Assembly (NCBI RefSeq): GCF_021233435.1 | Contig: NZ_CP089468.1 | Span: forward strand, 2,356,001-2,420,000 | DNA: 64,000 nt | DNA from: Halobacterium noricense | GTDB taxonomy: Archaea > Halobacteriota > Halobacteria > Halobacteriales > Halobacteriaceae | Direction of reading: 5' to 3' | In this document: positions 1-64,000 of the stretch, one piece after another | Numbering within the stretch: the stretch's first letter is position 1 | Layout of the letters: each line of letters begins with the position of its first letter | Notes under the pieces: generated by a model | The model's database searches: none | What the model saw: only the letters and a program-made list of their open reading frames with translations | Told to the model about the DNA's origin: nothing | Translations under genes and position numbers: made by a program

Positions 1-381
1 GGCATCAGCGAGCACGGCACACCAGTCGGCCCGGAGGACGTCGAGCCCGTCGATCTCATCGTCTCCGGGAGCGTCGCGGTCACGGAGCGCGGCGAGCGCG
101 TCGGGAAGGGAGAGGGGTACAGCGACCTCGAATTCGCGCTGCTCCGGGAGTTCGACCGCGTCGACGACGACACGGCGACGGTGACGACGGTCCACGAGCG
201 ACAGGTCGTCGACGAGGCGATTCCGACCGGCGACCACGACGTGCCGATGGATTACGTCGTCACGCCCGAGCGCGTCGTCGACACCGACGCACCTGCGGCG
301 AAACCCGAGGGTATCGAGTGGGACGCGCTCAACGAGGAACGCCGCACGGAGATTCCCGTGCTGGAGCGCCTCGCCCCCTGA
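1..381 (+). CDS. 5-formyltetrahydrofolate cyclo-ligase family protein, C-terminal part
   Basis: The reading frame is already open at base 1, so the N-terminus lies outside the window; 126 residues and the stop are visible. The stretch GKGEGYSDLEFAL, about 40 residues in, resembles the glycine-rich nucleotide/folate-binding signature (GxGxGYYD) of the methenyltetrahydrofolate synthetase family. That family converts 5-formyl-THF to 5,10-methenyl-THF using ATP. Haloarchaeal members are diverged and their exact substrate is not certain, so I call only the family. Confidence 0.75.
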   Translation, partial: GISEHGTPVGPEDVEPVDLIVSGSVAVTERGERVGKGEGYSDLEFALLREFDRVDDDTATVTTVHERQVVDEAIPTGDHDVPMDYVVTPERVVDTDAPAAKPEGIEWDALNEERRTEIPVLERLAP

Positions 382-423
382 ACGGCCCACAGTTTAAACG
401 GGAGAGTGCCGTACTCGACGCGT

Positions 424-660
424 ATGCCGGCTTCGAGCGGCGACGACCCGGACGCGAGCGCGGAGGCGGCGCTGTCGGCAGCCATCGACGCGGCCGACGG
501 CGACCCCGAGTGCGTGCTCTGCTCGAAGCCCGCGGACTACTTCCTCTACGAGCCCGGCAGCGTCGAGAAGTTCGTCTGCTGGGAGCACGTCAGCCCGCAC
601 TCTGCGGCCGTCGACGGCGAAGGAGAGCGGCCGGGTCGGCCGGTCGCGCTCTCGCTATGA
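424..660 (+). CDS. Small Cys/His protein, putative zinc-binding, haloarchaeal hypothetical
   Basis: This 78-residue protein has an acidic Ala-rich N-terminus followed by C30-x2-C33 and C52-x2-H55, spaced like one treble-clef or zinc-ribbon site. I chose the ATG at 424 because the upstream in-frame GTG at 406 only adds six residues. It follows the cyclo-ligase by about 40 bp on the same strand, so they may be co-transcribed. Its stop overlaps the stop of the convergent cupin gene (655-660). I do not recognise a function. Confidence 0.6.
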   Translation: MPASSGDDPDASAEAALSAAIDAADGDPECVLCSKPADYFLYEPGSVEKFVCWEHVSPHSAAVDGEGERPGRPVALSL

Positions 661-972
661 CTCCATCGGTGCCATCGTCGCCGTGAACACCGCCACGTCG
701 TCGCTCTCGTTGCGCGCGCCGTGGGCGACGCCGCGCTCGTGGACGACCACGCCCGGCGCTGCCACGGTCTCCTCGCTGTCGCCCTGCACGACGACGAGTT
801 CGCCCTCCAGAACGTGGAAGCTGTTCGTCTGGTCGCCGTGCCCGTGCGGCTCGACTTCCGCACCCGGACCGAGCGCGAACGCCTTCACGAGTTCGTCCGG
901 CGAGTAGTACAGCTCCTCCGTGACGACCTCGCCCGTCTCGGGCGCGAGGTCGGGATAGCAGTCGAGTGACAC
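655..972 (-). CDS. Cupin-domain protein
   Basis: This 105-residue protein fits a single small cupin barrel. Motif 1 is visible as PHGHGDQTNSFHVLEG (H43, H45, H53, E56), giving likely metal ligands, followed by a long beta-rich tail ending near VAHGARNESDDVAVF. Single-domain cupins often bind a metal and a small acid or sugar, but nothing here fixes the ligand. The start is a GTG at 972; a GATAAGG stretch about 25 bp upstream could be its promoter element. It converges on the zinc-finger gene with a 6-bp overlap. Confidence 0.8.
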   Translation of the reverse strand: MSLDCYPDLAPETGEVVTEELYYSPDELVKAFALGPGAEVEPHGHGDQTNSFHVLEGELVVVQGDSEETVAAPGVVVHERGVAHGARNESDDVAVFTATMAPMES

Positions 973-997
973 AGCAGAACGGAGACGGCGGAAGTCC

Positions 998-1324
998 TTA
1001 TCTGTCGGGTTCGACGAGTTCCTCGGCGACCGTCTCGGAGCCCAGCAGCGCGGGGTCGACGGCGAGGTCGAGGACGCCCTTCACGAACTCGGGCATCGAG
1101 TCGGGCGTGTACGCGACGGTTTTCAGGCCCTCGTTCTGCTCGCGGGCGACCGGGATGGCAGTGGCTTCGGCCGCGTCCGTGATGACGAGCAGGTCGGCGT
1201 CCGCGACGCCGGCATCTTCGAGGCGCTGGCCGGACGCGACGTCCTCGATGCTGGTGACTTCCACGCCCTCGTTCCGGAGGGCGTCGACGATGCCGCGGTC
1301 GGGGCCGACGACGATAGCCTTCAT
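998..1324 (-). CDS. Small conserved haloarchaeal protein (DUF7126-like) of the pyrG-GMP synthase operon
   Basis: The 108-residue protein starts [16 protein letters not shown] and looks like a small Rossmann-like alpha/beta fold with alternating hydrophobic strands (IVVG, LLVIT, TVAYT). Homologues in this position are sometimes mislabelled CTP synthetase because of their neighbour, but it has no amidoligase or glutaminase residues. Its ATG (1322-1324) overlaps the end of the GMP synthase gene by 4 bp, so translation is probably coupled. A link to nucleotide synthesis is inferred only from operon position; the DUF number is from memory. Confidence 0.65.
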
Positions 1325-2238
1325 TCGTACTCGATGGTCGCAGGTGGTTTGTGCGTGACGTCGTAGACGACGCGGGAGACGTTGTCGATGGTGCCGGCGA
1401 TGCGGGACTGGAGGCGCTGGAGGGTCTCCCACTCCAGTTCCTGGGCGCGCGCGGTCATCCCGTCTCTCGATTCGACGGAGCGGACGGCGACGACGTAGCC
1501 GTGAACGCGGTTGTCGCCTTTCACGCCCGTCGCCTTCCCGAGGACGGCGGCGAACGCCTGCCACGGGTCGTACTCCTCCAGTTCCTCCTCGACGACTGCG
1601 GTCGCCTCGCGGCAGACCGCGACCTTCTCGGGGGTGACTTCGCCGAGCACGCGCACCGCGAGCCCGGGGCCGGGGAACGGCATGCGCTCGCTGATGATCT
1701 CTTCGAGGTCGAGGTGGCGGGCGACCTCCCGGACCTCGTCCTTGTAGAGGTCACGCATCGGCTCGACGATGCCCTCGAAGCCGACGCGCTCGGGGAGCCC
1801 GCCGACGTTGTGGTGGCTCTTGATGGTGCCCTCGCTCTCGATGCGGTCGGGGTAGATGGTGCCCTGCACGAGGTAGTCGGCGTCGACTTCCTCGGCGACC
1901 GTCTCGAACTCCCGGATGAACTGCTCGCCGATGACGTGGCGCTTCTCCTCGGGGTCCGTGACGCCCGCCAGTTCGTCGAAGAAGCGGTCCTGCGCTTCGA
2001 CGATGCGGAGGCTGTCCATGTAGTCGAAGACTTCCCGAATCTCGTCGGTCTCGCCCTTCCGCATCAGGCCGGTGTCGACGTAGACGGGGACGAGCTGGTC
2101 GCCGACCGCCTCGTACGCCAGCGCGGCGGCGGTAGAGGAGTCGACGCCGCCGGAGAGCGCGATGATGGCGGTGCTGTCGCCGAGCTTCTCCTGAATCTCT
2201 GCTTTGGCGTCCACGACGAACTCCTCGACGTTCACCAT
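1321..2238 (-). CDS. guaAb: GMP synthase (glutamine-hydrolysing) subunit B, ATP pyrophosphatase
   Basis: This 305-residue protein is the synthetase half of a split archaeal GMP synthase. The PP-loop SGGVDSS (S29-S35) activates XMP by adenylation, and the C-terminal dimerisation region carries the typical KPPATIEYE ending. Archaea encode the glutaminase half as a separate gene, which is not in this window. The start overlaps the pyrG stop by one base (TGATG), and the next gene overlaps by 4 bp, so CTP and GMP synthesis genes are translated as one unit. Confidence 0.95.
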
Positions 2239-3878
2239 CAGTTCACCACCTCCGCTTCCGTCTCGGTAGCCTCGAGGACGGCGTCCAGCAGCCCGACGAA
2301 CGGCGGGCTCGCGCGCGTCGGCCGCGACCGGAACTCGGGGTGGAACTGCGTCCCGAAGAAGAACGGGTGGTCGCCGTACTCCAGAATCTCCATGCGGTTG
2401 CCGGCCTCCCCGGAGAACGTCAGGCCGTTCTCGGTGAGGTCGTCGATGTAGTCGGGGTTGACCTCGTATCGGTGGCGGTGGCGCTCCGTGCAGGAGGTGT
2501 CGCCGTACAGTTCGTGGGCGAGCGTCCCCGGCTCGATTTGGGTGTCGTGGGCGCCCAGGCGCATCGTCCCGCCGAGGTCTTCGAGGTCGTACTGCTCGGG
2601 CAGCAGGTCGATGACCGGGTGGGGCGTCTCCTCGTTGATCTCCGAGGAGTGGGCGTCCGCCATCCCGAGGACGTTGCGCGCGTACTCCACGACGGCGAGC
2701 TGGAAGCCCAGACAGAGCCCGAGGAAGGGGACGTCGTGTTCGCGGGCGTACTGAATCGCGCGAATCTTCCCCTCAGTGCCGCGGGAGCCGAAGCCGCCGG
2801 GGACGACGACGCCGTCGGCCTCTTGGAGGCGCTGTTCGTGGTCGTCGTTCATCTTCTCGGAGTCCACCCAGAGGACGTTCACGTCCACGCCGCGTTCGAG
2901 GCCGGCGTGCTTGAGCGCCTCGTGGATGCTCATGTACGCGTCTTCGAGGGCGTACTTCCCGACGAGCGCGATGTCGACTTCGCCCGTGCGCTCGCGGGTG
3001 ACGAGGTCGCGCCACTCCGTCGAGCGCTCGGCCTTCGGGAGGGCGTCGTCGGCGATGTCGAACTCCTCCATCACGTACTCGTCGAGGCCCTCCTCCTCGA
3101 CGACGAGGGGGACGTGGTAGACGTCCTCGACGTCCGGGTTCGAGAAGACGGCGTCGGTGGGAACGTCGCAGAACAGCGCGATTTTCTCCTTGACGTCGGG
3201 GTCGAGTTCGTCCTCACAGCGCCCCACGAGGACGTCCGGCTGGAGACCAATCGACCGGAGTTCCTTCACGGAGTGCTGGGTTGGCTTCGTCTTCTGCTCG
3301 CCCGTCTGGGAGTACGGCACGAGCGTGACGTGCGTGAACAGGATGTCCTCGTCGTCCTCCTCGTGGCTGAACTGGCGCAGCGCCTCGAGGAACGGCATTC
3401 CCTCGATGTCGCCCACGGTGCCGCCGACTTCGACGATGCAGACGTCGGAGCCCTCGGCGGCCTCGCGGACGCGCCGCTTGATGTCGTCGGTGACGTGGGG
3501 GATAATCTGGACGGTCTTCCCGAGGTAGTCGCCGGCGCGCTCGCGCTCGATGACGTGCTGGTAGACTTTCCCCGTGGTGACGTTGTGGTCGGAGGTCATG
3601 TCCACGTCGAGGAACCGCTCGTAGTTCCCGAGGTCGAGGTCGACCTCCCCGCCGTCCTTGAGCACGTACACCTCGCCGTGCTGGTAGGGGTTCATCGTCC
3701 CCGCGTCCACGTTGAGGTAGGGGTCGATTTTGACGGCCGTGACGTCGAATCCGGCGTTCGAGAGGAGGCGGCCCAGACTGGCGGCAGTGATGCCTTTCCC
3801 CAGCCCGGACATCACCCCGCCAGTAACGAACACGAACTTGCTTCCCAGTGTCGGGTCGTACCCGGTCTCCGTCGGCAT
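2238..3878 (-). CDS. pyrG: CTP synthase
   Basis: The 546-residue protein makes CTP from UTP, ATP and glutamine. The N-terminal amidoligase domain begins [16 protein letters not shown] (about 15-30), with [14 protein letters not shown] at 51-64. The C-terminal class I glutaminase has the nucleophile C389 in GLCLGF and H513/E515 in FHPEF, a full catalytic triad. I start at the ATG at 3878, which gives the usual family N-terminus; the longer frame upstream adds 22 Arg-rich residues that do not fit. It leads an operon with guaAb and a small protein. About 265 bp upstream has no convincing gene. Confidence 0.97.
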
Positions 3879-4142
3879 ACTGACTGTGCGGCGGGCGCGG
3901 CAAAAACGGTTTCGGGACGGGCGTCGTTCGCCAGCCGCTGGCACGCGACCTACCGTGAGGAGATGCCAAGGACGCCGGGTGCGCCGGCTCTGAAGACAAA
4001 GCGGCCGGGGACTCGGTTCGCCGCGAGATGACGGCGACGCGGACGACGTACGGGGTCAGCAACACCCACCGCGTGAACTGCGTCCCGCGACTCGTCATGC
4101 GCGCAGCGTGGACGCAGCGCCTGATAGCGGTTGTGTCGATGC

Positions 4143-4745
4143 CTAGCAGGCGTCCGCGAGGAACGGGCCGACCGCCTCCGCGACGTGGTGGGTGCGCCCG
4201 ACGAAGAAGTGGTCGGCGTCTAGTTCCACGACCTCGCAGTCGAGGTTGCGGGCCGCCGCCACGACCGGCTCCCAGTCCGCGGTCGTGTCGCGGGTCGCGT
4301 AGACGACTTGCAGCGGCGCAGTCACGTCAGTGAGCGCGTCCGCGGCGTTCAGCCCGGCTTCGAGTTCGGCGGTCGGCGCGAGCAGCGACACCGCGCACAA
4401 CTCGACGTCGACGCTCGCGGCAGCGAGCGCGGCGACGCTCCCGCCGAAACTGAACCCGAACAGCCCCACGTGCTCGTAGCGCTCGCTCGTCCACCGGACG
4501 GCGTTCCGGGCGTCCTCGCGCTCCCCGAGTCCCTCGTCCCAGTCGCCGTAGTCGAAGCGCAGCGACGCGACGCCGCGTTCGACGAGGAACTCCGCGACGG
4601 CGACGAGGCGGTCGTCGCCGCGGTGCCCGCGGTGCTGCGGGTGGGGCGGACACATGACGACGCACGCCGATGCCTCCCCTTCTGGCGAGTCGAGGGTCGC
4701 TTCCACGTCCCGCGCGCCCGGCACCAGCACGGTCTCCTGTTGCAT
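4143..4745 (-). CDS. Alpha/beta hydrolase (dienelactone hydrolase-like)
   Basis: This 200-residue protein has a compact alpha/beta-hydrolase plan: strand and oxyanion region VVMCPPHPQHRG (29-40), nucleophile elbow GFSFGG with S99, acid D153 in ATRD, and catalytic H179 in DADHFF. FDYGDWDEG (64-72) matches short esterase-like hydrolases that lack a cap domain. The substrate is unknown. The start at 4745 leaves out an Arg-rich extension that would be encoded by the 80-bp tandem repeat just upstream. It stands alone between pyrG and the repeat. Confidence 0.8.
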   Translation of the reverse strand: MQQETVLVPGARDVEATLDSPEGEASACVVMCPPHPQHRGHRGDDRLVAVAEFLVERGVASLRFDYGDWDEGLGEREDARNAVRWTSERYEHVGLFGFSFGGSVAALAAASVDVELCAVSLLAPTAELEAGLNAADALTDVTAPLQVVYATRDTTADWEPVVAAARNLDCEVVELDADHFFVGRTHHVAEAVGPFLADAC

Positions 4746-4784
4746 GCGCGGTAGTTTGCGGGCTGGCGTCGTGTAGCCTGCGAT

Positions 4785-5029
4785 CACGCGGCTCTTGTCC
4801 GGCCACGTGGCTCGCGGGTCACTACGTTCCCCGCTCGCTCTAACGTGGTCTCCCTGCGGTCGACCACGCGGCTCTTGTCCGGCCACGTGGCTCGCGGGTC
4901 ACTACGTTCCCCGCTCGCTCTAACGTGGTCTCCCTGCGGTCGACCACGCGGCTCTTGTCCGGCCACGTGGCTCGCGGGTCACTACGTTCCCCGCTCGCTC
5001 TAACGTGGTCTCCCTGCGGTCGACCACGC
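4785..5029. repeat. Tandem repeat, three exact copies of an 80-bp unit
   Basis: Copies begin at 4785, 4865 and 4945 and are identical by eye; five more bases of a fourth copy follow. The unit contains GCGGG...CCCGC and CCACGT...ACGTGG inverted arms, so each copy can fold. A related sequence sits at about 42713-42751. The array lies between the divergent hydrolase and PspA-like genes and may affect both promoters. Eighty is not a multiple of three, so open frames across it are not coding. Confidence 0.95.
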
Positions 5030-5067
5030 CGGTGAAGACTATACGTCCAGAGCCCAAAGTCGTGTGT

Positions 5068-5853
5068 ATGGGTATCGTGTCACGCCTCTCGTACGCGGTC
5101 CGGTCGAAACTGAACGCGCTCGTCAGTTCCGCCGAAGACCCGACGGAGACGCTGGACTACTCCTACCAGCGGCTGCGCGACGAACTGCGGGACGTCGAGA
5201 AGGGACTGGCGGACCTCACCGCCCAGAAGAAGCGCCTGGAGGTCCAGCGCGAGCGCCTCCAGCGGAACGCCGAGAAGCACGACGAGCAGGCCCGCGAGGC
5301 GGTCCGGCAGGACCGCGACGACCTCGCGCGGCGCGCGCTGGAGAAGAAACAACAGAAGCGCGACCAGGTCAACGAAATCGACGGCCAGATCGCGGACCTC
5401 GAAGAGACCCAGCGCGACCTCGAAGAGAAAAAGGAGGAACTGGAGGCGCGCGTCGAGGAGTTCCGCACGAAGAAGGAGACGATGAAGGCGCGCCACGAGG
5501 CCGCGCAGGCCCAGACGCGCGTCTCGGAGGCCGTCACGGGCGTCGGCGACGAGGCGACCGAGGTGACGCGCGCCATCGAGCGCGCGAAAGACCAGACCGA
5601 GGAGATGGAAGCGCGCGCCGCCGCGATGGACGAGCTCGACGAACGCGGCGTCCTCGACAGCCCGCTGGGCGACGACCGCGACCGCATCGACCGCGAACTC
5701 GACGCCGAGCGCGAGGACCGCGAGGTCGAAGCGGAACTGGACGAACTGCGCGCGGAGGTCCGCGGCGAGGAGGCCGTCGAGAGTGCCGCGGACGGCGACG
5801 AGGACGTGGAAGCGGAACTGGAAACCATCCGCGAGGAAGAGGAGGAGGTGTAG
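5068..5853 (+). CDS. PspA/IM30 (ESCRT-III-like) family protein
   Basis: The 261-residue protein is almost wholly alpha-helical, with long charged heptad runs from about residue 25 to 190 and a very acidic tail. The opening MGIVSRLSYAVRSKLNAL, then EDPTETLDYSY, matches the amphipathic helix and first helix of PspA/Vipp1 proteins, which coat and repair membranes under stress. It is followed by a membrane protein, UspA and a chloride channel on the same strand, an arrangement that suggests an envelope or ionic stress role. I prefer the ATG at 5068 over upstream frames that enter the tandem repeat. Confidence 0.8.
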   Translation: MGIVSRLSYAVRSKLNALVSSAEDPTETLDYSYQRLRDELRDVEKGLADLTAQKKRLEVQRERLQRNAEKHDEQAREAVRQDRDDLARRALEKKQQKRDQVNEIDGQIADLEETQRDLEEKKEELEARVEEFRTKKETMKARHEAAQAQTRVSEAVTGVGDEATEVTRAIERAKDQTEEMEARAAAMDELDERGVLDSPLGDDRDRIDRELDAEREDREVEAELDELRAEVRGEEAVESAADGDEDVEAELETIREEEEEV

Positions 5854-5922
5854 CTGGACTGACCGCCGCGGCGAGCGGGTCGTGGCGACTACCGTTTTCC
5901 GTGCGTGCGTCGAAGGCCGGGT

Positions 5923-6948
5923 ATGGCCGACAGCGACGAGAGCAAACCGAGCGACCAGCTGCGCGAGCGCGTCCCGCGCAGCAGCCGGTGGGTCTGGGTC
6001 GTGTTGGACGCCGACCGGCGGGCGGTCGCGGCCGGCGTGCTCGCGGTGCTGTTCTGCTCGCTGGTCGCCGCCGGCACGCTGTTGCCGACGCCCGCCTACG
6101 AGCTGCTGACCGACGGCGACCCCCACGAGACGCTGTTCGACGCGCTCGTCGCGGCGACGATTACGGGCGTGACGCTCGTGCTCACGCTGAGCCAGCTCGT
6201 GCTCTCCCAGGAACTCGGCGCGGCGGGCGACCAGCGCGAGCGCATGGAGGGCGCGCTGTCGTTCCGCGAGGACGCCGCCGACGCCGCCGGGATGGACATC
6301 GCGCCCGCGGAGCCGTCGGCGTTCCTCCGCGGGCTCGTGGAGGCGACCCGCGAACAGGCGAACGCGCTCGGCGACGCCGCGCCCGACGGCGAAGCGGGCG
6401 AGGCGGTCGACGCCTACGTGGACAACCTCACGGAGAACGCGCGCGTGGTGGCGAACCAGCTCGACGGCGCCCAGTTCGGGGAGTTCGACGTGGTGTGGGC
6501 GGCGCTGAACTACAACTATTCGTGGAAGCTGTACGCGGGCGAACGCCTCCGCGCCGAACACGGCGACGCACTCGACGAGGACGCCGACGCGGCACTCGAC
6601 GACCTCCTGGGGACGCTGGCGCTGTTCGGGCCGGCCCGCGAGCACTTCAAGACGCTGTACTTCCAGTGGGAGCTGTCGGACCTCTCGCGGACGCTGCTGT
6701 ACGCCGCCGTCCCCGCGCTCGCGGTCGCCATCGCGTCGCTGCTGTTCCTCGACCCGGCGGCGTACCCCGGAAGCACGTTCGGCGTCAACCACGCGCTGCT
6801 CGTCGTGAGTGCGGCCGTAACCGTCACCGTGCTGCCGTTCGCGCTGCTGCTGTCGTACATCCTGCGCATCGTCACCGTCACGAAGCGCACGCTCTCCATC
6901 GGCCCGTTCGTGCTCCGGGAGACCGAGCGCAGCGGGAACGTCGACTGA
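5923..6948 (+). CDS. Haloarchaeal multi-pass membrane protein of unknown function
   Basis: This 341-residue protein has two hydrophobic helices near the N-terminus (about 30-50 and 68-90), a long acidic soluble domain (about 100-260) and two C-terminal helices (about 265-285 and 296-320). I see no transport signature or catalytic motif. Its position between a PspA-like protein and UspA suggests an envelope stress setting, but that is only context. The ATG at 5923 is preferred over an upstream in-frame start that adds MRRRPG. Confidence 0.7.
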   Translation: MADSDESKPSDQLRERVPRSSRWVWVVLDADRRAVAAGVLAVLFCSLVAAGTLLPTPAYELLTDGDPHETLFDALVAATITGVTLVLTLSQLVLSQELGAAGDQRERMEGALSFREDAADAAGMDIAPAEPSAFLRGLVEATREQANALGDAAPDGEAGEAVDAYVDNLTENARVVANQLDGAQFGEFDVVWAALNYNYSWKLYAGERLRAEHGDALDEDADAALDDLLGTLALFGPAREHFKTLYFQWELSDLSRTLLYAAVPALAVAIASLLFLDPAAYPGSTFGVNHALLVVSAAVTVTVLPFALLLSYILRIVTVTKRTLSIGPFVLRETERSGNVD

Positions 6949-6995
6949 CGCCAGCGCACCCGACACTTACGTGCCCGTCTGTGCTATTTCGACGC

Positions 6996-7427
6996 ATGTA
7001 CGACGCGGTCCTCGTGCCGACGGACGGCAGCGACGCCGCCTCCGCGGGCGTCACGCACGGCCTCGACCTCGCCGCGGAGTTCGACGCGGTCGTCCACGCG
7101 CTCTACGTCGTGCCCGAGTCAGAACGCGCGAGCATCGTCGGCAGTTCGAGCAACCCCGGGGAGTCGAGCATCGCTGCGGCCGCCGAACGCGCCGTCGAAA
7201 CCGTCGCCGCGGCCGCCGACGACCGCGGCCTCGACGCCGAAACCGAGATTCGGAGCGGGACGCCACACCGCGAGATTCTCGACCACGCCGACGAGGCGGC
7301 CGTCGACCTCGTCGTGATGGCGACGCACGGCCGTACGGGCGTCAGCAGGCTGCTCTCCGGGAGCGTCACCGAGCGCGTCGTCCGGAACGCCGACCGCCCC
7401 GTGCTCGTCGCGCGCCGGACGCCCTGA
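6996..7427 (+). CDS. Universal stress protein, UspA family
   Basis: A single 143-residue Usp domain. It begins MYDAVLVPTDGSDAA, the usual first strand and ATP-binding Asp, and ends with GRTGVSRLLSGSVTERVV, matching the Gx2Gx9G(S/T) nucleotide-binding motif of ATP-binding Usp proteins. It lies 47 bp after the membrane protein and 52 bp before a chloride channel on the same strand. In haloarchaea Usp domains often sit beside transporters and may gate them by nucleotide binding; that link is inferred here. Confidence 0.92.
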   Translation: MYDAVLVPTDGSDAASAGVTHGLDLAAEFDAVVHALYVVPESERASIVGSSSNPGESSIAAAAERAVETVAAAADDRGLDAETEIRSGTPHREILDHADEAAVDLVVMATHGRTGVSRLLSGSVTERVVRNADRPVLVARRTP

Positions 7428-7479
7428 CGGGAGCGCCGAACCGTAAGCCACGTCCCCGTCACGGGAGTCAGTGCGGCGT

Positions 7480-8709
7480 ATGGACCAGCGTCGGTTCTCG
7501 AAACTGCTGGCGTGCGCCGCCGTGCTCGGCGTCACGGTCGGCCTCGTCGCCACGGGGTTCCGGGTGGCGTGGCTGGCCGCCAAGCACGCGCTCTGGCACA
7601 CCTTCGAGGCGACCTACTGGCGCATCCCGGTCAGCGTGGCGGCCGGCGTCCTCATCGGCACCATCCTCTACAAGACGTACTACCCGGGCGCGCTCGCCGC
7701 ACTCGTCCGCCAGTTCCACGACGAAGGCAGCGTCCCGCTCGCGGAGAACGTCCCCACCGTCCCGGTCGGCTTCATCGGGCTCATCGCGGGGCAGAACGCC
7801 GGCCCGGAGGGCGTGATGAGCGTCGTCGGCGGGAGCTTCGGCACGCAGGCCGCGGAGACGTTCGGGATGCCGAACGCCGAGAAACTCCTCACGCTCGCGG
7901 GCATGGGAGCGGGGTTCGGCGCCATCCTCGGCGCACCCATCGGCGGCGCGCTGCTGTGGCTGGAACTCCCCCACGAGCGCGGCCTCGAGTACTACGAGGC
8001 CATCATCCCGACGTTCGTCGCGAGCTTCGCGGGCTACCTCACGGAGGCGGCGCTCGGCGGCTTCCACCTGTTCCCGACGTGGCACGTCTCCGCCGTCGCG
8101 CCCATCTCGGGCGGCCAGTTGGTCGCCGCAGCCGCCGTCGCCGTCGTCACCATCCCGTTCGGCGCGCTCTACACGACCATCTTCGACACCGTGGGACGGC
8201 TGTTCAACCGGTGGTCGCCCGCCATCTACGTCCGGACGACCGTCGCCGGCCTCGGCATCGGCCTGCTCGGGTACGCGCTCCCCCTGACGTACTTCTACGG
8301 CGGCAGCAAGATGAATCAGCTCGTGGGCACCGACCTCGGGCTCGGGGTGCTGGTCGCGACGCTGCTCGGGACGATGGTCGCGGCCGCGTTCACCATCAAC
8401 GGCAACTGGATTGGCGGGCTCATCGTCCCACACATGTTCATGGGTGCGGTGCTCGGGCTCGCGGCGTCGATGGTCGTCCCCGCGCTCCCGCCGATACTCT
8501 CGATGCTCGCGGGCATGGCCGCGTTCAACGCCGTCGTCACGGGGACGCCGCTGTCGTCGGCGCTCATCGCCATCGCGCTGACCGACGGCGCGAGCATCAC
8601 GCCCGTCTTCCTCGCGGCGCTGGTCGGGTTCGTCGGCAGCCCGCTCGTCGGCTTCCTCCAGACCGCGGCGCCGCGCCGCGAACCGCCGAATTTCCACGTC
8701 GGCGACTGA
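7480..8709 (+). CDS. ClC-type chloride channel/transporter
   Basis: This 409-residue integral membrane protein has about ten hydrophobic helices. GQNAGPEGVMSVVGGSFG (about 106-123) takes the place of the ClC selectivity-filter signature GxEGP, and MGAGFGAILGAPIGGALL follows as in ClC helices. There are no C-terminal CBS domains, so it is a minimal form. Chloride handling is central in haloarchaea that keep multimolar KCl inside. The ATG at 7480 is used rather than a GTG three codons upstream. Confidence 0.85.
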   Translation: MDQRRFSKLLACAAVLGVTVGLVATGFRVAWLAAKHALWHTFEATYWRIPVSVAAGVLIGTILYKTYYPGALAALVRQFHDEGSVPLAENVPTVPVGFIGLIAGQNAGPEGVMSVVGGSFGTQAAETFGMPNAEKLLTLAGMGAGFGAILGAPIGGALLWLELPHERGLEYYEAIIPTFVASFAGYLTEAALGGFHLFPTWHVSAVAPISGGQLVAAAAVAVVTIPFGALYTTIFDTVGRLFNRWSPAIYVRTTVAGLGIGLLGYALPLTYFYGGSKMNQLVGTDLGLGVLVATLLGTMVAAAFTINGNWIGGLIVPHMFMGAVLGLAASMVVPALPPILSMLAGMAAFNAVVTGTPLSSALIAIALTDGASITPVFLAALVGFVGSPLVGFLQTAAPRREPPNFHVGD

Positions 8710-8730
8710 CCGCGAAAAACGAGTAGCGGG

Positions 8731-10653
8731 CTACTCCGCGAAGTCCGGTTCCGTGTGCTTCTCCGCGACCTCGCTGTCGAGGTGGTCGAGGAACGCGTCG
8801 AGGTCGACGTCGTTGCGCTCGCGCTCCTGGCGGTCGCGCACCGAGACCGTCCCTGCTTCTTCCTCGTCGTCGCCGAGGACGAGCATGTACGGGACGTTGT
8901 CGTCGTGGGCCTGCTGGATTTTCCGGCCGACCGTCCAGTCGCGGTCCTCGACTTCCACGCGGTAGCCCTCCAGTTCGTTCTTCACGCGGTGGGCGTAGCC
9001 GAGGTTGTCGTCCGTCACGGGGAGGATGCGGACCTGCTCGGGCGCGAGCCACGTCGGGAAGCGGCCGTTGTAGTGCTCGATGAGCACCATGAAGAACCGC
9101 TCGTAGCTCCCGTAGAGCGCGCGGTGAATCATCACCGGCTGGTGGGCTTCGTTGTCCGAGCCCGTGTACTCGAGGTCGAAGCGCTCGGGCATGTTGAAGT
9201 CCAGTTGGACGGTCGGGCCGTCCCACGTGCGCCCGAGCGCGTCCTCGAACGCGAAGTCGACCTTCGGCCCGTAGAACGCGCCGTCGCCGGGTTCGAGGTC
9301 GTAGTCGACGTTCTGCTGGTCGAGCACGTCGCGGAGCTGGCTCTCGGACTGCTCCCAGATTTCGTCGCTGCCGACGGACTTCTCGGGGCGGGTCGCGAGC
9401 GCGACCTCGTAGTCGAGGTCGAACGTGTCCAGGACCTCGAAGATGAGGTCCATGATGCGGCGGACCTCCTCCTCGATCTGGTCGGCGCGCGCGAACACGT
9501 GGCCGTCGTCGATGGTGAACGCCCACACCCGACTGAGCCCGGAGAGCTCGCCGCGCTGCTCGCGGCGGTACACCTTCCCGTCCTCGAAGTACCGGACCGG
9601 GAGGTCGCGGTAGCTCCACGAGGACTGGTCGAAGATGGTGGCGTGGCCCGGGCAGTTCATCGGCTTCAGGCCGTACTCCTCGTCGTCGACGTCCATGAGG
9701 AACATGTCGTCGACGTAGTTGTCGTAGTGGCCGGATTTCTTCCAGAGTTCCGTGCGGAAGAGGTGCGGCGTCTCGACCTCGTCGTAGCCCATGTCGCGGT
9801 TCAGGCCGTGAACGTAGTCCGAGAGTTCGCGCAGGACCGTCTTCCCATTAGGGTGGTACAGCGGGAGGCCGGGGCCGGTAACGTCCGGAATCGAGAAGAG
9901 GTCCATCTCGGAGCCGAGCTTGCGGTGGTCGCGCTCCTTGGCTTCCTCGCGTCGCTGGAGGTACGCCTCCAGCCCGTCCTCGGTGGGGAACGCCGTGCCG
10001 TACACCCGCGTCAGCGTCTCGCGCTCCTCGTCGCCGCGCCAGTACGCCGCGGAGGTCTCCAAGACCTCGAAGCCGCCGATTTCGCCCGTCGAGTCGACGT
10101 GCGGACCCTGGCAGAGGTCCTCGAAGCCGTCCTGTTCGTAGAAACTCACGGGGTCCTCGCCGGCCGCCTCGGTTTCGAGAATCTCGCGCTTGAACGGGTT
10201 GTCCTCGTACTTTTCGAAGGCCTCCTCGCGGTCGTACTCGACGCGCTCGACGTCGTAGTCGGCCTCGATGATGTCCTCGGCTTCTTCCTGAATCTCGTCG
10301 AGGTCGTCGGCGTCGAGTTCGACGTCCGCGATGTCGTAGTAGAACCCCTCGTCGGTGTACGGCCCGATGGTGAGTTTCGCGTCGGGGTGGTGGCGGACGA
10401 GGGCCTGCGCGAGCACGTGCGCGGCGGTGTGCCGGAGGACGTCGAGGTAGTCGTCGGAGCCCTCGGTGACGATTTCGATTTCGCGGTCCTCCGCAATCGG
10501 CTCCTCCTTCGCGACGAGTTCGCCGTCCAGCTTCCCGGCGACTGTGTCACGGCCGAGGCCGGGCCCGATTTCGTACGCTACGTCCTCGACCGTCGCCCCG
10601 GCTTCGACGTCCAGCGTGGCGCCGTCCGGGAGCGTCACAGTAACGGTGCTCAT
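8731..10653 (-). CDS. thrS: Threonyl-tRNA synthetase, bacterial-type with TGS and editing domains
   Basis: The 640-residue enzyme charges tRNA-Thr. It has a TGS domain (1-62), then an HxxxH editing motif HTAAH (75-79) with the matching CQGPHV further on, and a class II catalytic core with MNCPGH and an anticodon-binding C-terminus. This layout is that of bacterial and eukaryotic ThrRS; it lacks the DTD-like editing domain usual for archaeal enzymes. I start at the ATG at 10653, giving [11 protein letters not shown], instead of nine codons upstream. It is monocistronic. Confidence 0.96.
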
Positions 10654-10741
10654 TCTGTCCGTTAGTTCGCCCGGAGGCACCCATAAGCCTGTTGAGACGG
10701 TGCGAGTGCGTGCCGAACCACCAGAAGCGTCGAGTCGCGCG

Positions 10742-11776
10742 TCAGACCTCTCGCGCGCCCGTCCCCGCCCGGTCGACGTCCTGCAAGTCGATGTGGCCGG
10801 CGGGCATCGGAACGCCGTCGAAGTCGTCCTCGGCGAGCAGCAGTGAGCCGTCGAGGTCCGCGTAGTCCAGGAGCGGCGCGAGGTGGCAGGCCGCCGCGAT
10901 GCTGGCGTTGGACTCGATCATGCACCCGCACATGACTTCGAGGCCGTGCGCGCGGGCGGTGTGAATCAGGCGTTTGGCCTCGCGCAGCCCGCCCGTCTTC
11001 ATCAGTTTCAGGTTCGCGATGTCACAGCGGTCCGCGATGGCCGGGATGTCGCTGGCGACGACGCAGGACTCGTCGGCGGCAATCGGGAGCGGCGAGCGCT
11101 CGTAGACGTACTTCAGGCCCTCACGGTTCTCTGCGGGCACGGGCTGCTCGACGAACTCCACGCCGTAGTCGGCGAGCCACTCGATGTTGCGGACGGCTTC
11201 CTTGGGCGTCCACGCTTCGTTGGCGTCGACGCGGATGGTGGCGTCGGGCGCGGTCTCCCGGACCGCCGAGAGGAGTGCTTCGTCGCGGCTCGTGCCGAGT
11301 TTCACCTTCAGCGTTCCGTAGCCCGCCTCGACCGCCTCGGCGGTCTTCCGGCGCATCGTCTCCTCGTCGTCGATGCCGACGGTGAAGGAGGTGTCGAGCG
11401 TGTTCGCGGCGTCCAGCCCCCAGTAGCGATAGAGGGGCAAACCCGCGCGCTTCGTGGCGAGGTCGTGGCAGGCGATACTGACCGCGCTGCGCGCCGCGGG
11501 GTTGTCCTCGACAACCCCGCGCAGCCCGGTCTCGATGCGCGCGAGGTCGTGCGGGTCGTCGACGCGCTCGACGACGGCCAGGAGCTCGGGCAGGACGGCT
11601 TCGACGGTCGCCGCCGTCTCCCCGTAGTGCGCGGAGGGCGCGGCACCGCCGACGCCGACGTTGCCCTCGTCGTCCTCGACGCGCACGACGACGTTCGCGG
11701 CAGTGTCCTGCGTGCCGCGCGCGATGGTGAAGGGGTGTTCGAGCGGGAACTCGGAGCGCTCGAACGCCGCCTTCAC
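10742..11776 (-). CDS. dgcA: Enolase-superfamily racemase, probable N-acetyl-D-glutamate racemase (DgcA-like)
   Basis: The 344-residue protein keeps the muconate-lactonising fold: KVK (K157, K159) on one face, metal ligands D184, E210 and D235 (VDANEAW, VEQPV, ADES), and NLKLMKTGG (K257, K260) on the other. It would normally be called a dipeptide epimerase. Its start overlaps a DUF1611 gene by 4 bp, the pairing known as DgcN-DgcA, where D-Glu is N-acetylated and then racemised to N-acetyl-L-Glu. Enzyme class is seen; substrate is inferred from the pairing. Confidence 0.8.
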
Positions 11777-12786
11777 CGAATCACCTCGATGACCGAGTCG
11801 GGCCCGAACCGCACGGGGTCGTCGGCGGGCGCACCGATAGCCTCGGAGAAGTCCGCGACTGCGCCGCGGGCGGCCGTGTCGGTCTCGACGCTGCGCGTGT
11901 TCAGCATCCCACCGATTACGTCCGCGTCGGTGACGGGTTCGACGAACTCCTCGTAGCGCTCCACGAACGACTCGACGGGCGGGAGGGCCTGGTCGTAGCC
12001 GTGAATGGAGTCGCGGCCGTGCTCGTGGCAGAGCACGAGGTGGTCGGGCATCGAGCCGTGGACGATGCTCGCGGTGACCCCGGAGTACGCGGGGTGGACG
12101 ATGCTCGCCTGCCCCTCCACGAAGACGTAGTCGTGGTCCGCGCCCGCCTCCAAGACCATGCGCTCGACCGCGCCCGCGGCGAAGTCCGAGACCACGCGGT
12201 CGACCGGAATGCCCTCGCCCTCGATGAGGATACCGGTCTGCCCGGTCGCGACGAACGCCGCGTCCATCCCCTGCTCGCGGGCGGTCTCGTAGAGCTCGCG
12301 GGTGGCGGTCATCTTCCCGACCGAGCAGTCCGTGCCCACGGTCGCGACGACCGTGGCGTCGACGCTGTCCGCGACGCCGTCCGCGACGCCCAAGTCGGCG
12401 GGCGGCTTCCGCACGTCCCAGAGTTCACAGCCGTACTCGGCGGCGAGATCCTCGAACTCCTCGTCGTCGCTGAGGAAGTAGTGGAGGCCCGAGTAGACGT
12501 CGCAGCCGCGTTCGAGGGCGTTGCGGACGTCCGGCCGCCACGACTGGTCGAACGCGCCGCCGATGGGCGAGATGCCGACGACGAGCGCGTCCACGTCGTC
12601 GGGCACGTCGCTCATCGACGCGACCACGGGCGCGTCCTGTACGTCCGGCAGGTGGTCGTTGACTCGGGTGCCGTCGTTGTCCCGGTCGAGCACCGCGACG
12701 ACGTCGTAGTCGGCGTACCGGAGGACGCCCACCGCGGTCTTCGCGCGGCCGGGGAACTTCTCGTGCGCGAGGAGTGCGACTTTCAT
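11773..12786 (-). CDS. dgcN: DUF1611 protein, probable D-glutamate N-acetyltransferase (DgcN-like)
   Basis: The 337-residue protein has an N-terminal Rossmann-like half (MKVALLAHEKFPGRAKTA onward) and a C-terminal P-loop half with VGTDCSVGKMT (150-160), the DUF1611 signature. In marine bacteria and haloarchaea this family has been reported as the first step of D-glutamate use, acetylating D-Glu for the racemase encoded by the next gene. The 4-bp overlap with the racemase supports joint work. Without biochemistry the acetyl donor and exact substrate here remain inferred. Confidence 0.78.
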   Translation of the reverse strand: MKVALLAHEKFPGRAKTAVGVLRYADYDVVAVLDRDNDGTRVNDHLPDVQDAPVVASMSDVPDDVDALVVGISPIGGAFDQSWRPDVRNALERGCDVYSGLHYFLSDDEEFEDLAAEYGCELWDVRKPPADLGVADGVADSVDATVVATVGTDCSVGKMTATRELYETAREQGMDAAFVATGQTGILIEGEGIPVDRVVSDFAAGAVERMVLEAGADHDYVFVEGQASIVHPAYSGVTASIVHGSMPDHLVLCHEHGRDSIHGYDQALPPVESFVERYEEFVEPVTDADVIGGMLNTRSVETDTAARGAVADFSEAIGAPADDPVRFGPDSVIEVIR

Positions 12787-12861
12787 ACGACGATGGAGGC
12801 CACCCGCCGTCTTAAACCTGAAGCCGAGGGCAACCCAGGCACCGTCAGGTCGACCGACAGG

Positions 12862-13764
12862 TCACAAAAGCGATAGCTGCACCGTCCAGAACGTGTCGTG
12901 GGCGTCGTCGAGCGCGGCTTCCGGCTTCCCGGTGGCGTCCACGGCGGCGGTGGCGTCGGCGTCGAACTCGTCCAGCAGGGTGCCCTCGCCGACGACGAAC
13001 ACGTGCTCGGCTTCGATGCCGTCGAGCGCGCGCTGGCACTTCTGGAGGTGTTCGGTAATCTGGCTCTCGCGGCGGCGCTCGAAGCGGTCCTGCGAGAACC
13101 CGCCCTTCGAGTGCTTGCCCTTCACGTCGCTCTCGAACCCCTCGAAGTGAACGCGCTCGGGCTGCGGCCCCTCGCCCATCTCGGCTTCGTAGACACCCAA
13201 CGCGAACAGGTCCGCGCGCACGACGGCGAGCGCGTACCGCCCGGTCGGCGCGAGCCACTCGCGGTCGACCTGCACGGTCGAATCCCACGTCTCGAACGCC
13301 TCCGGCGGGTTCGGGGGGCGGAGCGCCGCGGAAAGCAACCCTTCGCGGTCACGGACGACGAGGCAGGGCGCGGCGCGCTCGACGAGCGGCGCGCGGTCGC
13401 CGAACGCCTCCCGCACGTCCTCGGGCGGGTCGTCTGGCACGTACGCCGTGAGCACGCCCTCCTCGGTGCTCTCGATGCTGTCGAGGAGCGCGACGACTCG
13501 CTCGCGGCGCTCCCCGCGGAGGTCCCGACGCCCTCTGAACTCGGGGCCGCCGTCCTCGCCGCGCAGCCGCTCGACGCGGTCCTCCAACTCGATAATCCTG
13601 TCCTCAAGTTCGTTGACGCGCTGCTCGGCCGCCTGTTTGTCACGGACGGCCTCGCTGCGGCGCTCGCCCTCCGCGTCCAGTTGCGCCTCTAGGGAGTCCT
13701 TCTCGGCTTCCAGGTCCTCGATGCGCTCCTTGAGTGCCGCGCGCCCGAGGAGTCTGTCCAGCAT
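12862..13764 (-). CDS. Vms1/Ankzf1-type (VLRF1) peptidyl-tRNA hydrolase
   Basis: This 300-residue protein has an N-terminal coiled coil (about 10-68) and an eRF1-like domain. The segment KHSKGGFSQDRFERRRE (217-233) matches the VLRF1 motif in which a glutamine, here Q225, replaces GGQ of release factors. Eukaryotic Vms1/ANKZF1 frees nascent chains from stalled large subunits, so this may be a ribosome rescue enzyme. The ATG at 13764 is chosen; the frame stays open far upstream into hairpin-rich DNA that does not code. Confidence 0.8.
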   Translation of the reverse strand: MLDRLLGRAALKERIEDLEAEKDSLEAQLDAEGERRSEAVRDKQAAEQRVNELEDRIIELEDRVERLRGEDGGPEFRGRRDLRGERRERVVALLDSIESTEEGVLTAYVPDDPPEDVREAFGDRAPLVERAAPCLVVRDREGLLSAALRPPNPPEAFETWDSTVQVDREWLAPTGRYALAVVRADLFALGVYEAEMGEGPQPERVHFEGFESDVKGKHSKGGFSQDRFERRRESQITEHLQKCQRALDGIEAEHVFVVGEGTLLDEFDADATAAVDATGKPEAALDDAHDTFWTVQLSLL

Positions 13765-13822
13765 GGGCGAATGGCGACAGCCCGGCCGCTTAGGCGTTTC
13801 CCACCTACGGTCGGAGTGTTCG

Positions 13823-13840
13823 GACGGGCAGACGAAACTG
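13823..13840 (+). repeat. 18-bp direct repeat, copy 1
   Basis: This copy reads GACGGGCAGACGAAACTG and recurs exactly at 14346-14363, 523 bp away. Both lie in the gene-free region. They may be ends of a decayed element or duplicated DNA; I see no other sign of function. Confidence 0.85.
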
Positions 13841-13883
13841 GCTTGATGTGCTCGCCGATACACCCGGTAGGCCTGGTGGTCGC

Positions 13884-14138
13884 CGGGAGAGCAACGCTCT
13901 CCCGAGGCCTCGGAAATCGGAGATTTCCGGCGGATTGAAAGCGCGAGGCGCGCGTGGCGGCGAAGCCGCCACGTTTTGCAGCGGTTGGCGAAGCCGACCG
14001 CCCACTCGGCGAACCCCGGCGTTCGGAAGACGCTATGCGTCTTCCGCAGTCGACCGAGAGACGCCGACGGCGTCTCTCGGGATGACGAGAGGACTTCGTC
14101 CTCTCGAACCACCCATCAGAAACGCATAGCGTTTCTGA
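13884..14138. repeat. Array of eight short hairpins with 3-nt loops
   Basis: Hairpins lie at 13884-13904 (stem 9, loop aac), 13911-13929 (8, gga), 13953-13973 (9, gaa), 13981-14001 (9 with one G-T pair, gaa), 14024-14046 (10, tat), 14054-14080 (12, gac), 14086-14106 (9, ttc) and 14116-14138 (10, ata). Seven stems are perfect and the stem sequences are unrelated, so this is not a copied repeat. Spacing is 5 to 23 bp. Loops are always three bases. Confidence 0.95.
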
Positions 14139-14345
14139 GGACGACGCAAGCACGAGAGCGAGCAACGCGAGCGAACGTGCGCAGCGAGCCGCGGGAGTGT
14201 CGTGAGTGCAACGAACGAGACCACGGAAGACGAGCACTGCGAGTCTCCCGACGGTCGAGACAGCCGAGGGCTTTCAGCTGTTCCCCCACAACTCTGCTGC
14301 TGGGAACTACTTATCTGACACTACCTTACGGCCGGGCAGTATTCA

Positions 14346-14363
14346 GACGGGCAGACGAAACTG
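14346..14363 (+). repeat. 18-bp direct repeat, copy 2
   Basis: Exact copy of 13823-13840, placed about 20 bp before the 121-bp inverted-repeat element. The flanking bases differ between copies after the 18 bp. Confidence 0.85.
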
Positions 14364-14383
14364 CGGAGACGACTCGGCCTTGT

Positions 14384-14504
14384 GAAAGCCCTCGGCGCGC
14401 TCGCGGTCGTTCGCTCGCTGCGCTCCTCGTCACTCGCGACGCTCGTTCCTGTGGTGCTTACGTCGCGAAGCGACCACGCAAGCGCGAGCGCGCCTCGCCC
14501 TTTC
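14384..14504. repeat. MITE-like 121-bp element with imperfect inverted ends
   Basis: The two 22-bp ends match in inverted orientation at 18 positions, with perfect blocks of 5 (GAAAG) and 11 bp (GCGCGCTCGCG). The right end plus eight flanking bases also matches 13929-13953 in inverted orientation at 24 of 25 bases, so this sequence occurs at least twice in the region. No gene lies inside. Miniature inverted-repeat element is my best guess. Confidence 0.5.
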
Positions 14505-14550
14505 AATCCGCCAGGAACCGGCTGGCCCGCCGGCTAAAGCTATCGTCGTC

Positions 14551-15885
14551 CTATGGCCGAAGCACACGAACCGCTACTCCGGGGCGCAGCAGCGCGGTCG
14601 GCGGAACCTCCATGCTGAGCACGCGGCCGTACGTGGAAGACACCTCGCCGTCCTCGTGCGCGGTGTCGACCACGCGGGAGGCGTAGCGGTCGAACAGGCG
14701 CGTCGGGAGCGAGCGCGAGCCCTCCGTGTCGTCGAACGCGAGGTCCGCGGTCGTGGCGAGCAGCCACGCGACGTCGACGACGTCGCTGGCGCTGTCGAAG
14801 AAGCGGCGTGGGAGGTCGTCGGTGCCGTCGGCGAGCGCGTGGCCGAGCAGGACGGCTTCGAGGCACGCGACGGACATCCCCTGCCCGTAGACGGGGTTGA
14901 AGCTCGCGACGGCGTCGCCGAGCACGACGAGGCCGTCAGGAAACTCGTCGAGGGCCTCGTAGCGCCGCCGGCGGTTCGACGGGAACGGGTAGTGCGCGAT
15001 GTCGCCGACGACCGGTCGCGTCTCGAGAAGCTCCGCAAAGTCGTCGATAGGGAGCGTGCGCGCGAACTCGCGGAGCGCGTCGATGTCCGTCGGCGGGTCG
15101 TCGCCGTGGACGCCCTGGAGCATGACGAGCCAGCGGTCGCCCTCCACGGGAAACACGCCGCCACCGCGAGGCTGCTGGGGCGACGGTGGCACGAAGTACG
15201 CGCGCCGGTCGTCGGGCGGGCGCTCGACGACGGCGGTGGTGTACGCCACGTCCACGGTGAGTTCGTCGACCGGCGGCGCGTCGTAGCCGTGGGCTTCGAG
15301 CCACGACGGCGTCGAACTCGTGCGGCCCGTAGCGTCCACTACGAGGTCTGCTCGAAGTGATTCTGTACCGTCGCCCTCACGGATTTCGACGCCCGCCACG
15401 TCGTTCGTGCCGTCCGCGAGGTAGTCCACGAACTGCGTCTCGCCGCGGAACGTGATGCCGTCGCGGGCGGCGAGTCGCTGGCGAATCGCGTGCTCGAACA
15501 GCGGCCGGCTCGCCGAGTACAGGACTTTCGGCTGCGGCCCCGTGGCGAGCACGCCGCCCTGCTGGTAATACGTGAGGTCGGTCGTCCAGTCGAGCATCAG
15601 CCCGCCGGACTCGACGAGCATCTCGCCGTAGCCCGGGAAGAGGTCTTCGAGGGTCGCGCGCCCGGCTTCGAGGAGGACGTGGGGCTGGCGGGACTGCGGG
15701 ACGCCGCGGCGCGCGCTGGCATCGTCGGGCAGCGGGTCGCGGTCGAGGACGGTCACGCGGTCGAACGCGTCGTCGAGCACACGCGCCGCGACCATGCCGG
15801 CGACGCTCGCGCCGACGACGACCGCGTGGTCGCCGACGGCGGGAATCGCGTCGGGGTCGTAGCGTGGGACGGACGCCAGCGTCAC
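14551..15885 (-). CDS. FAD-dependent oxidoreductase (geranylgeranyl reductase/monooxygenase-like)
   Basis: About 444 residues with a p-hydroxybenzoate hydroxylase-type FAD fold. HAVVVGASVAGMVAARVL near residue 20 binds ADP, VVDATGR near the middle is the second dinucleotide motif, and DGLVVLGDAVASFNPVYGQG is the GDA flavin motif. Substrate is unknown; halophile relatives act on isoprenoids or aromatic rings. I use a GTG start at 15885 because it places the FAD strand at the usual depth; the frame runs open further upstream without coding character. It overlaps no neighbour. Confidence 0.8.
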   Translation of the reverse strand: MTLASVPRYDPDAIPAVGDHAVVVGASVAGMVAARVLDDAFDRVTVLDRDPLPDDASARRGVPQSRQPHVLLEAGRATLEDLFPGYGEMLVESGGLMLDWTTDLTYYQQGGVLATGPQPKVLYSASRPLFEHAIRQRLAARDGITFRGETQFVDYLADGTNDVAGVEIREGDGTESLRADLVVDATGRTSSTPSWLEAHGYDAPPVDELTVDVAYTTAVVERPPDDRRAYFVPPSPQQPRGGGVFPVEGDRWLVMLQGVHGDDPPTDIDALREFARTLPIDDFAELLETRPVVGDIAHYPFPSNRRRRYEALDEFPDGLVVLGDAVASFNPVYGQGMSVACLEAVLLGHALADGTDDLPRRFFDSASDVVDVAWLLATTADLAFDDTEGSRSLPTRLFDRYASRVVDTAHEDGEVSSTYGRVLSMEVPPTALLRPGVAVRVLRP

Positions 15886-15963
15886 TGGTCGAGTGGTGCG
15901 TGGCGCGAGTGTTAAACGTTCCCTGTTGGCCTCAACGCTTTTGCGTTTTGTGAGGAAAGGTAA

Positions 15964-16143
15964 CGCATAGCAATAGCACTCACGGACTGGGTCGGCGTCG
16001 ACGACGCCTCGCCCGCCGAGCGGCTGGTCGTCGAGTCCGTCGTCGCGCCCGGCCCGCGGGTGTCGGCGGGCCCGGTCTCGGTGCGGGAGCTCGTGGAGCC
16101 GCACGTCCCGACGGCCGAACTCGCGTGGGAGAACGAGGAGTGA
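15964..16143 (+). pseudogene. C-terminal gene remnant without a start
   Basis: Between a TAA at 15961 and a TGA at 16141 lies a 59-codon frame with strong G/C third positions and sensible halophilic composition (for example WVGVDDASPAERLVVESVV, then VPTAELAWENEE at the end). There is no ATG, and the only GTG codons come late. It looks like the last 60 residues of a lost gene rather than chance. I do not recognise the family. Its stop sits two bases from the stop of the convergent DUF5802-like gene. Confidence 0.4.
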
Positions 16144-16145
16144 GC

Positions 16146-16484
16146 TTAGACCGCGCCCATGTCGAACAGGCGCGCGGCGTGGTCGCGTTTCGCGAGCAGG
16201 ACTGCCTCCAGCGACGGTGGGTTCTCGACGGCTACGGTTTCGAGGACGTCCTCGGGGACGGCGAGCGTGCGCTCGGGCACGTCGTCCTCGCCGTGGACCG
16301 AGAAGTGTGCGGGGCCGATTTTCATCACGAGCGGGAGGTCTGTCCGGGAGATGCCCTCGTCGTCGGCGTAGAGCTGCTCGTTGACCCGTTCGTGGTGCCG
16401 GCTGTTGATGGCGGCGCGGTCGCCGCGCGCCGGTTCGACGTACAACCGTCCGAGGTAGTAACCGCTGGAGAACGCCTCGAACAT
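16146..16484 (-). CDS. Haloarchaeal conserved protein (DUF5802-like)
   Basis: The 112-residue protein begins MFEAFSSGYYLGRLYVEP, a start I associate with the haloarchaeal family DUF5802. It is acidic, has no membrane helix, and contains HHERVNEQLYADDEG and a regular VPEDVLETVAVENPPSLEAVLLAKRDHAARLF tail split here only by reading (no single motif is catalytic). The ATG at 16484 is chosen over an upstream start adding 23 residues with atypical composition. Function unknown; it may interact with a short partner, but nothing shows this. Confidence 0.65.
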   Translation of the reverse strand: MFEAFSSGYYLGRLYVEPARGDRAAINSRHHERVNEQLYADDEGISRTDLPLVMKIGPAHFSVHGEDDVPERTLAVPEDVLETVAVENPPSLEAVLLAKRDHAARLFDMGAV

Positions 16485-16600
16485 GTATGCTAACGTTTGG
16501 CACGGGAACACATAAGCGCTCCGGCGGCCCCCGAAGTCGTCGCGCAATCCCACCGAGAGCAGACACCCTTATCCGGGCTCGCCGCTAACTCAGGGTGAAG

Positions 16601-17251
16601 ATGGACTCGGGGGCACTGCTCGACATACTCGGCAACGAGAACCGGCGACGCATCCTCCGGCTGCTCGCGCGAAAACCCTGTTACGTCACGGAAATCTCGG
16701 AGTACCTCGGGGTCAGCCCGAAGGCGGTCATCGACCACCTCCGCCGGCTGGAGGACGCCGGCCTCGTCGAATCGGAGGTTGACGACCAGCGCCGCAAGTA
16801 CTTCCACATCGCCGAGAACCTCCGGCTGGAGGTGCGGCTGTCGCCGTTCGACTTCGGCGCGAAGTCCGCCTACCCCGCGAGCGCGGACCTCGACCTGACG
16901 CGGTGCCAGCACGTCTCTATTCGCATCCGCCAGGACCGCAACGACGACGTCGCGGACCTCGCGGGGAAGCTCCAGGAGCTCAAGGACCTCGAACGCGAGC
17001 TGTCGCTGGCCCAGCGCTGGGTACAGGGCCGGCTCGCGGACGTCCAAGACCAACTCGGGGAAGCCGTCGGCGACGGGAGCGAACGCCTCTACGCGGACGT
17101 GCTCGCGGCGCTGGCGTCCGGCGAGCGCTCCGCGAGCGCGGTCGCCGCCGCCCTCGACGCCCCCGAGCCGCTCGTGGAGGGCGTCCTCGAAACGCTGCGC
17201 GAGCAGGACGTCGTCGAGCGCGCGGACGGCGAGTGGCGCATCGCCGAGTAG
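16601..17251 (+). CDS. ArsR-type winged-helix transcriptional regulator
   Basis: The 216-residue protein has an N-terminal winged helix: ILGNENRRRILRLLARKP, then CYVTEISEYLGVSPKAVIDH (recognition helix) and a wing ending RRKYFHIAE. The middle is a short coiled coil (VADLAGKLQELKDLEREL), probably for dimer formation, and the C-terminus holds a second helix-turn-helix-like segment (SASAVAAALDAPEPLVEGV). No metal-binding cysteine cluster is visible, so it is not a classic metal sensor. A CTTATC element about 33 bp upstream may be its promoter. Target genes unknown. Confidence 0.85.
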   Translation: MDSGALLDILGNENRRRILRLLARKPCYVTEISEYLGVSPKAVIDHLRRLEDAGLVESEVDDQRRKYFHIAENLRLEVRLSPFDFGAKSAYPASADLDLTRCQHVSIRIRQDRNDDVADLAGKLQELKDLERELSLAQRWVQGRLADVQDQLGEAVGDGSERLYADVLAALASGERSASAVAAALDAPEPLVEGVLETLREQDVVERADGEWRIAE

Positions 17252-17298
17252 CACGCGAGTAGCAACCTTTTCGTCGGCGCGCCCGGAACCGTCTCGAC

Positions 17299-18570
17299 AT
17301 GAACCAAGGGGACCGCGTGCGCGTCGACCGCGACGGCACGACCCACGAGGGCGTGCTGTTGCCGTCGGCCGAACCCGACCACCTCGTCGTGAAACTCGAC
17401 TCCGGCTACAACGTCGGCATCGAGCGCGACGCGGCCGACGTCGAAGTACTGGAGCGAGACGTCTACGACGTCGAGAGCGAATCCGAGGAGGAGGCCGCCT
17501 CCGAGGTCGAGTTCGACGACGACCTACCGACGATTGCGCTCATCTCCACGGGCGGCACCATCGCCTCCACCGTGGACTACCGCACGGGCGCCGTCACCGC
17601 GCAGTTCGACGCCGAGGACGTGCTGCGGGCGGTGCCGGACCTCGCGGGCCGCGCGAACTACCGCGGCCGCGTCGTGGCGAACATCCTCTCGGAGAACATG
17701 GAGCCGCCCATCTGGCAGGAGCTCGCCGACGCCGTCCGCGAGGAAATCGAGGCGGGTGCGGACGGCGTCGTCGTGATGCACGGCACGGACACCATGCAGT
17801 ACTCCGCGAGCGCGCTCTCGTTCATGCTCGACACGCCCGTCCCCATCGTCTTCACGGGCAGCCAGCGCTCCGCGGACCGCCCGTCCTCGGACAACGTGAT
17901 GAACGCGGTCTGCGCGGTGGAGGCCGCGAAGGCCGACGCCGCCGAAGTGATGGTCTGCATGCACGCCTCGGAGAGCGACGACCGGTGCGCGCTCCACCGC
18001 GGCACGCGCGTCCGGAAGAACCACACGAGCCGCCGGGACGCCTTCGAGACCGTCGGCGCGGAGCCGCTCGGCTACGTCGACTACGACGAGGCCAGCGAGG
18101 ACGCGACCGCCGAATCCCGCGGCGTCCAATTCACGAAGGAGTACGCCGAACGCGGCGAAACCGACCTCGACAGCAGCCCCGACCTCGACTCGGACGTAGA
18201 ACTCGTGAAGTTCACGCCTGGGATGGACGACGCCTTCTTCGACCTCTGCGAGGGCAAGTCCGGCGTGATTATCGAGGGGACGGGCCTCGGCCACGTGCAC
18301 ACGGACTTCATCGACCGCATCGAGGAACTCGTCGAGGACGGCACGACGGTCGTGATGACCAGCCAGTGTCTGGACGGCCGGGTCTGCGACCGCGTCTACG
18401 ACACGGGCCGGGACCTCCTCGACGCCGGCGTCGTCGAGGGCGAAGACATGCTCCCCGGCACCGCGAAGGTGAAGCTGATGTGGGCACTGGCGAACACCGA
18501 GAGCGTCGCGGAGACGATGCGGACGCCGCTCGCGGGCGAAATTACGGACCGCTCGGTCCCGTGGGAATGA
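17299..18570 (+). CDS. gatD: Glu-tRNA(Gln) amidotransferase subunit D
   Basis: The 423-residue protein has an N-terminal beta-barrel (1-50), an acidic linker (about 55-72), then an L-asparaginase fold with LISTGGTIAST (81-91) and MHGTDTMQYS (160-169) carrying the catalytic Thr and Asp residues. In archaea GatD releases ammonia from glutamine for GatE, which amidates Glu-tRNA(Gln). gatE is not in this window. The next gene overlaps its stop by 4 bp (ATGA), so an acetyltransferase is translationally coupled. CCTTTTCG about 30 bp upstream could be its TATA-like element. Confidence 0.95.
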   Translation: MNQGDRVRVDRDGTTHEGVLLPSAEPDHLVVKLDSGYNVGIERDAADVEVLERDVYDVESESEEEAASEVEFDDDLPTIALISTGGTIASTVDYRTGAVTAQFDAEDVLRAVPDLAGRANYRGRVVANILSENMEPPIWQELADAVREEIEAGADGVVVMHGTDTMQYSASALSFMLDTPVPIVFTGSQRSADRPSSDNVMNAVCAVEAAKADAAEVMVCMHASESDDRCALHRGTRVRKNHTSRRDAFETVGAEPLGYVDYDEASEDATAESRGVQFTKEYAERGETDLDSSPDLDSDVELVKFTPGMDDAFFDLCEGKSGVIIEGTGLGHVHTDFIDRIEELVEDGTTVVMTSQCLDGRVCDRVYDTGRDLLDAGVVEGEDMLPGTAKVKLMWALANTESVAETMRTPLAGEITDRSVPWE

Positions 18571-19490
18571 CCGGAGACGTCGAGATTCGGCCCGCTGAGC
18601 TCGCGGACTACGACGACGTGGTGGCGTTCGCCAGTGACACGTGGGCCGACCGCCGTGAGGACGGCGACTACATCCCGCAGGTCTTCGAGGACTGGGTGGC
18701 CAGCGACGGCCCGCGCCAGCGAACGCTCGTCACGGACACCGGCGACGACGTCGCCGCAATCGCCCAGTTCGTCCTGCTCTCCGAGCACGAGGCGTGGGCG
18801 CAGGGGATGCGCACGAACCCCGAGTACCGCGGCCGGGGCGTCGGCTCGACACTCGTCCACGAAGGCTTCGACTGGGCGCGCAAGCAGGGCGCGACGGTCG
18901 CGCGCAACATGGTGTTCTCGTGGAACGTGATGGGGCTCGGGCACTCGCGCGCCACCGGCTTCGAACCCGCGACGGAGTTCCGCTGGGTCCACCCCGAACC
19001 CGACGCCGACGCCACCCCGAACCACGAACGCACGGCGGACGCGCACGCCGCGTGGCAGTTCTGGCAGGACAGCGTGGCCCGCGACCACCTCCGGGGGCTG
19101 ACGCTCCACCCCGAGGAGTCGTGGGCGCTCTCGGAACTCACGCGCGACCGCCTTGCCGCGGCCGCCGACCGCGACGCCCTCCAGGTCGTGCAGGACGACG
19201 GGGGTACGCGAGGGTTCGCGTCCCGCTCGCGTACCTACGAACGCGAGGAGGACGGAGAAGCGCAGACGTACGCGGAGTACGGCGTCGCGGCATGGGCCGA
19301 CCAATCTGCCTGTGACTCGCTGCTCGACGCGATTGCGGCGGACGCCGCGAGCGTCGACGCGGACCGCACGCGCGTGCTGATTCCCGAGACCGCGGCGGCG
19401 GTCAGCGACGTCGCGGTCACGCGCACCGAGATCGACGACGAGCCGGACTTCGTGCTGGCCGCCGACCTCACCGCCGACTACCGGGCGTAA
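18567..19490 (+). CDS. GNAT-family N-acetyltransferase
   Basis: The 307-residue protein opens VEIRPAELADYDDVVAFA, typical of GNAT strand 1, and has the acetyl-CoA loop RTNPEYRGRGVGSTLV (about 79-94). The C-terminal half looks like a second degenerate GNAT domain. Its start overlaps the gatD stop. Residues 213-223 (GTRGFASRSRTY region) are encoded by a 10-bp-stem DNA palindrome at 19203-19235 and look like an added loop. Acceptor substrate unknown. Confidence 0.85.
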   Translation: MTGDVEIRPAELADYDDVVAFASDTWADRREDGDYIPQVFEDWVASDGPRQRTLVTDTGDDVAAIAQFVLLSEHEAWAQGMRTNPEYRGRGVGSTLVHEGFDWARKQGATVARNMVFSWNVMGLGHSRATGFEPATEFRWVHPEPDADATPNHERTADAHAAWQFWQDSVARDHLRGLTLHPEESWALSELTRDRLAAAADRDALQVVQDDGGTRGFASRSRTYEREEDGEAQTYAEYGVAAWADQSACDSLLDAIAADAASVDADRTRVLIPETAAAVSDVAVTRTEIDDEPDFVLAADLTADYRA

Positions 19491-19520
19491 GCGGCGACGG
19501 CAGAACGTTCTTCCGCGAGT

Positions 19521-20276
19521 TCAGGCGAGCCGCGCCGGGTCGCCGGCGTAGTCGACGATGCCAGGGTAGTCAGCGATGACGCCGTCCACACCCGCATCGC
19601 TGCACGTGACGGCGTCCTGCCAGTCCGTGACGGTCCACGCGTTGACGGTGCGGCCGTCGCGGTGCGCGTGCTCGACGAAGTCGGCGCTGAGGCCGTCGAC
19701 GGGCGCGTGGAGCGCGCGGCAGTCGAACTCGCTGGCGCGCGTGAGCCCGCGGTCGGTGTCGAGACACAGCGCCGCCCGCGGCGTGTCCGGCAGCACTTCG
19801 GTGGCGGCTTCGAGCGCGCCGTCGAAGAAGGAGGAGAGCACGACCGGCGCGTCGCAGTCCGCGAGAGCGTCCGCGACGGATTCGACGAACGGCCGCCAGG
19901 TCGCCGCGTCCGGCCCGGAGAGGCCGAGGCGGGCGTCCTCGCTGCCGGGATTCTTCAGTTCGACGTGGAACTCCACGCCAGCAGGCACGAGGTCCGCGAC
20001 GTCGGCCAGCGTCGGCACGGGTTCGCCACTATCGAGCACGTCCGCTGCTGCGAGCGTCTCGGGGTTGGCGTCCCAGACGAAGCCCTCGGCGTCGGTGACG
20101 CCGCGCGAGTCGCCGTCGCCGTCGAGGCGCTGGTCGTGGAAGACGACCGGCGTACCGTCGGCTACGGGCTGAACGTCCACTTCGATGCCGTCCGCGCGTT
20201 CGCGGGCCGCGCGGACCGCCGCCGCGGTGTTCTCGGGCGCGACGCCGGCGAATCCGCGGTGGGCGATGGTGAACAT
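19521..20276 (-). CDS. Glycerophosphodiester phosphodiesterase
   Basis: The 251-residue protein shows the GDPD signature: MFTIAHRGFAGVAPENT at the N-terminus (catalytic His), then DGIEVDVQ with the metal-binding Glu and Asp, and VVFHDQRLD with the second His. The C-terminus TVNAWTVTD...GVIADYPG is characteristic. The enzyme cleaves glycerophosphodiesters to glycerol phosphate and alcohol; it may also act on diether-lipid breakdown products. Its start overlaps the samp1 stop by one base, so the two are co-translated. Confidence 0.9.
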   Translation of the reverse strand: MFTIAHRGFAGVAPENTAAAVRAARERADGIEVDVQPVADGTPVVFHDQRLDGDGDSRGVTDAEGFVWDANPETLAAADVLDSGEPVPTLADVADLVPAGVEFHVELKNPGSEDARLGLSGPDAATWRPFVESVADALADCDAPVVLSSFFDGALEAATEVLPDTPRAALCLDTDRGLTRASEFDCRALHAPVDGLSADFVEHAHRDGRTVNAWTVTDWQDAVTCSDAGVDGVIADYPGIVDYAGDPARLA

Positions 20277-20548
20277 CAGCCGCCGCTCACCGGCGGGAAC
20301 AGCGCGAGCTCGTCGTCCGGGTCGAGTTCCGTGTCGAGGCCGTCCGCGTGGGCGACGTTCTCGCCGTTGCGCAGGACGTTGATGTGCTCGCGAATGTCGC
20401 CGTCGTCGGTCAGCACGCGGTCCCGGAGCGCGGGGCGGTCGGCGAGCAGGGCGTCGAGGGCGTCCCCGACCGTCTCCGCCGACTCGTCGACGGTGATTCG
20501 GCGGTCGCCGCCGACCTCCGCGAGGTCCGCGAACAGCTTCCACTCCAT
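20276..20548 (-). CDS. samp1: Ubiquitin-like small archaeal modifier protein SAMP1 (MoaD/ThiS fold)
   Basis: This 90-residue beta-grasp protein begins MEWKLFADLAEVGG and ends DELALFPPVSGG, the SAMP1 C-terminus with an exposed Gly-Gly. In Haloferax SAMP1 is adenylated by the E1-like UbaA, then joined to lysines of target proteins or used as a sulphur carrier for molybdopterin. The ATG at 20548 is the family start; nine upstream codons are Arg-rich. It is linked to a glycerophosphodiesterase gene by a TGATG overlap. Confidence 0.93.
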   Translation of the reverse strand: MEWKLFADLAEVGGDRRITVDESAETVGDALDALLADRPALRDRVLTDDGDIREHINVLRNGENVAHADGLDTELDPDDELALFPPVSGG

Positions 20549-20608
20549 GCACGACCCTCGGCGGCGGCGACGCATAGGTGCTACGGGGTCGGCAGCGCGT
20601 GCGGCGGG

Positions 20609-21760
20609 TTACTGGCTCGGCGACTCGTCGGCCGGTTCCTCGTCGGCGGCCGCGGCGGCGTCCACGCGGCGCGCGACATCGGGCCGCGCGACCACGTACA
20701 GCGTGTCGCCGGCGGCGAGCGGCCGCGACGCGCTCGGGATGGCGGAGACGCCCGCTTCGCCGCGGAATGCGACGACGGTCCCCTCCACTGTCGCGACGGT
20801 CGCGCCGTCGAGGTCGCTGCCGGCTTCGACAGTGACGACGACCATCGTCTCGTCGGCGGCCCGCAACAGGGACGCGAACTGGCGGTCCGCGCCCGGCTCG
20901 TACGGCAGCGTGAGCAGGCGGTAGTCGCCGCCCGCGAGCCTGCGGGCGTCGTACTCGTCCAGCGACAGCGTCACGGTGTCCTCGCGGGTCGCACGAATCT
21001 CGGCCGTGGCGACGCGTTCGGCGGGCTGCGTCTCCGTGCTCGGCTGCCACACCTGTACGAGGTCGCCCGGGCCGGCGGCGTTCGGCGGGTCCGCGTGCAC
21101 CCCGACGGCCGCAGTTCCGGGCGGGAGCGTCGGCCCGATGCCGGCGGTGCGGCTGCCGAGCGCGAGGTAGGTCGCGGTGCCGTCGTCGGCGAGTTCGACG
21201 TCGACGTAGCCCACGTCGTAGTCGTCTTTCAGTCGCGTGACGACGCGCTCGCGGAGCTCCTCGACGGTGAGCCGGCGCGGGAAGATGAGCGTCTTCCCCG
21301 CCAGCTCGGCTTTGACGTCGTCGGCGACCGGGTCGTAGCCCTCGATGTCCGCGATTTCCTCGGGGAGTTCGACCGCGACCGCGCGCCCCACGGCTTTCAC
21401 GAGCCGGCCGACGTCGCCCTCGAGTTCGCGGACGCCGGTCGCGGCCAGAATCTGGACGCCGACGCGGTCGCCACCGCGGCGGGCGGCCGGCGCGACCAGC
21501 AGCGCGGCCCCGAACACGGCGAGGTTGAACACGACGGCGTCGAGGGAGAGCACGTCCGTGCGGCCGGCGATGGCCTGCCCGAGCGCGACCCGCGTGTTGA
21601 GGTAGAACGCGACCACGGAGACGTTCACGAGCAGCGCCACGCCCGAGGGGAGTTCCTGCCGGAAGTACCACCGGAACGCGGCCGCGAGCACGGCGACCGC
21701 GACCCCGGCCGCGAGGATGACGCCGCCGCCCTGCGCGAGTTCGGTCGTCGACACCGGCAT
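20609..21760 (-). CDS. Membrane protein with TrkA-C (RCK) domains
   Basis: The 383-residue protein has three N-terminal membrane helices (about 10-105) and a soluble region with two RCK-C-like beta/alpha units; the last one, ASRPLAAGDTLYVVARPD, is the classical TrkA-C ending. It has no pore loop or NAD motif, so it probably regulates or assists a potassium transporter. It starts at the base shared with the stop of the similar upstream gene (TGATG), making the two a coupled pair. Confidence 0.8.
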   Translation of the reverse strand: MPVSTTELAQGGGVILAAGVAVAVLAAAFRWYFRQELPSGVALLVNVSVVAFYLNTRVALGQAIAGRTDVLSLDAVVFNLAVFGAALLVAPAARRGGDRVGVQILAATGVRELEGDVGRLVKAVGRAVAVELPEEIADIEGYDPVADDVKAELAGKTLIFPRRLTVEELRERVVTRLKDDYDVGYVDVELADDGTATYLALGSRTAGIGPTLPPGTAAVGVHADPPNAAGPGDLVQVWQPSTETQPAERVATAEIRATREDTVTLSLDEYDARRLAGGDYRLLTLPYEPGADRQFASLLRAADETMVVVTVEAGSDLDGATVATVEGTVVAFRGEAGVSAIPSASRPLAAGDTLYVVARPDVARRVDAAAAADEEPADESPSQ

Positions 21761-22977
21761 CACTTCGCCACCTCCTCGAAGGCGTCGAGTTCACGGCGCG
21801 GCCCGGCGACGAACAGCTCGTCGCCGGCCGACAGCGCGACGTCGCCGGTCGGAGCGACCGTCCACGAGCCGTCGTGGCGGCCCGCCAGCACCGTGACGCC
21901 GTACGTCTCCCGCACGTTCGCTTCGCCGAGCGTGGTGTCCACGACGGGAGTGTCCGCGCGGAGCGTGAGCCGGCGGACGCGCTGGCCGCCGCGGCGCAAC
22001 AGTCCGAGAAGTTCGTACTCGCGGCGGGTACCGCGAGCGCGCACGACGATGCGCGTGCGGTCGGCGGCGAGCAGGGACTCTGCGTCCGGCCGCTGCACGG
22101 CGACGGTGACGCGGCCCTCACCACCAGTCGTCGTCGGCGCGGGCGTCGCCGCGGGTTCGGTCTCCGCCGACTCCTCTGCCGCGGGTGTGGTCGGGTCCGC
22201 TGCGGGTTTCCCGCCGGACTTCGCGGAGACGACGGTGCCGTCGACGCGCTCCTCGCCCGCCAGCACCGAGACCTCGTCGCCGCGCGCGATGCCCGTAGGG
22301 ACGAGCGCGCTCACCGACACCGCGCGCTTCCCGACCGGCGTGCGCTTGGAGACGCCCGCGGCGGGCGGCGCTGCGGCGACGGTCGCGCGGCCGTGCTCGT
22401 CGACGGTGACGGACGCCTCCTCGACGTCGAAGTCCGACCGCAGGCGGTCGGCGAACCGCGTCTCCAGCTCCGAGAGCGGGAGGTCAGCGGGGAAGCGCCA
22501 CTCCGCGTCGTGAATCGACGCGCGCAGCGACTCCGGCAGCGGCGGGTAGCCTTCGAGGTCGCGGACGCCGCCGACGACGCTCACCGTGACCTCGTTGCGG
22601 CCGCCGACGAACTCGATGGCGTCGGTGTGGAGCGTGCGCTCGCGCAGCGACTTCAGGCTGAGCCGACGCGGGAGCGACGCGCCCATCTTGTCGCCGACCG
22701 AGTGCGTGTAGAACGTCAGCATCGCGACGACCAGCAGCGCCACCACCAGCGTCGTCGAATTCGCCGCCTGCGTGATTGTCGGGTCCGCGAACGCGAGGAA
22801 GCCGCCGTTGACCCCCGCGAGCGCGACGCCCAGCACCACGACACCGAACGCGGGCACGGAGAGCCCGGTGACGTACCGGAAGAGGAAGCCGAACCCGAAC
22901 GACACCAGCGCCGGAATCACGCCAGCCAGCAGCCCGAGATAGATGCCGTGCAGCGCCTGCACGGGAGTGGAAGTCAT
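21760..22977 (-). CDS. Membrane protein with TrkA-C (RCK) domains, upstream partner
   Basis: This 405-residue protein has three membrane helices in the first 110 residues and cytoplasmic RCK-C-like domains, with a Pro/Ala/Thr-rich linker (PAADPTTPAAEESAETEPAA) near the middle. The end, DVALSAGDELFVAGPRREL, is a TrkA-C signature. It mirrors its downstream neighbour in plan and length, suggesting an ancient duplication giving a heteromer. It is divergent from a K+ channel gene 82 bp away, so shared control is likely. Confidence 0.8.
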   Translation of the reverse strand: MTSTPVQALHGIYLGLLAGVIPALVSFGFGFLFRYVTGLSVPAFGVVVLGVALAGVNGGFLAFADPTITQAANSTTLVVALLVVAMLTFYTHSVGDKMGASLPRRLSLKSLRERTLHTDAIEFVGGRNEVTVSVVGGVRDLEGYPPLPESLRASIHDAEWRFPADLPLSELETRFADRLRSDFDVEEASVTVDEHGRATVAAAPPAAGVSKRTPVGKRAVSVSALVPTGIARGDEVSVLAGEERVDGTVVSAKSGGKPAADPTTPAAEESAETEPAATPAPTTTGGEGRVTVAVQRPDAESLLAADRTRIVVRARGTRREYELLGLLRRGGQRVRRLTLRADTPVVDTTLGEANVRETYGVTVLAGRHDGSWTVAPTGDVALSAGDELFVAGPRRELDAFEEVAK

Positions 22978-23059
22978 ACGACCGAGCACTCGCGCCCGGG
23001 ACAAAACGCTACCGACGCGTGCCGTTGACGTTAAGACGGGGCACCACGCGCGTGGATGT

Positions 23060-24223
23060 ATGGACGTACCGGGCGTGAAGCGAGTGACCGGACGGGTGGC
23101 TGTCGCGTTGACCCTCGCGGTCGCCGCGCTGTCGGTCGGCGTCGGCATCCTCGGCATCGTCGACCCGACCGCGAACTTCGGACCGTTCGCCCAGTACATT
23201 CCGCCCGCAATCAGTCAGACCGCGGGGTTCACCGGCTCGCTCACCGGCTTCCTGATGGTGATGAGCGCGTTCGGGCTGCGCCGCGGCCTCCGGGCGGCGT
23301 GGTACTCGACGATGGTGTTGCTCCCGGTCACCGCCGGCCAGGGGCTCGTGCAGGCGACGCCGTACTCGGTGCCGCTGGTCGTGCTGTCATTCGTCGCGTT
23401 CCCCGTGCTCGCCGTCGCGCGCAGCCGCTTCGACGAGCCGATTTCGCTGTCCACGAGCGCGGTCGCGGCGGGCGGCGCGCTCGCCGGCGTGCAGGCGTAC
23501 GGCACCATCGGGACGTACGCGCTCCGCGGCGAGCGCGGGTTCACGGGCGTGAACACGATGCTGGACGCGTTCTACTACACGCTCGTCACCTCCAGCACCG
23601 TCGGCTACGGCGACGTCACCCCGACCACGCAGGAGGCGCGGCTGTTCTCGCTGTCCGTGCTCGTACTCGGCACCGCGAGTTTCGCCATCGCGCTCGGCGC
23701 GCTGCTCGGCCCCGCCCTCGAAGCCCGGTTCGCGAGCGCCCTCGGACGCATGACACAGAGCGACCTAGAGTCCCTCGACGGCCACGTGGTCGTCGCGGGC
23801 TACGGCGACCTGACGGAACCGATTCTGAGCGAACTCGCCGCCAGCGGCCGCCAGCTCATCGTGTTGACCGCCAGCGACGGTGACGCGTCCGCGCTCCGCG
23901 AGCGCGACGTGAACGTACTCGTCGGCGACCCCACCGACGAGGAAACCCTCGACCGCGCGGGCGTCGAACGCGCGCGAGCGGTCGTCGCGGCGACCAACGA
24001 CGACGGCGAGGACGCGCTCGCGGTGCTCACCGTCCGCGAGAGCCACCCCGACGTACGCGTCGTCGCCGCCGCCACGGAGCAGGAGAACGAGCCGAAGCTC
24101 CGGCGCGCGGGTGCGGACGTCGTCATCAGCCCCGCGGTCATCGGCGGCCGGCTGCTCGCACGCTCCGCACTCGGCGACGAGAACGCTGAACAGGAGGCCG
24201 CCGACGTGGGCGACGAAGTGTAG
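23060..24223 (+). CDS. Potassium channel with RCK (TrkA-N) domain
   Basis: The 387-residue protein has about five hydrophobic segments before a pore loop with the K+ filter TVGYGD (180-185), one more helix, then a TrkA-N Rossmann domain starting GHVVVAGYGDLTEPI (241-255). The extra helices upstream of the two-helix pore resemble a reduced voltage-sensor-like part. RCK domains gate such channels by Ca2+ or nucleotides. It diverges from two TrkA-C membrane genes and abuts a Usp protein at its stop, so this is a potassium homeostasis cluster. Confidence 0.93.
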   Translation: MDVPGVKRVTGRVAVALTLAVAALSVGVGILGIVDPTANFGPFAQYIPPAISQTAGFTGSLTGFLMVMSAFGLRRGLRAAWYSTMVLLPVTAGQGLVQATPYSVPLVVLSFVAFPVLAVARSRFDEPISLSTSAVAAGGALAGVQAYGTIGTYALRGERGFTGVNTMLDAFYYTLVTSSTVGYGDVTPTTQEARLFSLSVLVLGTASFAIALGALLGPALEARFASALGRMTQSDLESLDGHVVVAGYGDLTEPILSELAASGRQLIVLTASDGDASALRERDVNVLVGDPTDEETLDRAGVERARAVVAATNDDGEDALAVLTVRESHPDVRVVAAATEQENEPKLRRAGADVVISPAVIGGRLLARSALGDENAEQEAADVGDEV

Positions 24224-25666
24224 TCAGGCGGTGTGGACGACCGCGATGTCCGTGTCGAGGTCGCGGACGCGCTCGTAGGTCGGCCGCGAGAAGAACTTCG
24301 AGGCGGCCGAGCGGTCGGTGCTCGCGCCGAGGAACACGAGGTCGTAGTGGGCGTCGTTTCGCTCGACGAACGCCTCGATTGACGACCGCGAGACGCGCGT
24401 CTCGCAGCGCGTGCCCACGGTCTCCGTGAGGTTCGCGAGCATCGACTCGGTGCGGCGGCGCTCGCGCTCGGTGTCGATGCACGAACAGACGCTGATGGAG
24501 CCGTTCCGGCCGGCGAGGCGCTCGGCGTAGTCAAGCATCGCGTGTGCGACGTTGGAGGCGCTGCGCACGGGGACCATGATGCGCTTCCAGCGCGTGCGCT
24601 CGCCGGTCGACTGGAGCGCGACGACGTCGACGTCGCTCCCGAACAGCGTCCGCAGGAACGGTGTCAGCGTGCCGTCCTCGTCGCACTCGAAGGGCGTGAC
24701 GACGAGGTCGCAGTTCGCTTCGTCGGCAGTCGAGAGCACCGTCCCCGCAGGGTTGGCGTTCGCCACCGCGACCGCCACGTCGCACGGGACGCCGACGCTC
24801 GTCTCGATGCGCGCGGCCTGCTGTTCGAGTTCGCGCGCGGCGGCGTCGGCGGCCCGCTCCTCGGCGGTGGACTCGGCGTCCTCGACGTAGTCCGCGCCCT
24901 CGCCGCCGATGCATTCGCGCTCGGCGGCCGCGATTGCCTCGTCGTCGACGACGTCCAGCAGCACGACCTTCCCGGCGTCGTGGGCGGCGGCGATGCGTGC
25001 GCCCAGCATCGCGGTCTGCTCGGCGGTCTCCCCGCGCATCGGCACGACCACGTGGTCGTCGGCCTCCGTCGTCCGGTAGAGGTAGCGGGCGCGCTCCTCG
25101 TAGAATTCGCGTCGCCACAGCACGAACACGACCGCGACCAGCGACGCCGAGAGCGCGACGGCGACGACGTACGCGAACTGGGCGGTGCCCGTGACGAGCA
25201 CGAGCAGCGCCGTCGAGAACGCGGTCGGGAGTTCGAGGTCCAGCGCCCACGTCGCGGCGCTCGTGAGGAAGACGCCGAGCGCGGCCGCACCCGCGTCGAG
25301 GCCGATTGCGGACGTCGGGACGCCGTACGCGAGCGCCGTGAGTTCGACGGCGGCCCAGCCGCAGAGCGCGCCGACCGTCAGCCCGCCGACGAACGTCCTC
25401 GGGTTCGAGTAGCGGCCCTCGGGCTCGGCGAACAGCGTGTACGTCCCCGACGCCAGCGGCGGGAACAGGAGGAAGGAGACGACGTCGACCGTCTCCGAGA
25501 GCAGCGTCACCAGGCCGACGAGCAGCGGCACGAACAGCAGCACGCAGACGTGGAGGAGGTTGCTCGTCGTCTCCAACCACTTCCGGAACGAGCGGAGTTC
25601 GCGGCGCTCGATGCGCGCGGCGCGCTGCCGGGCCGCCGCGAGCCGCCGCCGCAACTCCGAGAACAT
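24224..25666 (-). CDS. HPP-like membrane protein fused to universal stress domains
   Basis: About 480 residues. The first 200 hold five or six helices with SNLLHVCVLLFVPLLVGLV and LLFPPLASGTYTLF, resembling HPP family membrane domains. Two Usp-like domains follow: one from HVVVPMRGETAEQTAML, the second from RIMVPVRSASNVAHAM to FLGASTDRS. The stop directly abuts the K+ channel stop with no spacer. A GTG six bases upstream is a possible alternative start. I infer a stress- or nucleotide-sensing transporter. Confidence 0.75.
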   Translation of the reverse strand: MFSELRRRLAAARQRAARIERRELRSFRKWLETTSNLLHVCVLLFVPLLVGLVTLLSETVDVVSFLLFPPLASGTYTLFAEPEGRYSNPRTFVGGLTVGALCGWAAVELTALAYGVPTSAIGLDAGAAALGVFLTSAATWALDLELPTAFSTALLVLVTGTAQFAYVVAVALSASLVAVVFVLWRREFYEERARYLYRTTEADDHVVVPMRGETAEQTAMLGARIAAAHDAGKVVLLDVVDDEAIAAAERECIGGEGADYVEDAESTAEERAADAAARELEQQAARIETSVGVPCDVAVAVANANPAGTVLSTADEANCDLVVTPFECDEDGTLTPFLRTLFGSDVDVVALQSTGERTRWKRIMVPVRSASNVAHAMLDYAERLAGRNGSISVCSCIDTERERRRTESMLANLTETVGTRCETRVSRSSIEAFVERNDAHYDLVFLGASTDRSAASKFFSRPTYERVRDLDTDIAVVHTA

Positions 25667-25710
25667 GTGCACGCAGTCGGCGAGCCCGGCAGTTGGGTGT
25701 TTCGGCTGGC

Positions 25711-26439
25711 CTACGCGAGTCGCGTCACGGCGTCCAGCGAGATGTCGATGGCGCGCGCGACGTTGTTCTTCGCCTTCTCGGGGAGTTCGTCGTCGCTGTC
25801 CGCGCCCTTCTGCGTGCCGGCGACGAGGTTGCCGTCGACCGTGCAGATGGCGCCCGCGGCGAGGTCCTTGCGGCGCGCCAGCGAGAAGACGGTCGCGGCC
25901 TCCATCTCGACGGCGAGCAGGCCGGCGTCGTTCCAGTCGTCGACGAAGTCCTCGTCCTCGTTGTAGAACGCGTCGTCGCTCACAATCGGTCCTACGTGAA
26001 CCTCCTCGTCGTTGGCCTCGGCGGAATCGACGACACTTGTGAGCACGTCGTAGTCCGGGACGGCCGGGTAGACGGCGGACTCGTAGCGCTTGCTCGTTCC
26101 CTCCTCTTTGGCGGCACCGGTCGCGACAATCATGTCGCCGACCTCGATGTCCGCCTGGAGCGCGCCGATGGTGCCGACGCGGAGGAACGTCTTCACGCCC
26201 ACGCGCGAGAGTTCCTCGACGGCGATGGCTGCGGAGGGACAGCCGATGCCGGTCGAGGAGATGGTGAGGTCGACGCCGTCGTAGGTGGCGTTGACGACCT
26301 TGTACTCGCGGTTCTCGGCGACGACCTCGCTGTCGTCGCAGTGGCTAGCGATGCGGTCGACGCGGCCCGGGTCGCCGGGCAGCAGCGCGATGTCGTGGAC
26401 GTCGCCTTCCTCGACTAGCAGGTGGGGCTGTTTGGCCAT
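25711..26439 (-). CDS. udp: Uridine phosphorylase
   Basis: The 242-residue enzyme belongs to the NP-I phosphorylases. ALLPGDPGRVDRIA (18-31) is the phosphate-binding start, ISSTGIGCPSAAIAVEEL carries the sugar site, and LAVEMEAATVFSLA binds the ribose. It splits uridine to uracil and ribose-1-phosphate, feeding the pentose bisphosphate route whose isomerase is encoded about 4 kb away. The ATG at 26439 gives the family start; the longer upstream frame has no coding character. Confidence 0.92.
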   Translation of the reverse strand: MAKQPHLLVEEGDVHDIALLPGDPGRVDRIASHCDDSEVVAENREYKVVNATYDGVDLTISSTGIGCPSAAIAVEELSRVGVKTFLRVGTIGALQADIEVGDMIVATGAAKEEGTSKRYESAVYPAVPDYDVLTSVVDSAEANDEEVHVGPIVSDDAFYNEDEDFVDDWNDAGLLAVEMEAATVFSLARRKDLAAGAICTVDGNLVAGTQKGADSDDELPEKAKNNVARAIDISLDAVTRLA

Positions 26440-26483
26440 GCCAGCGATTCGACGCTCGCGGAGAAAAAGAGCGGGGATTGCGG

Positions 26484-27413
26484 TCAGCGCGCGACCAGTC
26501 CACGTGGTCGTTCGGATTCCAGCGCAGCGGGCCACTCCGTGTCGATTCCGGTCCACGACGCGCCCCAGTCGTCGGTCTCGAAGAGCCCGCGGTTCGTCAC
26601 CGCGACGGCTTCCCCAGGGCCAGTCGTCGCGAGCACGGACGCGAGCAGTCCGTTCGGTCCCGGTAGGTCCTCGCAGCGCTTCCAATCAGCATCTGCGCCG
26701 TCCTTACGGAAGACTGCGCTGCTGGCGGTGCCGGCGTCGTGGGCGCTACGCGGGCCGTTCGCGGCGGAGACGAGCACGCGCTCGGGGTTGGCGGGGTCGC
26801 AGACGACGCTCCAGCAGTACGTGCGGTCGAGGCCCGCTTCCACGGTGCGCCAGGAGTCGCCGCCGTCCTCGGTGACGTAGAAGCCGTCGCCGGCGGCCGA
26901 GTACGCGAGGTCCGGGCGGTCGTCGTGGGTCGCCATCGAGTGCGTGTCGTACGGACCGGAAGGCACGCGGTCCTGCCACGTCTCGCCGCCGTCCGGCGAC
27001 AGCACGAGCGCGCCGGCTTCGACAGCGACGTAGAGCCGTTCGGACGTAGGTTCGACCCACCGGACGTGGTGCGTGGAGGGCCGCGGTGGGAACGCCCAGT
27101 CGTCGCTGGACGGCAGGTCGGTGAGCCCCTCGCGCTCGGTGAACGTCTCGCCGCCGGGCGCGTGGTAGACCGCGCTCGGCTCGGTTCCCGCCCAGACGCC
27201 CGACTCGTGGACGGCGACTGCGGTCACGTCGCCGACGTCCGCGACGCGCGTCCAGTCCTCGGTGTCGGACTGGCGGTAGACGCCGTCGCTGGTCCCGCAG
27301 TAGACGCCGAACGGGCCGGCGTCGAGACACTGCACGTCGTCGGAGCGAACCGTCTGGAGGCTGCCGTCGTCGAACGAGAGCACGCGGTCGGGGAACGCCG
27401 CGAGGAGTCGCAT
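26484..27413 (-). CDS. BNR/YCF48-like beta-propeller protein
   Basis: The 309-residue protein contains repeated Asp-box-like units: SPDGGETWQD, TEDGGDSWRT and TDDWGASWTG (the usual SxDxGxTW pattern), spaced as in a sialidase or YCF48 propeller. There is no signal peptide or membrane helix, so it should be cytosolic. YCF48 proteins help assemble photosystems and other complexes, but no such partner is near. Function unknown. Confidence 0.75.
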   Translation of the reverse strand: MRLLAAFPDRVLSFDDGSLQTVRSDDVQCLDAGPFGVYCGTSDGVYRQSDTEDWTRVADVGDVTAVAVHESGVWAGTEPSAVYHAPGGETFTEREGLTDLPSSDDWAFPPRPSTHHVRWVEPTSERLYVAVEAGALVLSPDGGETWQDRVPSGPYDTHSMATHDDRPDLAYSAAGDGFYVTEDGGDSWRTVEAGLDRTYCWSVVCDPANPERVLVSAANGPRSAHDAGTASSAVFRKDGADADWKRCEDLPGPNGLLASVLATTGPGEAVAVTNRGLFETDDWGASWTGIDTEWPAALESERPRGLVAR

Positions 27414-27449
27414 ACAGTCGGCTACACGAGCCAGCCCCCTAAACGTGGG

Positions 27450-28340
27450 TCAGAACTGCTGGGCGAGGAACGCCTCGACTTCCGGGTACGTCGGCGCGGT
27501 GCGCGCGCCTTCCGCTTGCGCCGCGAGCGCGCCGCAGGCGTTGGCGAACTCCAGCGCGCGCTCGTAGTCGTCGGGGTGGTCGAGGAGGACGGCGATGAAG
27601 CCGGCGGCGAAGGCGTCGCCAGCCCCCGTCGTGTCCACGGGTTCGACGTCGAAGCCGGGGTGCTCGAACGAGCCCGTGGGCGTGTGGACGGTCGCGCCCG
27701 CCGCGCCGTGCTTCACGACGACGACGCGGTCGCCGACATCCGATTCGGCGTAGGTGGCGTCTTCTTCGAGGATTTCGAGGGCTTCGCGGTCGTTGACGAA
27801 GAGAACGTCACAGCGCTCGATGGTCGCCGCGTAGTCTCGCTCGTCGAGGCGGCGGCCGGGGTCGAACGAGACCGTCGCGCCGGCTTCGGTGGCGAGTTCG
27901 GCGACGCGCGTGGCGGTCTCGGGACGCTGGCTGGTGAGGTGGACGTGGTCGGCGGCCCGGACGTAGTCGGCGTCGACGTCCGCGGGCGCGACGGCTTCGT
28001 TGGCGCCGTCGTTGCCGAGCACCATCACCTCGCCGTCGCCGTCCACGACGAGGTACTTGACGCTCGTCTCGGCGTCGTCGACGACGCGGAGGCCGTCGAG
28101 GTCGACGCCGACGCGGTCGAGCTCCCGGCGCGCGAGCAGCCCGTTCTCGTCGTCGGCGACGCTCCCGACGAGCCCGGTGTCGACGTCGAAGCCCGCGAGC
28201 GCGACCGCGGCGTTGGCGGCGCTCCCGCCCCCGGAGCGGCGCTGGGAGACGATGCTGGCTTCGCCGTCGGGCTCGGGGAGGGCGTCGACGCGGAGCGTGA
28301 CGTCCCAGTTGACGTGGCCGGCGGCGACGACACGAACCAT
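27450..28340 (-). CDS. PfkB-family carbohydrate/nucleoside kinase
   Basis: The 296-residue ribokinase-fold protein has the N-terminal signature RRSGGGSAANAAVALA (about 34-49) and the C-terminal PfkB signature DTTGAGDAFAAGF, whose Asp is the catalytic base. Substrates in this family include ribose, fructose phosphates and nucleosides. The nearby uridine phosphorylase, R15P isomerase and deoC make a nucleoside or ribose substrate plausible, but nothing proves it. Confidence 0.9.
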   Translation of the reverse strand: MVRVVAAGHVNWDVTLRVDALPEPDGEASIVSQRRSGGGSAANAAVALAGFDVDTGLVGSVADDENGLLARRELDRVGVDLDGLRVVDDAETSVKYLVVDGDGEVMVLGNDGANEAVAPADVDADYVRAADHVHLTSQRPETATRVAELATEAGATVSFDPGRRLDERDYAATIERCDVLFVNDREALEILEEDATYAESDVGDRVVVVKHGAAGATVHTPTGSFEHPGFDVEPVDTTGAGDAFAAGFIAVLLDHPDDYERALEFANACGALAAQAEGARTAPTYPEVEAFLAQQF

Positions 28341-28364
28341 GTGCCGGCGGTTGGGCCGGTCGCG

Positions 28365-29183
28365 CTAAAACCCTGCGGGATTCGCGGCGATGAAGAGCAA
28401 GACGTTGTGCGCGCCGGGACCGAGACCGACGGCGGCGACGACCGCTAGCAGGAGGTTCCCCTCGACGGGGTCTTCGCGGACGTACTCGGCGAGCAGGAGG
28501 ACGACTGCGGCACCGAGCGCGGTCTTCACGAGGACGAACAGCCAGCCGACGCCGATAACCGAGGCGGTCGGGAGTTCAGCGGCAGCGTGCATGATGGCGG
28601 CGGAGAGCGGCGTCTGCTCGCCGAACCCGAGCACGTCCACGCCGACCGCGGTGGAGGTGCCGTCGAGGACGTGCGCGAAGACGGCGAGCGCGCCGGCACC
28701 GCCGACGGCGGCGACGTCGTCCGGTCGCAGTTGCTCGACTACCCACCACGCGACGTGCCCGATGACGGCGGCGGCGACGACGGCGCTGAGCGGCCACGCC
28801 AGCGTCAGCGTGTCGTGCGCGAGGCCGTAGCCGACGGCGGCAGCGGTTGGGAAGACGGCGAGCACGCCGCCGAGAGCTGCGGTGGCGAGCAGCGGGCGAG
28901 CGGTGCGTCGCGCGGCGAGCCACGTCGCGCCCGCGACGGTGAACGTCGTCGCGTAGACGGTCGGGGAGCCGAAGAACGGCGCGACTGTATCGGGGTAGAG
29001 GTCGAGTTGGAAGCAGACGTACAGCGTCGACCCGAGCACCATCCACGGGGCGAACGCGAGGACGGTGCGGTCGGTGACGGGCGGCGCTTCGCGGACGAGC
29101 AGCCACCCGACCGCGAGCACGGCGGCAGCGACGACCGCGAGGTACGGGAGCGACGGGAGCGCGAACCCGGAAGGCAGGACCAT
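28365..29183 (-). CDS. DUF63 family membrane protein
   Basis: The 272-residue protein has about eight membrane helices and fits the archaeal DUF63 family: a FAPWMVLGSTLYVCFQ segment, HVLDGTSTAVGVDVLGF in the middle (a family hallmark), and GLGPGAHNVLLF near the end. The conserved His-Asp-Gly set within the membrane suggests an enzyme or transporter, but no function is established. The ATG at 29183 is chosen because upstream codons lose hydrophobic pattern. Confidence 0.88.
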   Translation of the reverse strand: MVLPSGFALPSLPYLAVVAAAVLAVGWLLVREAPPVTDRTVLAFAPWMVLGSTLYVCFQLDLYPDTVAPFFGSPTVYATTFTVAGATWLAARRTARPLLATAALGGVLAVFPTAAAVGYGLAHDTLTLAWPLSAVVAAAVIGHVAWWVVEQLRPDDVAAVGGAGALAVFAHVLDGTSTAVGVDVLGFGEQTPLSAAIMHAAAELPTASVIGVGWLFVLVKTALGAAVVLLLAEYVREDPVEGNLLLAVVAAVGLGPGAHNVLLFIAANPAGF

Positions 29184-29307
29184 ACCGGGAAGGCGGTTTC
29201 GTGCCTCGAAAGCCTTGTCGTTCCGGCGCTCGGCGGATTCCGGGCTCCACTGGGATCGAACAGTTCGACGGCTTCGTGAACGAACCAACCGCCAGATGAT
29301 GGACGCA

Positions 29308-29784
29308 TTAATCGCCGCCGACATCAACGGATTCGACGGCTCGACCGTTATGATAGACGCTGTACGACTCGAACTCATCCATCTTGTACGTAATCCGTAT
29401 CCGGTACTCGATGCGATTCGGACAGTCCTCCGCGGAGTCCGAGTCGACAGTCCCGACATCGAGGCGGAGTTCGGTGTCTTCGACGACGTAACTGGCATCG
29501 CGGAGCACGGCCGTCCTCCGCGAATCGCCGTCGGCAATCCACCCCTCTACAGTTACTTGCTTTTCCGACGGTTCCACCGTGAACTCCGCTTTGTTCTGTT
29601 CACTGAGATTCTCAGTGCTCTGCAGACACTCGCTGTCGAGCGTCTCGAAGCTAATTTCCAGATTCGGGTCATCGATGTACGTCGTCGGGTTGGCGGTGGT
29701 CGTCTCGTTTCCCGAGGGAGTAACGCTCGCGCAACCCGAGATGAGCACAGTAGCGGCGGTGGACAGGAGGGCTCTCCGTCGCAT
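29308..29784 (-). CDS. Secreted lipoprotein, hypothetical
   Basis: The 158-residue precursor starts MRRRALLSTAATVLISGCAS, a twin-Arg-like basic start, hydrophobic core and lipobox ISGC, then a Thr/Asn-rich spacer. The mature part is acidic with two cysteines (SECL and EDCPN) that could form a disulphide. It is less GC rich than its neighbours and has an A/T-rich upstream stretch around 29807-29823 that probably holds the promoter. A GTG at 29796 is an alternative start. Function unknown. Confidence 0.7.
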   Translation of the reverse strand: MRRRALLSTAATVLISGCASVTPSGNETTTANPTTYIDDPNLEISFETLDSECLQSTENLSEQNKAEFTVEPSEKQVTVEGWIADGDSRRTAVLRDASYVVEDTELRLDVGTVDSDSAEDCPNRIEYRIRITYKMDEFESYSVYHNGRAVESVDVGGD

Positions 29785-29955
29785 GACGGGAGACACATGA
29801 ATTGAACAAATAAGTTTTTATTACTGTCTTTGTTATTACAGATGGTGGATGTTTTATCGTTCTATGGTTTCTTTTCCAAATTGCGATAGAAGGCGGAGCA
29901 ATAAGCGCCGGATGAGTGCCACTAGAGGTGGACGACTTCGGCAGCTTCGTGCCAC

Positions 29956-30900
29956 TCACTCCTCCGCCCACGGCTCGCTGGTGCCCTCGCCGTACAGCTC
30001 CCGCATCAGCGTGACGACGCTCTCCGGGGGGAACTGACCGCGCTCGGTGACGATGGCGTCGACGTACCGCGGCGGCGTCACGTCGAACGCGGGGTTCTCC
30101 ACGTCCGGGTCCCCCATCTCGGCGCGCTCCTCGTCGCCGAGTACTTCGGTCTCGTCGCGCATCTCGATTTCGACCGTGTGGCCGGTGAGCGTGTCCGGGT
30201 GGAGCTTCAGCGTCTGCGCGGCGACCATCACGGGGACGCCGCGCTCGCGGGCGGAGACGGCGAGCATGCTGGTCCCGATTTTGTTGACGACGGAGCCGTC
30301 GGCGGCGATGGAGTCCGCGCCCACGAGCACGTGGTCGACGTCGTCGAGGTAGCGCCGCGCGGCGTTGTCCACGACCATCGTCACCGGGACGTCCCACTCG
30401 CGGAGCTGTTTCGCGGTGATGTGGCCCTGCTTGCGTGGGCGCGTCTCCTTCACGACGGCCTCGATTTCCTTGCCGTCGTCGAGCGCGGCTTCGACGCACG
30501 CCAGCGCGTCCGTGGAGTGGCAGTGCGTCATGATGGTGTCGCCGTCCCGCAGGCGGTTCGCGCCGATTGCGCCGAGGTCGTCCTGCGCGCGGTCCAACTG
30601 GTCGCGGAAGCGCTCGGTCGCCTCGATAGTGGACGCGCGGAGGGCCGCCACGGAGTCGCCATCGACCTCGTTGAGCACGTAGCGGAGCGCGTTCGGCAGG
30701 CTGACCGCGGTCGGACGAGTGTTCCGCAGGCGGCGGGCCGCCGCCCGGAGTTCCTCGCGGAAGCCCGCGGGCGTGTCGGCGTCGCTGTCGCGGGCCTGCG
30801 CTTCCAACGCCTCCGCGGCGGCGCGCGCGATGGTCGCCGCGCCCCTGACTTCCATCTCCGCGATGTCCTCGGCGGTGGTCTCGACCTCCGGTGCGAGCAT
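29956..30900 (-). CDS. Ribose-1,5-bisphosphate isomerase (eIF2B-like family)
   Basis: The 314-residue protein belongs to the eIF2B/MTNA/R15P isomerase superfamily, with IMTHCHSTDALACVEAA, VKETRPRKQGHITAKQL and VLVGADSIAADGSVVNKIGTS as the active-site segments (kept here in pieces). The Cys of THCHS and the Asp of GADS are the expected catalytic residues. It converts R15P to ribulose-1,5-bisphosphate in the archaeal nucleoside pathway that ends at RuBisCO. It is divergent from deoC. Confidence 0.88.
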   Translation of the reverse strand: MLAPEVETTAEDIAEMEVRGAATIARAAAEALEAQARDSDADTPAGFREELRAAARRLRNTRPTAVSLPNALRYVLNEVDGDSVAALRASTIEATERFRDQLDRAQDDLGAIGANRLRDGDTIMTHCHSTDALACVEAALDDGKEIEAVVKETRPRKQGHITAKQLREWDVPVTMVVDNAARRYLDDVDHVLVGADSIAADGSVVNKIGTSMLAVSARERGVPVMVAAQTLKLHPDTLTGHTVEIEMRDETEVLGDEERAEMGDPDVENPAFDVTPPRYVDAIVTERGQFPPESVVTLMRELYGEGTSEPWAEE

Positions 30901-30979
30901 GCCCCCCGGTTCGTGCCGCGGGTAAAAGGGGTTGGCGTCCACCGGCCGACTTTTCACGTGGCCCCGCCTCGCCTCACGT

Positions 30980-31618
30980 ATGAACCGCGAGGAGCTCGCC
31001 GCGCGCATCGACCACACCGTACTCGGCCCCGTGACGACGCCCTCGGATGTCGAGCGCGTCGTCGAGGAGGCCACCGAGTACGGGATGAACGTCTGCATCC
31101 CGCCGTGTTACGTCGCCGACGTGCGGAGCTACGCGCCCGACGACCTCACGGTCGCCACCGTCGTCGGATTCCCGCACGGCCAGCACGCCACGGCAGCGAA
31201 GGTCAGCGAGGCCCGCATCGCGCACGCCGACGGCGCGGACGAACTCGACGTCGTGACGAACGTCGGCCGCCTGAAGGCCGGCGAACTGGACGCCGTGCGC
31301 GACGACCTCGAAGCGGTCGTGGACGCCACGCCGCTGCCCGTGAAGGTCATCATCGAGACGCCGCTGCTCGACGACGAGGAGAAACACGACGCGTGCCAGG
31401 CCGCCGAAGACGCGGGCGCGGACATGGTGAAGACCGCGACCGGCTTCTCCGACGGCGGCGCGACCGTGCCGGACGTGGAACTGATGAGCGAGTACCTCCC
31501 CGTGAAGGCCAGCGGCGGCGTCGGCGACTACGCGGACGCGCAGGCGATGTTCGACGCGGGCGCCGAGCGCATCGGCGCGAGTTCCGGCGTGAACGTCGTG
31601 GAGACGCTCAACGAGTAG
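30980..31618 (+). CDS. deoC: Deoxyribose-phosphate aldolase
   Basis: The 212-residue TIM-barrel enzyme has all key residues: D90 in [11 protein letters not shown], the second Lys K122 in VKVIIE, and the Schiff-base lysine K151 in MVKTATGF. It cleaves deoxyribose-5-phosphate to acetaldehyde and glyceraldehyde-3-phosphate in deoxynucleoside breakdown. It diverges from R15P isomerase across 79 bp, so the two salvage enzymes probably share a control region. The ATG at 30980 is the family start. Confidence 0.96.
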
Positions 31619-31691
31619 GCAGTCCTCGCCGGGAGCGTCGCCGGCTATCGTCGTACTTTTGCCCGCGGACGGCCAACAATCGAGTCAACGC

Positions 31692-32945
31692 ATGGCCCAG
31701 TACCACATCGAGACGTACGGGTGTACCTCGAACCGCGGCGAGAGCCGCGAAATCGAGCGACGCCTCCGCGACGCCGGCCACCACAAGGTCGAGGGGGCCG
31801 ACGAGGCGGACGTCGCCATCCTCAACACCTGTACGGTGGTCGAGAAGACGGAGCGCAACATGCTCCGGCGGGCCGAGGAACTCGAAGACGAGACGGCCGA
31901 CCTCATCGTCACGGGCTGCATGGCGCTCGCGCAGGGCGAGGAGTTCGCCGACGCGGAGGTCGACGCTCAGGTCCTACACTGGGACGACGTGCCGGAGGCC
32001 GTGACGAACGGCGAGTGCCCGACGACGACGCCGGACGCCGAACCCATCCTGGACGGCGTCATCGGCATCCTCCCCATCGCCCGCGGCTGCATGAGCAACT
32101 GCTCGTACTGCATCACGAAGCAAGCGACCGGGCGCGTGGACTCCCCGCCGGTCGAGGAGAACGTCGAGAAGGCGCGCGCGCTCGTCCACGCCGGCGCGAA
32201 GGAGATTCGCATCACCGGCCAGGACACGGGCGTCTACGGCTGGGACGAGGGCGAGCGCAAACTCCCCGAACTGCTCGAACGTATCGCCACCGAAATCGAG
32301 GGCGACTTCCGCGTTCGCGTCGGGATGGCCAACCCCGGCGGCGTCCACGGCATCCGCGAGGAACTCGCCGCGGTGTTCGCCGAGCACGACGAAATCTACA
32401 ACTTCCTGCACGCGCCCGTGCAGTCGGGCAGCGACGACGTGCTCGAAGAGATGCGCCGCCAGCACGAGGTCGAACAGTACGTCGACATCGTGGAGACGTT
32501 CGACGACTACCTCGACGAGTGGACGCTCTCGACGGACTTCATCGTCGGCTTCCCCACGGAGACCGAGCACGACCACGAGCAGTCGATGGCGCTGCTGCGG
32601 GAGACGCGCCCGGAGAAAATCAACGTCACGCGGTTCTCCAAGCGCCCCGGCACGGACGCCGCGGAGATGAAAGGCCTGGGCGGCCAGACGAAGAAGGACC
32701 GCTCGAAGGCGATGACCGACCTCAAGATGGCCGTGGTCGGCGACGCCCACGAGGCGATGGTCGGCACCGAGCGCGAGGTGCTCGTCACCGAGCAGGGGAC
32801 CGGCGACTCCGTGAAGTGCTACGACGGCAGCTACCGCCAGATTATCGTGCAGAACGCCTCCGACTACGGCCTCGAACCCGGCGACTTCACGACCGTCGAG
32901 GTTACCGGCCACCAGACTGTCTACGCGTTCGGCGACCCCGTGTAA
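31692..32945 (+). CDS. tRNA t6A37 methylthiotransferase (MtaB/CDKAL1-type)
   Basis: The 417-residue radical SAM enzyme has an N-terminal UPF0004 domain with C11, C47 and C76 for one [4Fe-4S] cluster, a radical SAM cluster motif CMSNCSYC (C133, C137, C140), and a C-terminal TRAM domain ending GDFTTVEVTGHQTVYAF. It adds a methylthio group to t6A at tRNA position 37. Archaeal forms are usually e-MtaB type. The tnpB transposon begins only about 4 bp after its stop. Confidence 0.92.
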   Translation: MAQYHIETYGCTSNRGESREIERRLRDAGHHKVEGADEADVAILNTCTVVEKTERNMLRRAEELEDETADLIVTGCMALAQGEEFADAEVDAQVLHWDDVPEAVTNGECPTTTPDAEPILDGVIGILPIARGCMSNCSYCITKQATGRVDSPPVEENVEKARALVHAGAKEIRITGQDTGVYGWDEGERKLPELLERIATEIEGDFRVRVGMANPGGVHGIREELAAVFAEHDEIYNFLHAPVQSGSDDVLEEMRRQHEVEQYVDIVETFDDYLDEWTLSTDFIVGFPTETEHDHEQSMALLRETRPEKINVTRFSKRPGTDAAEMKGLGGQTKKDRSKAMTDLKMAVVGDAHEAMVGTEREVLVTEQGTGDSVKCYDGSYRQIIVQNASDYGLEPGDFTTVEVTGHQTVYAFGDPV

Positions 32946-32949
32946 ACTA

Positions 32950-32999
32950 CCCCACCCTACTTCGCTCACCCACAAGGGATTCGCTCGTTGAGGGTGGGG
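32950..32999 (-). ncRNA. Possible tnpB-associated guide (omega/sot) RNA 3' hairpin
   Basis: Downstream of tnpB (reading on the minus strand) a 9-bp stem (arms at 32991-32999 and 32950-32958) closes a loop at the element's end. In IS605-group elements the guide RNA overlaps the tnpB 3' end and runs through the element end into flanking DNA; sense overlapping RNAs at tnpB 3' ends are known in Halobacterium. Only the hairpin is seen; the RNA itself is inferred. Confidence 0.35.
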
Positions 33000-33021
33000 C
33001 TTTGATGTGGACCCCCGGGAA

Positions 33022-34278
33022 TCAGCTGTCGGCGGTTGGCCGATAGCCGTCACCGTTCAGTGTCCCACCATTTAGACGCACGTCTACTGGTGCGTCTGCG
33101 CTCCCCGACGTGGGCGAGGAACGCAGGCTGTGCTGTCGCTTCCGCATATATCGGAGCGCGACGTTTTTCGCGCCGTTGTAATCCGCGTTGATTTCGTACC
33201 CACACTTCAGACACTGGAACTGCTCACCGTCCCGGTTATCTTCGTGGGTGAACCCACAATCAGTCCGAGAACACCGTTGGCTCGTGTGGGCAGGCTCTAC
33301 CTGTTCAACCGCGACACCTCGTTCTGGAGCTTTGTATTCGACGTACTCGACGAGACGGCGGAACGCCCACACGTGATGCCAGTCAGCGTGAGGGAGTCGC
33401 TCTCGAATATCCGTCAACTCCTCGAACACGATCACGTCGCAGTCGTAGGCAACCGCTTCGGCAACAAGCTCGTTGGCGACCGTGTGGATGTACTGTTTCC
33501 GCCACGCTCGCTCTCGGTTCCCGAGTCGAAGCACGGCGTTGTGAGCGGCTTGTGTGCCACGCTGTTGCATTTCCGCCCGACGGTTCTCGAACTCGTGGAT
33601 CCAGTGGTCGTACTCGTCATCACTCCAGAATGTCCCTGTGCTAGCGACGGCGAGACTGTTCACACCGAGGTCGATACCGAGGACTGTCTGGTGCCCGGTA
33701 TCGGCCGAACCCTCGATTTCAACAGCCTCTCCATCTCCGTCTACTTTCCGCGTTTTGACGTGGAAATAAAAATCGTCGGTCGCTTGGTCGTACTAGAGTG
33801 TACTCGTCCGAAACTCGTACTCCTCGGACAAGACGTACTCTTCGTATGGTGTGGGACTGTCCGCTGGCAGCTCGAAATCACACTCGATGCGTCCGTTCAC
33901 CGTGGAGAGTGAGATTTTGTTTCGGTAGAACGTCGCACTGCGCTTGTCGTACACCATACTCCAGGAGGTGAACTCTGGTTTGTTCGTCCGCTTGCCGTTT
34001 TTCCAGCGGTCAACACCGCTATCGACGGCGTGGACGGCACGCCGGATGGCTTCTTGGACGAGGTTTGCCGTCAGATCAGTCTCCTCACGGAGCCGGTCGT
34101 ACAGCGCATCTCTGGCTGTTACGTTCGAGGTAACGCAGTCTTCGTAGCTGGTGTTGTCCCAGCAGTAGTCACTGGCTTCGTTCGTGCAGTAGAGGAATTG
34201 CTCGGCGGTTTCGTGGAGGTCGTCGCGGTACTCGTCGGGTACGACGAGTTTGACCGGCGCGGTACGTCTGACCTCCAT
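33022..34278 (-). pseudogene. tnpB: tnpB RNA-guided nuclease gene interrupted by one in-frame TAG
   Basis: Reading from the ATG at 34278 gives 161 residues starting MEVRRTAPVKLVVPDEYR, then TAG at 33793-33795. The same frame continues at once ([16 protein letters not shown]) to the stop at 33022, 257 more codons. The second part keeps RuvC residues: GIDLGVNS (Asp), VFEELTD (Glu), the zinc finger CSRTDC...CLKC, and ADYNGAKN (Asp). So only a point change, perhaps CAG to TAG, breaks a complete 418-residue TnpB. Confidence 0.88.
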
Positions 34279-34442
34279 ACTTCAGATGTTATCCTATCGG
34301 TACTTAATGATTCAGGAGTCGGGACGCTATTGGCTCGTGGGTTGTCGTGAGTGTCGGCTTCCTCCCCGGCCTACTCGCTTCGCGCTTCCGACCAGTCGGA
34401 AGCCCTCGCTCCTTGAGGCCGCGGGCTCCGCCTCGACACTGC

Positions 34443-34943
34443 TCACGCGCCCAACTCACCCGCGGACCGCCGTGCGGCGTACTCGATGCCGACCGTGAGT
34501 GCGGTCGCGGCCGACAGTATCGGCCCGAAGAAGAGCGCCCACACCCACAGGATGTCGGTCTCACCGCCGATGCGGAGGAACAGGTACCACGTCGCGGCGA
34601 CGGTGGCGAACACCGCGACCGGGCCGGCGACGAGCCGCCAGCGGGCGAACGCGTACGCGGCGAATCCGGCCTGCGCGACGGCGACGACGAACGCGAGGGC
34701 GAGCCAGGCCGCAAGCAGGTGTAGGCCGCCGTAGTCGGGGAACGGGTACGCGGCCCAGTACCGGACGGCCCACCAGAGCACCAGCGACGCGACAGTCACG
34801 GGGACGCCGACCAGCGCGGCAGCGCGTCGGGGCGACCGGTCGGCCACGCGGACGGTCGCGAGCGCGGCAACGAGCGCTGCGCTGCCCGCGACGACGACCG
34901 TCACGGCGGTACTGCCGAGGACTGGCCAGGGCTGCCCGGGCAT
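34443..34943 (-). CDS. Small multi-pass membrane protein, hypothetical
   Basis: The 166-residue protein has about five predicted helices, beginning AVTVVVAGSAALVAALATV, with tryptophan- and tyrosine-rich ends (WWAVRYWAAYPFPDYGG). No catalytic or transport motif is evident. The ATG at 34943 is used; upstream codons are charged and unlike the rest. It stands alone 164 bp past the tnpB element, and the gap contains a CTTCCGA-CCAG-TCGGAAG hairpin. Function unknown. Confidence 0.65.
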   Translation of the reverse strand: MPGQPWPVLGSTAVTVVVAGSAALVAALATVRVADRSPRRAAALVGVPVTVASLVLWWAVRYWAAYPFPDYGGLHLLAAWLALAFVVAVAQAGFAAYAFARWRLVAGPVAVFATVAATWYLFLRIGGETDILWVWALFFGPILSAATALTVGIEYAARRSAGELGA

Positions 34944-35014
34944 ACACGTCGACTCGCAGCGACGCCACTTGACGGTGCGGGCACTCTCGAACGTGCTGCG
35001 AGCGCCCGCCGCTG

Positions 35015-35161
35015 CTACCGCTTCGTCTGGACGTTCGTGCTCCCGCACTCGGGGCACTTCGTCATCGACCCGAGCGTGGGATGGGTCCCGGACGCCCAGT
35101 TGCCGTTCGGGGGTGCAGTTCGGCCGCATTCGAGACACTGGAGCTGTCGGGCCTCGCTCAT
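35015..35161 (-). CDS. Zinc-ribbon micro-protein (48 aa)
   Basis: The protein starts MSEARQLQCLECGRTAPP and carries C9-x2-C12 and C36-x2-C39 as CLECG and CPECG, the (C)PxCG motif typical of the many haloarchaeal zinc-finger micro-proteins. A single structural zinc site is expected. Such proteins often influence biofilm, swarming or stress traits, but nothing here identifies its partner. The much longer frame covering it has no coding character upstream of 35161. Confidence 0.75.
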   Translation of the reverse strand: MSEARQLQCLECGRTAPPNGNWASGTHPTLGSMTKCPECGSTNVQTKR

Positions 35162-35259
35162 GGGAGAGCGTTCGGCGGACCCCCTCATAGAAGTTCCCGC
35201 CGATGCGGTCCTGACTGCCACAGTACCTTTGTGGTTGTGAACGTGTGTCATTACTAGCG

Positions 35260-35532
35260 ATGGCGGCACTCGTCGAACAGCTCTACGACGTGCGACCCGG
35301 CGACGACGTCGTCGTCGAGACTGACGACGGCACGCGCGTCGCGGGGCGGCCGTCGCGCATCGAGCGCGACGAAGCCGGCGTCCGCATCGAACTCTGTCCC
35401 GGCCCGCGGAACGCGCCACAGTACCGGGTGCGCGCCGTCAGAACAGCGGACGGCTGGGAGCCGCCGCGCGTCGAACGCCGACCGATGGGTGGCGAGTGGA
35501 CGGACTGCGGCGAACTCGCGGCACTCGCGTAG
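35260..35532 (+). CDS. Conserved haloarchaeal hypothetical protein (90 aa)
   Basis: The 90-residue protein is likely a small beta-barrel: VRPGDDVVVETDDGTRV is an SH3/Sm-like turn pattern, followed by VRIELCPGPRNAPQYRVR. It has no signal or helix. The ATG at 35260 is chosen over GTG-initiated extension. Its TAG is immediately followed by the stop of the convergent CDF gene with no gap. Function unknown. Confidence 0.6.
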   Translation: MAALVEQLYDVRPGDDVVVETDDGTRVAGRPSRIERDEAGVRIELCPGPRNAPQYRVRAVRTADGWEPPRVERRPMGGEWTDCGELAALA

Positions 35533-36426
35533 CTACTCGGGGTCGTCGCCCTTCCACTCGCCGAGCTCCTTCGGGTCGACGTGGACGAACACGTCGTCGA
35601 CCTCCGGAATCTCGCGCACCGACTCGATGATTGCCGTCTCGATGTCGTGGGCCTCGTAGAGGCTCATCTCGCCCTCGACCTCGACGTGGAGGCTGACGTC
35701 GACCTCCGGGCCGACGTAGTGGGCGACGACGTCGTGTGCGCCCTCCACTTTGGGGTGGGCGAGCGCGCGGTCGAGAATCTCCTCGCGGAGGTCCTCCGGG
35801 GGTGCAGCGCCGACGAGGTAGTTGACGTTGTCGCGGACGATTTCGTAGCCCGTGTAGAGGATGCCGAGCGCGACCACCAGCGCCGCCACGGGGTCCAGAA
35901 TCGGGTAGCCGACGGCGGAGCCGACGACGCCCGCCAGCGCCGCGCCCGCGGTGAGGATGTCGTTGCGGTTGTCGAGGGCAGTCGCGCGAATCGCCGGCGA
36001 GTGGTAGCGTTCGGCGACGTCCAGGCAGTAGTGGTAGAGCACGTACTTCCCGACCGCGGTGCCCGAGAGCACGACGACGCCGGCGAGCCCAGCGCTGCGG
36101 CCGTACGTCCCCGCAAGCAGGGAGGTAGACGCCGACCAGATGACGGCGACGCCAGCTCCGAGCACGCCAACGGCAACGAACAGCGAGACGAACGGCTCGA
36201 TGCGCTCGTGGCCGTGTGGGTGCTCGAAGTCCGGCGGCTGCGTCGTGAGGTAGAGGCCGCCGAGCACGACCAGCGAGTACGCGACGTCCGCGAGGCTGTT
36301 GACCGCCTCGGAGCCGACCGCGATGCTGCCAGTCGTCCACCAGACGGTCGCTTTCGCGGCGACGAGGGCGAGGTTCGCGGCGAAGACGACGCCGCCGACC
36401 CGCCGGACCGCCGATCTCCGGTCCAT
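35533..36426 (-). CDS. Cation diffusion facilitator (CDF) transporter
   Basis: The 297-residue protein has six membrane helices (first at about 10-30) and a C-terminal cytosolic domain (VDVSLHVEVEGEMSLYEAH) typical of CDF proteins, which export Zn, Mn, Fe or Co by proton exchange. Helix 2 has SEAVNSLADVAYS and helix 5 has DNRNDILTAGAAL, where the metal site normally uses Asp and His; the substituted residues make Mn or Fe as likely as Zn. GTG at 36432 is an alternative start. Confidence 0.88.
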   Translation of the reverse strand: MDRRSAVRRVGGVVFAANLALVAAKATVWWTTGSIAVGSEAVNSLADVAYSLVVLGGLYLTTQPPDFEHPHGHERIEPFVSLFVAVGVLGAGVAVIWSASTSLLAGTYGRSAGLAGVVVLSGTAVGKYVLYHYCLDVAERYHSPAIRATALDNRNDILTAGAALAGVVGSAVGYPILDPVAALVVALGILYTGYEIVRDNVNYLVGAAPPEDLREEILDRALAHPKVEGAHDVVAHYVGPEVDVSLHVEVEGEMSLYEAHDIETAIIESVREIPEVDDVFVHVDPKELGEWKGDDPE

Positions 36427-36466
36427 CGACACGACCTACCCCGCCCGGGGGGTTCGGTGTTTCGAT

Positions 36467-37009
36467 TCAGTCGAAATCGAGGCGCGGCGCGCCCGCGTCC
36501 GTCTCGACGGCGGCGGGGTGGGCGGCGAACGCCTCGTGGAGGCGGTCGTAGGACTCGTCGAGGGCTTCGACGACGACCTTCGTGTCGCTGACGACGGGCA
36601 TGAAGTTGGTGTCGCCGCTCCAGCGCGGCACGACGTGCGTGTGGAGGTGGTCGTCGATGCTCCCACCCGCCGCGCCGCCGCCGAGGTTGAGGCCGGCGTT
36701 GAAACCGTCCGGCCCGAACGCGTCGTCGAGGGCGTCGAAAGTCGCCTGCTTGAGACGCGCGTGGCTCAGCAGCGTCTCGTCGTCGAGGTCGGTGTAGTCG
36801 CCGGTGTGCGCGTGCGGGACGACCATGCAGTGCCCGGGGCTGTACGGGTAGTTGTTCAACATCACGAACGCGTGCTCGGCGCGCGCGACGACGAGGTGCT
36901 CGCGGTCGTCGCCGCGCTCGGGGTACTCGCAGAACACGCAGTCGACGTCCTCGTTCTTCTCCTCGCGTTCCACCCACTCGATGCGCCACGGCGCGAACAC
37001 CTGGTCCAT
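36467..37009 (-). CDS. HIT-family nucleotide hydrolase/transferase
   Basis: The 180-residue protein has the triad DDHLHTHVVPRW (HxHxH) preceded by the zinc-type CVFCEYPERGDD segment, placing it with Ap4A-phosphorylase/HIT proteins. It probably hydrolyses dinucleoside polyphosphates or AMP conjugates. NYPYSPGHCMVVPHAHTGDY is the classic nucleotide-binding segment. It sits alone between the CDF gene and a Cys-rich small protein. Confidence 0.92.
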   Translation of the reverse strand: MDQVFAPWRIEWVEREEKNEDVDCVFCEYPERGDDREHLVVARAEHAFVMLNNYPYSPGHCMVVPHAHTGDYTDLDDETLLSHARLKQATFDALDDAFGPDGFNAGLNLGGGAAGGSIDDHLHTHVVPRWSGDTNFMPVVSDTKVVVEALDESYDRLHEAFAAHPAAVETDAGAPRLDFD

Positions 37010-37131
37010 AGACGGGAGTTGTCGGCCCGCGTCAGGTGCTTTTCGGTGGCATTCATGTCAGCCGTTCACATTCACCAGTTTGGCCGATTATTTACCGCCG
37101 GCAACTAGAATATACGATCGAAGTGGTACTG

Positions 37132-37332
37132 ATGGCCAGCAAGACCCCTCAGGCCGACGCGATGACGGAGCCGTGTCAGAACTGCGGGTACGAGACCCCG
37201 CACACGGTCACCGTCGAACTCCGGACGGAGAGTGCCGACGACCAGAACGCGGCGTTCTCCCGGGAGCCCTATCGGGTAGCGACCTGCCGCGAGTGCGGCG
37301 ACGTGCGGGCCACGCGGATGAACGACGCCTAG
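37132..37332 (+). CDS. Small zinc-ribbon protein (66 aa), haloarchaeal
   Basis: The 66-residue protein has CQNCG (C15, C18) and CRECG (C52, C55), a four-Cys zinc ribbon. NCBI-style family DUF7835 comes to mind but I cannot confirm it. The ATG at 37132 follows an A/T-rich stretch (ATTATTTACC around 37088) that may be the promoter. The stop shares the tetramer CTAG (37329-37332) with the convergent methionine aminopeptidase gene. Function unknown. Confidence 0.65.
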   Translation: MASKTPQADAMTEPCQNCGYETPHTVTVELRTESADDQNAAFSREPYRVATCRECGDVRATRMNDA

Positions 37333-38219
37333 TTCGTCGTGACTTCGCAGCCGTCCTCGGTGACGATGAGCGTGTGTTCGTCCTGACTGACGAGCGCGCC
37401 CTCGCTCTCCTTCAGCACCGGGTACGACCGAACGATGTCTGCCATTTCGAGCCGCCGGAGACTCATCTCCGCGCGAGGCGCGTCCAGCCACCGCGCCGCG
37501 AACGGCAGCCCGTCGAACCGTTCGAGGTCGTCCAGGAGTTGGCGCGCGCGGCGGTCCCGGACGCTGCCCTCGCCGACGACTTCGTAGATTTCGGTGGCCG
37601 ACCCCTCCGAGACCTTCCCCGTCCCGTCGGTGGCGAACGGCTCGATGGCGAGCACGTCCCCGACCTGTAGCTCCGTGCCGGACTCGACCGAGCGGTTCGG
37701 CACGTTCGGCCCCGTGTGCGCGTCGTAGACGTCGACGCCGTGGCCCGTCAGATTGACCACGGGGTTGTAGCCGTACGCCTCGATGACGTCCTGAATCTCC
37801 GCGCCGATTTCGCCCGTGTGGACGCCCGGCTCCACCGCGTCGACGGCGGCGGCGAGGGCTTCCTCGGCGGCTTCCACGAGTTCGGGGTTCCCGGAGAGGT
37901 CGACGGTCGTCGCGGCGTCCGCGATGTGGCCGTCCACGTGCACGCCGACGTCCAGACACACCATCTCTTCGCCGAACTCCGTGTCGTCGTCCGCGCCCGG
38001 CGCGGCGTGGCTGGCTTCCTCGTCGACGCTGATGTTGACGGGGAACGCCGGCTCGCCGCCGAGTTCACGGATGCGCTCCTCGGCGAACTCCGCGACCGCC
38101 AGTTGCGTGACGCCGACCTCGACGCGGTCGGCGGCCTCCTCCATCACGTCCGTCAGAATGTCGCCGGCTTCCACGTACTTCTCGTACGCCTCGGAGCCGA
38201 CTTCGACGCTGTCTGCCAT
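37329..38219 (-). CDS. map: Methionine aminopeptidase, type II
   Basis: The 296-residue enzyme removes initiator methionine. Metal ligands are all present: Asp in CLDVGVHVDGHIADAAT, His in LTGHGVDVYDAHTG, Glu in LAIEPFATDGTGKV, and the last Glu in SQDEHTLIVTEDG. The helical insert (about 180-250) marks the type II form of archaea. I start at the ATG at 38219, because the upstream frame begins with Arg-rich residues that do not match the family. Confidence 0.95.
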   Translation of the reverse strand: MADSVEVGSEAYEKYVEAGDILTDVMEEAADRVEVGVTQLAVAEFAEERIRELGGEPAFPVNISVDEEASHAAPGADDDTEFGEEMVCLDVGVHVDGHIADAATTVDLSGNPELVEAAEEALAAAVDAVEPGVHTGEIGAEIQDVIEAYGYNPVVNLTGHGVDVYDAHTGPNVPNRSVESGTELQVGDVLAIEPFATDGTGKVSEGSATEIYEVVGEGSVRDRRARQLLDDLERFDGLPFAARWLDAPRAEMSLRRLEMADIVRSYPVLKESEGALVSQDEHTLIVTEDGCEVTTN

Positions 38220-38345
38220 GCGTGCGTGTTCGCCCGAACGCCGGAAAGAGGTTGCGGGATTGCGCGGTCCACGTTCAATTACTCCTCGGGGAACCACTCG
38301 ACGTCGCCGCGGAACGCGTCCGAGGAGGCGCTCTCGGGGAAGCTC

Positions 38346-39158
38346 CTACTCGCCGGCTGTGACGGCGCCGACGACGTTGCCGACGTTCATCGCGACGGCG
38401 AGCACCACCGCGAGCACGAGGAGGACGAGTGTCGCGATGACGTTGAGCCGCGGCGCCGTGCCGTACGCGAGCATCGCGTACATCGTCGTGGTGAGGACGT
38501 CCGTCGTCCCGGAGACGAAGTACGCGCGCACGAACTCCTCGAAGGAGCGAATCCACGCGAACAGGAACCCGGCGGCGATGGCGGGTGCGACCGCGGGCAG
38601 CGTCACGTCGCGGAACGCCTCGATGGGGGATGCGCCGAGGTCACGGGCGGCTTCTTCGAGGCTCTCGTCGAAGGCGGTGAGCCGCGCGGAGACGAGTAGC
38701 ACGACGAACGGCAGCCCGTAGACGGCGTGCGTGAGTACGGTCGGAACGAACCCGGGAGTCAGGTCCAGGATGGTCCGGAGGTAGATGAGCAGGCCGATGC
38801 CGAGCACGACGCCCGGCACCACCATCGGCAGGATGACGGCGACCCGGAACGCGCCCGACAGCGGGAAGTCGTAGCGCACGAGCGCGACGCTCCCGGGGAC
38901 GCCAACCGCGGTCGCGGCGGCGGCCGCCAGCGTCGCGATGCTGAAGCTGTTGGCGACGCTGCGGAGCAGGTCCTCGTCGGCGAGCGTCGCCCGGTAGTGC
39001 GCGAGCGTGAGCCCCTCGAAGGGGAACAGCGTCGACGCGTTCTCGGCGACCGAGAGCGCGACGATGAACACCAGCGGCACCCAGAGGAATGCGAGCACGA
39101 CCGCGGTCCACCCGGTGAGCGCCTGGGAGAGCAGGCGGCCGCGAGTAGTCGCCGCCAT
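38346..39158 (-). CDS. ABC transporter permease (PotC-like)
   Basis: The 270-residue protein has six helices and the EAA loop near EEAARDLGASPIEAFRDV (about 169-186) that docks to the ATPase. It begins at the ATG that overlaps the previous gene's stop (TGATG). Together with the adjoining permease, binding protein and ATPase it forms a polyamine- or iron-type importer. A coding-like tail follows its stop in another frame (38279-38344), so its C-terminus may once have been longer. Confidence 0.9.
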   Translation of the reverse strand: MAATTRGRLLSQALTGWTAVVLAFLWVPLVFIVALSVAENASTLFPFEGLTLAHYRATLADEDLLRSVANSFSIATLAAAAATAVGVPGSVALVRYDFPLSGAFRVAVILPMVVPGVVLGIGLLIYLRTILDLTPGFVPTVLTHAVYGLPFVVLLVSARLTAFDESLEEAARDLGASPIEAFRDVTLPAVAPAIAAGFLFAWIRSFEEFVRAYFVSGTTDVLTTTMYAMLAYGTAPRLNVIATLVLLVLAVVLAVAMNVGNVVGAVTAGE

Positions 39159-40090
39159 CACTGCGCACCGCCGGCAGAGGCGCCGAGCCGCGCGTACCGC
39201 ACGGCGACGGCGAAGGCGATGGCGACGAGCACGACCACGAACGTCGCGGCCGCGCTCGCGCTGGCGATGTTGTACGACTCCACTCGTCCGGCGATGAGCT
39301 GCCCGACCATTAGCACGGTCGACCCGCTGAGGAACTGCGGCGCGACGAACGCGCCGAACGACGGCACGAACACGAACAGCGACCCGGCGACGACGTTCGG
39401 CAGCGTGAGCGGCCAGATTACGTCACGGAACACCGCGACGCGCGAGGCGCCGAGGTCGCGAGCGGCCTCCACGAGGTCGAAGTCCACGGCGTCGATGCCG
39501 GCGTACAGCGTCAGCAGCATGTACGGGAACTGGGCGTGTGCGAGCCCGACGACGATGGCGGGGACGCCGAAGTCGAACGCGCCGACCGGGCCGAGGCCGA
39601 GCAGCGCCGCGAGGTCGTTGAGCACCCCGCCCTCCCCGAACAGCAGGTACCACGAGTAGAGGCGCACGAGGTACATCGTGAAGAACGGCAGCAGTACGAG
39701 GAACACGACGATTCGGCGGCCGCGCTCGCGGCGGGCGAGCGCGTACGCGACCGGGAACGCCGCTACCAGACAGACCAGCGTCGTCGCGGCCGCGACGCCG
39801 ATAGAGAGCGTCAGCGACTGGAAGAACGGCGTCGTCCAGAACGGCGTGCCGTCGAACAGCGCGGCGTAGTTCGCCGCCGACGGCTCCCAGATTATCTCGT
39901 AGGCGTCGCCGACGCGGGCGAACGACAGCGCGACCATGAACGACAGCGGCGCGAGCAACAGCGCCGCAAGCAGGCCGCCGCTGGGTGCCAACAGCGCCGC
40001 GAGCCGCGCCCGCCGCGACCCGAACGCGCGCCGGAGTGCGCCGCTCTCCGCGGCTCCCGCTCCGTTCGCGTCGGCGTCGGCGCCCGCCAT
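39158..40090 (-). CDS. ABC transporter permease (PotB-like)
   Basis: The 310-residue protein has six or seven helices and the EAA motif EAARDLGASRVAVFRDV (about 216-232). An acidic, Ala-rich N-terminal extension precedes helix 1, as often in haloarchaea. Its start is one base after the binding-protein gene's end, and its stop overlaps the start of the next permease, so the three genes are one unit. It is paired with the PotC-like permease to form the membrane channel. Confidence 0.9.
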   Translation of the reverse strand: MAGADADANGAGAAESGALRRAFGSRRARLAALLAPSGGLLAALLLAPLSFMVALSFARVGDAYEIIWEPSAANYAALFDGTPFWTTPFFQSLTLSIGVAAATTLVCLVAAFPVAYALARRERGRRIVVFLVLLPFFTMYLVRLYSWYLLFGEGGVLNDLAALLGLGPVGAFDFGVPAIVVGLAHAQFPYMLLTLYAGIDAVDFDLVEAARDLGASRVAVFRDVIWPLTLPNVVAGSLFVFVPSFGAFVAPQFLSGSTVLMVGQLIAGRVESYNIASASAAATFVVVLVAIAFAVAVRYARLGASAGGAQ

Positions 40091-40091
40091 C

Positions 40092-41246
40092 TCAGGCCGT
40101 CTTCACTTCCTCCCACACCGACCGCCAGGCGTCCTCGTCGTCGACGGCCTTGAACGGAATCATGCCGTCGAGGCGGCCGGGGTCGATGGAGCCGTAGAGT
40201 TCGTTGCGGCGCTCCGAAAGGTGTTCGGAGGTCTGGGGGTTAACGCTGGGCGCGTGCCCCTCGCGGGCGAGCGTCGCGCCGCTCTCGGGCGCGATGTACT
40301 CGTCGACGACCTGCCACGCGAGGTCGGAGTGGTCGGTTTGCTTGGAGACGACGGCCGCCTCGAACCACGACATCGACCCCTCTTTCGGCGTCGCCATCTT
40401 CACCCAGTCGTTGCCGTCTATCCACATGTTGGTGAGGTTCATGCGGCCGGAGTGGCCGACGTGGAAGTCGCCCTTCTTGATGCCCTTCACGAACGACGCG
40501 TCGCCAGCGATGTAGCTGGAGAGCAGCGACTGCTTCTGGTCGACGAGCACCGACTTCACTTCCTCCAGCTGGGACTCCGAGAGCGTGATGCGGTCGCCCT
40601 CGAAGGCGTCGTGGAATCCGAGGTGGAGCGCCGCGGCGGTCATCGCCTTGAAGTGGTTGTCGTAGAGCGCGACCTTCCCGCTCAGGTCGACGCCCTCGAC
40701 GCCCTCGAAGAGCACGCTCCAGGACTCCTCGTGCTCGGGGACGTCCCGGGAGTCGTACCCGTATCCGTAGAATCCGAAGCGAATCGGCACGCCGTACGGT
40801 GTGCCGCCGGCCGACAACTGACCGTTCGTGAACTCCTTGAACTTCTCGTAGAGGTTCGGATAGTTTTCGAGGTCGTCGAGCGGCGCCGGCTCGACGAGCC
40901 CGGCCTCCGCGAACCGCGGAACGTAGTTGTTGTTCGGGACGGCGATATCGTACTGTTCGTCCTGGCCGGACTGCCATCCGGAGAACATGTCCGCCGAGGA
41001 TGTCGACTTCGTGATTTCGATGTTCACGTCGACGGCCGACTCGACGGCCTCCACGACGTCGTCGCGGGCGTAGTGCTCCCACGTGATGACGTTGAGTGTC
41101 GGTGTGTCCGACCCGCCACCGATGCAACCCGCGAGCGCCGTCGTCGTCGTCGCCGCGCCCGCTGCCGCGAGGAACGACCGACGGTTCACCGTGCCGCGGC
41201 CGGCGCCGTCCGGAGCGCCGCTCGCGGTGTCGTCGTGCGTGGTCAT
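40092..41246 (-). CDS. Solute-binding lipoprotein of a spermidine/putrescine-type ABC importer
   Basis: The 384-residue precursor has a Tat motif VNRRSFLAAAG at about 19-29 and lipobox LAGC, so it is exported folded and lipid-anchored. The mature part starts TLNVITWEHYARDD, the usual PotD-type opening, and keeps aromatic and acidic residues used for amine binding. Polyamine is the best guess, but halophile members may bind thiamine, iron or phosphonate. It is the first gene of a minus-strand operon and is divergent from the ATPase gene 214 bp away. Confidence 0.9.
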   Translation of the reverse strand: MTTHDDTASGAPDGAGRGTVNRRSFLAAAGAATTTTALAGCIGGGSDTPTLNVITWEHYARDDVVEAVESAVDVNIEITKSTSSADMFSGWQSGQDEQYDIAVPNNNYVPRFAEAGLVEPAPLDDLENYPNLYEKFKEFTNGQLSAGGTPYGVPIRFGFYGYGYDSRDVPEHEESWSVLFEGVEGVDLSGKVALYDNHFKAMTAAALHLGFHDAFEGDRITLSESQLEEVKSVLVDQKQSLLSSYIAGDASFVKGIKKGDFHVGHSGRMNLTNMWIDGNDWVKMATPKEGSMSWFEAAVVSKQTDHSDLAWQVVDEYIAPESGATLAREGHAPSVNPQTSEHLSERRNELYGSIDPGRLDGMIPFKAVDDEDAWRSVWEEVKTA

Positions 41247-41460
41247 TATACTGCCGCACAGTAATTTCGCCCAGCGAATAAGGGGGCGAATACACGCAAC
41301 ACGTGTGGACACTCGTGACGGAGCCAACAGCCGGTATCGGGAATTCGAGCCCTCGAAACTCCTTCTACCGGCACAACCCGCCAGTGCGTAGCGTTACAGA
41401 AAGCGGCAATATAGGCGGACGGCAACGGGCGCATACGCGGCTACTTGTTAGCGCGAGCCG

Positions 41461-42561
41461 ATGGACGCAGGTGCAGACGGACGCAGCGTCGCGGCCGACA
41501 GCGACGTTCTCGTCGAACTCGACGGCGTGCGGAAGACCTACGGGGAGACAACGGCCGTCGAGGACGTGACGCTGCGCGTCGAGCGCGGCGAGTTCTTCAC
41601 GCTCGTCGGGCCGTCGGGCTGCGGGAAGACGACGACGCTGCGGCTCGTCAGCGGGTTCGAATCGCCGACAAACGGCGCCGTCCGTATCGACGGCCACGAT
41701 GCCACCGGCGTCCCGCCGGAGCGCCGCGACACGAACCTCGTCTTTCAGCACCACGCCCTGTTCCCGCACATGACCGTCGCCGAGAACGTCGGCTACGGCC
41801 TCCGCAAGGACGACAGCGTCTCCGGCGACGAGCACGACCGCCGCGTCGCCGAGATGCTCGAACTCGTCGACCTCGACGGGTTCGGCGACCGGTCGCCGCC
41901 GGACCTCTCCGGCGGCCAGCAACAACGCGTCGCGCTCGCCCGTGCACTCGTCAACGAGCCCGCCGTGCTGTTGCTCGACGAGCCGCTGGCGAGCCTCGAC
42001 CGCAAACTCCGCAAGGAGATGCAGTCGGAGCTACGCCACCTGAACGGCGCCGTCGACGGCTCGTTCTTCTACGTCACCCACGACCAGGAGCTCGCGATGG
42101 CGACCTCTGACCGCATCGGTGTGATGCGCGACGGCGAAATCGTGCAGGTCGGGACGCCCGAAGACGTCTACCGGAACCCCGCGTCCCCGTTCGTCGCCGA
42201 GTTCGTCGGCGACACCAACCTGCTCGACGGCCGCGTCGAAACCGCGGACGGCACGCCGACGCTGACCGTCGGCGACTGGCTCTCAGCCCCCGTCGAGACG
42301 GACGCCACCGGCGACGTCACCGCGTCGATTCGCCCCGAGATGCTCCAGCGCGTCGACGACCCGACCGCCGCCGGCGCGTTCCCCGCCGACGTCCGCGAAC
42401 GTACGTTCCAGGGCGAATCGGTCCGCTACCACCTCGCCCCCACCGAAGCAGGGGGCGACGTCGAACTCCTCGCGTCAGTCCACGACCCCAGCATGCCACT
42501 GTCCACGGGGGACCAGGCGACGTTTGCGGTCACCGGCGACCCCGTCGTCTTCGACGACTGA
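41461..42561 (+). CDS. ABC transporter ATP-binding protein (PotA-like)
   Basis: The 366-residue ATPase has Walker A GPSGCGKTTT (about 50-59), signature LSGGQQQRVALARAL, Walker B VLLLDEPLASLD and switch His in THDQ. The C-terminal TOBE-like domain (GRVETADGTPTL onward) is a PotA/MalK trait used for regulation. It faces away from the binding protein and permeases, yet it completes the set, so the importer is split into two divergent units around a shared promoter region (41247-41460). Confidence 0.93.
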   Translation: MDAGADGRSVAADSDVLVELDGVRKTYGETTAVEDVTLRVERGEFFTLVGPSGCGKTTTLRLVSGFESPTNGAVRIDGHDATGVPPERRDTNLVFQHHALFPHMTVAENVGYGLRKDDSVSGDEHDRRVAEMLELVDLDGFGDRSPPDLSGGQQQRVALARALVNEPAVLLLDEPLASLDRKLRKEMQSELRHLNGAVDGSFFYVTHDQELAMATSDRIGVMRDGEIVQVGTPEDVYRNPASPFVAEFVGDTNLLDGRVETADGTPTLTVGDWLSAPVETDATGDVTASIRPEMLQRVDDPTAAGAFPADVRERTFQGESVRYHLAPTEAGGDVELLASVHDPSMPLSTGDQATFAVTGDPVVFDD

Positions 42562-42673
42562 CGGCTCGCTGGCGCTGGTATAGTACTCGACGCGTCTCCC
42601 TACGGTCTCTCATTCCGCGGCAGTTCATTACGCTCACTTCCCCACCGTTCGCGGGTCACGCCGTTCGCCGTAA

Positions 42674-42710
42674 CGTGGTTCGGAGCGAGCGGCAGCGAGC
42701 GAGAACCACG
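42674..42710. repeat. Hairpin with 8-bp stem in the potA-asparaginase gap
   Basis: Arms CGTGGTTC and GAACCACG at 42674-42681 and 42703-42710 enclose a 21-bp G/C-rich loop. It lies in the 204-bp gap between convergent genes, near a block (about 42713-42751) resembling the 80-bp repeat at 4785-5029. A terminator or protein-binding site are both possible. Confidence 0.7.
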
Positions 42711-42746
42711 CTGCTCGCGGGTCGCTTCGCTCCCCGCTCGCGATAA

Positions 42747-42776
42747 CGAGGGTCTTCGCTGACGCTCAGACCCTCG
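42747..42776. terminator. Terminator-like 9-bp hairpin at the isoaspartyl peptidase 3' end
   Basis: Arms CGAGGGTCT and AGACCCTCG enclose a 12-bp loop. The stem covers the last codons and stop of the minus-strand peptidase gene (ends 42766). Haloarchaeal terminators are poorly defined, so the call rests only on fold and place; no T-tract is seen. Confidence 0.4.
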
Positions 42777-43698
42777 CTGTCTGCATCTGCTCGGAGTTGA
42801 ACGCCTCCCCGACCGTCCCGTCGCTCCCGAGCACGATGACGCCCGCCGACGACCCCGTGAGTTCGCCGAACTCGGCGATGGCGCGGTCGGCCGCTTCCTG
42901 CGCGTCCAACCCGGATTCGAGGTGGCGGACGGCGCGCCGCGTCAGCGTCGCCTTGGCGATGTCCTCGCCCGCACCCGTCGCGGAGGCAGCGCCCGCGGGC
43001 GCGGCGTAGAACCCCGAACCGATTTGCGGAACGTCGCCGACACGGCCCGCGAGTGCGAGCCAGCGCCCGCCCGTCGACGTCGCCGCAGCGAGGTTGTCAC
43101 CGTCGAATGCGACCGCGCCGACGGTGTCGTGGTCCTTCTGGTCGCGCCCCTCGGGGTCCTTGCTCGCGGCGCTACCGCTCGCTCGTTCCGTGGCCTCACT
43201 CCGTTCGGCCACGCGCTCCCCAAATTTGTCCTGAATCCAGTCGAGGTGGTCGAGCGGGCTTCCATCGGGGTGGTCGTCGAGGTCGTCCCAGCGCTGTTGG
43301 GTGTCGTCGCTCCAGAGGTCGCACTCCACGTCGACGCCGACGTCGGCGGCGAAATCGACGGCATGGACGCCGTTCAGGAGGACGTGGGGTGTGTCCTCCA
43401 TCACGGCGCGTGCGACCGAGATAGCGGCCTCGACGCCGGGCATCGACGCCGCCGCGCCCGCCCCCCTATCGCTGGTCATCACACCCGCGTCCGTGCGAAT
43501 CACGCCGTCGGACTGGACCGCGCCGCCCGTACCGGCGTTGAACCGGGTGTCGGCTTCGAGGATGCGAATCGCGGCTTCGACCGCGTCAACGGGGTCGTCC
43601 TCGCTCGCGCCCGCGTCGACCGCCTCGTCGAGTGTCGCCTGGCGCGGCACCGGTTCGTCCACGCTCGTGCCCGCGCCGCCGTGTACGATGACCTGCAT
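42766..43698 (-). CDS. Isoaspartyl peptidase/L-asparaginase (N-terminal nucleophile hydrolase)
   Basis: The 310-residue precursor should cut itself before T192 in DHDTVGAVA, giving the catalytic Thr of the beta subunit. RFNAGTGGAVQSDG (53-66) and TGGRWLALAGRVGD are substrate-site segments. It degrades beta-aspartyl peptides and asparagine. The linker before T192 (about 158-190) is unusually long and includes residues 162-170 encoded by a 7-bp-stem palindrome at 43189-43213; that linker is lost or disordered in relatives, so an insertion is tolerable. Confidence 0.9.
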   Translation of the reverse strand: MQVIVHGGAGTSVDEPVPRQATLDEAVDAGASEDDPVDAVEAAIRILEADTRFNAGTGGAVQSDGVIRTDAGVMTSDRGAGAAASMPGVEAAISVARAVMEDTPHVLLNGVHAVDFAADVGVDVECDLWSDDTQQRWDDLDDHPDGSPLDHLDWIQDKFGERVAERSEATERASGSAASKDPEGRDQKDHDTVGAVAFDGDNLAAATSTGGRWLALAGRVGDVPQIGSGFYAAPAGAASATGAGEDIAKATLTRRAVRHLESGLDAQEAADRAIAEFGELTGSSAGVIVLGSDGTVGEAFNSEQMQTARV

Positions 43699-43818
43699 AC
43701 GGCGACCTGTCTGGCCCGGACGCTTAGTGTGTGCGGATTCGGGCGGCGTACCGCGGGAGAGCGACGGTTCCGCGCGCGCTACGTCACGTGTTGACGTGCC
43801 TGCGCGAAACAGCAGTCC

Positions 43819-43824
43819 TTTTAG
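43819..43824 (+). promoter_or_regulatory. TATA-like element of icd
   Basis: TTTTAG lies 27-32 bp before the icd ATG, the distance expected if the transcript starts at or just before the start codon, as is usual for leaderless haloarchaeal genes. The call is by position and A/T content only. Confidence 0.5.
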
Positions 43825-43850
43825 GCGCATCGGGTGACGTTGATACGATT

Positions 43851-45110
<1,260 letters not shown>

Positions 45111-45232
45111 GACGAGGTCTTCGAACCCTCGGCTCGCACCGAGGACGTCGAGGACATCGCGTAACTCGCACCCCCACGTTCCGTTCTTCTTTCGACGCGC
45201 TACCGGCCAGCGACGCGTCGGCGACAACGCAT

Positions 45233-45547
45233 ATGCGTCTCGATAGCGTACTTCGAAACGTGCCAGAGGACAACGACTTCGGCGGCATCGACGTACCGGG
45301 GATGGAAGACATCGCGCGGGCCGAGCAGGAGCTGTCGGTCCACGTCGAGCGCCGCACGTACGACAAGCCCGTCACGGTCGTCGAGGGGTTCGACCCGGAG
45401 GTCACCGACGTCGGCGACGTGGCGACGACGCTGAAGAAGCGCCTCGGCGCGGGCGGCACGGCCAAAGAGACCAGCGTCGAGGTGCAGGGCGACCACGAGG
45501 ACCGCGTGAAGGACGTCCTCGAAGAAGAAGGCTTCAACGTCGAGTAA
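45233..45547 (+). CDS. SUI1/eIF1-like translation factor
   Basis: The 104-residue protein has a flexible acidic N-terminus and a SUI1 fold: ERRTYDKPVTVVEGFDP, TTLKKRLGAGGTAKETS (the basic loop that touches the decoding site) and VLEEEGF at the end. Archaeal eIF1 helps select start codons on the small subunit. A GTG at 45260 is an alternative start that gives the shorter PEDNDFGGIDVPG terminus. It is 122 bp downstream of icd. Confidence 0.85.
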   Translation: MRLDSVLRNVPEDNDFGGIDVPGMEDIARAEQELSVHVERRTYDKPVTVVEGFDPEVTDVGDVATTLKKRLGAGGTAKETSVEVQGDHEDRVKDVLEEEGFNVE

Positions 45548-45551
45548 CGGG

Positions 45552-45899
45552 TCAGTCCGCGAGCGGGTTCGCGGGCACGCCGACCTGCTCGTGGCGTCGA
45601 TAGACGTAGGCGGCGGCGACCAGTGGCGCGACGAGCGGGACGGCCATCAGGAAGTACAGGACCGAGGGCGTCCACGCTCCCGTGGCGGCGAGGTACTGTT
45701 TGTCGAAGTAGAGGAACGCCGGCGAGCACAGCGCGAGCAGGAAGCCGAGTGCGACGACGGCGAACACCGGGAGCATCGCGAACGGGTCCGGCGGGAGGAC
45801 GACGCTGAGCGCGAGCGTGACGGGGAACGTCGCCGCGAGGAGCGCAATCGGCACCCACCAGCGGTCGCTGCGTCCCGTGTCGGCGGGTGAGTCGGTCAC
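45552..45899 (-). CDS. Small three-helix membrane protein, haloarchaeal
   Basis: The 115-residue protein has three hydrophobic helices (about 17-37, 43-62, 79-98) and the segment SPAFLYFDKQYLAA between helices 2 and 3, which I recognise as a conserved haloarchaeal membrane-protein motif without known role. It starts with GTG at 45899; no closer ATG fits. Its stop is four bases from the convergent eIF1 stop. Function unknown. Confidence 0.7.
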   Translation of the reverse strand: MTDSPADTGRSDRWWVPIALLAATFPVTLALSVVLPPDPFAMLPVFAVVALGFLLALCSPAFLYFDKQYLAATGAWTPSVLYFLMAVPLVAPLVAAAYVYRRHEQVGVPANPLAD

Positions 45900-46005
45900 A
45901 ACGGAGACGACGACACGGGCCGGTATCAATATTGGCCACGTTCGCGCCGGCAGCGACCGCGCGCGGACGGGACGTTTATGGGCGAAGCCGCCCGAATCTG
46001 GGACG

Positions 46006-46530
46006 ATGACGTACGCGGTCGTCGGCTGCACGGACTGTGGCGCGCTGTGGGTCGTGGAGGGACGCCCCGACACCTCGGGGTGTCCGCGCTGCGAGCGACG
46101 CCACCAGTTCTCGAAGCTCCGGAAGTTCGTCCAGACCGACGACGAGGACCACGCCCGCGAGGTGCGGGCGTCGATGCTCGCGAACCGCGCGGGCCACGGC
46201 GACGCGTTCGCGGAACTGGACGACTTCACGACGCTCGGCGACTTCGCGGAAGACGCGGGGATGAGCGACGAGGAATTCCTCGATTCGGCTGGCGTCGACG
46301 TCGAGGCGGTGTCGGCCGTCGAGGAGCACGTCGAGCAGTCCGGGCGCAGCCTCGGGAAGCGCGAGGCCGTGCGGACGGCGCTGCGCGAACTCGACGAGCC
46401 CACGGAAGCCGAGGTGAAGGCGTTCGCGGCGGAGCACGGCGTCGATGGGGACTACGTCGAGCGCGCGCTCGACAAACTGCGGCGTGCCGGCGACGTCACC
46501 GAGTCCGGCGATGGCTACCGGTTACTGTAG
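46006..46530 (+). CDS. Zinc-ribbon/winged-helix protein (DUF5817-like)
   Basis: The 174-residue protein begins MTYAVVGCTDCGALWVVEGR with C8, C11, C26 and C29 forming a zinc ribbon, then a linker and a C-terminal winged-helix-like region (EAEVKAFAAEHGVDGDYVER, LRRAGDVTESGDGYRLL). The layout suggests nucleic-acid binding, probably transcription or replication control. I recall a haloarchaeal DUF5817 family with this start, but not its function. ATG at 46006. Confidence 0.75.
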   Translation: MTYAVVGCTDCGALWVVEGRPDTSGCPRCERRHQFSKLRKFVQTDDEDHAREVRASMLANRAGHGDAFAELDDFTTLGDFAEDAGMSDEEFLDSAGVDVEAVSAVEEHVEQSGRSLGKREAVRTALRELDEPTEAEVKAFAAEHGVDGDYVERALDKLRRAGDVTESGDGYRLL

Positions 46531-46576
46531 CCGGCGACCCACACGTTCTTGCCGGTGGCTGTGCGACGTTCCGACG

Positions 46577-46918
46577 ATGGACGGACGGCTGGCGCGAGTC
46601 TGGCAGGTCGTCGTCGGTGTGACGCTCGTGAGCGCAGCGGTCGTGGTCGTGCTGGCGAGCACGGACCCGTCGTGGCCGGTGCCTGGGGTGTCGACGCTGG
46701 CGGCGCTGGCTGGCGTGTTTGTGGCCGGGTTCACGCTCGCCGCAATCCTGCGCGTGCTCGCCGGCGAACACGACTACGGCGTCGGGAACCTGCTCGCAGT
46801 CGTCGGCTGGCTCCTCCTCCTCGTCGGCGAGCTGCTGGAGAGCGAGGCCGCGACCGTCGGCGGGATTGCGGTCGTGTTGGCGGCGGGCGCGTACCTCGTC
46901 TGGCTGGCGGTCGATTAG
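46577..46918 (+). CDS. Small membrane protein (113 aa), hypothetical
   Basis: The 113-residue protein has four closely spaced hydrophobic helices with few loops (WQVVVGVTLVSAAVVVVLA, then LAALAGVFVAGFTLAAIL, NLLAVVGWLLLLVGEL and VGGIAVVLAAGAYLVWLA). It follows the zinc-ribbon gene by 46 bp and may be co-transcribed. Its stop overlaps the stop of a convergent 44-residue gene by four bases. Function unknown. Confidence 0.65.
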   Translation: MDGRLARVWQVVVGVTLVSAAVVVVLASTDPSWPVPGVSTLAALAGVFVAGFTLAAILRVLAGEHDYGVGNLLAVVGWLLLLVGELLESEAATVGGIAVVLAAGAYLVWLAVD

Positions 46919-47049
46919 AGCGGGCCGCTGGGGAGCGCGCGCAGCAGCGTCAAGGAGAGCACGAGCACCGTGAGCAGGAGCTTCAGCACCCGGAGCACGC
47001 GCACCGCCCACGACCGGTCCTCCGGCTCGTCGCCCGAGTGTGCGTTCAT
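46915..47049 (-). CDS. 44-aa single-helix membrane micro-protein
   Basis: An ATG at 47049 opens a 44-codon frame: an acidic start MNAHSGDEPEDRSW, one hydrophobic helix (LKLLLTVLVLSLTLLRAL) and a short tail. Third positions are almost all G or C and the plan (charged head, one helix) is protein-like, so I call it a gene despite its length. TTAG at 46915-46918 provides stops for both this gene and the convergent membrane gene. Function unknown. Confidence 0.5.
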   Translation of the reverse strand: MNAHSGDEPEDRSWAVRVLRVLKLLLTVLVLSLTLLRALPSGPL

Positions 47050-47118
47050 ATCCCAGTACAGGGCGTGGGGTGAAATAACTCCGTGTCTGCCGCACGGTGA
47101 AACTGAAAGTACTCCGGG

Positions 47119-48378
47119 TTAGCGGCCGAGTTCCGCGTGCGCCGAGGAGAGGTGGCGGGACGCGAGTGCGGCGAGCAGGCTGAGTTCGCCGGCGAGCGCA
47201 CCCGCAGCGATGATTTCCGCGAGCGCGTCGGCGTTCGCGCCGGCCGGGTCGCCGCCCCCGCGCACGCCGAGGACGTCCAGCGCCTCGCGCTGCGTGGGGA
47301 GTTTGGTGCCGCCGCCGACGGTGCCGACTTCGAGGCTCGCGAGGTTCACCGAGGCGTAGAGTTCACCGGCAGACGAATCTGCCGAGCCCGCACTCGCTTC
47401 GCTCGCGCGGACATCTCCCCTGGCTTCGACGGTCGTGATGGCGTTCGAGCCCTCGACGACCTGTGCGGCGTCCTGCCCGGTCGCGAGGAAGACGGCGGCG
47501 ACGGTGTTCGCGGCGTGCGCGTTGAACCCGAAGCTGCCGGCCTTCGCGGAGCCGATCAGGTTCTTGCGCGTGTTCGCTTCCTCGATGGCCTCGGGGGTGG
47601 TGTCGAAGCGCTCCTCGACGACGTCCCGGGGGATGGTGACGTCCGCGGTGACGGTGCGGCCGCGGCCCTCGACGGCGTTGATGGCGGCGGGTTTCTTGTC
47701 CGCGCAGAGGTTCCCGGAGAGCGCGACGAGTTCCGCGGGCGTCTCCGCCTCCACCACGTCGGCGGCGGCTTCGGTGGCGATGGTGGCCATGTTCATCCCC
47801 ATCGCGTCCTTCGTGTCGTAGGCGAACCGGAGGAAGACGCTGTCGCCGACGACGTACGGCGTGACCTCCGTGAGTTCGCCGTGGCTCGTGGTGCTCTCGG
47901 CGACCTCGCGGAGCGCGTCGAAGTTGTCCTCGACCCACTCCGCAACCTCCGCGCCCTCGGTGACGTCCGCGACGCGGAAGACGGGTGCGCGCGTCATCCC
48001 AACTTTCGTCACCCGGGCGTTCGCGCCGCCCGCCGCCGTAATCGCCGAGCAGCCGCGGTTGACGGAGGCGACGAGCGCGCCCTCCGTCGTCGCCAGCGGG
48101 AGGTAGAACTCGTCGTCCGCAGCCCCGCCGTTGACCGCGATGGGGCCGGCGACGCCGAGCGGGAGCTGGGTGCCGCCCGCGAGGTTCTCGATGTTCGGGC
48201 CGACCTCGTCGGCGTCGAACGCGAACGCGCCCGTGGCGTCGAGACTGGCGTCGGTCTCGCGTTCGAGGAGTTCGCGGCGCGCGGCCGCCGCGGTGTCGGC
48301 ATCGGCGTGGCCTTCGAGTTCGTAGAGCCGGAGGTCGCCGTCCTGCACGCGGTCGGCGAGGTCGCTGGCGTCGGTCAT
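47119..48378 (-). CDS. hmgA: HMG-CoA reductase (class I, NADPH)
   Basis: The 419-residue enzyme makes mevalonate for isoprenoid lipids. Catalytic E99 lies in LATTEGALVAS, the lysine in CADKKPAAIN, the Asp in ATGQDAAQVVEG, and the His in the C-terminal SSAHAELG. Residues 325-345 (region RGDVRASEASAGSADSS) are extra compared with relatives I know, and a palindrome at 47367-47384 codes part of them. It diverges from the thiamine-binding gene. Confidence 0.95.
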   Translation of the reverse strand: MTDASDLADRVQDGDLRLYELEGHADADTAAAARRELLERETDASLDATGAFAFDADEVGPNIENLAGGTQLPLGVAGPIAVNGGAADDEFYLPLATTEGALVASVNRGCSAITAAGGANARVTKVGMTRAPVFRVADVTEGAEVAEWVEDNFDALREVAESTTSHGELTEVTPYVVGDSVFLRFAYDTKDAMGMNMATIATEAAADVVEAETPAELVALSGNLCADKKPAAINAVEGRGRTVTADVTIPRDVVEERFDTTPEAIEEANTRKNLIGSAKAGSFGFNAHAANTVAAVFLATGQDAAQVVEGSNAITTVEARGDVRASEASAGSADSSAGELYASVNLASLEVGTVGGGTKLPTQREALDVLGVRGGGDPAGANADALAEIIAAGALAGELSLLAALASRHLSSAHAELGR

Positions 48379-48456
48379 ACCGGGGCGTCGTCGGCGCGAC
48401 GCCCTGAAGGTTGCCCTTTCACGCGCGACGGCCGACTCCTCGTGGTAAATAGTGGG

Positions 48457-48462
48457 TTATAT
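48457..48462 (+). promoter_or_regulatory. TATA box of the thiamine-binding gene pair
   Basis: TTATAT is 26-31 bp before the ATG at 48488, and is framed by AGTG and CACT arms, so a regulator could bind over it. The spacing again fits a leaderless transcript. Confidence 0.55.
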
Positions 48463-48487
48463 CACTCCGTAATCCAGAGTCGCGGGT

Positions 48488-48829
48488 ATGACAGTCACCG
48501 CGATGCTGTCGGTCGCACCGCTGGACAGTCCCGACGTGGATTTCGACGCGGAGATAGCGAAGGCCATCGACGCGCTCGACGACTACGACGTGCGCTACGA
48601 GACCCACCCCATGGAGACCACCATCGAGGCCGACAGCCTCGACGAGGTGTTCGCCGCGGCGCAGGGCGCAACCGAGGCCGTGGACGCGAGCCGCGTCAGC
48701 ACGAAGCTCAAAATCGACCACTTCCGTGAGGAGGACCTCGCCGTCGAGGAGAAAGTCGACCGCGTGGAGAACCACCTCGGTCGCACGGCCGCCAGCGACG
48801 ACGCGCGCAACGGAGGGAACGAGCAGTGA
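48488..48829 (+). CDS. MTH1187-family (DUF77) thiamine-binding protein
   Basis: The 113-residue ferredoxin-like protein has TAMLSVAPLDSPDVDF, then VRYETHPMETTIEADSLDEV and a C-terminal acidic tail, the pattern of MTH1187/YkoF-type proteins that bind the thiamine pyrimidine part. It forms a unit with a thiamine-type binding lipoprotein, whose GTG start overlaps its stop (GTGA). This supports a thiamine-supply role. Confidence 0.85.
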   Translation: MTVTAMLSVAPLDSPDVDFDAEIAKAIDALDDYDVRYETHPMETTIEADSLDEVFAAAQGATEAVDASRVSTKLKIDHFREEDLAVEEKVDRVENHLGRTAASDDARNGGNEQ

Positions 48830-49980
48830 GCCGGGAGAGCGGCGAGCGTTCGTCGTCGCGCCGGGCGTTCGTCGCAGCAGTCGGAAGCACGACTGCGCTC
48901 GGCCTCGCGGGCTGCATCGGGTCCACGGACACGAGCGAGACGACCACGACCACCGGAGGAACGACCACGACCACCGGCGGGACGACCGCGACAACGTCGG
49001 GCGAGCCGCAGTCGCTGAGGGTCGGGACGACGCAGGCGTACGTCGACGCGGTGTCCACGAGCGCCGGCGATTGGGTGAAGGCGACGTTCGAGTCGGAGTA
49101 CGACGTGGACTTCGAGTGGGTCGTCCGCGAGAACGAGCTCAACGACTTCATCCAGCGCAAACAGCAGGGCGCCGCCCTCGGCGCGGACGGCTACGTCGGC
49201 GTCACGCCGACGGGGCTGGTGCGCGCGGACCGCAACCTCGACGAGTCGCTGTTCGCGGCGTTCGACACCTCGCGCATCTCGAACAGCGACGACGTCGTGG
49301 ACGCCTACCGGTTCGACCCCCAGCAGCGCGTGCTCCCGACGGGGTCGTCGTACGTCTGCATCGTCTACGACGAGAACGAGGTGGACGCGCCCGAGACCCT
49401 CGACGACCTCACGAAGGACGCGTGGGCGGACAGCCTCATTCTCGCCAACCCCCAGGACACGGTGACGGGGCTGAGCTTCCTGCTGTGGACGGTCAAGGAG
49501 TACGGACCGGACGGCTACCTCGACTACTGGGACCGCCTCGTGGACAACGGCCTCCAGACTTCGGGGTCGTGGAACGCCGCCTACACCGCGTACTCCAACC
49601 AGGAGGCGTCGATGGTCGTCTCCTACAGCACCGACCAGGTGTACGCCTCCCAGAGCGAGGACACGGACATGGCGCGCCACCAGATTGCGTTCCCGAACGA
49701 CCAGGGGTACGCGTACGTCTCCGGCGTCGCGCAGTTCGCGGACAGCGACAACGACGACCTCCTGCACACGTTCGCGGACTTCATGCTGGAGGCCGAGACC
49801 CAGCGCGAGGTCGCGGTGAAGAACGTCGGCATCCCCACGGTCTCGGACGCCAGCCTTCCCGAGGAGATGCAGCAGTACGCGCACGTTCCCGAGAACAAAC
49901 TCCAGTACGGCTACGAGACGCTTCGGGACAACGCCGACGAGTGGCGCGAGGACGTGTCGCGTCGCATCGCCACGCAGTAA
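48826..49980 (+). CDS. Thiamine-type ABC transporter substrate-binding lipoprotein
   Basis: The 384-residue precursor has a Tat-like SRRAFVAAVG motif and lipobox LAGC, then a Thr-rich linker. The mature part starts SLRVGTTQAYVDAV and includes ARHQIAFPNDQGYAYV, resembling ThiB/TbpA binding proteins. It is preceded by a thiamine-binding MTH1187 protein. The permease and ATPase normally found next are missing here. The GTG start at 48826 overlaps the previous stop by 4 bp. Confidence 0.85.
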   Translation: MSRESGERSSSRRAFVAAVGSTTALGLAGCIGSTDTSETTTTTGGTTTTTGGTTATTSGEPQSLRVGTTQAYVDAVSTSAGDWVKATFESEYDVDFEWVVRENELNDFIQRKQQGAALGADGYVGVTPTGLVRADRNLDESLFAAFDTSRISNSDDVVDAYRFDPQQRVLPTGSSYVCIVYDENEVDAPETLDDLTKDAWADSLILANPQDTVTGLSFLLWTVKEYGPDGYLDYWDRLVDNGLQTSGSWNAAYTAYSNQEASMVVSYSTDQVYASQSEDTDMARHQIAFPNDQGYAYVSGVAQFADSDNDDLLHTFADFMLEAETQREVAVKNVGIPTVSDASLPEEMQQYAHVPENKLQYGYETLRDNADEWREDVSRRIATQ

Positions 49981-50278
49981 GCTGCTCGAAGCGCTTCTGG
50001 CCCGGCAGGACAGCAACTCTGCTATTCAGTACGGTAGAAAACGTCGAGAATTGGGAGTGGAGTTACTCTCGGCCGCGGATACGGCGAACCGCGACACGGA
50101 TGCTGTCAATAGGGCCGAGATTGGGGGAGTTCGACATCGTCACTCCCCAATCCGACTCCTTACGCGACGTTTCACGCGGCTTCTCGCGTGATTTCTGGTC
50201 ACTCGGAGTCATGGCTCAGTTAGACGTAAGTTGCCGCTCACAATTAAGTTTTGGCTAGTACGCTGATAGTGCCTGCAG
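49981..50278. other. 298-bp stretch without a clear gene
   Basis: After the binding-protein gene the GC content falls and no good plus-strand gene exists. A doubtful 49-codon minus-strand frame lies at 50063-50212. A reversed permease gene or transposon end is not recognised, but the AT shift suggests foreign or decaying DNA where the transporter genes would be expected. Confidence 0.5.
50063..50212 (-). CDS. Possible 49-aa basic micro-protein
   Basis: ATG at 50212 to TAA at 50063 gives a basic, Ser/Arg-rich peptide (MTPSDQKSREKPRETSRK start, ending VRRIRGRE). Codon third positions are weaker in G/C than neighbours and no conserved motif is seen, so this may be chance. It is listed because it is the only frame in the gap with a start and an A/T-rich upstream stretch. 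Confidence 0.25.
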   Translation of the reverse strand: MTPSDQKSREKPRETSRKESDWGVTMSNSPNLGPIDSIRVAVRRIRGRE

Positions 50279-50920
50279 TCAGTAGCCGTTGTCCCCATAC
50301 ATAACTCGGGTGAACACTTCGTCAGAGTTGAACAGTAGTCCGATAATTGCTATCCCCGAGAGCAGTTCTACAGCGAATACTAGAATGGACAGCTGCGAGC
50401 CCCGGATTTCGAGGAGGCCGACCGAGAACCCCCCGACGAAGTAGATAATTCCCGAGATTGCGAAGGTAATCGCCCACGTCAGTGCGTAGGCGTTGAATCG
50501 ATGCACGACTGTGTTGCGTTGAATCCAGATTCCGTATGATTCGGACAGCTCCTCTAAGAACTCCACACGACTCAGCCGGCCAGTTTTCCCTACAGCAGTC
50601 GGGTCGATACCCACCTCAACGTTAGAGGACGTATACGCCATACTCGCGATGACCGAGGAGACTAACATCAGGAGAATTCCGGCACCGATGTGGAGATTGA
50701 AGAATCCATTCACGGGGATTCGGTCTGCCTGAACGGTGATCGAAAGCCCGCTGGCGAGAACACCGAGCGTAAGGATGTTTACTCGAAGGAGTTTGACCGC
50801 CTTGTCGTCCTCACCCTGGATTCTGGACACCTGTTTGTCCATCGTGTGGCGTGCTTCCAGACAGGCGGATCGGAGGTTCTCCGCGTAGGCCTCGCTGTCG
50901 TCGTCAGGCCCAGAGCTCAT
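50279..50920 (-). CDS. Four-helix membrane protein of unknown function, AT-rich
   Basis: The 213-residue protein has helices at about 45-65, 74-95, 145-167 and 180-200 with a cytosolic loop (about 96-140) between helices 2 and 3 and an acidic N-terminus. This 2+2 helix plan recalls SLATT-type membrane effectors of defence systems, but I see no motif that proves it. GC is clearly lower than neighbours, which suggests transfer. A TATA box lies 23-31 bp upstream. Confidence 0.6.
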   Translation of the reverse strand: MSSGPDDDSEAYAENLRSACLEARHTMDKQVSRIQGEDDKAVKLLRVNILTLGVLASGLSITVQADRIPVNGFFNLHIGAGILLMLVSSVIASMAYTSSNVEVGIDPTAVGKTGRLSRVEFLEELSESYGIWIQRNTVVHRFNAYALTWAITFAISGIIYFVGGFSVGLLEIRGSQLSILVFAVELLSGIAIIGLLFNSDEVFTRVMYGDNGY

Positions 50921-50942
50921 GCTTTCTGTGTTATATTCGGGG

Positions 50943-50951
50943 CATAAAAAT
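50943..50951 (-). promoter_or_regulatory. TATA box of the AT-rich membrane gene
   Basis: On the minus strand ATTTTTATG lies 23-31 bp before the ATG at 50920, at the distance of a leaderless promoter. It is one of the clearest TATA-like elements in the window. Confidence 0.6.
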
Positions 50952-51075
50952 TTGGCTCTAGGGGATCGAATAATTACACGCTCCCACGAGGCAGTGCACT
51001 GGATTCTCCAACGATAGTACAGCCGCGGCGACCGCTTCCCGAACGTCTAAGCGGCCGGCCGCCCGCCTTCGAGAC

Positions 51076-52593
51076 ATGACTGCGGCAGCCGACCTCGTGT
51101 TGCGAAACGGCGAGGTCCACACGCTCGGCGGCGCCGAGGAGACCTACGACGCGCTGGCGGTCCGGGACGGGCGCGTCGTCCAGCTCGCCAACGACTACGA
51201 CGTCGAGTTCCTCGTCGGGACCGGTACCGAGGTACTCGACGTCGACGGCGGCGTCGTCCTCCCCGGATTCGTGGACGCGCACACGCACATGGAGACGGTC
51301 GGCCAGTACGGCGTCCACGCGGACCTCCGCGGCGCGAGCGGCCCCGAGGAAATCACGGAACGCCTGCAGGAGCGAGCAGCGGAGACGGACGAGGAGTGGG
51401 TTCTGGGCTACGGCTACGACGAGTCCGCGTGGGACGCCGACGACCTCCACCAGTCCGACCTCGACGCCGTCAGCGACGAGCGACCGGTCGCGGCCATCCG
51501 CGAGGACATGCACACCGCGACCGTGAACGCCGTCGCGCTCGACGCGTACGGCGAGGAGATGCCCGACGGGGACGTGCTCGGCGACGGCCGCATCGTCGAG
51601 GACGCCGTCGAAGTCGTCTACGAGGCGACCGAACCCGACCCCGAGGAGACCGAGTCGCTGCTGCGCGCGGCCCAGCGAGAAGCCAACGAGAAGGGCGTGA
51701 CGTGCGTCCACGACATGGTGCGCCAGTCGCACTCGCCGCGGGCGTTCCGCGAACTGGACCTCGCCGACGAACTGACCGTCCGCGTGCGGCTGAACTACTG
51801 GAGCGACCACCTCGACGCCCTCCTCGAAACCGGCCTGCGGACGAACCACGGCTCCGGGATGGTCGAGGTTGGGGGCGTGAAGACGTACACGGACGGCAGT
51901 CTGGGCGGCCACACCGCGAAGCTCTCCGAGCCGTACGCGGACGCCCCGGATGAAGCCGGACAGTGGGTCGTCGACCCCGGCGATTTGCGGGAGTTCGTGG
52001 CGCGCGCGGACGACGCCGGCCTTCAGGTGACCGCGCACGCCATCGGCGACGAGGCAATCGACGCCGTGCTCGACGCCTACGAGGCGTGCGCGGATGCAGG
52101 GGAGAGCCGCCACCGCATCGAGCACGCCGAACTCGCCAGCGACGACGTAATCGAGCGCATGAGCGAGTTGGGCGTGGTGGCGTCGATGCAGCCGAACTTC
52201 CTGAAGTGGGCCGGCAGCGAGGGGCTCTACGAGGACCGCCTCGGCACGGAGCGCCGCGAGGCGAGCAACCGCTTCCCCGCCTATCGAGACTCGGATGTGC
52301 CGCTCGCGTTCGGTAGCGACTGCATGCCGCTGGACCCGCTGCTCGGCGTCCACTACGCCGTGAATCCGCCGACGGAGCCACAGGCGCTGTCAGTGACGGA
52401 CGCGCTGCGCGCGTACACCGCGGGCGGCGCGTACGCCGGCTTCCGCGAGGACGAAATGGGGACAATCGAGGTGGGCGCATTCGCCGACTTCGTCGTGCTC
52501 GACGAGTCGCCGTGGAAACAGCCCGAGGCAATTCGGGACATCGACGTACAGGCGACCGTCGTGGACGGTGACGTCGTCTATCGCACGGACTGA
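51076..52593 (+). CDS. Amidohydrolase family 3 metal-dependent hydrolase (YtcJ-like)
   Basis: The 505-residue protein has the metal-site opening VVLPGFVDAHTHME (about 58-71), a carboxylated-Lys-type region VKTYTDGSLGGHTA, TAHAIGDEAID and IEHAELASDD with further His residues, and AFGSDCMPLDPL with the last Asp. The family hydrolyses amides, formamides or heterocycles; the substrate is not predictable here. It is monocistronic, downstream of the AT-rich gene and upstream of the nad operon. Confidence 0.85.
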   Translation: MTAAADLVLRNGEVHTLGGAEETYDALAVRDGRVVQLANDYDVEFLVGTGTEVLDVDGGVVLPGFVDAHTHMETVGQYGVHADLRGASGPEEITERLQERAAETDEEWVLGYGYDESAWDADDLHQSDLDAVSDERPVAAIREDMHTATVNAVALDAYGEEMPDGDVLGDGRIVEDAVEVVYEATEPDPEETESLLRAAQREANEKGVTCVHDMVRQSHSPRAFRELDLADELTVRVRLNYWSDHLDALLETGLRTNHGSGMVEVGGVKTYTDGSLGGHTAKLSEPYADAPDEAGQWVVDPGDLREFVARADDAGLQVTAHAIGDEAIDAVLDAYEACADAGESRHRIEHAELASDDVIERMSELGVVASMQPNFLKWAGSEGLYEDRLGTERREASNRFPAYRDSDVPLAFGSDCMPLDPLLGVHYAVNPPTEPQALSVTDALRAYTAGGAYAGFREDEMGTIEVGAFADFVVLDESPWKQPEAIRDIDVQATVVDGDVVYRTD

Positions 52594-52732
52594 CGAATCC
52601 GCCTGTTCTGCAGATTGTTTCTTCGGAGTGTAATTCAACTCTCCATTCACCCGTCTATCCGCCTTCACTCGGAGTTTTGCCGATTTATTTTGTTTCAGGC
52701 TATAGTATTCTACTGGAGGCGATTATTGAAGA

Positions 52733-52744
52733 GAAAATATTTTC
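52733..52744. promoter_or_regulatory. 12-bp palindrome upstream of nadA, possible operator
   Basis: GAAAATATTTTC is a perfect palindrome, 52 bp before the nadA ATG in an AT-rich 200-bp leader. It could be a repressor site or TATA region for the nad operon. No known NAD-responsive motif is recognised. Confidence 0.4.
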
Positions 52745-52795
52745 AAAGAAGGCGTTCGATGGCTATCGATACACCGGTGATCACACGTGCCAAAT

Positions 52796-53920
52796 ATGGA
52801 CACTGCGGCGTTCGAGACGGACCTGAGCCTGTTCAAGTACGACAACCTGGAGCAACTCCCGGCCGAGTACCGGGCCCTCGACGCCGAGGAGCGCACGGAG
52901 CGCATCGAGGCGGCGAGAGAGGAACTCGGTGACGACGTGGTCGTGTTGGGTCACAACTACCAGCGTCGGGAAATCATCGAGCACGCGGACTTCATCGGGG
53001 ACTCCTACCAGTTGTCGAAGGAGGCCGCGAACGCCGACGCCGACTACGTCGTCTTCGGCGGCGTGACGTTCATGGCCGAGTCGGCGGACGTCATCACTGA
53101 CGACGACCAATCGGTCATCCTGCCGTCGATGGAGGCCTCGTGCCCGATGGCCGGGATGGCCGAAGCGCTCCAAGTCGACGCGGCGTGGGCCGACATCACC
53201 GCGGCAGCGCCCGACGAGGACGTCGTCCCCATCACGTACATGAACTCTTACGCCGACCTGAAGGCGTTCTGCGCCGAACAGGGCGGTCTCGTCTGCACGT
53301 CCTCGAACGCCCACCGCGCCTTCGAGTGGGCGCTCGAACGCGGCGACAAGGTGTTGTTCCTGCCGGACAAGCACCTCGGGGAGAACACCGCCCACCGCCT
53401 CGGCATAGCGGACGCGACGGTCGAGTGGGACCCGTGGGACCCCGACGGCAAGGACGCCGACGAGGTGGCGGACGCCGACGTCGTGCTCTGGGACGGCTAC
53501 TGTCAGGTCCACGAGCGCTTCACGACGGACCACGTCGCGCAGGTGCGCGAGGACCACCCCGACGTGAACGTCGTCGTGCATCCCGAGTGCCGCCGCGAAG
53601 TCGTTGAAGCCGCGGACGTCGTCGGGTCCACGTCGACCATCACGCAGACTATCGAGGACGCCGACCCCGGGGAAACGTGGGCCATCGGCACCGAAATCCA
53701 TCTTACGAACCACCTGCAGCGCTGGCACCCCGAGGTCGAGGTGGTGGCGCTCTGTGGGGACGCCTGCATGGACTGCAACGCGATGCGCCAAATCGACCCG
53801 AACTACCTCGCGTGGGTGCTCGAAGAACTGGTCGCGGGCCGCGAGCGCAACGTCGTCGAAGTCGCGCCCGAGGAGCAGGAACTCGCGCAGGTCGCCCTCG
53901 ACCGCATGCTGGAGGTGTGA
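52796..53920 (+). CDS. nadA: Quinolinate synthase A
   Basis: The 374-residue enzyme condenses iminoaspartate with dihydroxyacetone phosphate. It carries three repeated domains and cysteines for a [4Fe-4S] cluster: EASCPMAGMA, HPECRREV, and CGDACMDCNAM. LGHNYQRREIIEHADFIGDS is the classic first segment. The ATG at 52796 is used; a GTG three codons upstream is possible. It is the first gene of nadABC, with nadB two bases after its stop. Confidence 0.96.
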   Translation: MDTAAFETDLSLFKYDNLEQLPAEYRALDAEERTERIEAAREELGDDVVVLGHNYQRREIIEHADFIGDSYQLSKEAANADADYVVFGGVTFMAESADVITDDDQSVILPSMEASCPMAGMAEALQVDAAWADITAAAPDEDVVPITYMNSYADLKAFCAEQGGLVCTSSNAHRAFEWALERGDKVLFLPDKHLGENTAHRLGIADATVEWDPWDPDGKDADEVADADVVLWDGYCQVHERFTTDHVAQVREDHPDVNVVVHPECRREVVEAADVVGSTSTITQTIEDADPGETWAIGTEIHLTNHLQRWHPEVEVVALCGDACMDCNAMRQIDPNYLAWVLEELVAGRERNVVEVAPEEQELAQVALDRMLEV

Positions 53921-53922
53921 CG

Positions 53923-55461
53923 ATGGCCGACGAACACACCGCCGACGTGCTGGTCGTCGGCAGCGGCATCGCCGGGTGTGCCGCCGCGCTCGCCGCCGCG
54001 CGCGACGACGCTGACGTGTTAGTCGCGACGAAGGCCAGCAAGCCCGCCGACGCGAGTTCCGACTGGGCGCAGGGCGGCATCGCCACCACGCGGGGCGACC
54101 CAGCGAGCCTGAAAGCGGACGTCCTCGACGCCAGCGCCGCGACTGCCGACGAGGACGCGGTGGACGTGCTCGTCGAGAACGCCGCCGACGCCGTTCGGGA
54201 CGTGCTCGTGGACACGCTCGACGTGCCGTTCGACGAGGCCGGCGACGACTACGACTTCGCGCAGGAGGCGGCGCACTCAGAGGAACGAATCCTGCACGTC
54301 GACGCGAACACTGGTCGGCACGTCCTGCGGCCGTTCCTCGCGCACCTCGACGATCACCCGAACGTGCGACTTCTCGAAGACACCGCCGCACTCGACTTGA
54401 TTACTCACGAAGGCCGCGTGTACGGCGTGCTCCTCGACTCGTCGCAGGACGGCACCCCGGCGTTCGCGGGAGCGACGATTCTCGCGACGGGCGGCATCGG
54501 CGGCTGTTTCCGTCGCACGACTAACCCCGAGCACGCGACCGGCGACGGCGTCGCGATGGCCGCGCTCGCCGGCGCGGGCGTCGCGGACATGGAGTACGTC
54601 CAGTTCCACCCGACGGTCTACGACAGCGACGACCCGTTCCTGCTCTCGGAGGCAGTTCGTGGTGAGGGTGCCGTCCTGCGGAACGGCGACGTCTCCGAGC
54701 CCCGTGATTCGGTGGCTCGGGAAACGCAGTCTCCCGGCGGCGAGCGCTTCATGCCCGCGTACCACCCGGACGCCGAGCTCGCGCCGCGGGACGTCGTCGC
54801 GCGAGCCGTCGACACGGAACGCGAGGCGACGGGCGAGGTCACGCTGGACGTCTCGCCGCTGGAGTTCGAATCCGAGTTCCCGGGTCTCGCCGCAAAGTGC
54901 GAGGACCGCGGCGTCGACTGGGAGACTGGAATCCCCGTCGCGCCCGGCCAGCACTTCCTCTGTGGCGGCGTCGCCGTCGACCACGAGGGTCGTGCGAGCC
55001 TCGATCGCCTGTTCGCCGTCGGGGAGTGCGCGCGCACCGGCGTCCACGGCGCGAACCGCCTCGCCAGCACCAGCCTCCTCGAAGGACTTGTCTGGGGCTT
55101 GCGCGCGGGTGACGCGGCGGTCGGCCACGAAGCCGAGCGGGTGGAGACACCGGACCTACTGGACCGCGATCCCGACCTGTCGGCACGCTTCGCCGACGAG
55201 AAGTTCCACCGCTTGCGTCGCGTGATGGAGGAGTGCGTCGGCCTGCGCCGCGCGCCGAGTGACCTCCAGCGCGCCCAGAGCGTGCTCCGACGGCTGAAAG
55301 GAGAAGTCGACGCGTACGTTCGCACGCGCACGGCCCGCAGCCTCTACGAACTCCGGAACGCCGCCGTGACCGGGCTGCTGGTCGCGCGAGCGGCCGCCGA
55401 GAACGACCAGAGCGTGGGCTGTCACTACGTCGAGCGCGAGGGGAGTAATGCCAGTCACTGA
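53923..55461 (+). CDS. nadB: L-aspartate oxidase
   Basis: The 512-residue flavoprotein oxidises aspartate to iminoaspartate for NadA. VLVVGSGIAGCAAALAAA binds FAD, SSDWAQGGIATT follows, FHPTVYDSDDPFLLSEAVRG holds the substrate segment, and the C-terminal helical domain ends the chain. Residues 257-272 (DVSEPRDSVARETQSPG) look inserted compared with the normal NADGERF segment, and are encoded over a 7-bp-stem palindrome at 54695-54720. It overlaps nadC by 14 bp. Confidence 0.95.
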   Translation: MADEHTADVLVVGSGIAGCAAALAAARDDADVLVATKASKPADASSDWAQGGIATTRGDPASLKADVLDASAATADEDAVDVLVENAADAVRDVLVDTLDVPFDEAGDDYDFAQEAAHSEERILHVDANTGRHVLRPFLAHLDDHPNVRLLEDTAALDLITHEGRVYGVLLDSSQDGTPAFAGATILATGGIGGCFRRTTNPEHATGDGVAMAALAGAGVADMEYVQFHPTVYDSDDPFLLSEAVRGEGAVLRNGDVSEPRDSVARETQSPGGERFMPAYHPDAELAPRDVVARAVDTEREATGEVTLDVSPLEFESEFPGLAAKCEDRGVDWETGIPVAPGQHFLCGGVAVDHEGRASLDRLFAVGECARTGVHGANRLASTSLLEGLVWGLRAGDAAVGHEAERVETPDLLDRDPDLSARFADEKFHRLRRVMEECVGLRRAPSDLQRAQSVLRRLKGEVDAYVRTRTARSLYELRNAAVTGLLVARAAAENDQSVGCHYVEREGSNASH

Positions 55462-56257
55462 CGCCGTCGTCGAGCGGTGGCTGCGCGAGGACTTGGGCCA
55501 CCACGACGTGACCAACGACGTGCCCGGCGAGACGGACGGTCGACTCGTCGCCAAGCAGTCAGGGGTCGTCGCGGGTCTCGACGCCGGAACGAGCGTCTTC
55601 GACTACCTCGGCTGTGACGCCGACGCGACCCGCGAGGACGGCGACCGCGTGGCCGCAGGCGACACCGTGTTGACCGTCGAGGGGCCCGCGAAGGCCGTAC
55701 TGCGGGGCGAGCGTGTCGCGGTCAACGTCCTCGGCCACGCGTCCGGGGTCGCGACGAAGACGCGGCGCGCCGTCGACGCCGCACGCGAGGGGACCGAGGA
55801 CGTGGCGATTGCGGCGACGCGGAAGACCACCCCGGGGTTGCGGGGCGTGGAGAAGCGCGCCGTCGTCGCGGGCGGCGGGGACACCCACCGCCTCGACCTC
55901 TCGCATATGGTGATGGTGAAGGACAACCACGTCGCGGAGATGGGACTCGAAGCCGCCGTCGCGCACTTCCGAGAACGCGCGTCGTTCGCCACCAAGATAG
56001 AAGTCGAAGCGGAGGACCCGGCGGATGCGGCCCGAGCGGCCGAGGCCGGTGCGGACGTCGTACTCTTGGACAACATGACTCCTGCGGAGACTCGGGAGGC
56101 CGTCGAAGCCCTCTCGGACGACGTGCTCGCGGAGGCCAGCGGTGGGATTACCGTCGAGGACGTGCCGGCGTACGCCGCGACGGGCGTCGACGTGATCTCG
56201 ATGGGAGCGCTCACGCACTCCGCGCCCGCCCTCGACTACTCGTTCCGAACCGACTAA
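55448..56257 (+). CDS. nadC: Nicotinate-nucleotide pyrophosphorylase (quinolinate phosphoribosyltransferase)
   Basis: The 269-residue enzyme turns quinolinate and PRPP into nicotinate mononucleotide. ATRKTTPGLRGVEKRAV and HRLDLSHMVMVKDNH carry the Arg/His/Lys residues of the active site, and LLDNMTPAETREAVE the last barrel strands. It starts inside nadB (14-bp overlap), so the three enzymes are made together. Its stop abuts the gpmI stop. Confidence 0.96.
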   Translation: MPVTDAVVERWLREDLGHHDVTNDVPGETDGRLVAKQSGVVAGLDAGTSVFDYLGCDADATREDGDRVAAGDTVLTVEGPAKAVLRGERVAVNVLGHASGVATKTRRAVDAAREGTEDVAIAATRKTTPGLRGVEKRAVVAGGGDTHRLDLSHMVMVKDNHVAEMGLEAAVAHFRERASFATKIEVEAEDPADAARAAEAGADVVLLDNMTPAETREAVEALSDDVLAEASGGITVEDVPAYAATGVDVISMGALTHSAPALDYSFRTD

Positions 56258-57838
56258 TTAGTCGAGCAGCGACGTTCCGGTCATCGCCGTCGGTCGCTCC
56301 ACGTCCAGCAGGTCGAGCAGCGTCGGCGCGACATCCCGGAGTGCGCCGCCCTCGCGGACGTCGCTGGCGTCCTCCTCGCTCTCCTCGGCGGGGCGGTGGA
56401 CGAACGGGACGGGGTTGAACGTGTGTGCGGTGTGGGGGTCCTCGCGGGTGCCCATATCGTCGGCGTTGCCGTGGTCGGCGGTGACGCAGACGTCGGCGCC
56501 GGCGTCGCGGAGTGCGGGAACGAGGCGCGCGAGCTGGCTGTCGACGGTTTCGACGGCCTCGATGGCGGCCTCGTAGTCGCCGGTGTGGCCGACCATGTCG
56601 GGGTTCGCGTAGTTCAACACGAGCACGTCCGGGTCGTCGGATGCGAGCACGTCGAGCGCGACGTCAGTGACGTCCTCGGCGCTCATTTCGGGCGCGAGGT
56701 CGTACGTGGGGACGTCCGGGCTCTCGACGATTTCGCGGCGTTCGCCCGCGAACTCCACCTCGCGGCCGCCGTTCAGGAAGTACGTCACGTGAGGGTACTT
56801 CTCGGACTCGGCGACCCGCAGTTGGGTGAGGGAGTGCTCGGCGAGTACTTCGCCGAGCGTGTCCGCGGGGCGCTCGGACTCGAACGCGACCGGGAGGTCG
56901 AACGTCTCGTCGTACTCGGTCATCGTCGCCACCGGCACCTCCGGTGGGTCCGTCGAGACGCCTTCTTCCTCCCAGTCGTCGGGGCGGATGTCCGCGAGCA
57001 TGCGGACGAGTTGGCGCGCGCGGTCCGCGCGGAAGTTGCAGAACACGACGGCGTCGCCCTCGCTGAGTGCGTCCCCGCCCCTCACGATGGTGGGTTCGAC
57101 GAACTCGTCGGTGTCGCCGCGGTCGTAGCTCTCCTGGACTGCTTCGACCGCGGATTCGGCGCGGTGGTCGCCGTTCCGGTTGACGATGGCGTCGTACGCG
57201 CGCTTCGTGCGCTCCCAGTTCTGGTCGCGGTCCATCGCGTAGTACCGCCCGACGACGGTGGCGACGTCGCCGGTGTCGTACTCGTCGGTGACTTCTCGGA
57301 GGGTTTGGAGGTAGTTCTCGCCGCCGTGGGGTGCGGTGTCGCGGCCGTCCATGAACGCGTGCGTGGTCGCGGGGAGGTCGCGGCTGGCGGCGCATTCGAG
57401 GAGCGTGTGGAGGTGTTCGTGGTCAGAGTGGACGCCGCCGTCGCTGACGAGCCCCATGAAGTGGACGCGGCTGCCCGTGCGTTCGACGTGGTCGAGCGCG
57501 CCGCTGATGGCGTCGTTCTGGCAGAGCTCGCCGTCGGCGATGGCGTCGTTGATGCGGGTGTACTCCTGTCGAACGACGCGGCCGGAGCCGATGGTGAGGT
57601 GGCCGACCTCGCTGTTGCCCATCTGGCCGCGCGGGAGGCCGACCTCGCGGCCGTGCGTGGTGAGCGTACCGAAGCCGCCGCGGCGCGAGTACTCGTCGAA
57701 ATTCGGCGTGTCCGCCGCCGCAACTGCGTTCAGTCGGTCCCGCGAGTCTTGCGAGTGGGACGTCGAGGCGGCTTCGCCGCCTCGGAAGTCGTGGTCGGCG
57801 AGCCCCCAGCCGTCGAGAATCACCAGCGCGGCCTGCAT
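56258..57838 (-). CDS. gpmI: 2,3-bisphosphoglycerate-independent phosphoglycerate mutase
   Basis: The 526-residue enzyme interconverts 3- and 2-phosphoglycerate. It has the alkaline-phosphatase-type metal sites: LVILDGWG, S76 in GNSEVGH, FMDGRDTAPHGG, YAMDRDQNWERT, NYANPDMVGHTG and TADHGNADDM. Residues 19-33 (RGGEAASTSHSQDS) are extra compared with the usual DHDxRDAVxAADTPNF start, and residues 19-25 are encoded by a perfect 9-bp-stem palindrome at 57764-57784. Confidence 0.95.
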   Translation of the reverse strand: MQAALVILDGWGLADHDFRGGEAASTSHSQDSRDRLNAVAAADTPNFDEYSRRGGFGTLTTHGREVGLPRGQMGNSEVGHLTIGSGRVVRQEYTRINDAIADGELCQNDAISGALDHVERTGSRVHFMGLVSDGGVHSDHEHLHTLLECAASRDLPATTHAFMDGRDTAPHGGENYLQTLREVTDEYDTGDVATVVGRYYAMDRDQNWERTKRAYDAIVNRNGDHRAESAVEAVQESYDRGDTDEFVEPTIVRGGDALSEGDAVVFCNFRADRARQLVRMLADIRPDDWEEEGVSTDPPEVPVATMTEYDETFDLPVAFESERPADTLGEVLAEHSLTQLRVAESEKYPHVTYFLNGGREVEFAGERREIVESPDVPTYDLAPEMSAEDVTDVALDVLASDDPDVLVLNYANPDMVGHTGDYEAAIEAVETVDSQLARLVPALRDAGADVCVTADHGNADDMGTREDPHTAHTFNPVPFVHRPAEESEEDASDVREGGALRDVAPTLLDLLDVERPTAMTGTSLLD

Positions 57839-57890
57839 GTTCGGGGGTCCGCGGGCCGCCCGTATTTACGTGTCGTCTTCGGCCAGTGCG

Positions 57891-58154
57891 TCAGTCGCCG
57901 TCGGGCGCGCGGGCGTCCGCCGTCGCGTCGACGTCGAACTCGGCACCGCAATCCGCGCACGCCATGTGGCGACCGGGAACGGTGCGTTGGGCCGCGACGA
58001 GCCCGCACTCGGGGCAGACGCTGTACGGTCGCTCCTCGGCGGGTGCGCCGGGCTCTACGGCCATCCGAATCCACGCGTCTGGGTCGGCTTCGTCGTAGAG
58101 TTCCACGCCGTCGTCGGTGCGTCGCCAGTTGACCGTGGAGTCGCCCTGCGACAT
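57891..58154 (-). CDS. Zinc-ribbon protein (87 aa), hypothetical
   Basis: The 87-residue acidic protein has CPEC and CADC pairs 17 residues apart, a compact zinc ribbon preceded by WRRTDDGVELYDE and WIRMAVEPG. It may bind nucleic acid or protein. The stop lies 53 bp upstream of gpmI on the same strand, so it could precede it in one transcript. Function unknown. Confidence 0.65.
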   Translation of the reverse strand: MSQGDSTVNWRRTDDGVELYDEADPDAWIRMAVEPGAPAEERPYSVCPECGLVAAQRTVPGRHMACADCGAEFDVDATADARAPDGD

Positions 58155-58314
58155 CTACCCCACCCTCTCTCCCGCGACCATTTAACTATTCTGACAAAAG
58201 TTAGCTCGCCCACGAGTAAACGCCGCCATCTGGTGGTTAGTGCGAGTGAAGAAATCGTCCCCCGGGGCCGCGCGAACGACTGCCTATTTGACCCTCCGCG
58301 CCCGAGGGACGGCC

Positions 58315-59565
58315 ATGACCCTCGACCCCGTCCACTTCGACGGCATCGCGGAACTCGCGAGCCAGATTCGCCACGAGGTGGACGCCGAGGAGCACCGCGA
58401 CGTCGCCGAGGAGACGTGGGCGAACTCCCTCGACCCGCTCTACGGCGACGACGGCCCCGTGCTGGAACCGCTCGCGGAACAGCGGCGCTCGGCCGCAGAT
58501 GTCGAAGAGTTGGCGCTCCAGTCGTCGCCGTTCGACACCGCCCACGGCCTCGACTCTGGCACCATCAACCCGAAGACGTTCAAGAACGGGCTCGTGCTGG
58601 ACCTCGCCCAGGCCGCGATGAGCGCGACGCCCAGCGACCTCGACCTCCACCGCTCGCGCACGGTCATCACGAGCGTCCACTCCAACGACGCCACCGTCCG
58701 CACAGATACGGACTGGCGCAAGTGGGACGAGGGGTACAGCCGCGGCCGCATCGTCCACACGACGCCGCTGGCCCGCGACCAAGAACGCGTAGTGCACGGC
58801 CTCGCGCTCTACCTCGCGGAGAGCCACCACGCCCTCGAACACGCCGACGATGTGGACGACCTCCTCCTGCTGGACGGTCCGGTCTACCCCAAGCAGCTCG
58901 TGAACTGGGCGGACCGCCACGCGAGCCTCGCGGACCTCGTCACCGAGAACGAGCTCGTCGGCGAGGTGCTGGAGAACTACGTCCGCCTCGTCGAGCGCTT
59001 CGCCGAGAAGGACGTGCCGCTGGCGGGCTTCGTGAAGAGTCCAGCGAGCCAGGCGCTCGTGCGCGCACTCCGCGACCGCGGCCGGCCGACGCCGTGGGCT
59101 AGCGACGCCGCGTTCTTCGGGCAGGTGCTCGAACGCCGCGAATTTATCGACGGCGACGACTACCACCGCATCACCGACGAACTGGCGTGGACGGGCTGGT
59201 TCACGTCCACCCTCGGCGCGGACGGCGTGTTCGCCGATTCCAGCGAACTCGGCGTCGAACGCGAACTCCCCGCGGAGTGCTACGAGGTCGCGTTCTTCGT
59301 CGTCTACGACCCGCGCACCGACCTCGTGCACAAGGTCGAACTGCCGCGCGCGTTCGCCGACAGCGAGGACTGCCGGGACGCCGTCGAGCGCTACGTCACC
59401 AGCCAGGTTGCCGCGGAAGCCGGGCCGCCCAAGCCCGTCGGGAAAGCCGACGAACTCGCGCGCATCGGCGCGACCGAGAAGGAGGAACTCGTCCGCAAGC
59501 TCGAGCGCTCCTTCGACAGCCGGCGCGACGAGAACTACGACGACCAGCGCTGGTCCGAGAGCTGA
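58315..59565 (+). CDS. nurA: NurA-domain 5'-3' nuclease
   Basis: The 416-residue protein has the NurA layout: an acidic N-terminal helical region, a central nuclease core with VVYDPRTDLVHKVELPR and VDDLLLLDGPVYPKQL, and a C-terminal helical tail. NurA works with HerA in DNA end resection; herA begins 2.9 kb downstream on the same strand. Between them lie an ABC pair and a small gene, so the usual adjacency has been broken. ATG at 58315 gives the family start. Confidence 0.85.
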   Translation: MTLDPVHFDGIAELASQIRHEVDAEEHRDVAEETWANSLDPLYGDDGPVLEPLAEQRRSAADVEELALQSSPFDTAHGLDSGTINPKTFKNGLVLDLAQAAMSATPSDLDLHRSRTVITSVHSNDATVRTDTDWRKWDEGYSRGRIVHTTPLARDQERVVHGLALYLAESHHALEHADDVDDLLLLDGPVYPKQLVNWADRHASLADLVTENELVGEVLENYVRLVERFAEKDVPLAGFVKSPASQALVRALRDRGRPTPWASDAAFFGQVLERREFIDGDDYHRITDELAWTGWFTSTLGADGVFADSSELGVERELPAECYEVAFFVVYDPRTDLVHKVELPRAFADSEDCRDAVERYVTSQVAAEAGPPKPVGKADELARIGATEKEELVRKLERSFDSRRDENYDDQRWSES

Positions 59566-59625
59566 TTGCGCGGCCCGCGAACCCGCGTCTACCTTTAAGT
59601 CGAACGAACCAGCAGTTCCGAGTGA

Positions 59626-60384
59626 ATGACCGACCGCGCCATCGAGACGCGCAACCTCACGAAGCGGTACGGCGACGAGACCGCCGTCGAGGGGCTGGAA
59701 CTCGCCATCCCCGCCGGCAGCGTCTACGGTTTCCTCGGCCCGAACGGTGCCGGGAAGACCACCACGATGCGGATGCTCACGACGCTCACGAAACCCAGCG
59801 ACGGCACCGCGACGGTCGCGGGCGCGGACGTCACAAACCGCGATGCCGTCGTCTCGAACGTCGGCTACCTCTCCGAGGAGCCGCCGCTGCACGCCGAACT
59901 CACGGCCCGCGAGCAACTCCGGTACGTCGCCGGCCTCCGCGACCTCCCCGAGGCGGAGGCCGAGGCGCGCATCGACGACCTGCTCGGCCGCTTCTCGCTG
60001 GCCGGCGACGCCGACAAGCGCATCTCGGCGTACTCGAAGGGGATGAAACAGAAGGTCGGCATCATCCAGGCGATGCTCCACGACCCGGCCGTGCTCTTCC
60101 TCGACGAGCCGACGTCGGGGCTGGACCCCCGGGCCGCCCGCACCGTCCGCGACACCATCGCAGACCTCACCGAGGGCGACGCCACCGTCTTCCTCTCGAC
60201 GCACATCCTCCCAGTCGTCGACGAGCTCGCGGACACCGTCGGCGTGCTCTACGACGGTCGCCTCGTCACCGAAGGGTCCCCGGAGCACCTCAAGACCCGC
60301 GCGGAAGCCGGCGACGAGCGCACGCTCGAAGACGTCTTCCTCGAAGTCACCGGCGGCATCGGTGACGCGGCCGAGGAGGCCTGA
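59626..60384 (+). CDS. ABC exporter ATP-binding protein
   Basis: The 252-residue ATPase has Walker A GPNGAGKTTT (about 38-47), signature YSKGMKQKVG, Walker B VLFLDEPTSGLD and switch His in STH. It follows the pattern of ABC-2 exporters (CcmA/DrrA-like), with the permease gene one base after its stop. The substrate is unknown. It splits nurA from herA. Confidence 0.92.
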   Translation: MTDRAIETRNLTKRYGDETAVEGLELAIPAGSVYGFLGPNGAGKTTTMRMLTTLTKPSDGTATVAGADVTNRDAVVSNVGYLSEEPPLHAELTAREQLRYVAGLRDLPEAEAEARIDDLLGRFSLAGDADKRISAYSKGMKQKVGIIQAMLHDPAVLFLDEPTSGLDPRAARTVRDTIADLTEGDATVFLSTHILPVVDELADTVGVLYDGRLVTEGSPEHLKTRAEAGDERTLEDVFLEVTGGIGDAAEEA

Positions 60385-60385
60385 G

Positions 60386-61993
60386 ATGCCCGCGTTCCCG
60401 GACCCGAACCACGCCGCCCGCATCGCCGTCAACGAGCTCCGCATCGCGTGGCGGACGCTCCGCGGGAAGAGCACCGCCCAACTCGCGTCCGTCGGCATCG
60501 TCGCCGTCTTCGGCGTCGCATTCACTGCGGCGGCCGCCTACGGCGCGTACCTGGGTGGCCGCGGCCTCGCAGAGAACCCTGGCGAACTGAGCCAGCTCGT
60601 CAGCCTCGTACCCGCCGGTCTCGCCACCATCACGCTGTTCATGGCGGCGTACCTGACCGTCGTCCAACTCGGCGACATCGACGTCCGCGACGGCTACCTC
60701 ACCACGGTCCCCGCCCGCGACGTGGTCGGCGGCCTGCTGCTCGCGGGCTACGTGCGCGCTTCGGGCTTATTCGTCGCGCCGCTGCTGGTCGCCTCGGTCG
60801 CGTTCGCGGTCGGCGCGGGCTCCCCGGTGGCGTTCCCGCTCGCCGCGCTCGCCGTGCTCACGCTCACCGCGACCGCGTTCCTCGTCGGCTTCCCAATCGG
60901 TGTCGGCATCGCCTATCTCGCCAGCCGGTCGGCACTGGTCGCGCGGTTCAAGACGCTCATCGGCGCCGCCGCGTTCCTCGCGTACTTCGGACTCATCGTC
61001 TCCGGGACGTTCGACGAGGCTATCGACCCGATTATCGGCGTCGCGCAAGCCTCGCCCGTCTCGTGGTACGCCGACCTCGCTACGCTCGCGGTCGTCCCCT
61101 CCGCGAGCGCCGCGAAAGCCGGTGTCGTCCTCGCTGGCTCCATTCTCCTCGGCGCGGGCGGCGTGCTCGCGAGCGTCCGGCTCTCCGAGCGCCGCTGGTA
61201 CACCGAGAGCGTCGAAGCCAGCGAACGCGAAACCGACTCCGTCTCCGGCGGCCGCCTCGATCGCCTCGTCGGGCGGCGGCCCGCGTGGGTCGCGCGGAAG
61301 AGTTGGCTACGCGCCCGCCGTGCCCCCATCAAACTCGTCTTCGTCGCCTACCCCGCGTTCCTGCTCGTGACGCCCGTGCAAGCGAGCGTCGAAGCCGGCC
61401 ACGTCACCGCCTCGCTCCCGCCGTCGATTGCGCTGTACGGCGCGTGGATGACCGGCGCCGCGTTCACCCTCAACCCGCTCGGCGACGAGGGCGCAGTGCT
61501 CCCGGTCACCGCGATTTCGGGCGTCTCGGGTCGCGACTTCGTCGGCGGGCTCGTCGTTGCGAGCGCCGTCTTCGGCGTCCCGCTGACGGTCGCCGTCGCG
61601 GGTGGGCTCGCCGCCCTCAGTCCGCTTCCCCCGGTCGCGCTCGTATGTACGGTCGTCGCGGCCGCCGTCCTCCCGGTGCTTGCGGCTGCGCTCGCGGCTG
61701 GCGTGGGCACGACCTACCCAAAGTACGACGCCACCAGTATCAGCCGCAGCCGCGAGGTCGTCGTCCCCTCGATGTGGGCGTTCGGCGTCTACACGCTCGC
61801 GTTCCTGCTCACCGCCGGCATCGCCACCGCCGTTCAGGTCCCCGCGGCTGCCAGCGGGCTCGCAAACCTCCTCGGTGTCGCCGACGCCGCCGTCCACGTC
61901 GGCGCGCTCGCTGTCGGCGTGTTCCTCGCAGGAATCCTCGCGACCATCTCTGTCCGAATCGCGGTGCGCGCGTTCGACGACTACACCGCCTAG
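60386..61993 (+). CDS. ABC exporter permease, 535 aa
   Basis: The protein has about twelve hydrophobic segments in two halves separated by an acidic charged region near residues 265-300 (SERETDSVSGGRLDRLVG). It begins MPAFPDPNHAARIAVNELRIAW and lies directly after its ATPase, like large ABC-2-type exporter permeases. No substrate hint is visible. Its TAG shares the tetramer CTAG (61990-61993) with the convergent small gene. Confidence 0.85.
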   Translation: MPAFPDPNHAARIAVNELRIAWRTLRGKSTAQLASVGIVAVFGVAFTAAAAYGAYLGGRGLAENPGELSQLVSLVPAGLATITLFMAAYLTVVQLGDIDVRDGYLTTVPARDVVGGLLLAGYVRASGLFVAPLLVASVAFAVGAGSPVAFPLAALAVLTLTATAFLVGFPIGVGIAYLASRSALVARFKTLIGAAAFLAYFGLIVSGTFDEAIDPIIGVAQASPVSWYADLATLAVVPSASAAKAGVVLAGSILLGAGGVLASVRLSERRWYTESVEASERETDSVSGGRLDRLVGRRPAWVARKSWLRARRAPIKLVFVAYPAFLLVTPVQASVEAGHVTASLPPSIALYGAWMTGAAFTLNPLGDEGAVLPVTAISGVSGRDFVGGLVVASAVFGVPLTVAVAGGLAALSPLPPVALVCTVVAAAVLPVLAAALAAGVGTTYPKYDATSISRSREVVVPSMWAFGVYTLAFLLTAGIATAVQVPAAASGLANLLGVADAAVHVGALAVGVFLAGILATISVRIAVRAFDDYTA

Positions 61994-62331
61994 AGCTCGG
62001 CTTCGTGCTCGGGCTCGACCTCGATGTCGACGTCCGCGGGGTCGACGCCGATGCGCGCGAGCTGCGTGCGGACGTGCTCGCGGGCCGCGTCCAGCGCCTG
62101 CTCGCGCGTGTCGAACCCGCGCGGCATCGGTGATTCGAAGGCGACGTTGACGTCTCGCCCGCCGACCTCCTGGATGCTCCCGCCGCTCTCCACGGCGTAG
62201 AACTCGTCGCAGACCCAAACGTACGGCGCTGCCTCGTCGGGTGCGCCCTTGAACGACGGCGCTTCCTCGCCGCGCTCGTACAGCGTCCCCGTCAACGTCG
62301 TCCCGGCCGCCGAACCGCGCACCAGCAACAT
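61990..62331 (-). CDS. Conserved haloarchaeal protein (113 aa), possibly DUF7113-like
   Basis: The 113-residue acidic protein starts MLLVRGSAAGTTLTGTLYERG and has APYVWVCDEFYAVESGG in the middle, a mixed alpha/beta plan. No catalytic motif is seen. The family number is only a recollection. The ATG at 62331 is chosen; the longer frame upstream is not coding-like. It is divergent from herA. Confidence 0.6.
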   Translation of the reverse strand: MLLVRGSAAGTTLTGTLYERGEEAPSFKGAPDEAAPYVWVCDEFYAVESGGSIQEVGGRDVNVAFESPMPRGFDTREQALDAAREHVRTQLARIGVDPADVDIEVEPEHEAEL

Positions 62332-62427
62332 GCACGGCTGTACGGACGCGACGAGCATAAGCACGCGGACGCGGACGCACACAGCGCGAGGGAAAGCGGT
62401 TAGTGCGCGGCCCGCCACTCCGAGAGC

Positions 62428-64000
62428 ATGAGCGACCTCGGGGACTTCGCGGACCACGACCGCGGCGACGACGCGGACACCGCCGAGAGCGACGCGGACA
62501 CCGCCGACGACTTCGAACGCCCGGACCTCGACGACACCGGCAGCGACGACGGCCTCGGCGCGCTCGCGGTCTCGGAAGGCCTGCGCATCCACGAGGACGG
62601 TCAGGAGACCGCGCTGAAGGCGTACGTCACCGCGAGCAACCGGTCGTCGGTCCGGCTGGGCTCGTACCTCGTCGCGCCGTACCCCGGCGGCGAGAAGCTG
62701 TTCTGCAAGATTACCGGCCTGGAGTACGTGCAGGCGTTCCAGAGCGACGACGCCACCGAGATTCACGCGCGGCGCGCGATGCGCTCGGAGAGCGTCGACG
62801 AGCAGGACTACAAGTTCCTCGCGGAACTCGAACCCGTTGCCGTCCTCTACCGGGACAGAGAGGGACGAAGTCCCTCAGGCAATCGGACGCAGTCCGATAA
62901 CGGCGACGACCTCAAGCGCCGGATGGCCGACCGCGTCCCGAAGCCCGAGACAGTCGTCCGAGAAGCGGACGACGCCACCGAAATCAAGACCGGGCTGAAG
63001 ATTCCCGAGGACGGCGTCTTCCTCGGCCACCTCTCGGTCGGCGGCGAGAAGGTGCGGACGGCCGCCGAACCGCCGACCATCGACTACCGCGTGAAAGACG
63101 ACTACGAGGCCGGCGACCCGCTGGTCTTCCGGCACACGCTCGTTGCGGGCGGGACGGGGTCGGGGAAGACTCACTCCGCGAAGAACGTGCTCCGGCAGTA
63201 CCTCCACGAGGACCGCCGCTATCCCGTGGACACGGGCGGCGCGGAGCGCCGGATGGCGGTCGTCCAATTCGACCCCCAGGACGAGTACGCGCAGATGCAC
63301 GACGACAACCCCGAGGCCGACGCCGGCGACGAGCGCCGCTGGGAGACACAGGGGCTCGCGCACGGGGGCCACGACGACACGGTCGCGTTCGTGCCGAAGG
63401 TCGGGTCGGCGTCGTACGCCGCCGACCACCACGACGCCGAGCGCGTCGAATTCACGATTCCGTTCTCGATGGTGCGGTCGAACCCGTGGCTGGTCGCGTC
63501 CAGCGGCCTCAACGACAATCAGTACGGCGCGCTCCACTTGCTGCTCGACCGGTTCTTCGGGCAGTACGGACAGGGCGGCACGTACGAGGAGTTCTGCTCG
63601 TTCCTCGACGACCCCGCGCTGAAGGAGGAACTCGACGAGTCCGGGCGCGTCCACGAGGCGACCTACGAGGCCGTGCTCCGGCGCGTTCACGGGATGCCGT
63701 CGGGGCTGTTCGACCAGGACGCGCGCCCGATTACGGAGCTCGTCGAAGACCGCCAGTTCGTCCGCCCGGGCCGGCTGTCGGTGGTGCCGACCTACCACAT
63801 CAGCGACTCGCGAGCCGCCGAGACGGTGGTGCTGGCGGTGTCGAGTCTGCTCGTCGACCAGAAGCTCTCGAACGACCCGCGCTACGAGACCATCAAGGAG
63901 ACGCCGCTCGTGGTCGGGATGGACGAAGCCCACAACTTCCTCGCGGACGCCGACAGCGTGCAGGCGAACAAGGTCGTCGGGAAGTTCACGGAAGCCGCCA
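62428..64000 (+). CDS. herA: HerA-type DNA translocase/helicase, 5' part
   Basis: The first 524 residues are visible; the gene runs past the window. The N-terminus is acidic and disordered (1-45), followed by a HAS-barrel-like domain, then Walker A GGTGSGKTHSA and Walker B LVVGMDEAHNFL. HerA rings pump DNA for NurA in end resection. Residues 145-157 are encoded by two 7-bp-stem palindromes (62860-62898) and form an extra RDREGRSPSGNRTQSDNG loop. ATG at 62428. Confidence 0.88.
   Translation, partial: MSDLGDFADHDRGDDADTAESDADTADDFERPDLDDTGSDDGLGALAVSEGLRIHEDGQETALKAYVTASNRSSVRLGSYLVAPYPGGEKLFCKITGLEYVQAFQSDDATEIHARRAMRSESVDEQDYKFLAELEPVAVLYRDREGRSPSGNRTQSDNGDDLKRRMADRVPKPETVVREADDATEIKTGLKIPEDGVFLGHLSVGGEKVRTAAEPPTIDYRVKDDYEAGDPLVFRHTLVAGGTGSGKTHSAKNVLRQYLHEDRRYPVDTGGAERRMAVVQFDPQDEYAQMHDDNPEADAGDERRWETQGLAHGGHDDTVAFVPKVGSASYAADHHDAERVEFTIPFSMVRSNPWLVASSGLNDNQYGALHLLLDRFFGQYGQGGTYEEFCSFLDDPALKEELDESGRVHEATYEAVLRRVHGMPSGLFDQDARPITELVEDRQFVRPGRLSVVPTYHISDSRAAETVVLAVSSLLVDQKLSNDPRYETIKETPLVVGMDEAHNFLADADSVQANKVVGKFTEAA

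Follow-up and report, generated by a model that had tools for sequence, protein, structure and literature searches.

REP/BIME and BOX-type repeats are built of short palindromic units that occur in varying numbers, with GTAG/CGTC tags and an associated transposase as further marks of REPs. MITEs of the IS6 family share their ends with an IS6 element, carry 8-bp target duplications, have no transposase gene and reach many copies. Among haloarchaea, the PATEs of Haloquadratum are noncoding, palindrome-bearing mobile repeats that are related to IS605-type elements and are without terminal inverted repeats or target duplications (PMC3119063). The palindromic elements of Rickettsia are small units found in frame in genes (PMC10969869). 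On the mutational side, template switching at perfect inverted repeats of yeast inverts spacers of 3 nt, among them GAA/TTC (PMC8604942), loop inversion is an expected footprint of template switching in RNA genes (PMC8794818), and DNA hairpins with a GNA loop and a closing G-C pair are exceptionally stable (PMC4686876).

Here we focused on a 255-bp run of hairpins within a window (the whole stretch of DNA analyzed, 64,000 nucleotides) of the genome of Halobacterium noricense. An earlier note on this DNA had described eight perfect or near-perfect hairpins with 3-nt loops, and seven of them are indeed perfect, while the remaining one contains a G-T pair; the closing pair is uniformly C-NNN-G throughout the run (Table 1). 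The regularity in which that note had seen the sign of a mechanism is not a matter of chance, since 1,000 dinucleotide shuffles of the 255 bp yielded on average 0.017 hairpins with 3-nt loops and stems of ≥8 bp, versus 7 observed. Across 464 kb of the same genome (20 sampled stretches and the window), 3-nt loops are also in excess, with 75 found versus 18 in a single shuffle, a count that includes the seven of the window run and several more from similar hairpin strings; loops of 4 to 9 nt in the same 464 kb numbered 24 to 42 versus 13 to 22 after shuffling. The fold of the run reached a z score of −11.9 as single-stranded DNA and of −7.0 as RNA. The run is not single copy, having 40 matches in its own genome at up to 95% identity.

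Table 1. Features of the hairpin run and its carrier (window coordinates)
Feature	Position	Strand	Description or basis
Likely 8-bp target duplication, left flank, CTACGGTC	13805..13812	.	Read from sequence; 6/8 match to right copy
MITE with IS6-type ends, carrier of the run	13813..14325 (~513 bp)	+	Alignment with 26 TIR-bounded copies
Left terminal repeat of MITE, GGAGTGTTCGGACGGG			Diverged
Right terminal repeat of MITE, CTTATCTGACACTACC			
Block A	13880..13928	+	Hairpins 1-2, linker AGGCCT, flanking 5-bp direct repeats GGTGG/GGCGG; present/absent as a unit among copies
Hairpin 1	13884-13904		Stem 9 bp, loop AAC; perfect
Hairpin 2	13911-13929		Stem 8 bp, loop GGA; perfect
Core long-range stem, left arm (GGATTGAAAG..GCGAGG region)	13932..13946, approximate	+	Kept in nearly all copies
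Block B	13953..14002	+	Hairpins 3-4, linker TTTTGC; copy alignment
Hairpin 3	13953-13973		Stem 9 bp, loop GAA; perfect
Hairpin 4	13982-14000		Loop GAA; one G-T pair
Block C, separately mobile palindromic element	14023..14139	+	Hairpins 5-8; in-frame insertions, class-wide search
Hairpin 5	14024-14046		Stem 10 bp, loop TAT; perfect
Hairpin 6	14054-14080		Stem 12 bp, loop GAC; perfect
Hairpin 7	14086-14106		Stem 9 bp, loop TTC; perfect
Hairpin 8	14116-14138		Stem 10 bp, loop ATA; perfect
Block E, two imperfect hairpins	14196..14253, ends approximate	+	Present/absent as a unit: 228-bp vs 285-bp copies
Core stem, right arm (CCGAGGGCTTTCA)	14264..14276, approximate	+	Copy alignment, sequence reading
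Likely target duplication, right flank, TTACGGCC	14326..14333	.	Read from sequence
Older inverted degenerate element, same core family, abutting the MITE	14335..14530, right edge approximate	-	Inverted matches; also in G011

The carrier of the run is an IS6-family MITE. Aligning the copies revealed a 17-bp terminal inverted repeat (TIR), and 33 complete TIR-bounded elements were retrieved from the same genome: 26 MITEs, six elements of ~697 bp and one degenerate remnant. The window copy was left out of this set because its terminal repeats have diverged, and it was assigned to the MITE family by alignment. The MITEs and the ~697-bp elements alike carry GGYRGTGTTCAGATAAG at each end, with the left end diverged in the window copy, and the ~697-bp elements encode an IS6 transposase (NF033587, 199.8 bits). 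From these shared ends, we infer that the IS6 transposase moves the MITE. Exact target duplications of 8 bp were found around 15 of the 26 MITEs and around 2 of the 6 IS copies, compared with a 6/8 match at the window copy. The presence of terminal inverted repeats and target duplications rules out that window-type MITEs are PATEs. The MITEs range from 113 to 609 bp, plus one composite of 1,641 bp, and are filled with hairpins in place of a transposase gene, except for the composite, which bears another element's gene. This composite (G000:C1:1582271-1583911; L011, L068) is flanked by an exact 8-bp duplication, and its inserted open frame of 458 codons resembles a transposase. Sequences similar to the left arm of the core stem also occur in repeats of other haloarchaea. 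A search of the whole viral collection for viral carriage returned one exact match only, and searching the papers covered for strings of the repeat sequence brought up nothing relevant.

The MITE arrived in one step, with its hairpins together, between two genes. The closest genome at the locus (G011; 92% over the flank) has an orthologous locus that runs from gene to gene with only the older inverted element in between, and this locus can be aligned to the left and right of the window insert, across a gap of ~523 bp. A stretch of ~35 bp stands on both sides of the insert in the window and is single in G011. In those other congeners whose matching stretches were read, no hairpin element lies beside the same gene; one locus (L318) is too short to judge. 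These comparisons bear on the proposal of the earlier note that the palindromes had been created repeatedly at this place, hairpin by hairpin, and not copied. The stems are unlike one another and their excess over chance is extreme, as such local creation would have it, but the stems recur in unchanged order in other copies, and the nearest relative lacks the whole segment. De novo creation is thereby contradicted at the window locus, and we consider it highly improbable. As a separate observation, the left end of the MITE (13813-13840) matches the end of the older inverted element as a 26-nt direct repeat of 92% identity, as if the two elements had exchanged ends.

Copies of the MITE differ in length (113, 228, 282, 285, 391 and 431 to 609 bp) according to the hairpin blocks they contain, and blocks A, B, C, D or E sit at fixed slots; the 228-bp copies have no strong hairpin. 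GGYGG repeats border block A. In G011, the older element at the locus contains this block; in the window, the same element is without it and has CCGCC repeats at the junction. Two MITE copies resemble losses of block A between the 7-bp repeats GATTTCC. We observed possible tandem G-A pairs, a motif that is stable in DNA, in the imperfect hairpins of 14196-14253 (near the loop, by eye) and in the core sequences GCGAGG/CCGAGG. A block D-like string containing a hairpin with 17-bp arms was also seen elsewhere in the genome (L259 160-275; G000:C1:30160-30275), adjoining the apparent end of a cold-shock-type gene.

Block C also moves independently of the MITE, as seen from its insertions in genes. 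It is found in frame and without a stop in truD of one congener (G010), in a conserved gene of another (G007) and in a gene of the same genome that we take, from its sequence, to encode a DUF2070-like membrane protein. The three inserts are flanked by 5-bp duplications as read from the sequence (GACGT, GACGT and GACAC). Empty sites in congeners cover two of these three genes: truD is uninterrupted at the insert site in the other 12 genomes of the genus, H. noricense included, and the gene of G007 is likewise uninterrupted in the other 12. All three inserts share one reading frame, as would be expected if the host gene is under selection. The truD case shows that a hairpin block is able to enter a conserved gene in frame. 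No further genic insertion of block C was recognized among 242 haloarchaeal genomes, leaving three cases from one genus. The four additional matches of the block C peptide that were inspected (L326, L328, L331 and L332) were dismissed, as their frames look spurious by eye.

A related pair of hairpins with the linkers GTGGTT, TCATCA and AACGAC was found in at least 120 stretches; the matches listed for this pair are haloarchaeal, with one labeled only Euryarchaeota. A covariance model of this two-hairpin module, whose E values are rough and whose counts per genome are lower bounds owing to capped scoring, detected it in 219 of 242 class genomes and in 67 of 73 genera. In a phylum-wide sample, all 52 genomes with the module belong to its own order or closer, and none of ~240 genomes outside that order matched. 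The outer stem bases CGARA and the linkers are conserved across the class. Restriction to one lineage where the module is nearly universal, this conservation, and the uniform C-NNN-G closing pair of the window run would all fit a repeat selected by a protein, as in REP/BIME, in which a hairpin- or cruciform-binding protein or a transposase retains perfect stems with 3-nt loops. A DNA-binding protein of this kind could account for the conservation of the stems, and its selection could operate alongside template switching, but the inversion of loops requires a mutational event regardless. As an explanation in its own right, we regard protein selection as rather unlikely.

Near gene ends, a second repeat family starts with a GCGCACTTTTTGCGC-like sequence and has the same hairpin pair (L086, L090 and L093; L272 near 9420); this family may be terminator related. 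In other genera of the family (L088, L089, L096, L104 and L106), the hairpin pair lies within an outer stem, GCCTCGGGGTC/GACCCCGAGGC, with which it would form a three-way junction. The resemblances of this junction to hammerhead ribozymes and box C/D RNAs were assessed by eye and gave no fit.

To compare loops and arms, we followed individual slots across related copies, which are not independent observations. Inversion of the loop with unchanged arms occurs in slots B1 and D5 and in one case in slot B2. The B1 loop is GAA in 9 copies and TTC in 4, with no intermediate loop sequence seen among the compared copies, the D5 loops are ATA and TAT, and the B2 loops are GCA and once TGC. The most similar pair among the 12 long copies (23/542 differences) includes two loop flips. 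Arms change as well: slot C4 has three different stems, CAGAACGC, CAGAACCC and CAGAAACGC, each perfectly paired, and both-sided changes were found at 13 of 19 pairs in stems preselected as perfect. In the module, loops of the forms R-N-A or T-N-Y make up 120/135 (89%) and 80/99 (81%) against a random expectation of 25%, an excess whose significance is overstated because the classes were defined after viewing loops from the same loci and the sequences are related. Loop orientation is biased by slot, with GAA 46 versus TTC 20 in the first module hairpin (H1) and TCC 21 versus GGA 8 in the second (H2). As the hairpins in the both-sided-change and orientation tables were chosen for perfect arms, these tables are silent on mismatches. 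Recent MITE copies do contain mismatches and G-T pairs (slots A1, B2, D4 and D5), and arm correction is therefore incomplete. DNA energy parameters assign the same energy to every triloop and so do not bear on the choice of loop.

Perfect hairpins with paired arm changes are usually read as RNA selection, and the earlier note had named a conserved RNA structure supported by compensatory changes as a finding that would speak against palindrome generation. Under the RNA explanation, selection on a transcript would maintain the stems, with compensatory changes arising by ordinary substitution; the both-sided changes, the RNA fold score of the run and the conserved linkers TCATCA and AACGAC speak for it. 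The both-sided changes thus exist, but the G-U intermediates that an RNA should leave are nearly absent: they account for 5 of 1,655 paired cells in the module (0.3% of standard pairs), where the first hairpin is partly fixed by the search pattern and the second has 49 more cells unpaired, many in the loop-adjacent column, compared with 24/330 (7.3%) in 13 haloarchaeal tRNAs folded by computation. This scarcity argues against selection at the RNA level. Moreover, both loop orientations occur, which an RNA would present differently, and blocks are gained and lost freely. No Rfam family was matched, the window giving one subthreshold chance match and the 116 kb of module loci one ordinary tRNA. 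We consider a structured noncoding RNA improbable.

Taken together, the loop flips, paired arm changes, loop classes and scarcity of G-U pairs favor a process at the DNA level, and we favor template switching during replication, acting on DNA hairpins, over selection on RNA. The relevant fold of the module would then be that of DNA, and the loop inversions would be made by template switching. The flips are known from comparing copies and were not seen happening, and flipped loops could also have been exchanged or spread by recombination between copies. Template switching, which the earlier note had named as a possible source of the hairpins, is thus plausible for maintaining and flipping them, given the arm-preserving loop inversions and paired arm changes, but not for their local origin.

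With a rough probability of 0.65, our reading is that the run is the cargo of an IS6-type MITE, consisting of ready-made triloop hairpin modules whose arms and loops are rewritten by template switching. In this scheme, one insertion of the MITE between two genes brought the run, whose blocks are ready-made members of a haloarchaeal hairpin-module family with stems mostly of 8 to 12 bp, a C-G closing pair and a 3-nt loop. The module DNA itself would fold into very stable triloop hairpins, and a polymerase would at times copy one arm from its partner arm or use the opposite strand as template, so that arms stay nearly perfect while loops flip. Deletion between the short repeats beside them would remove blocks, and block C, at least, can also insert alone.

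More tentatively, and at somewhat less than even odds, the modules could constitute a class-wide haloarchaeal family of mobile DNA hairpins, continually rewritten by template switching (perfect arms, R-N-A/T-N-Y flips) and including a block that inserts in frame. Many copies, two loop orientations and scarce G-U pairs point to a DNA process in a repeat present in about 9 of 10 sampled haloarchaeal genomes. If this holds, archaea would have their own counterpart to the palindromic elements of Rickettsia, and these modules would keep a natural record of archaeal template switching, a process that could then be measured on multicopy elements whose empty sites are known.

The window element resembles other IS6-family MITEs in its ends, target duplications and copy number, and differs from them in bearing hairpin blocks that occupy fixed slots in varying combinations. 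With PATEs (PMC3119063) it shares being a haloarchaeal, noncoding and palindromic mobile repeat, unlike them having both terminal inverted repeats and target duplications. REP/BIME and BOX-type repeats (for REPs, PMC3733652) are similar in their short palindromic units of varying number, whereas here each unit has its own stem. Block C is, like the Rickettsia palindromic elements (PMC10969869), small, palindromic and in frame in genes, with a predicted extension of the protein; it differs in its host organism and in having several separate triloop hairpins per element, and the likeness lies in insertion behavior, from three genic cases in one genus. Finally, homogenized arms and inverted 3-nt spacers, including GAA/TTC, are shared with template-switch mutation (PMC8604942, PMC8794818), which has been described as separate events in genes, whereas here its signature recurs in a class-wide repeat family.
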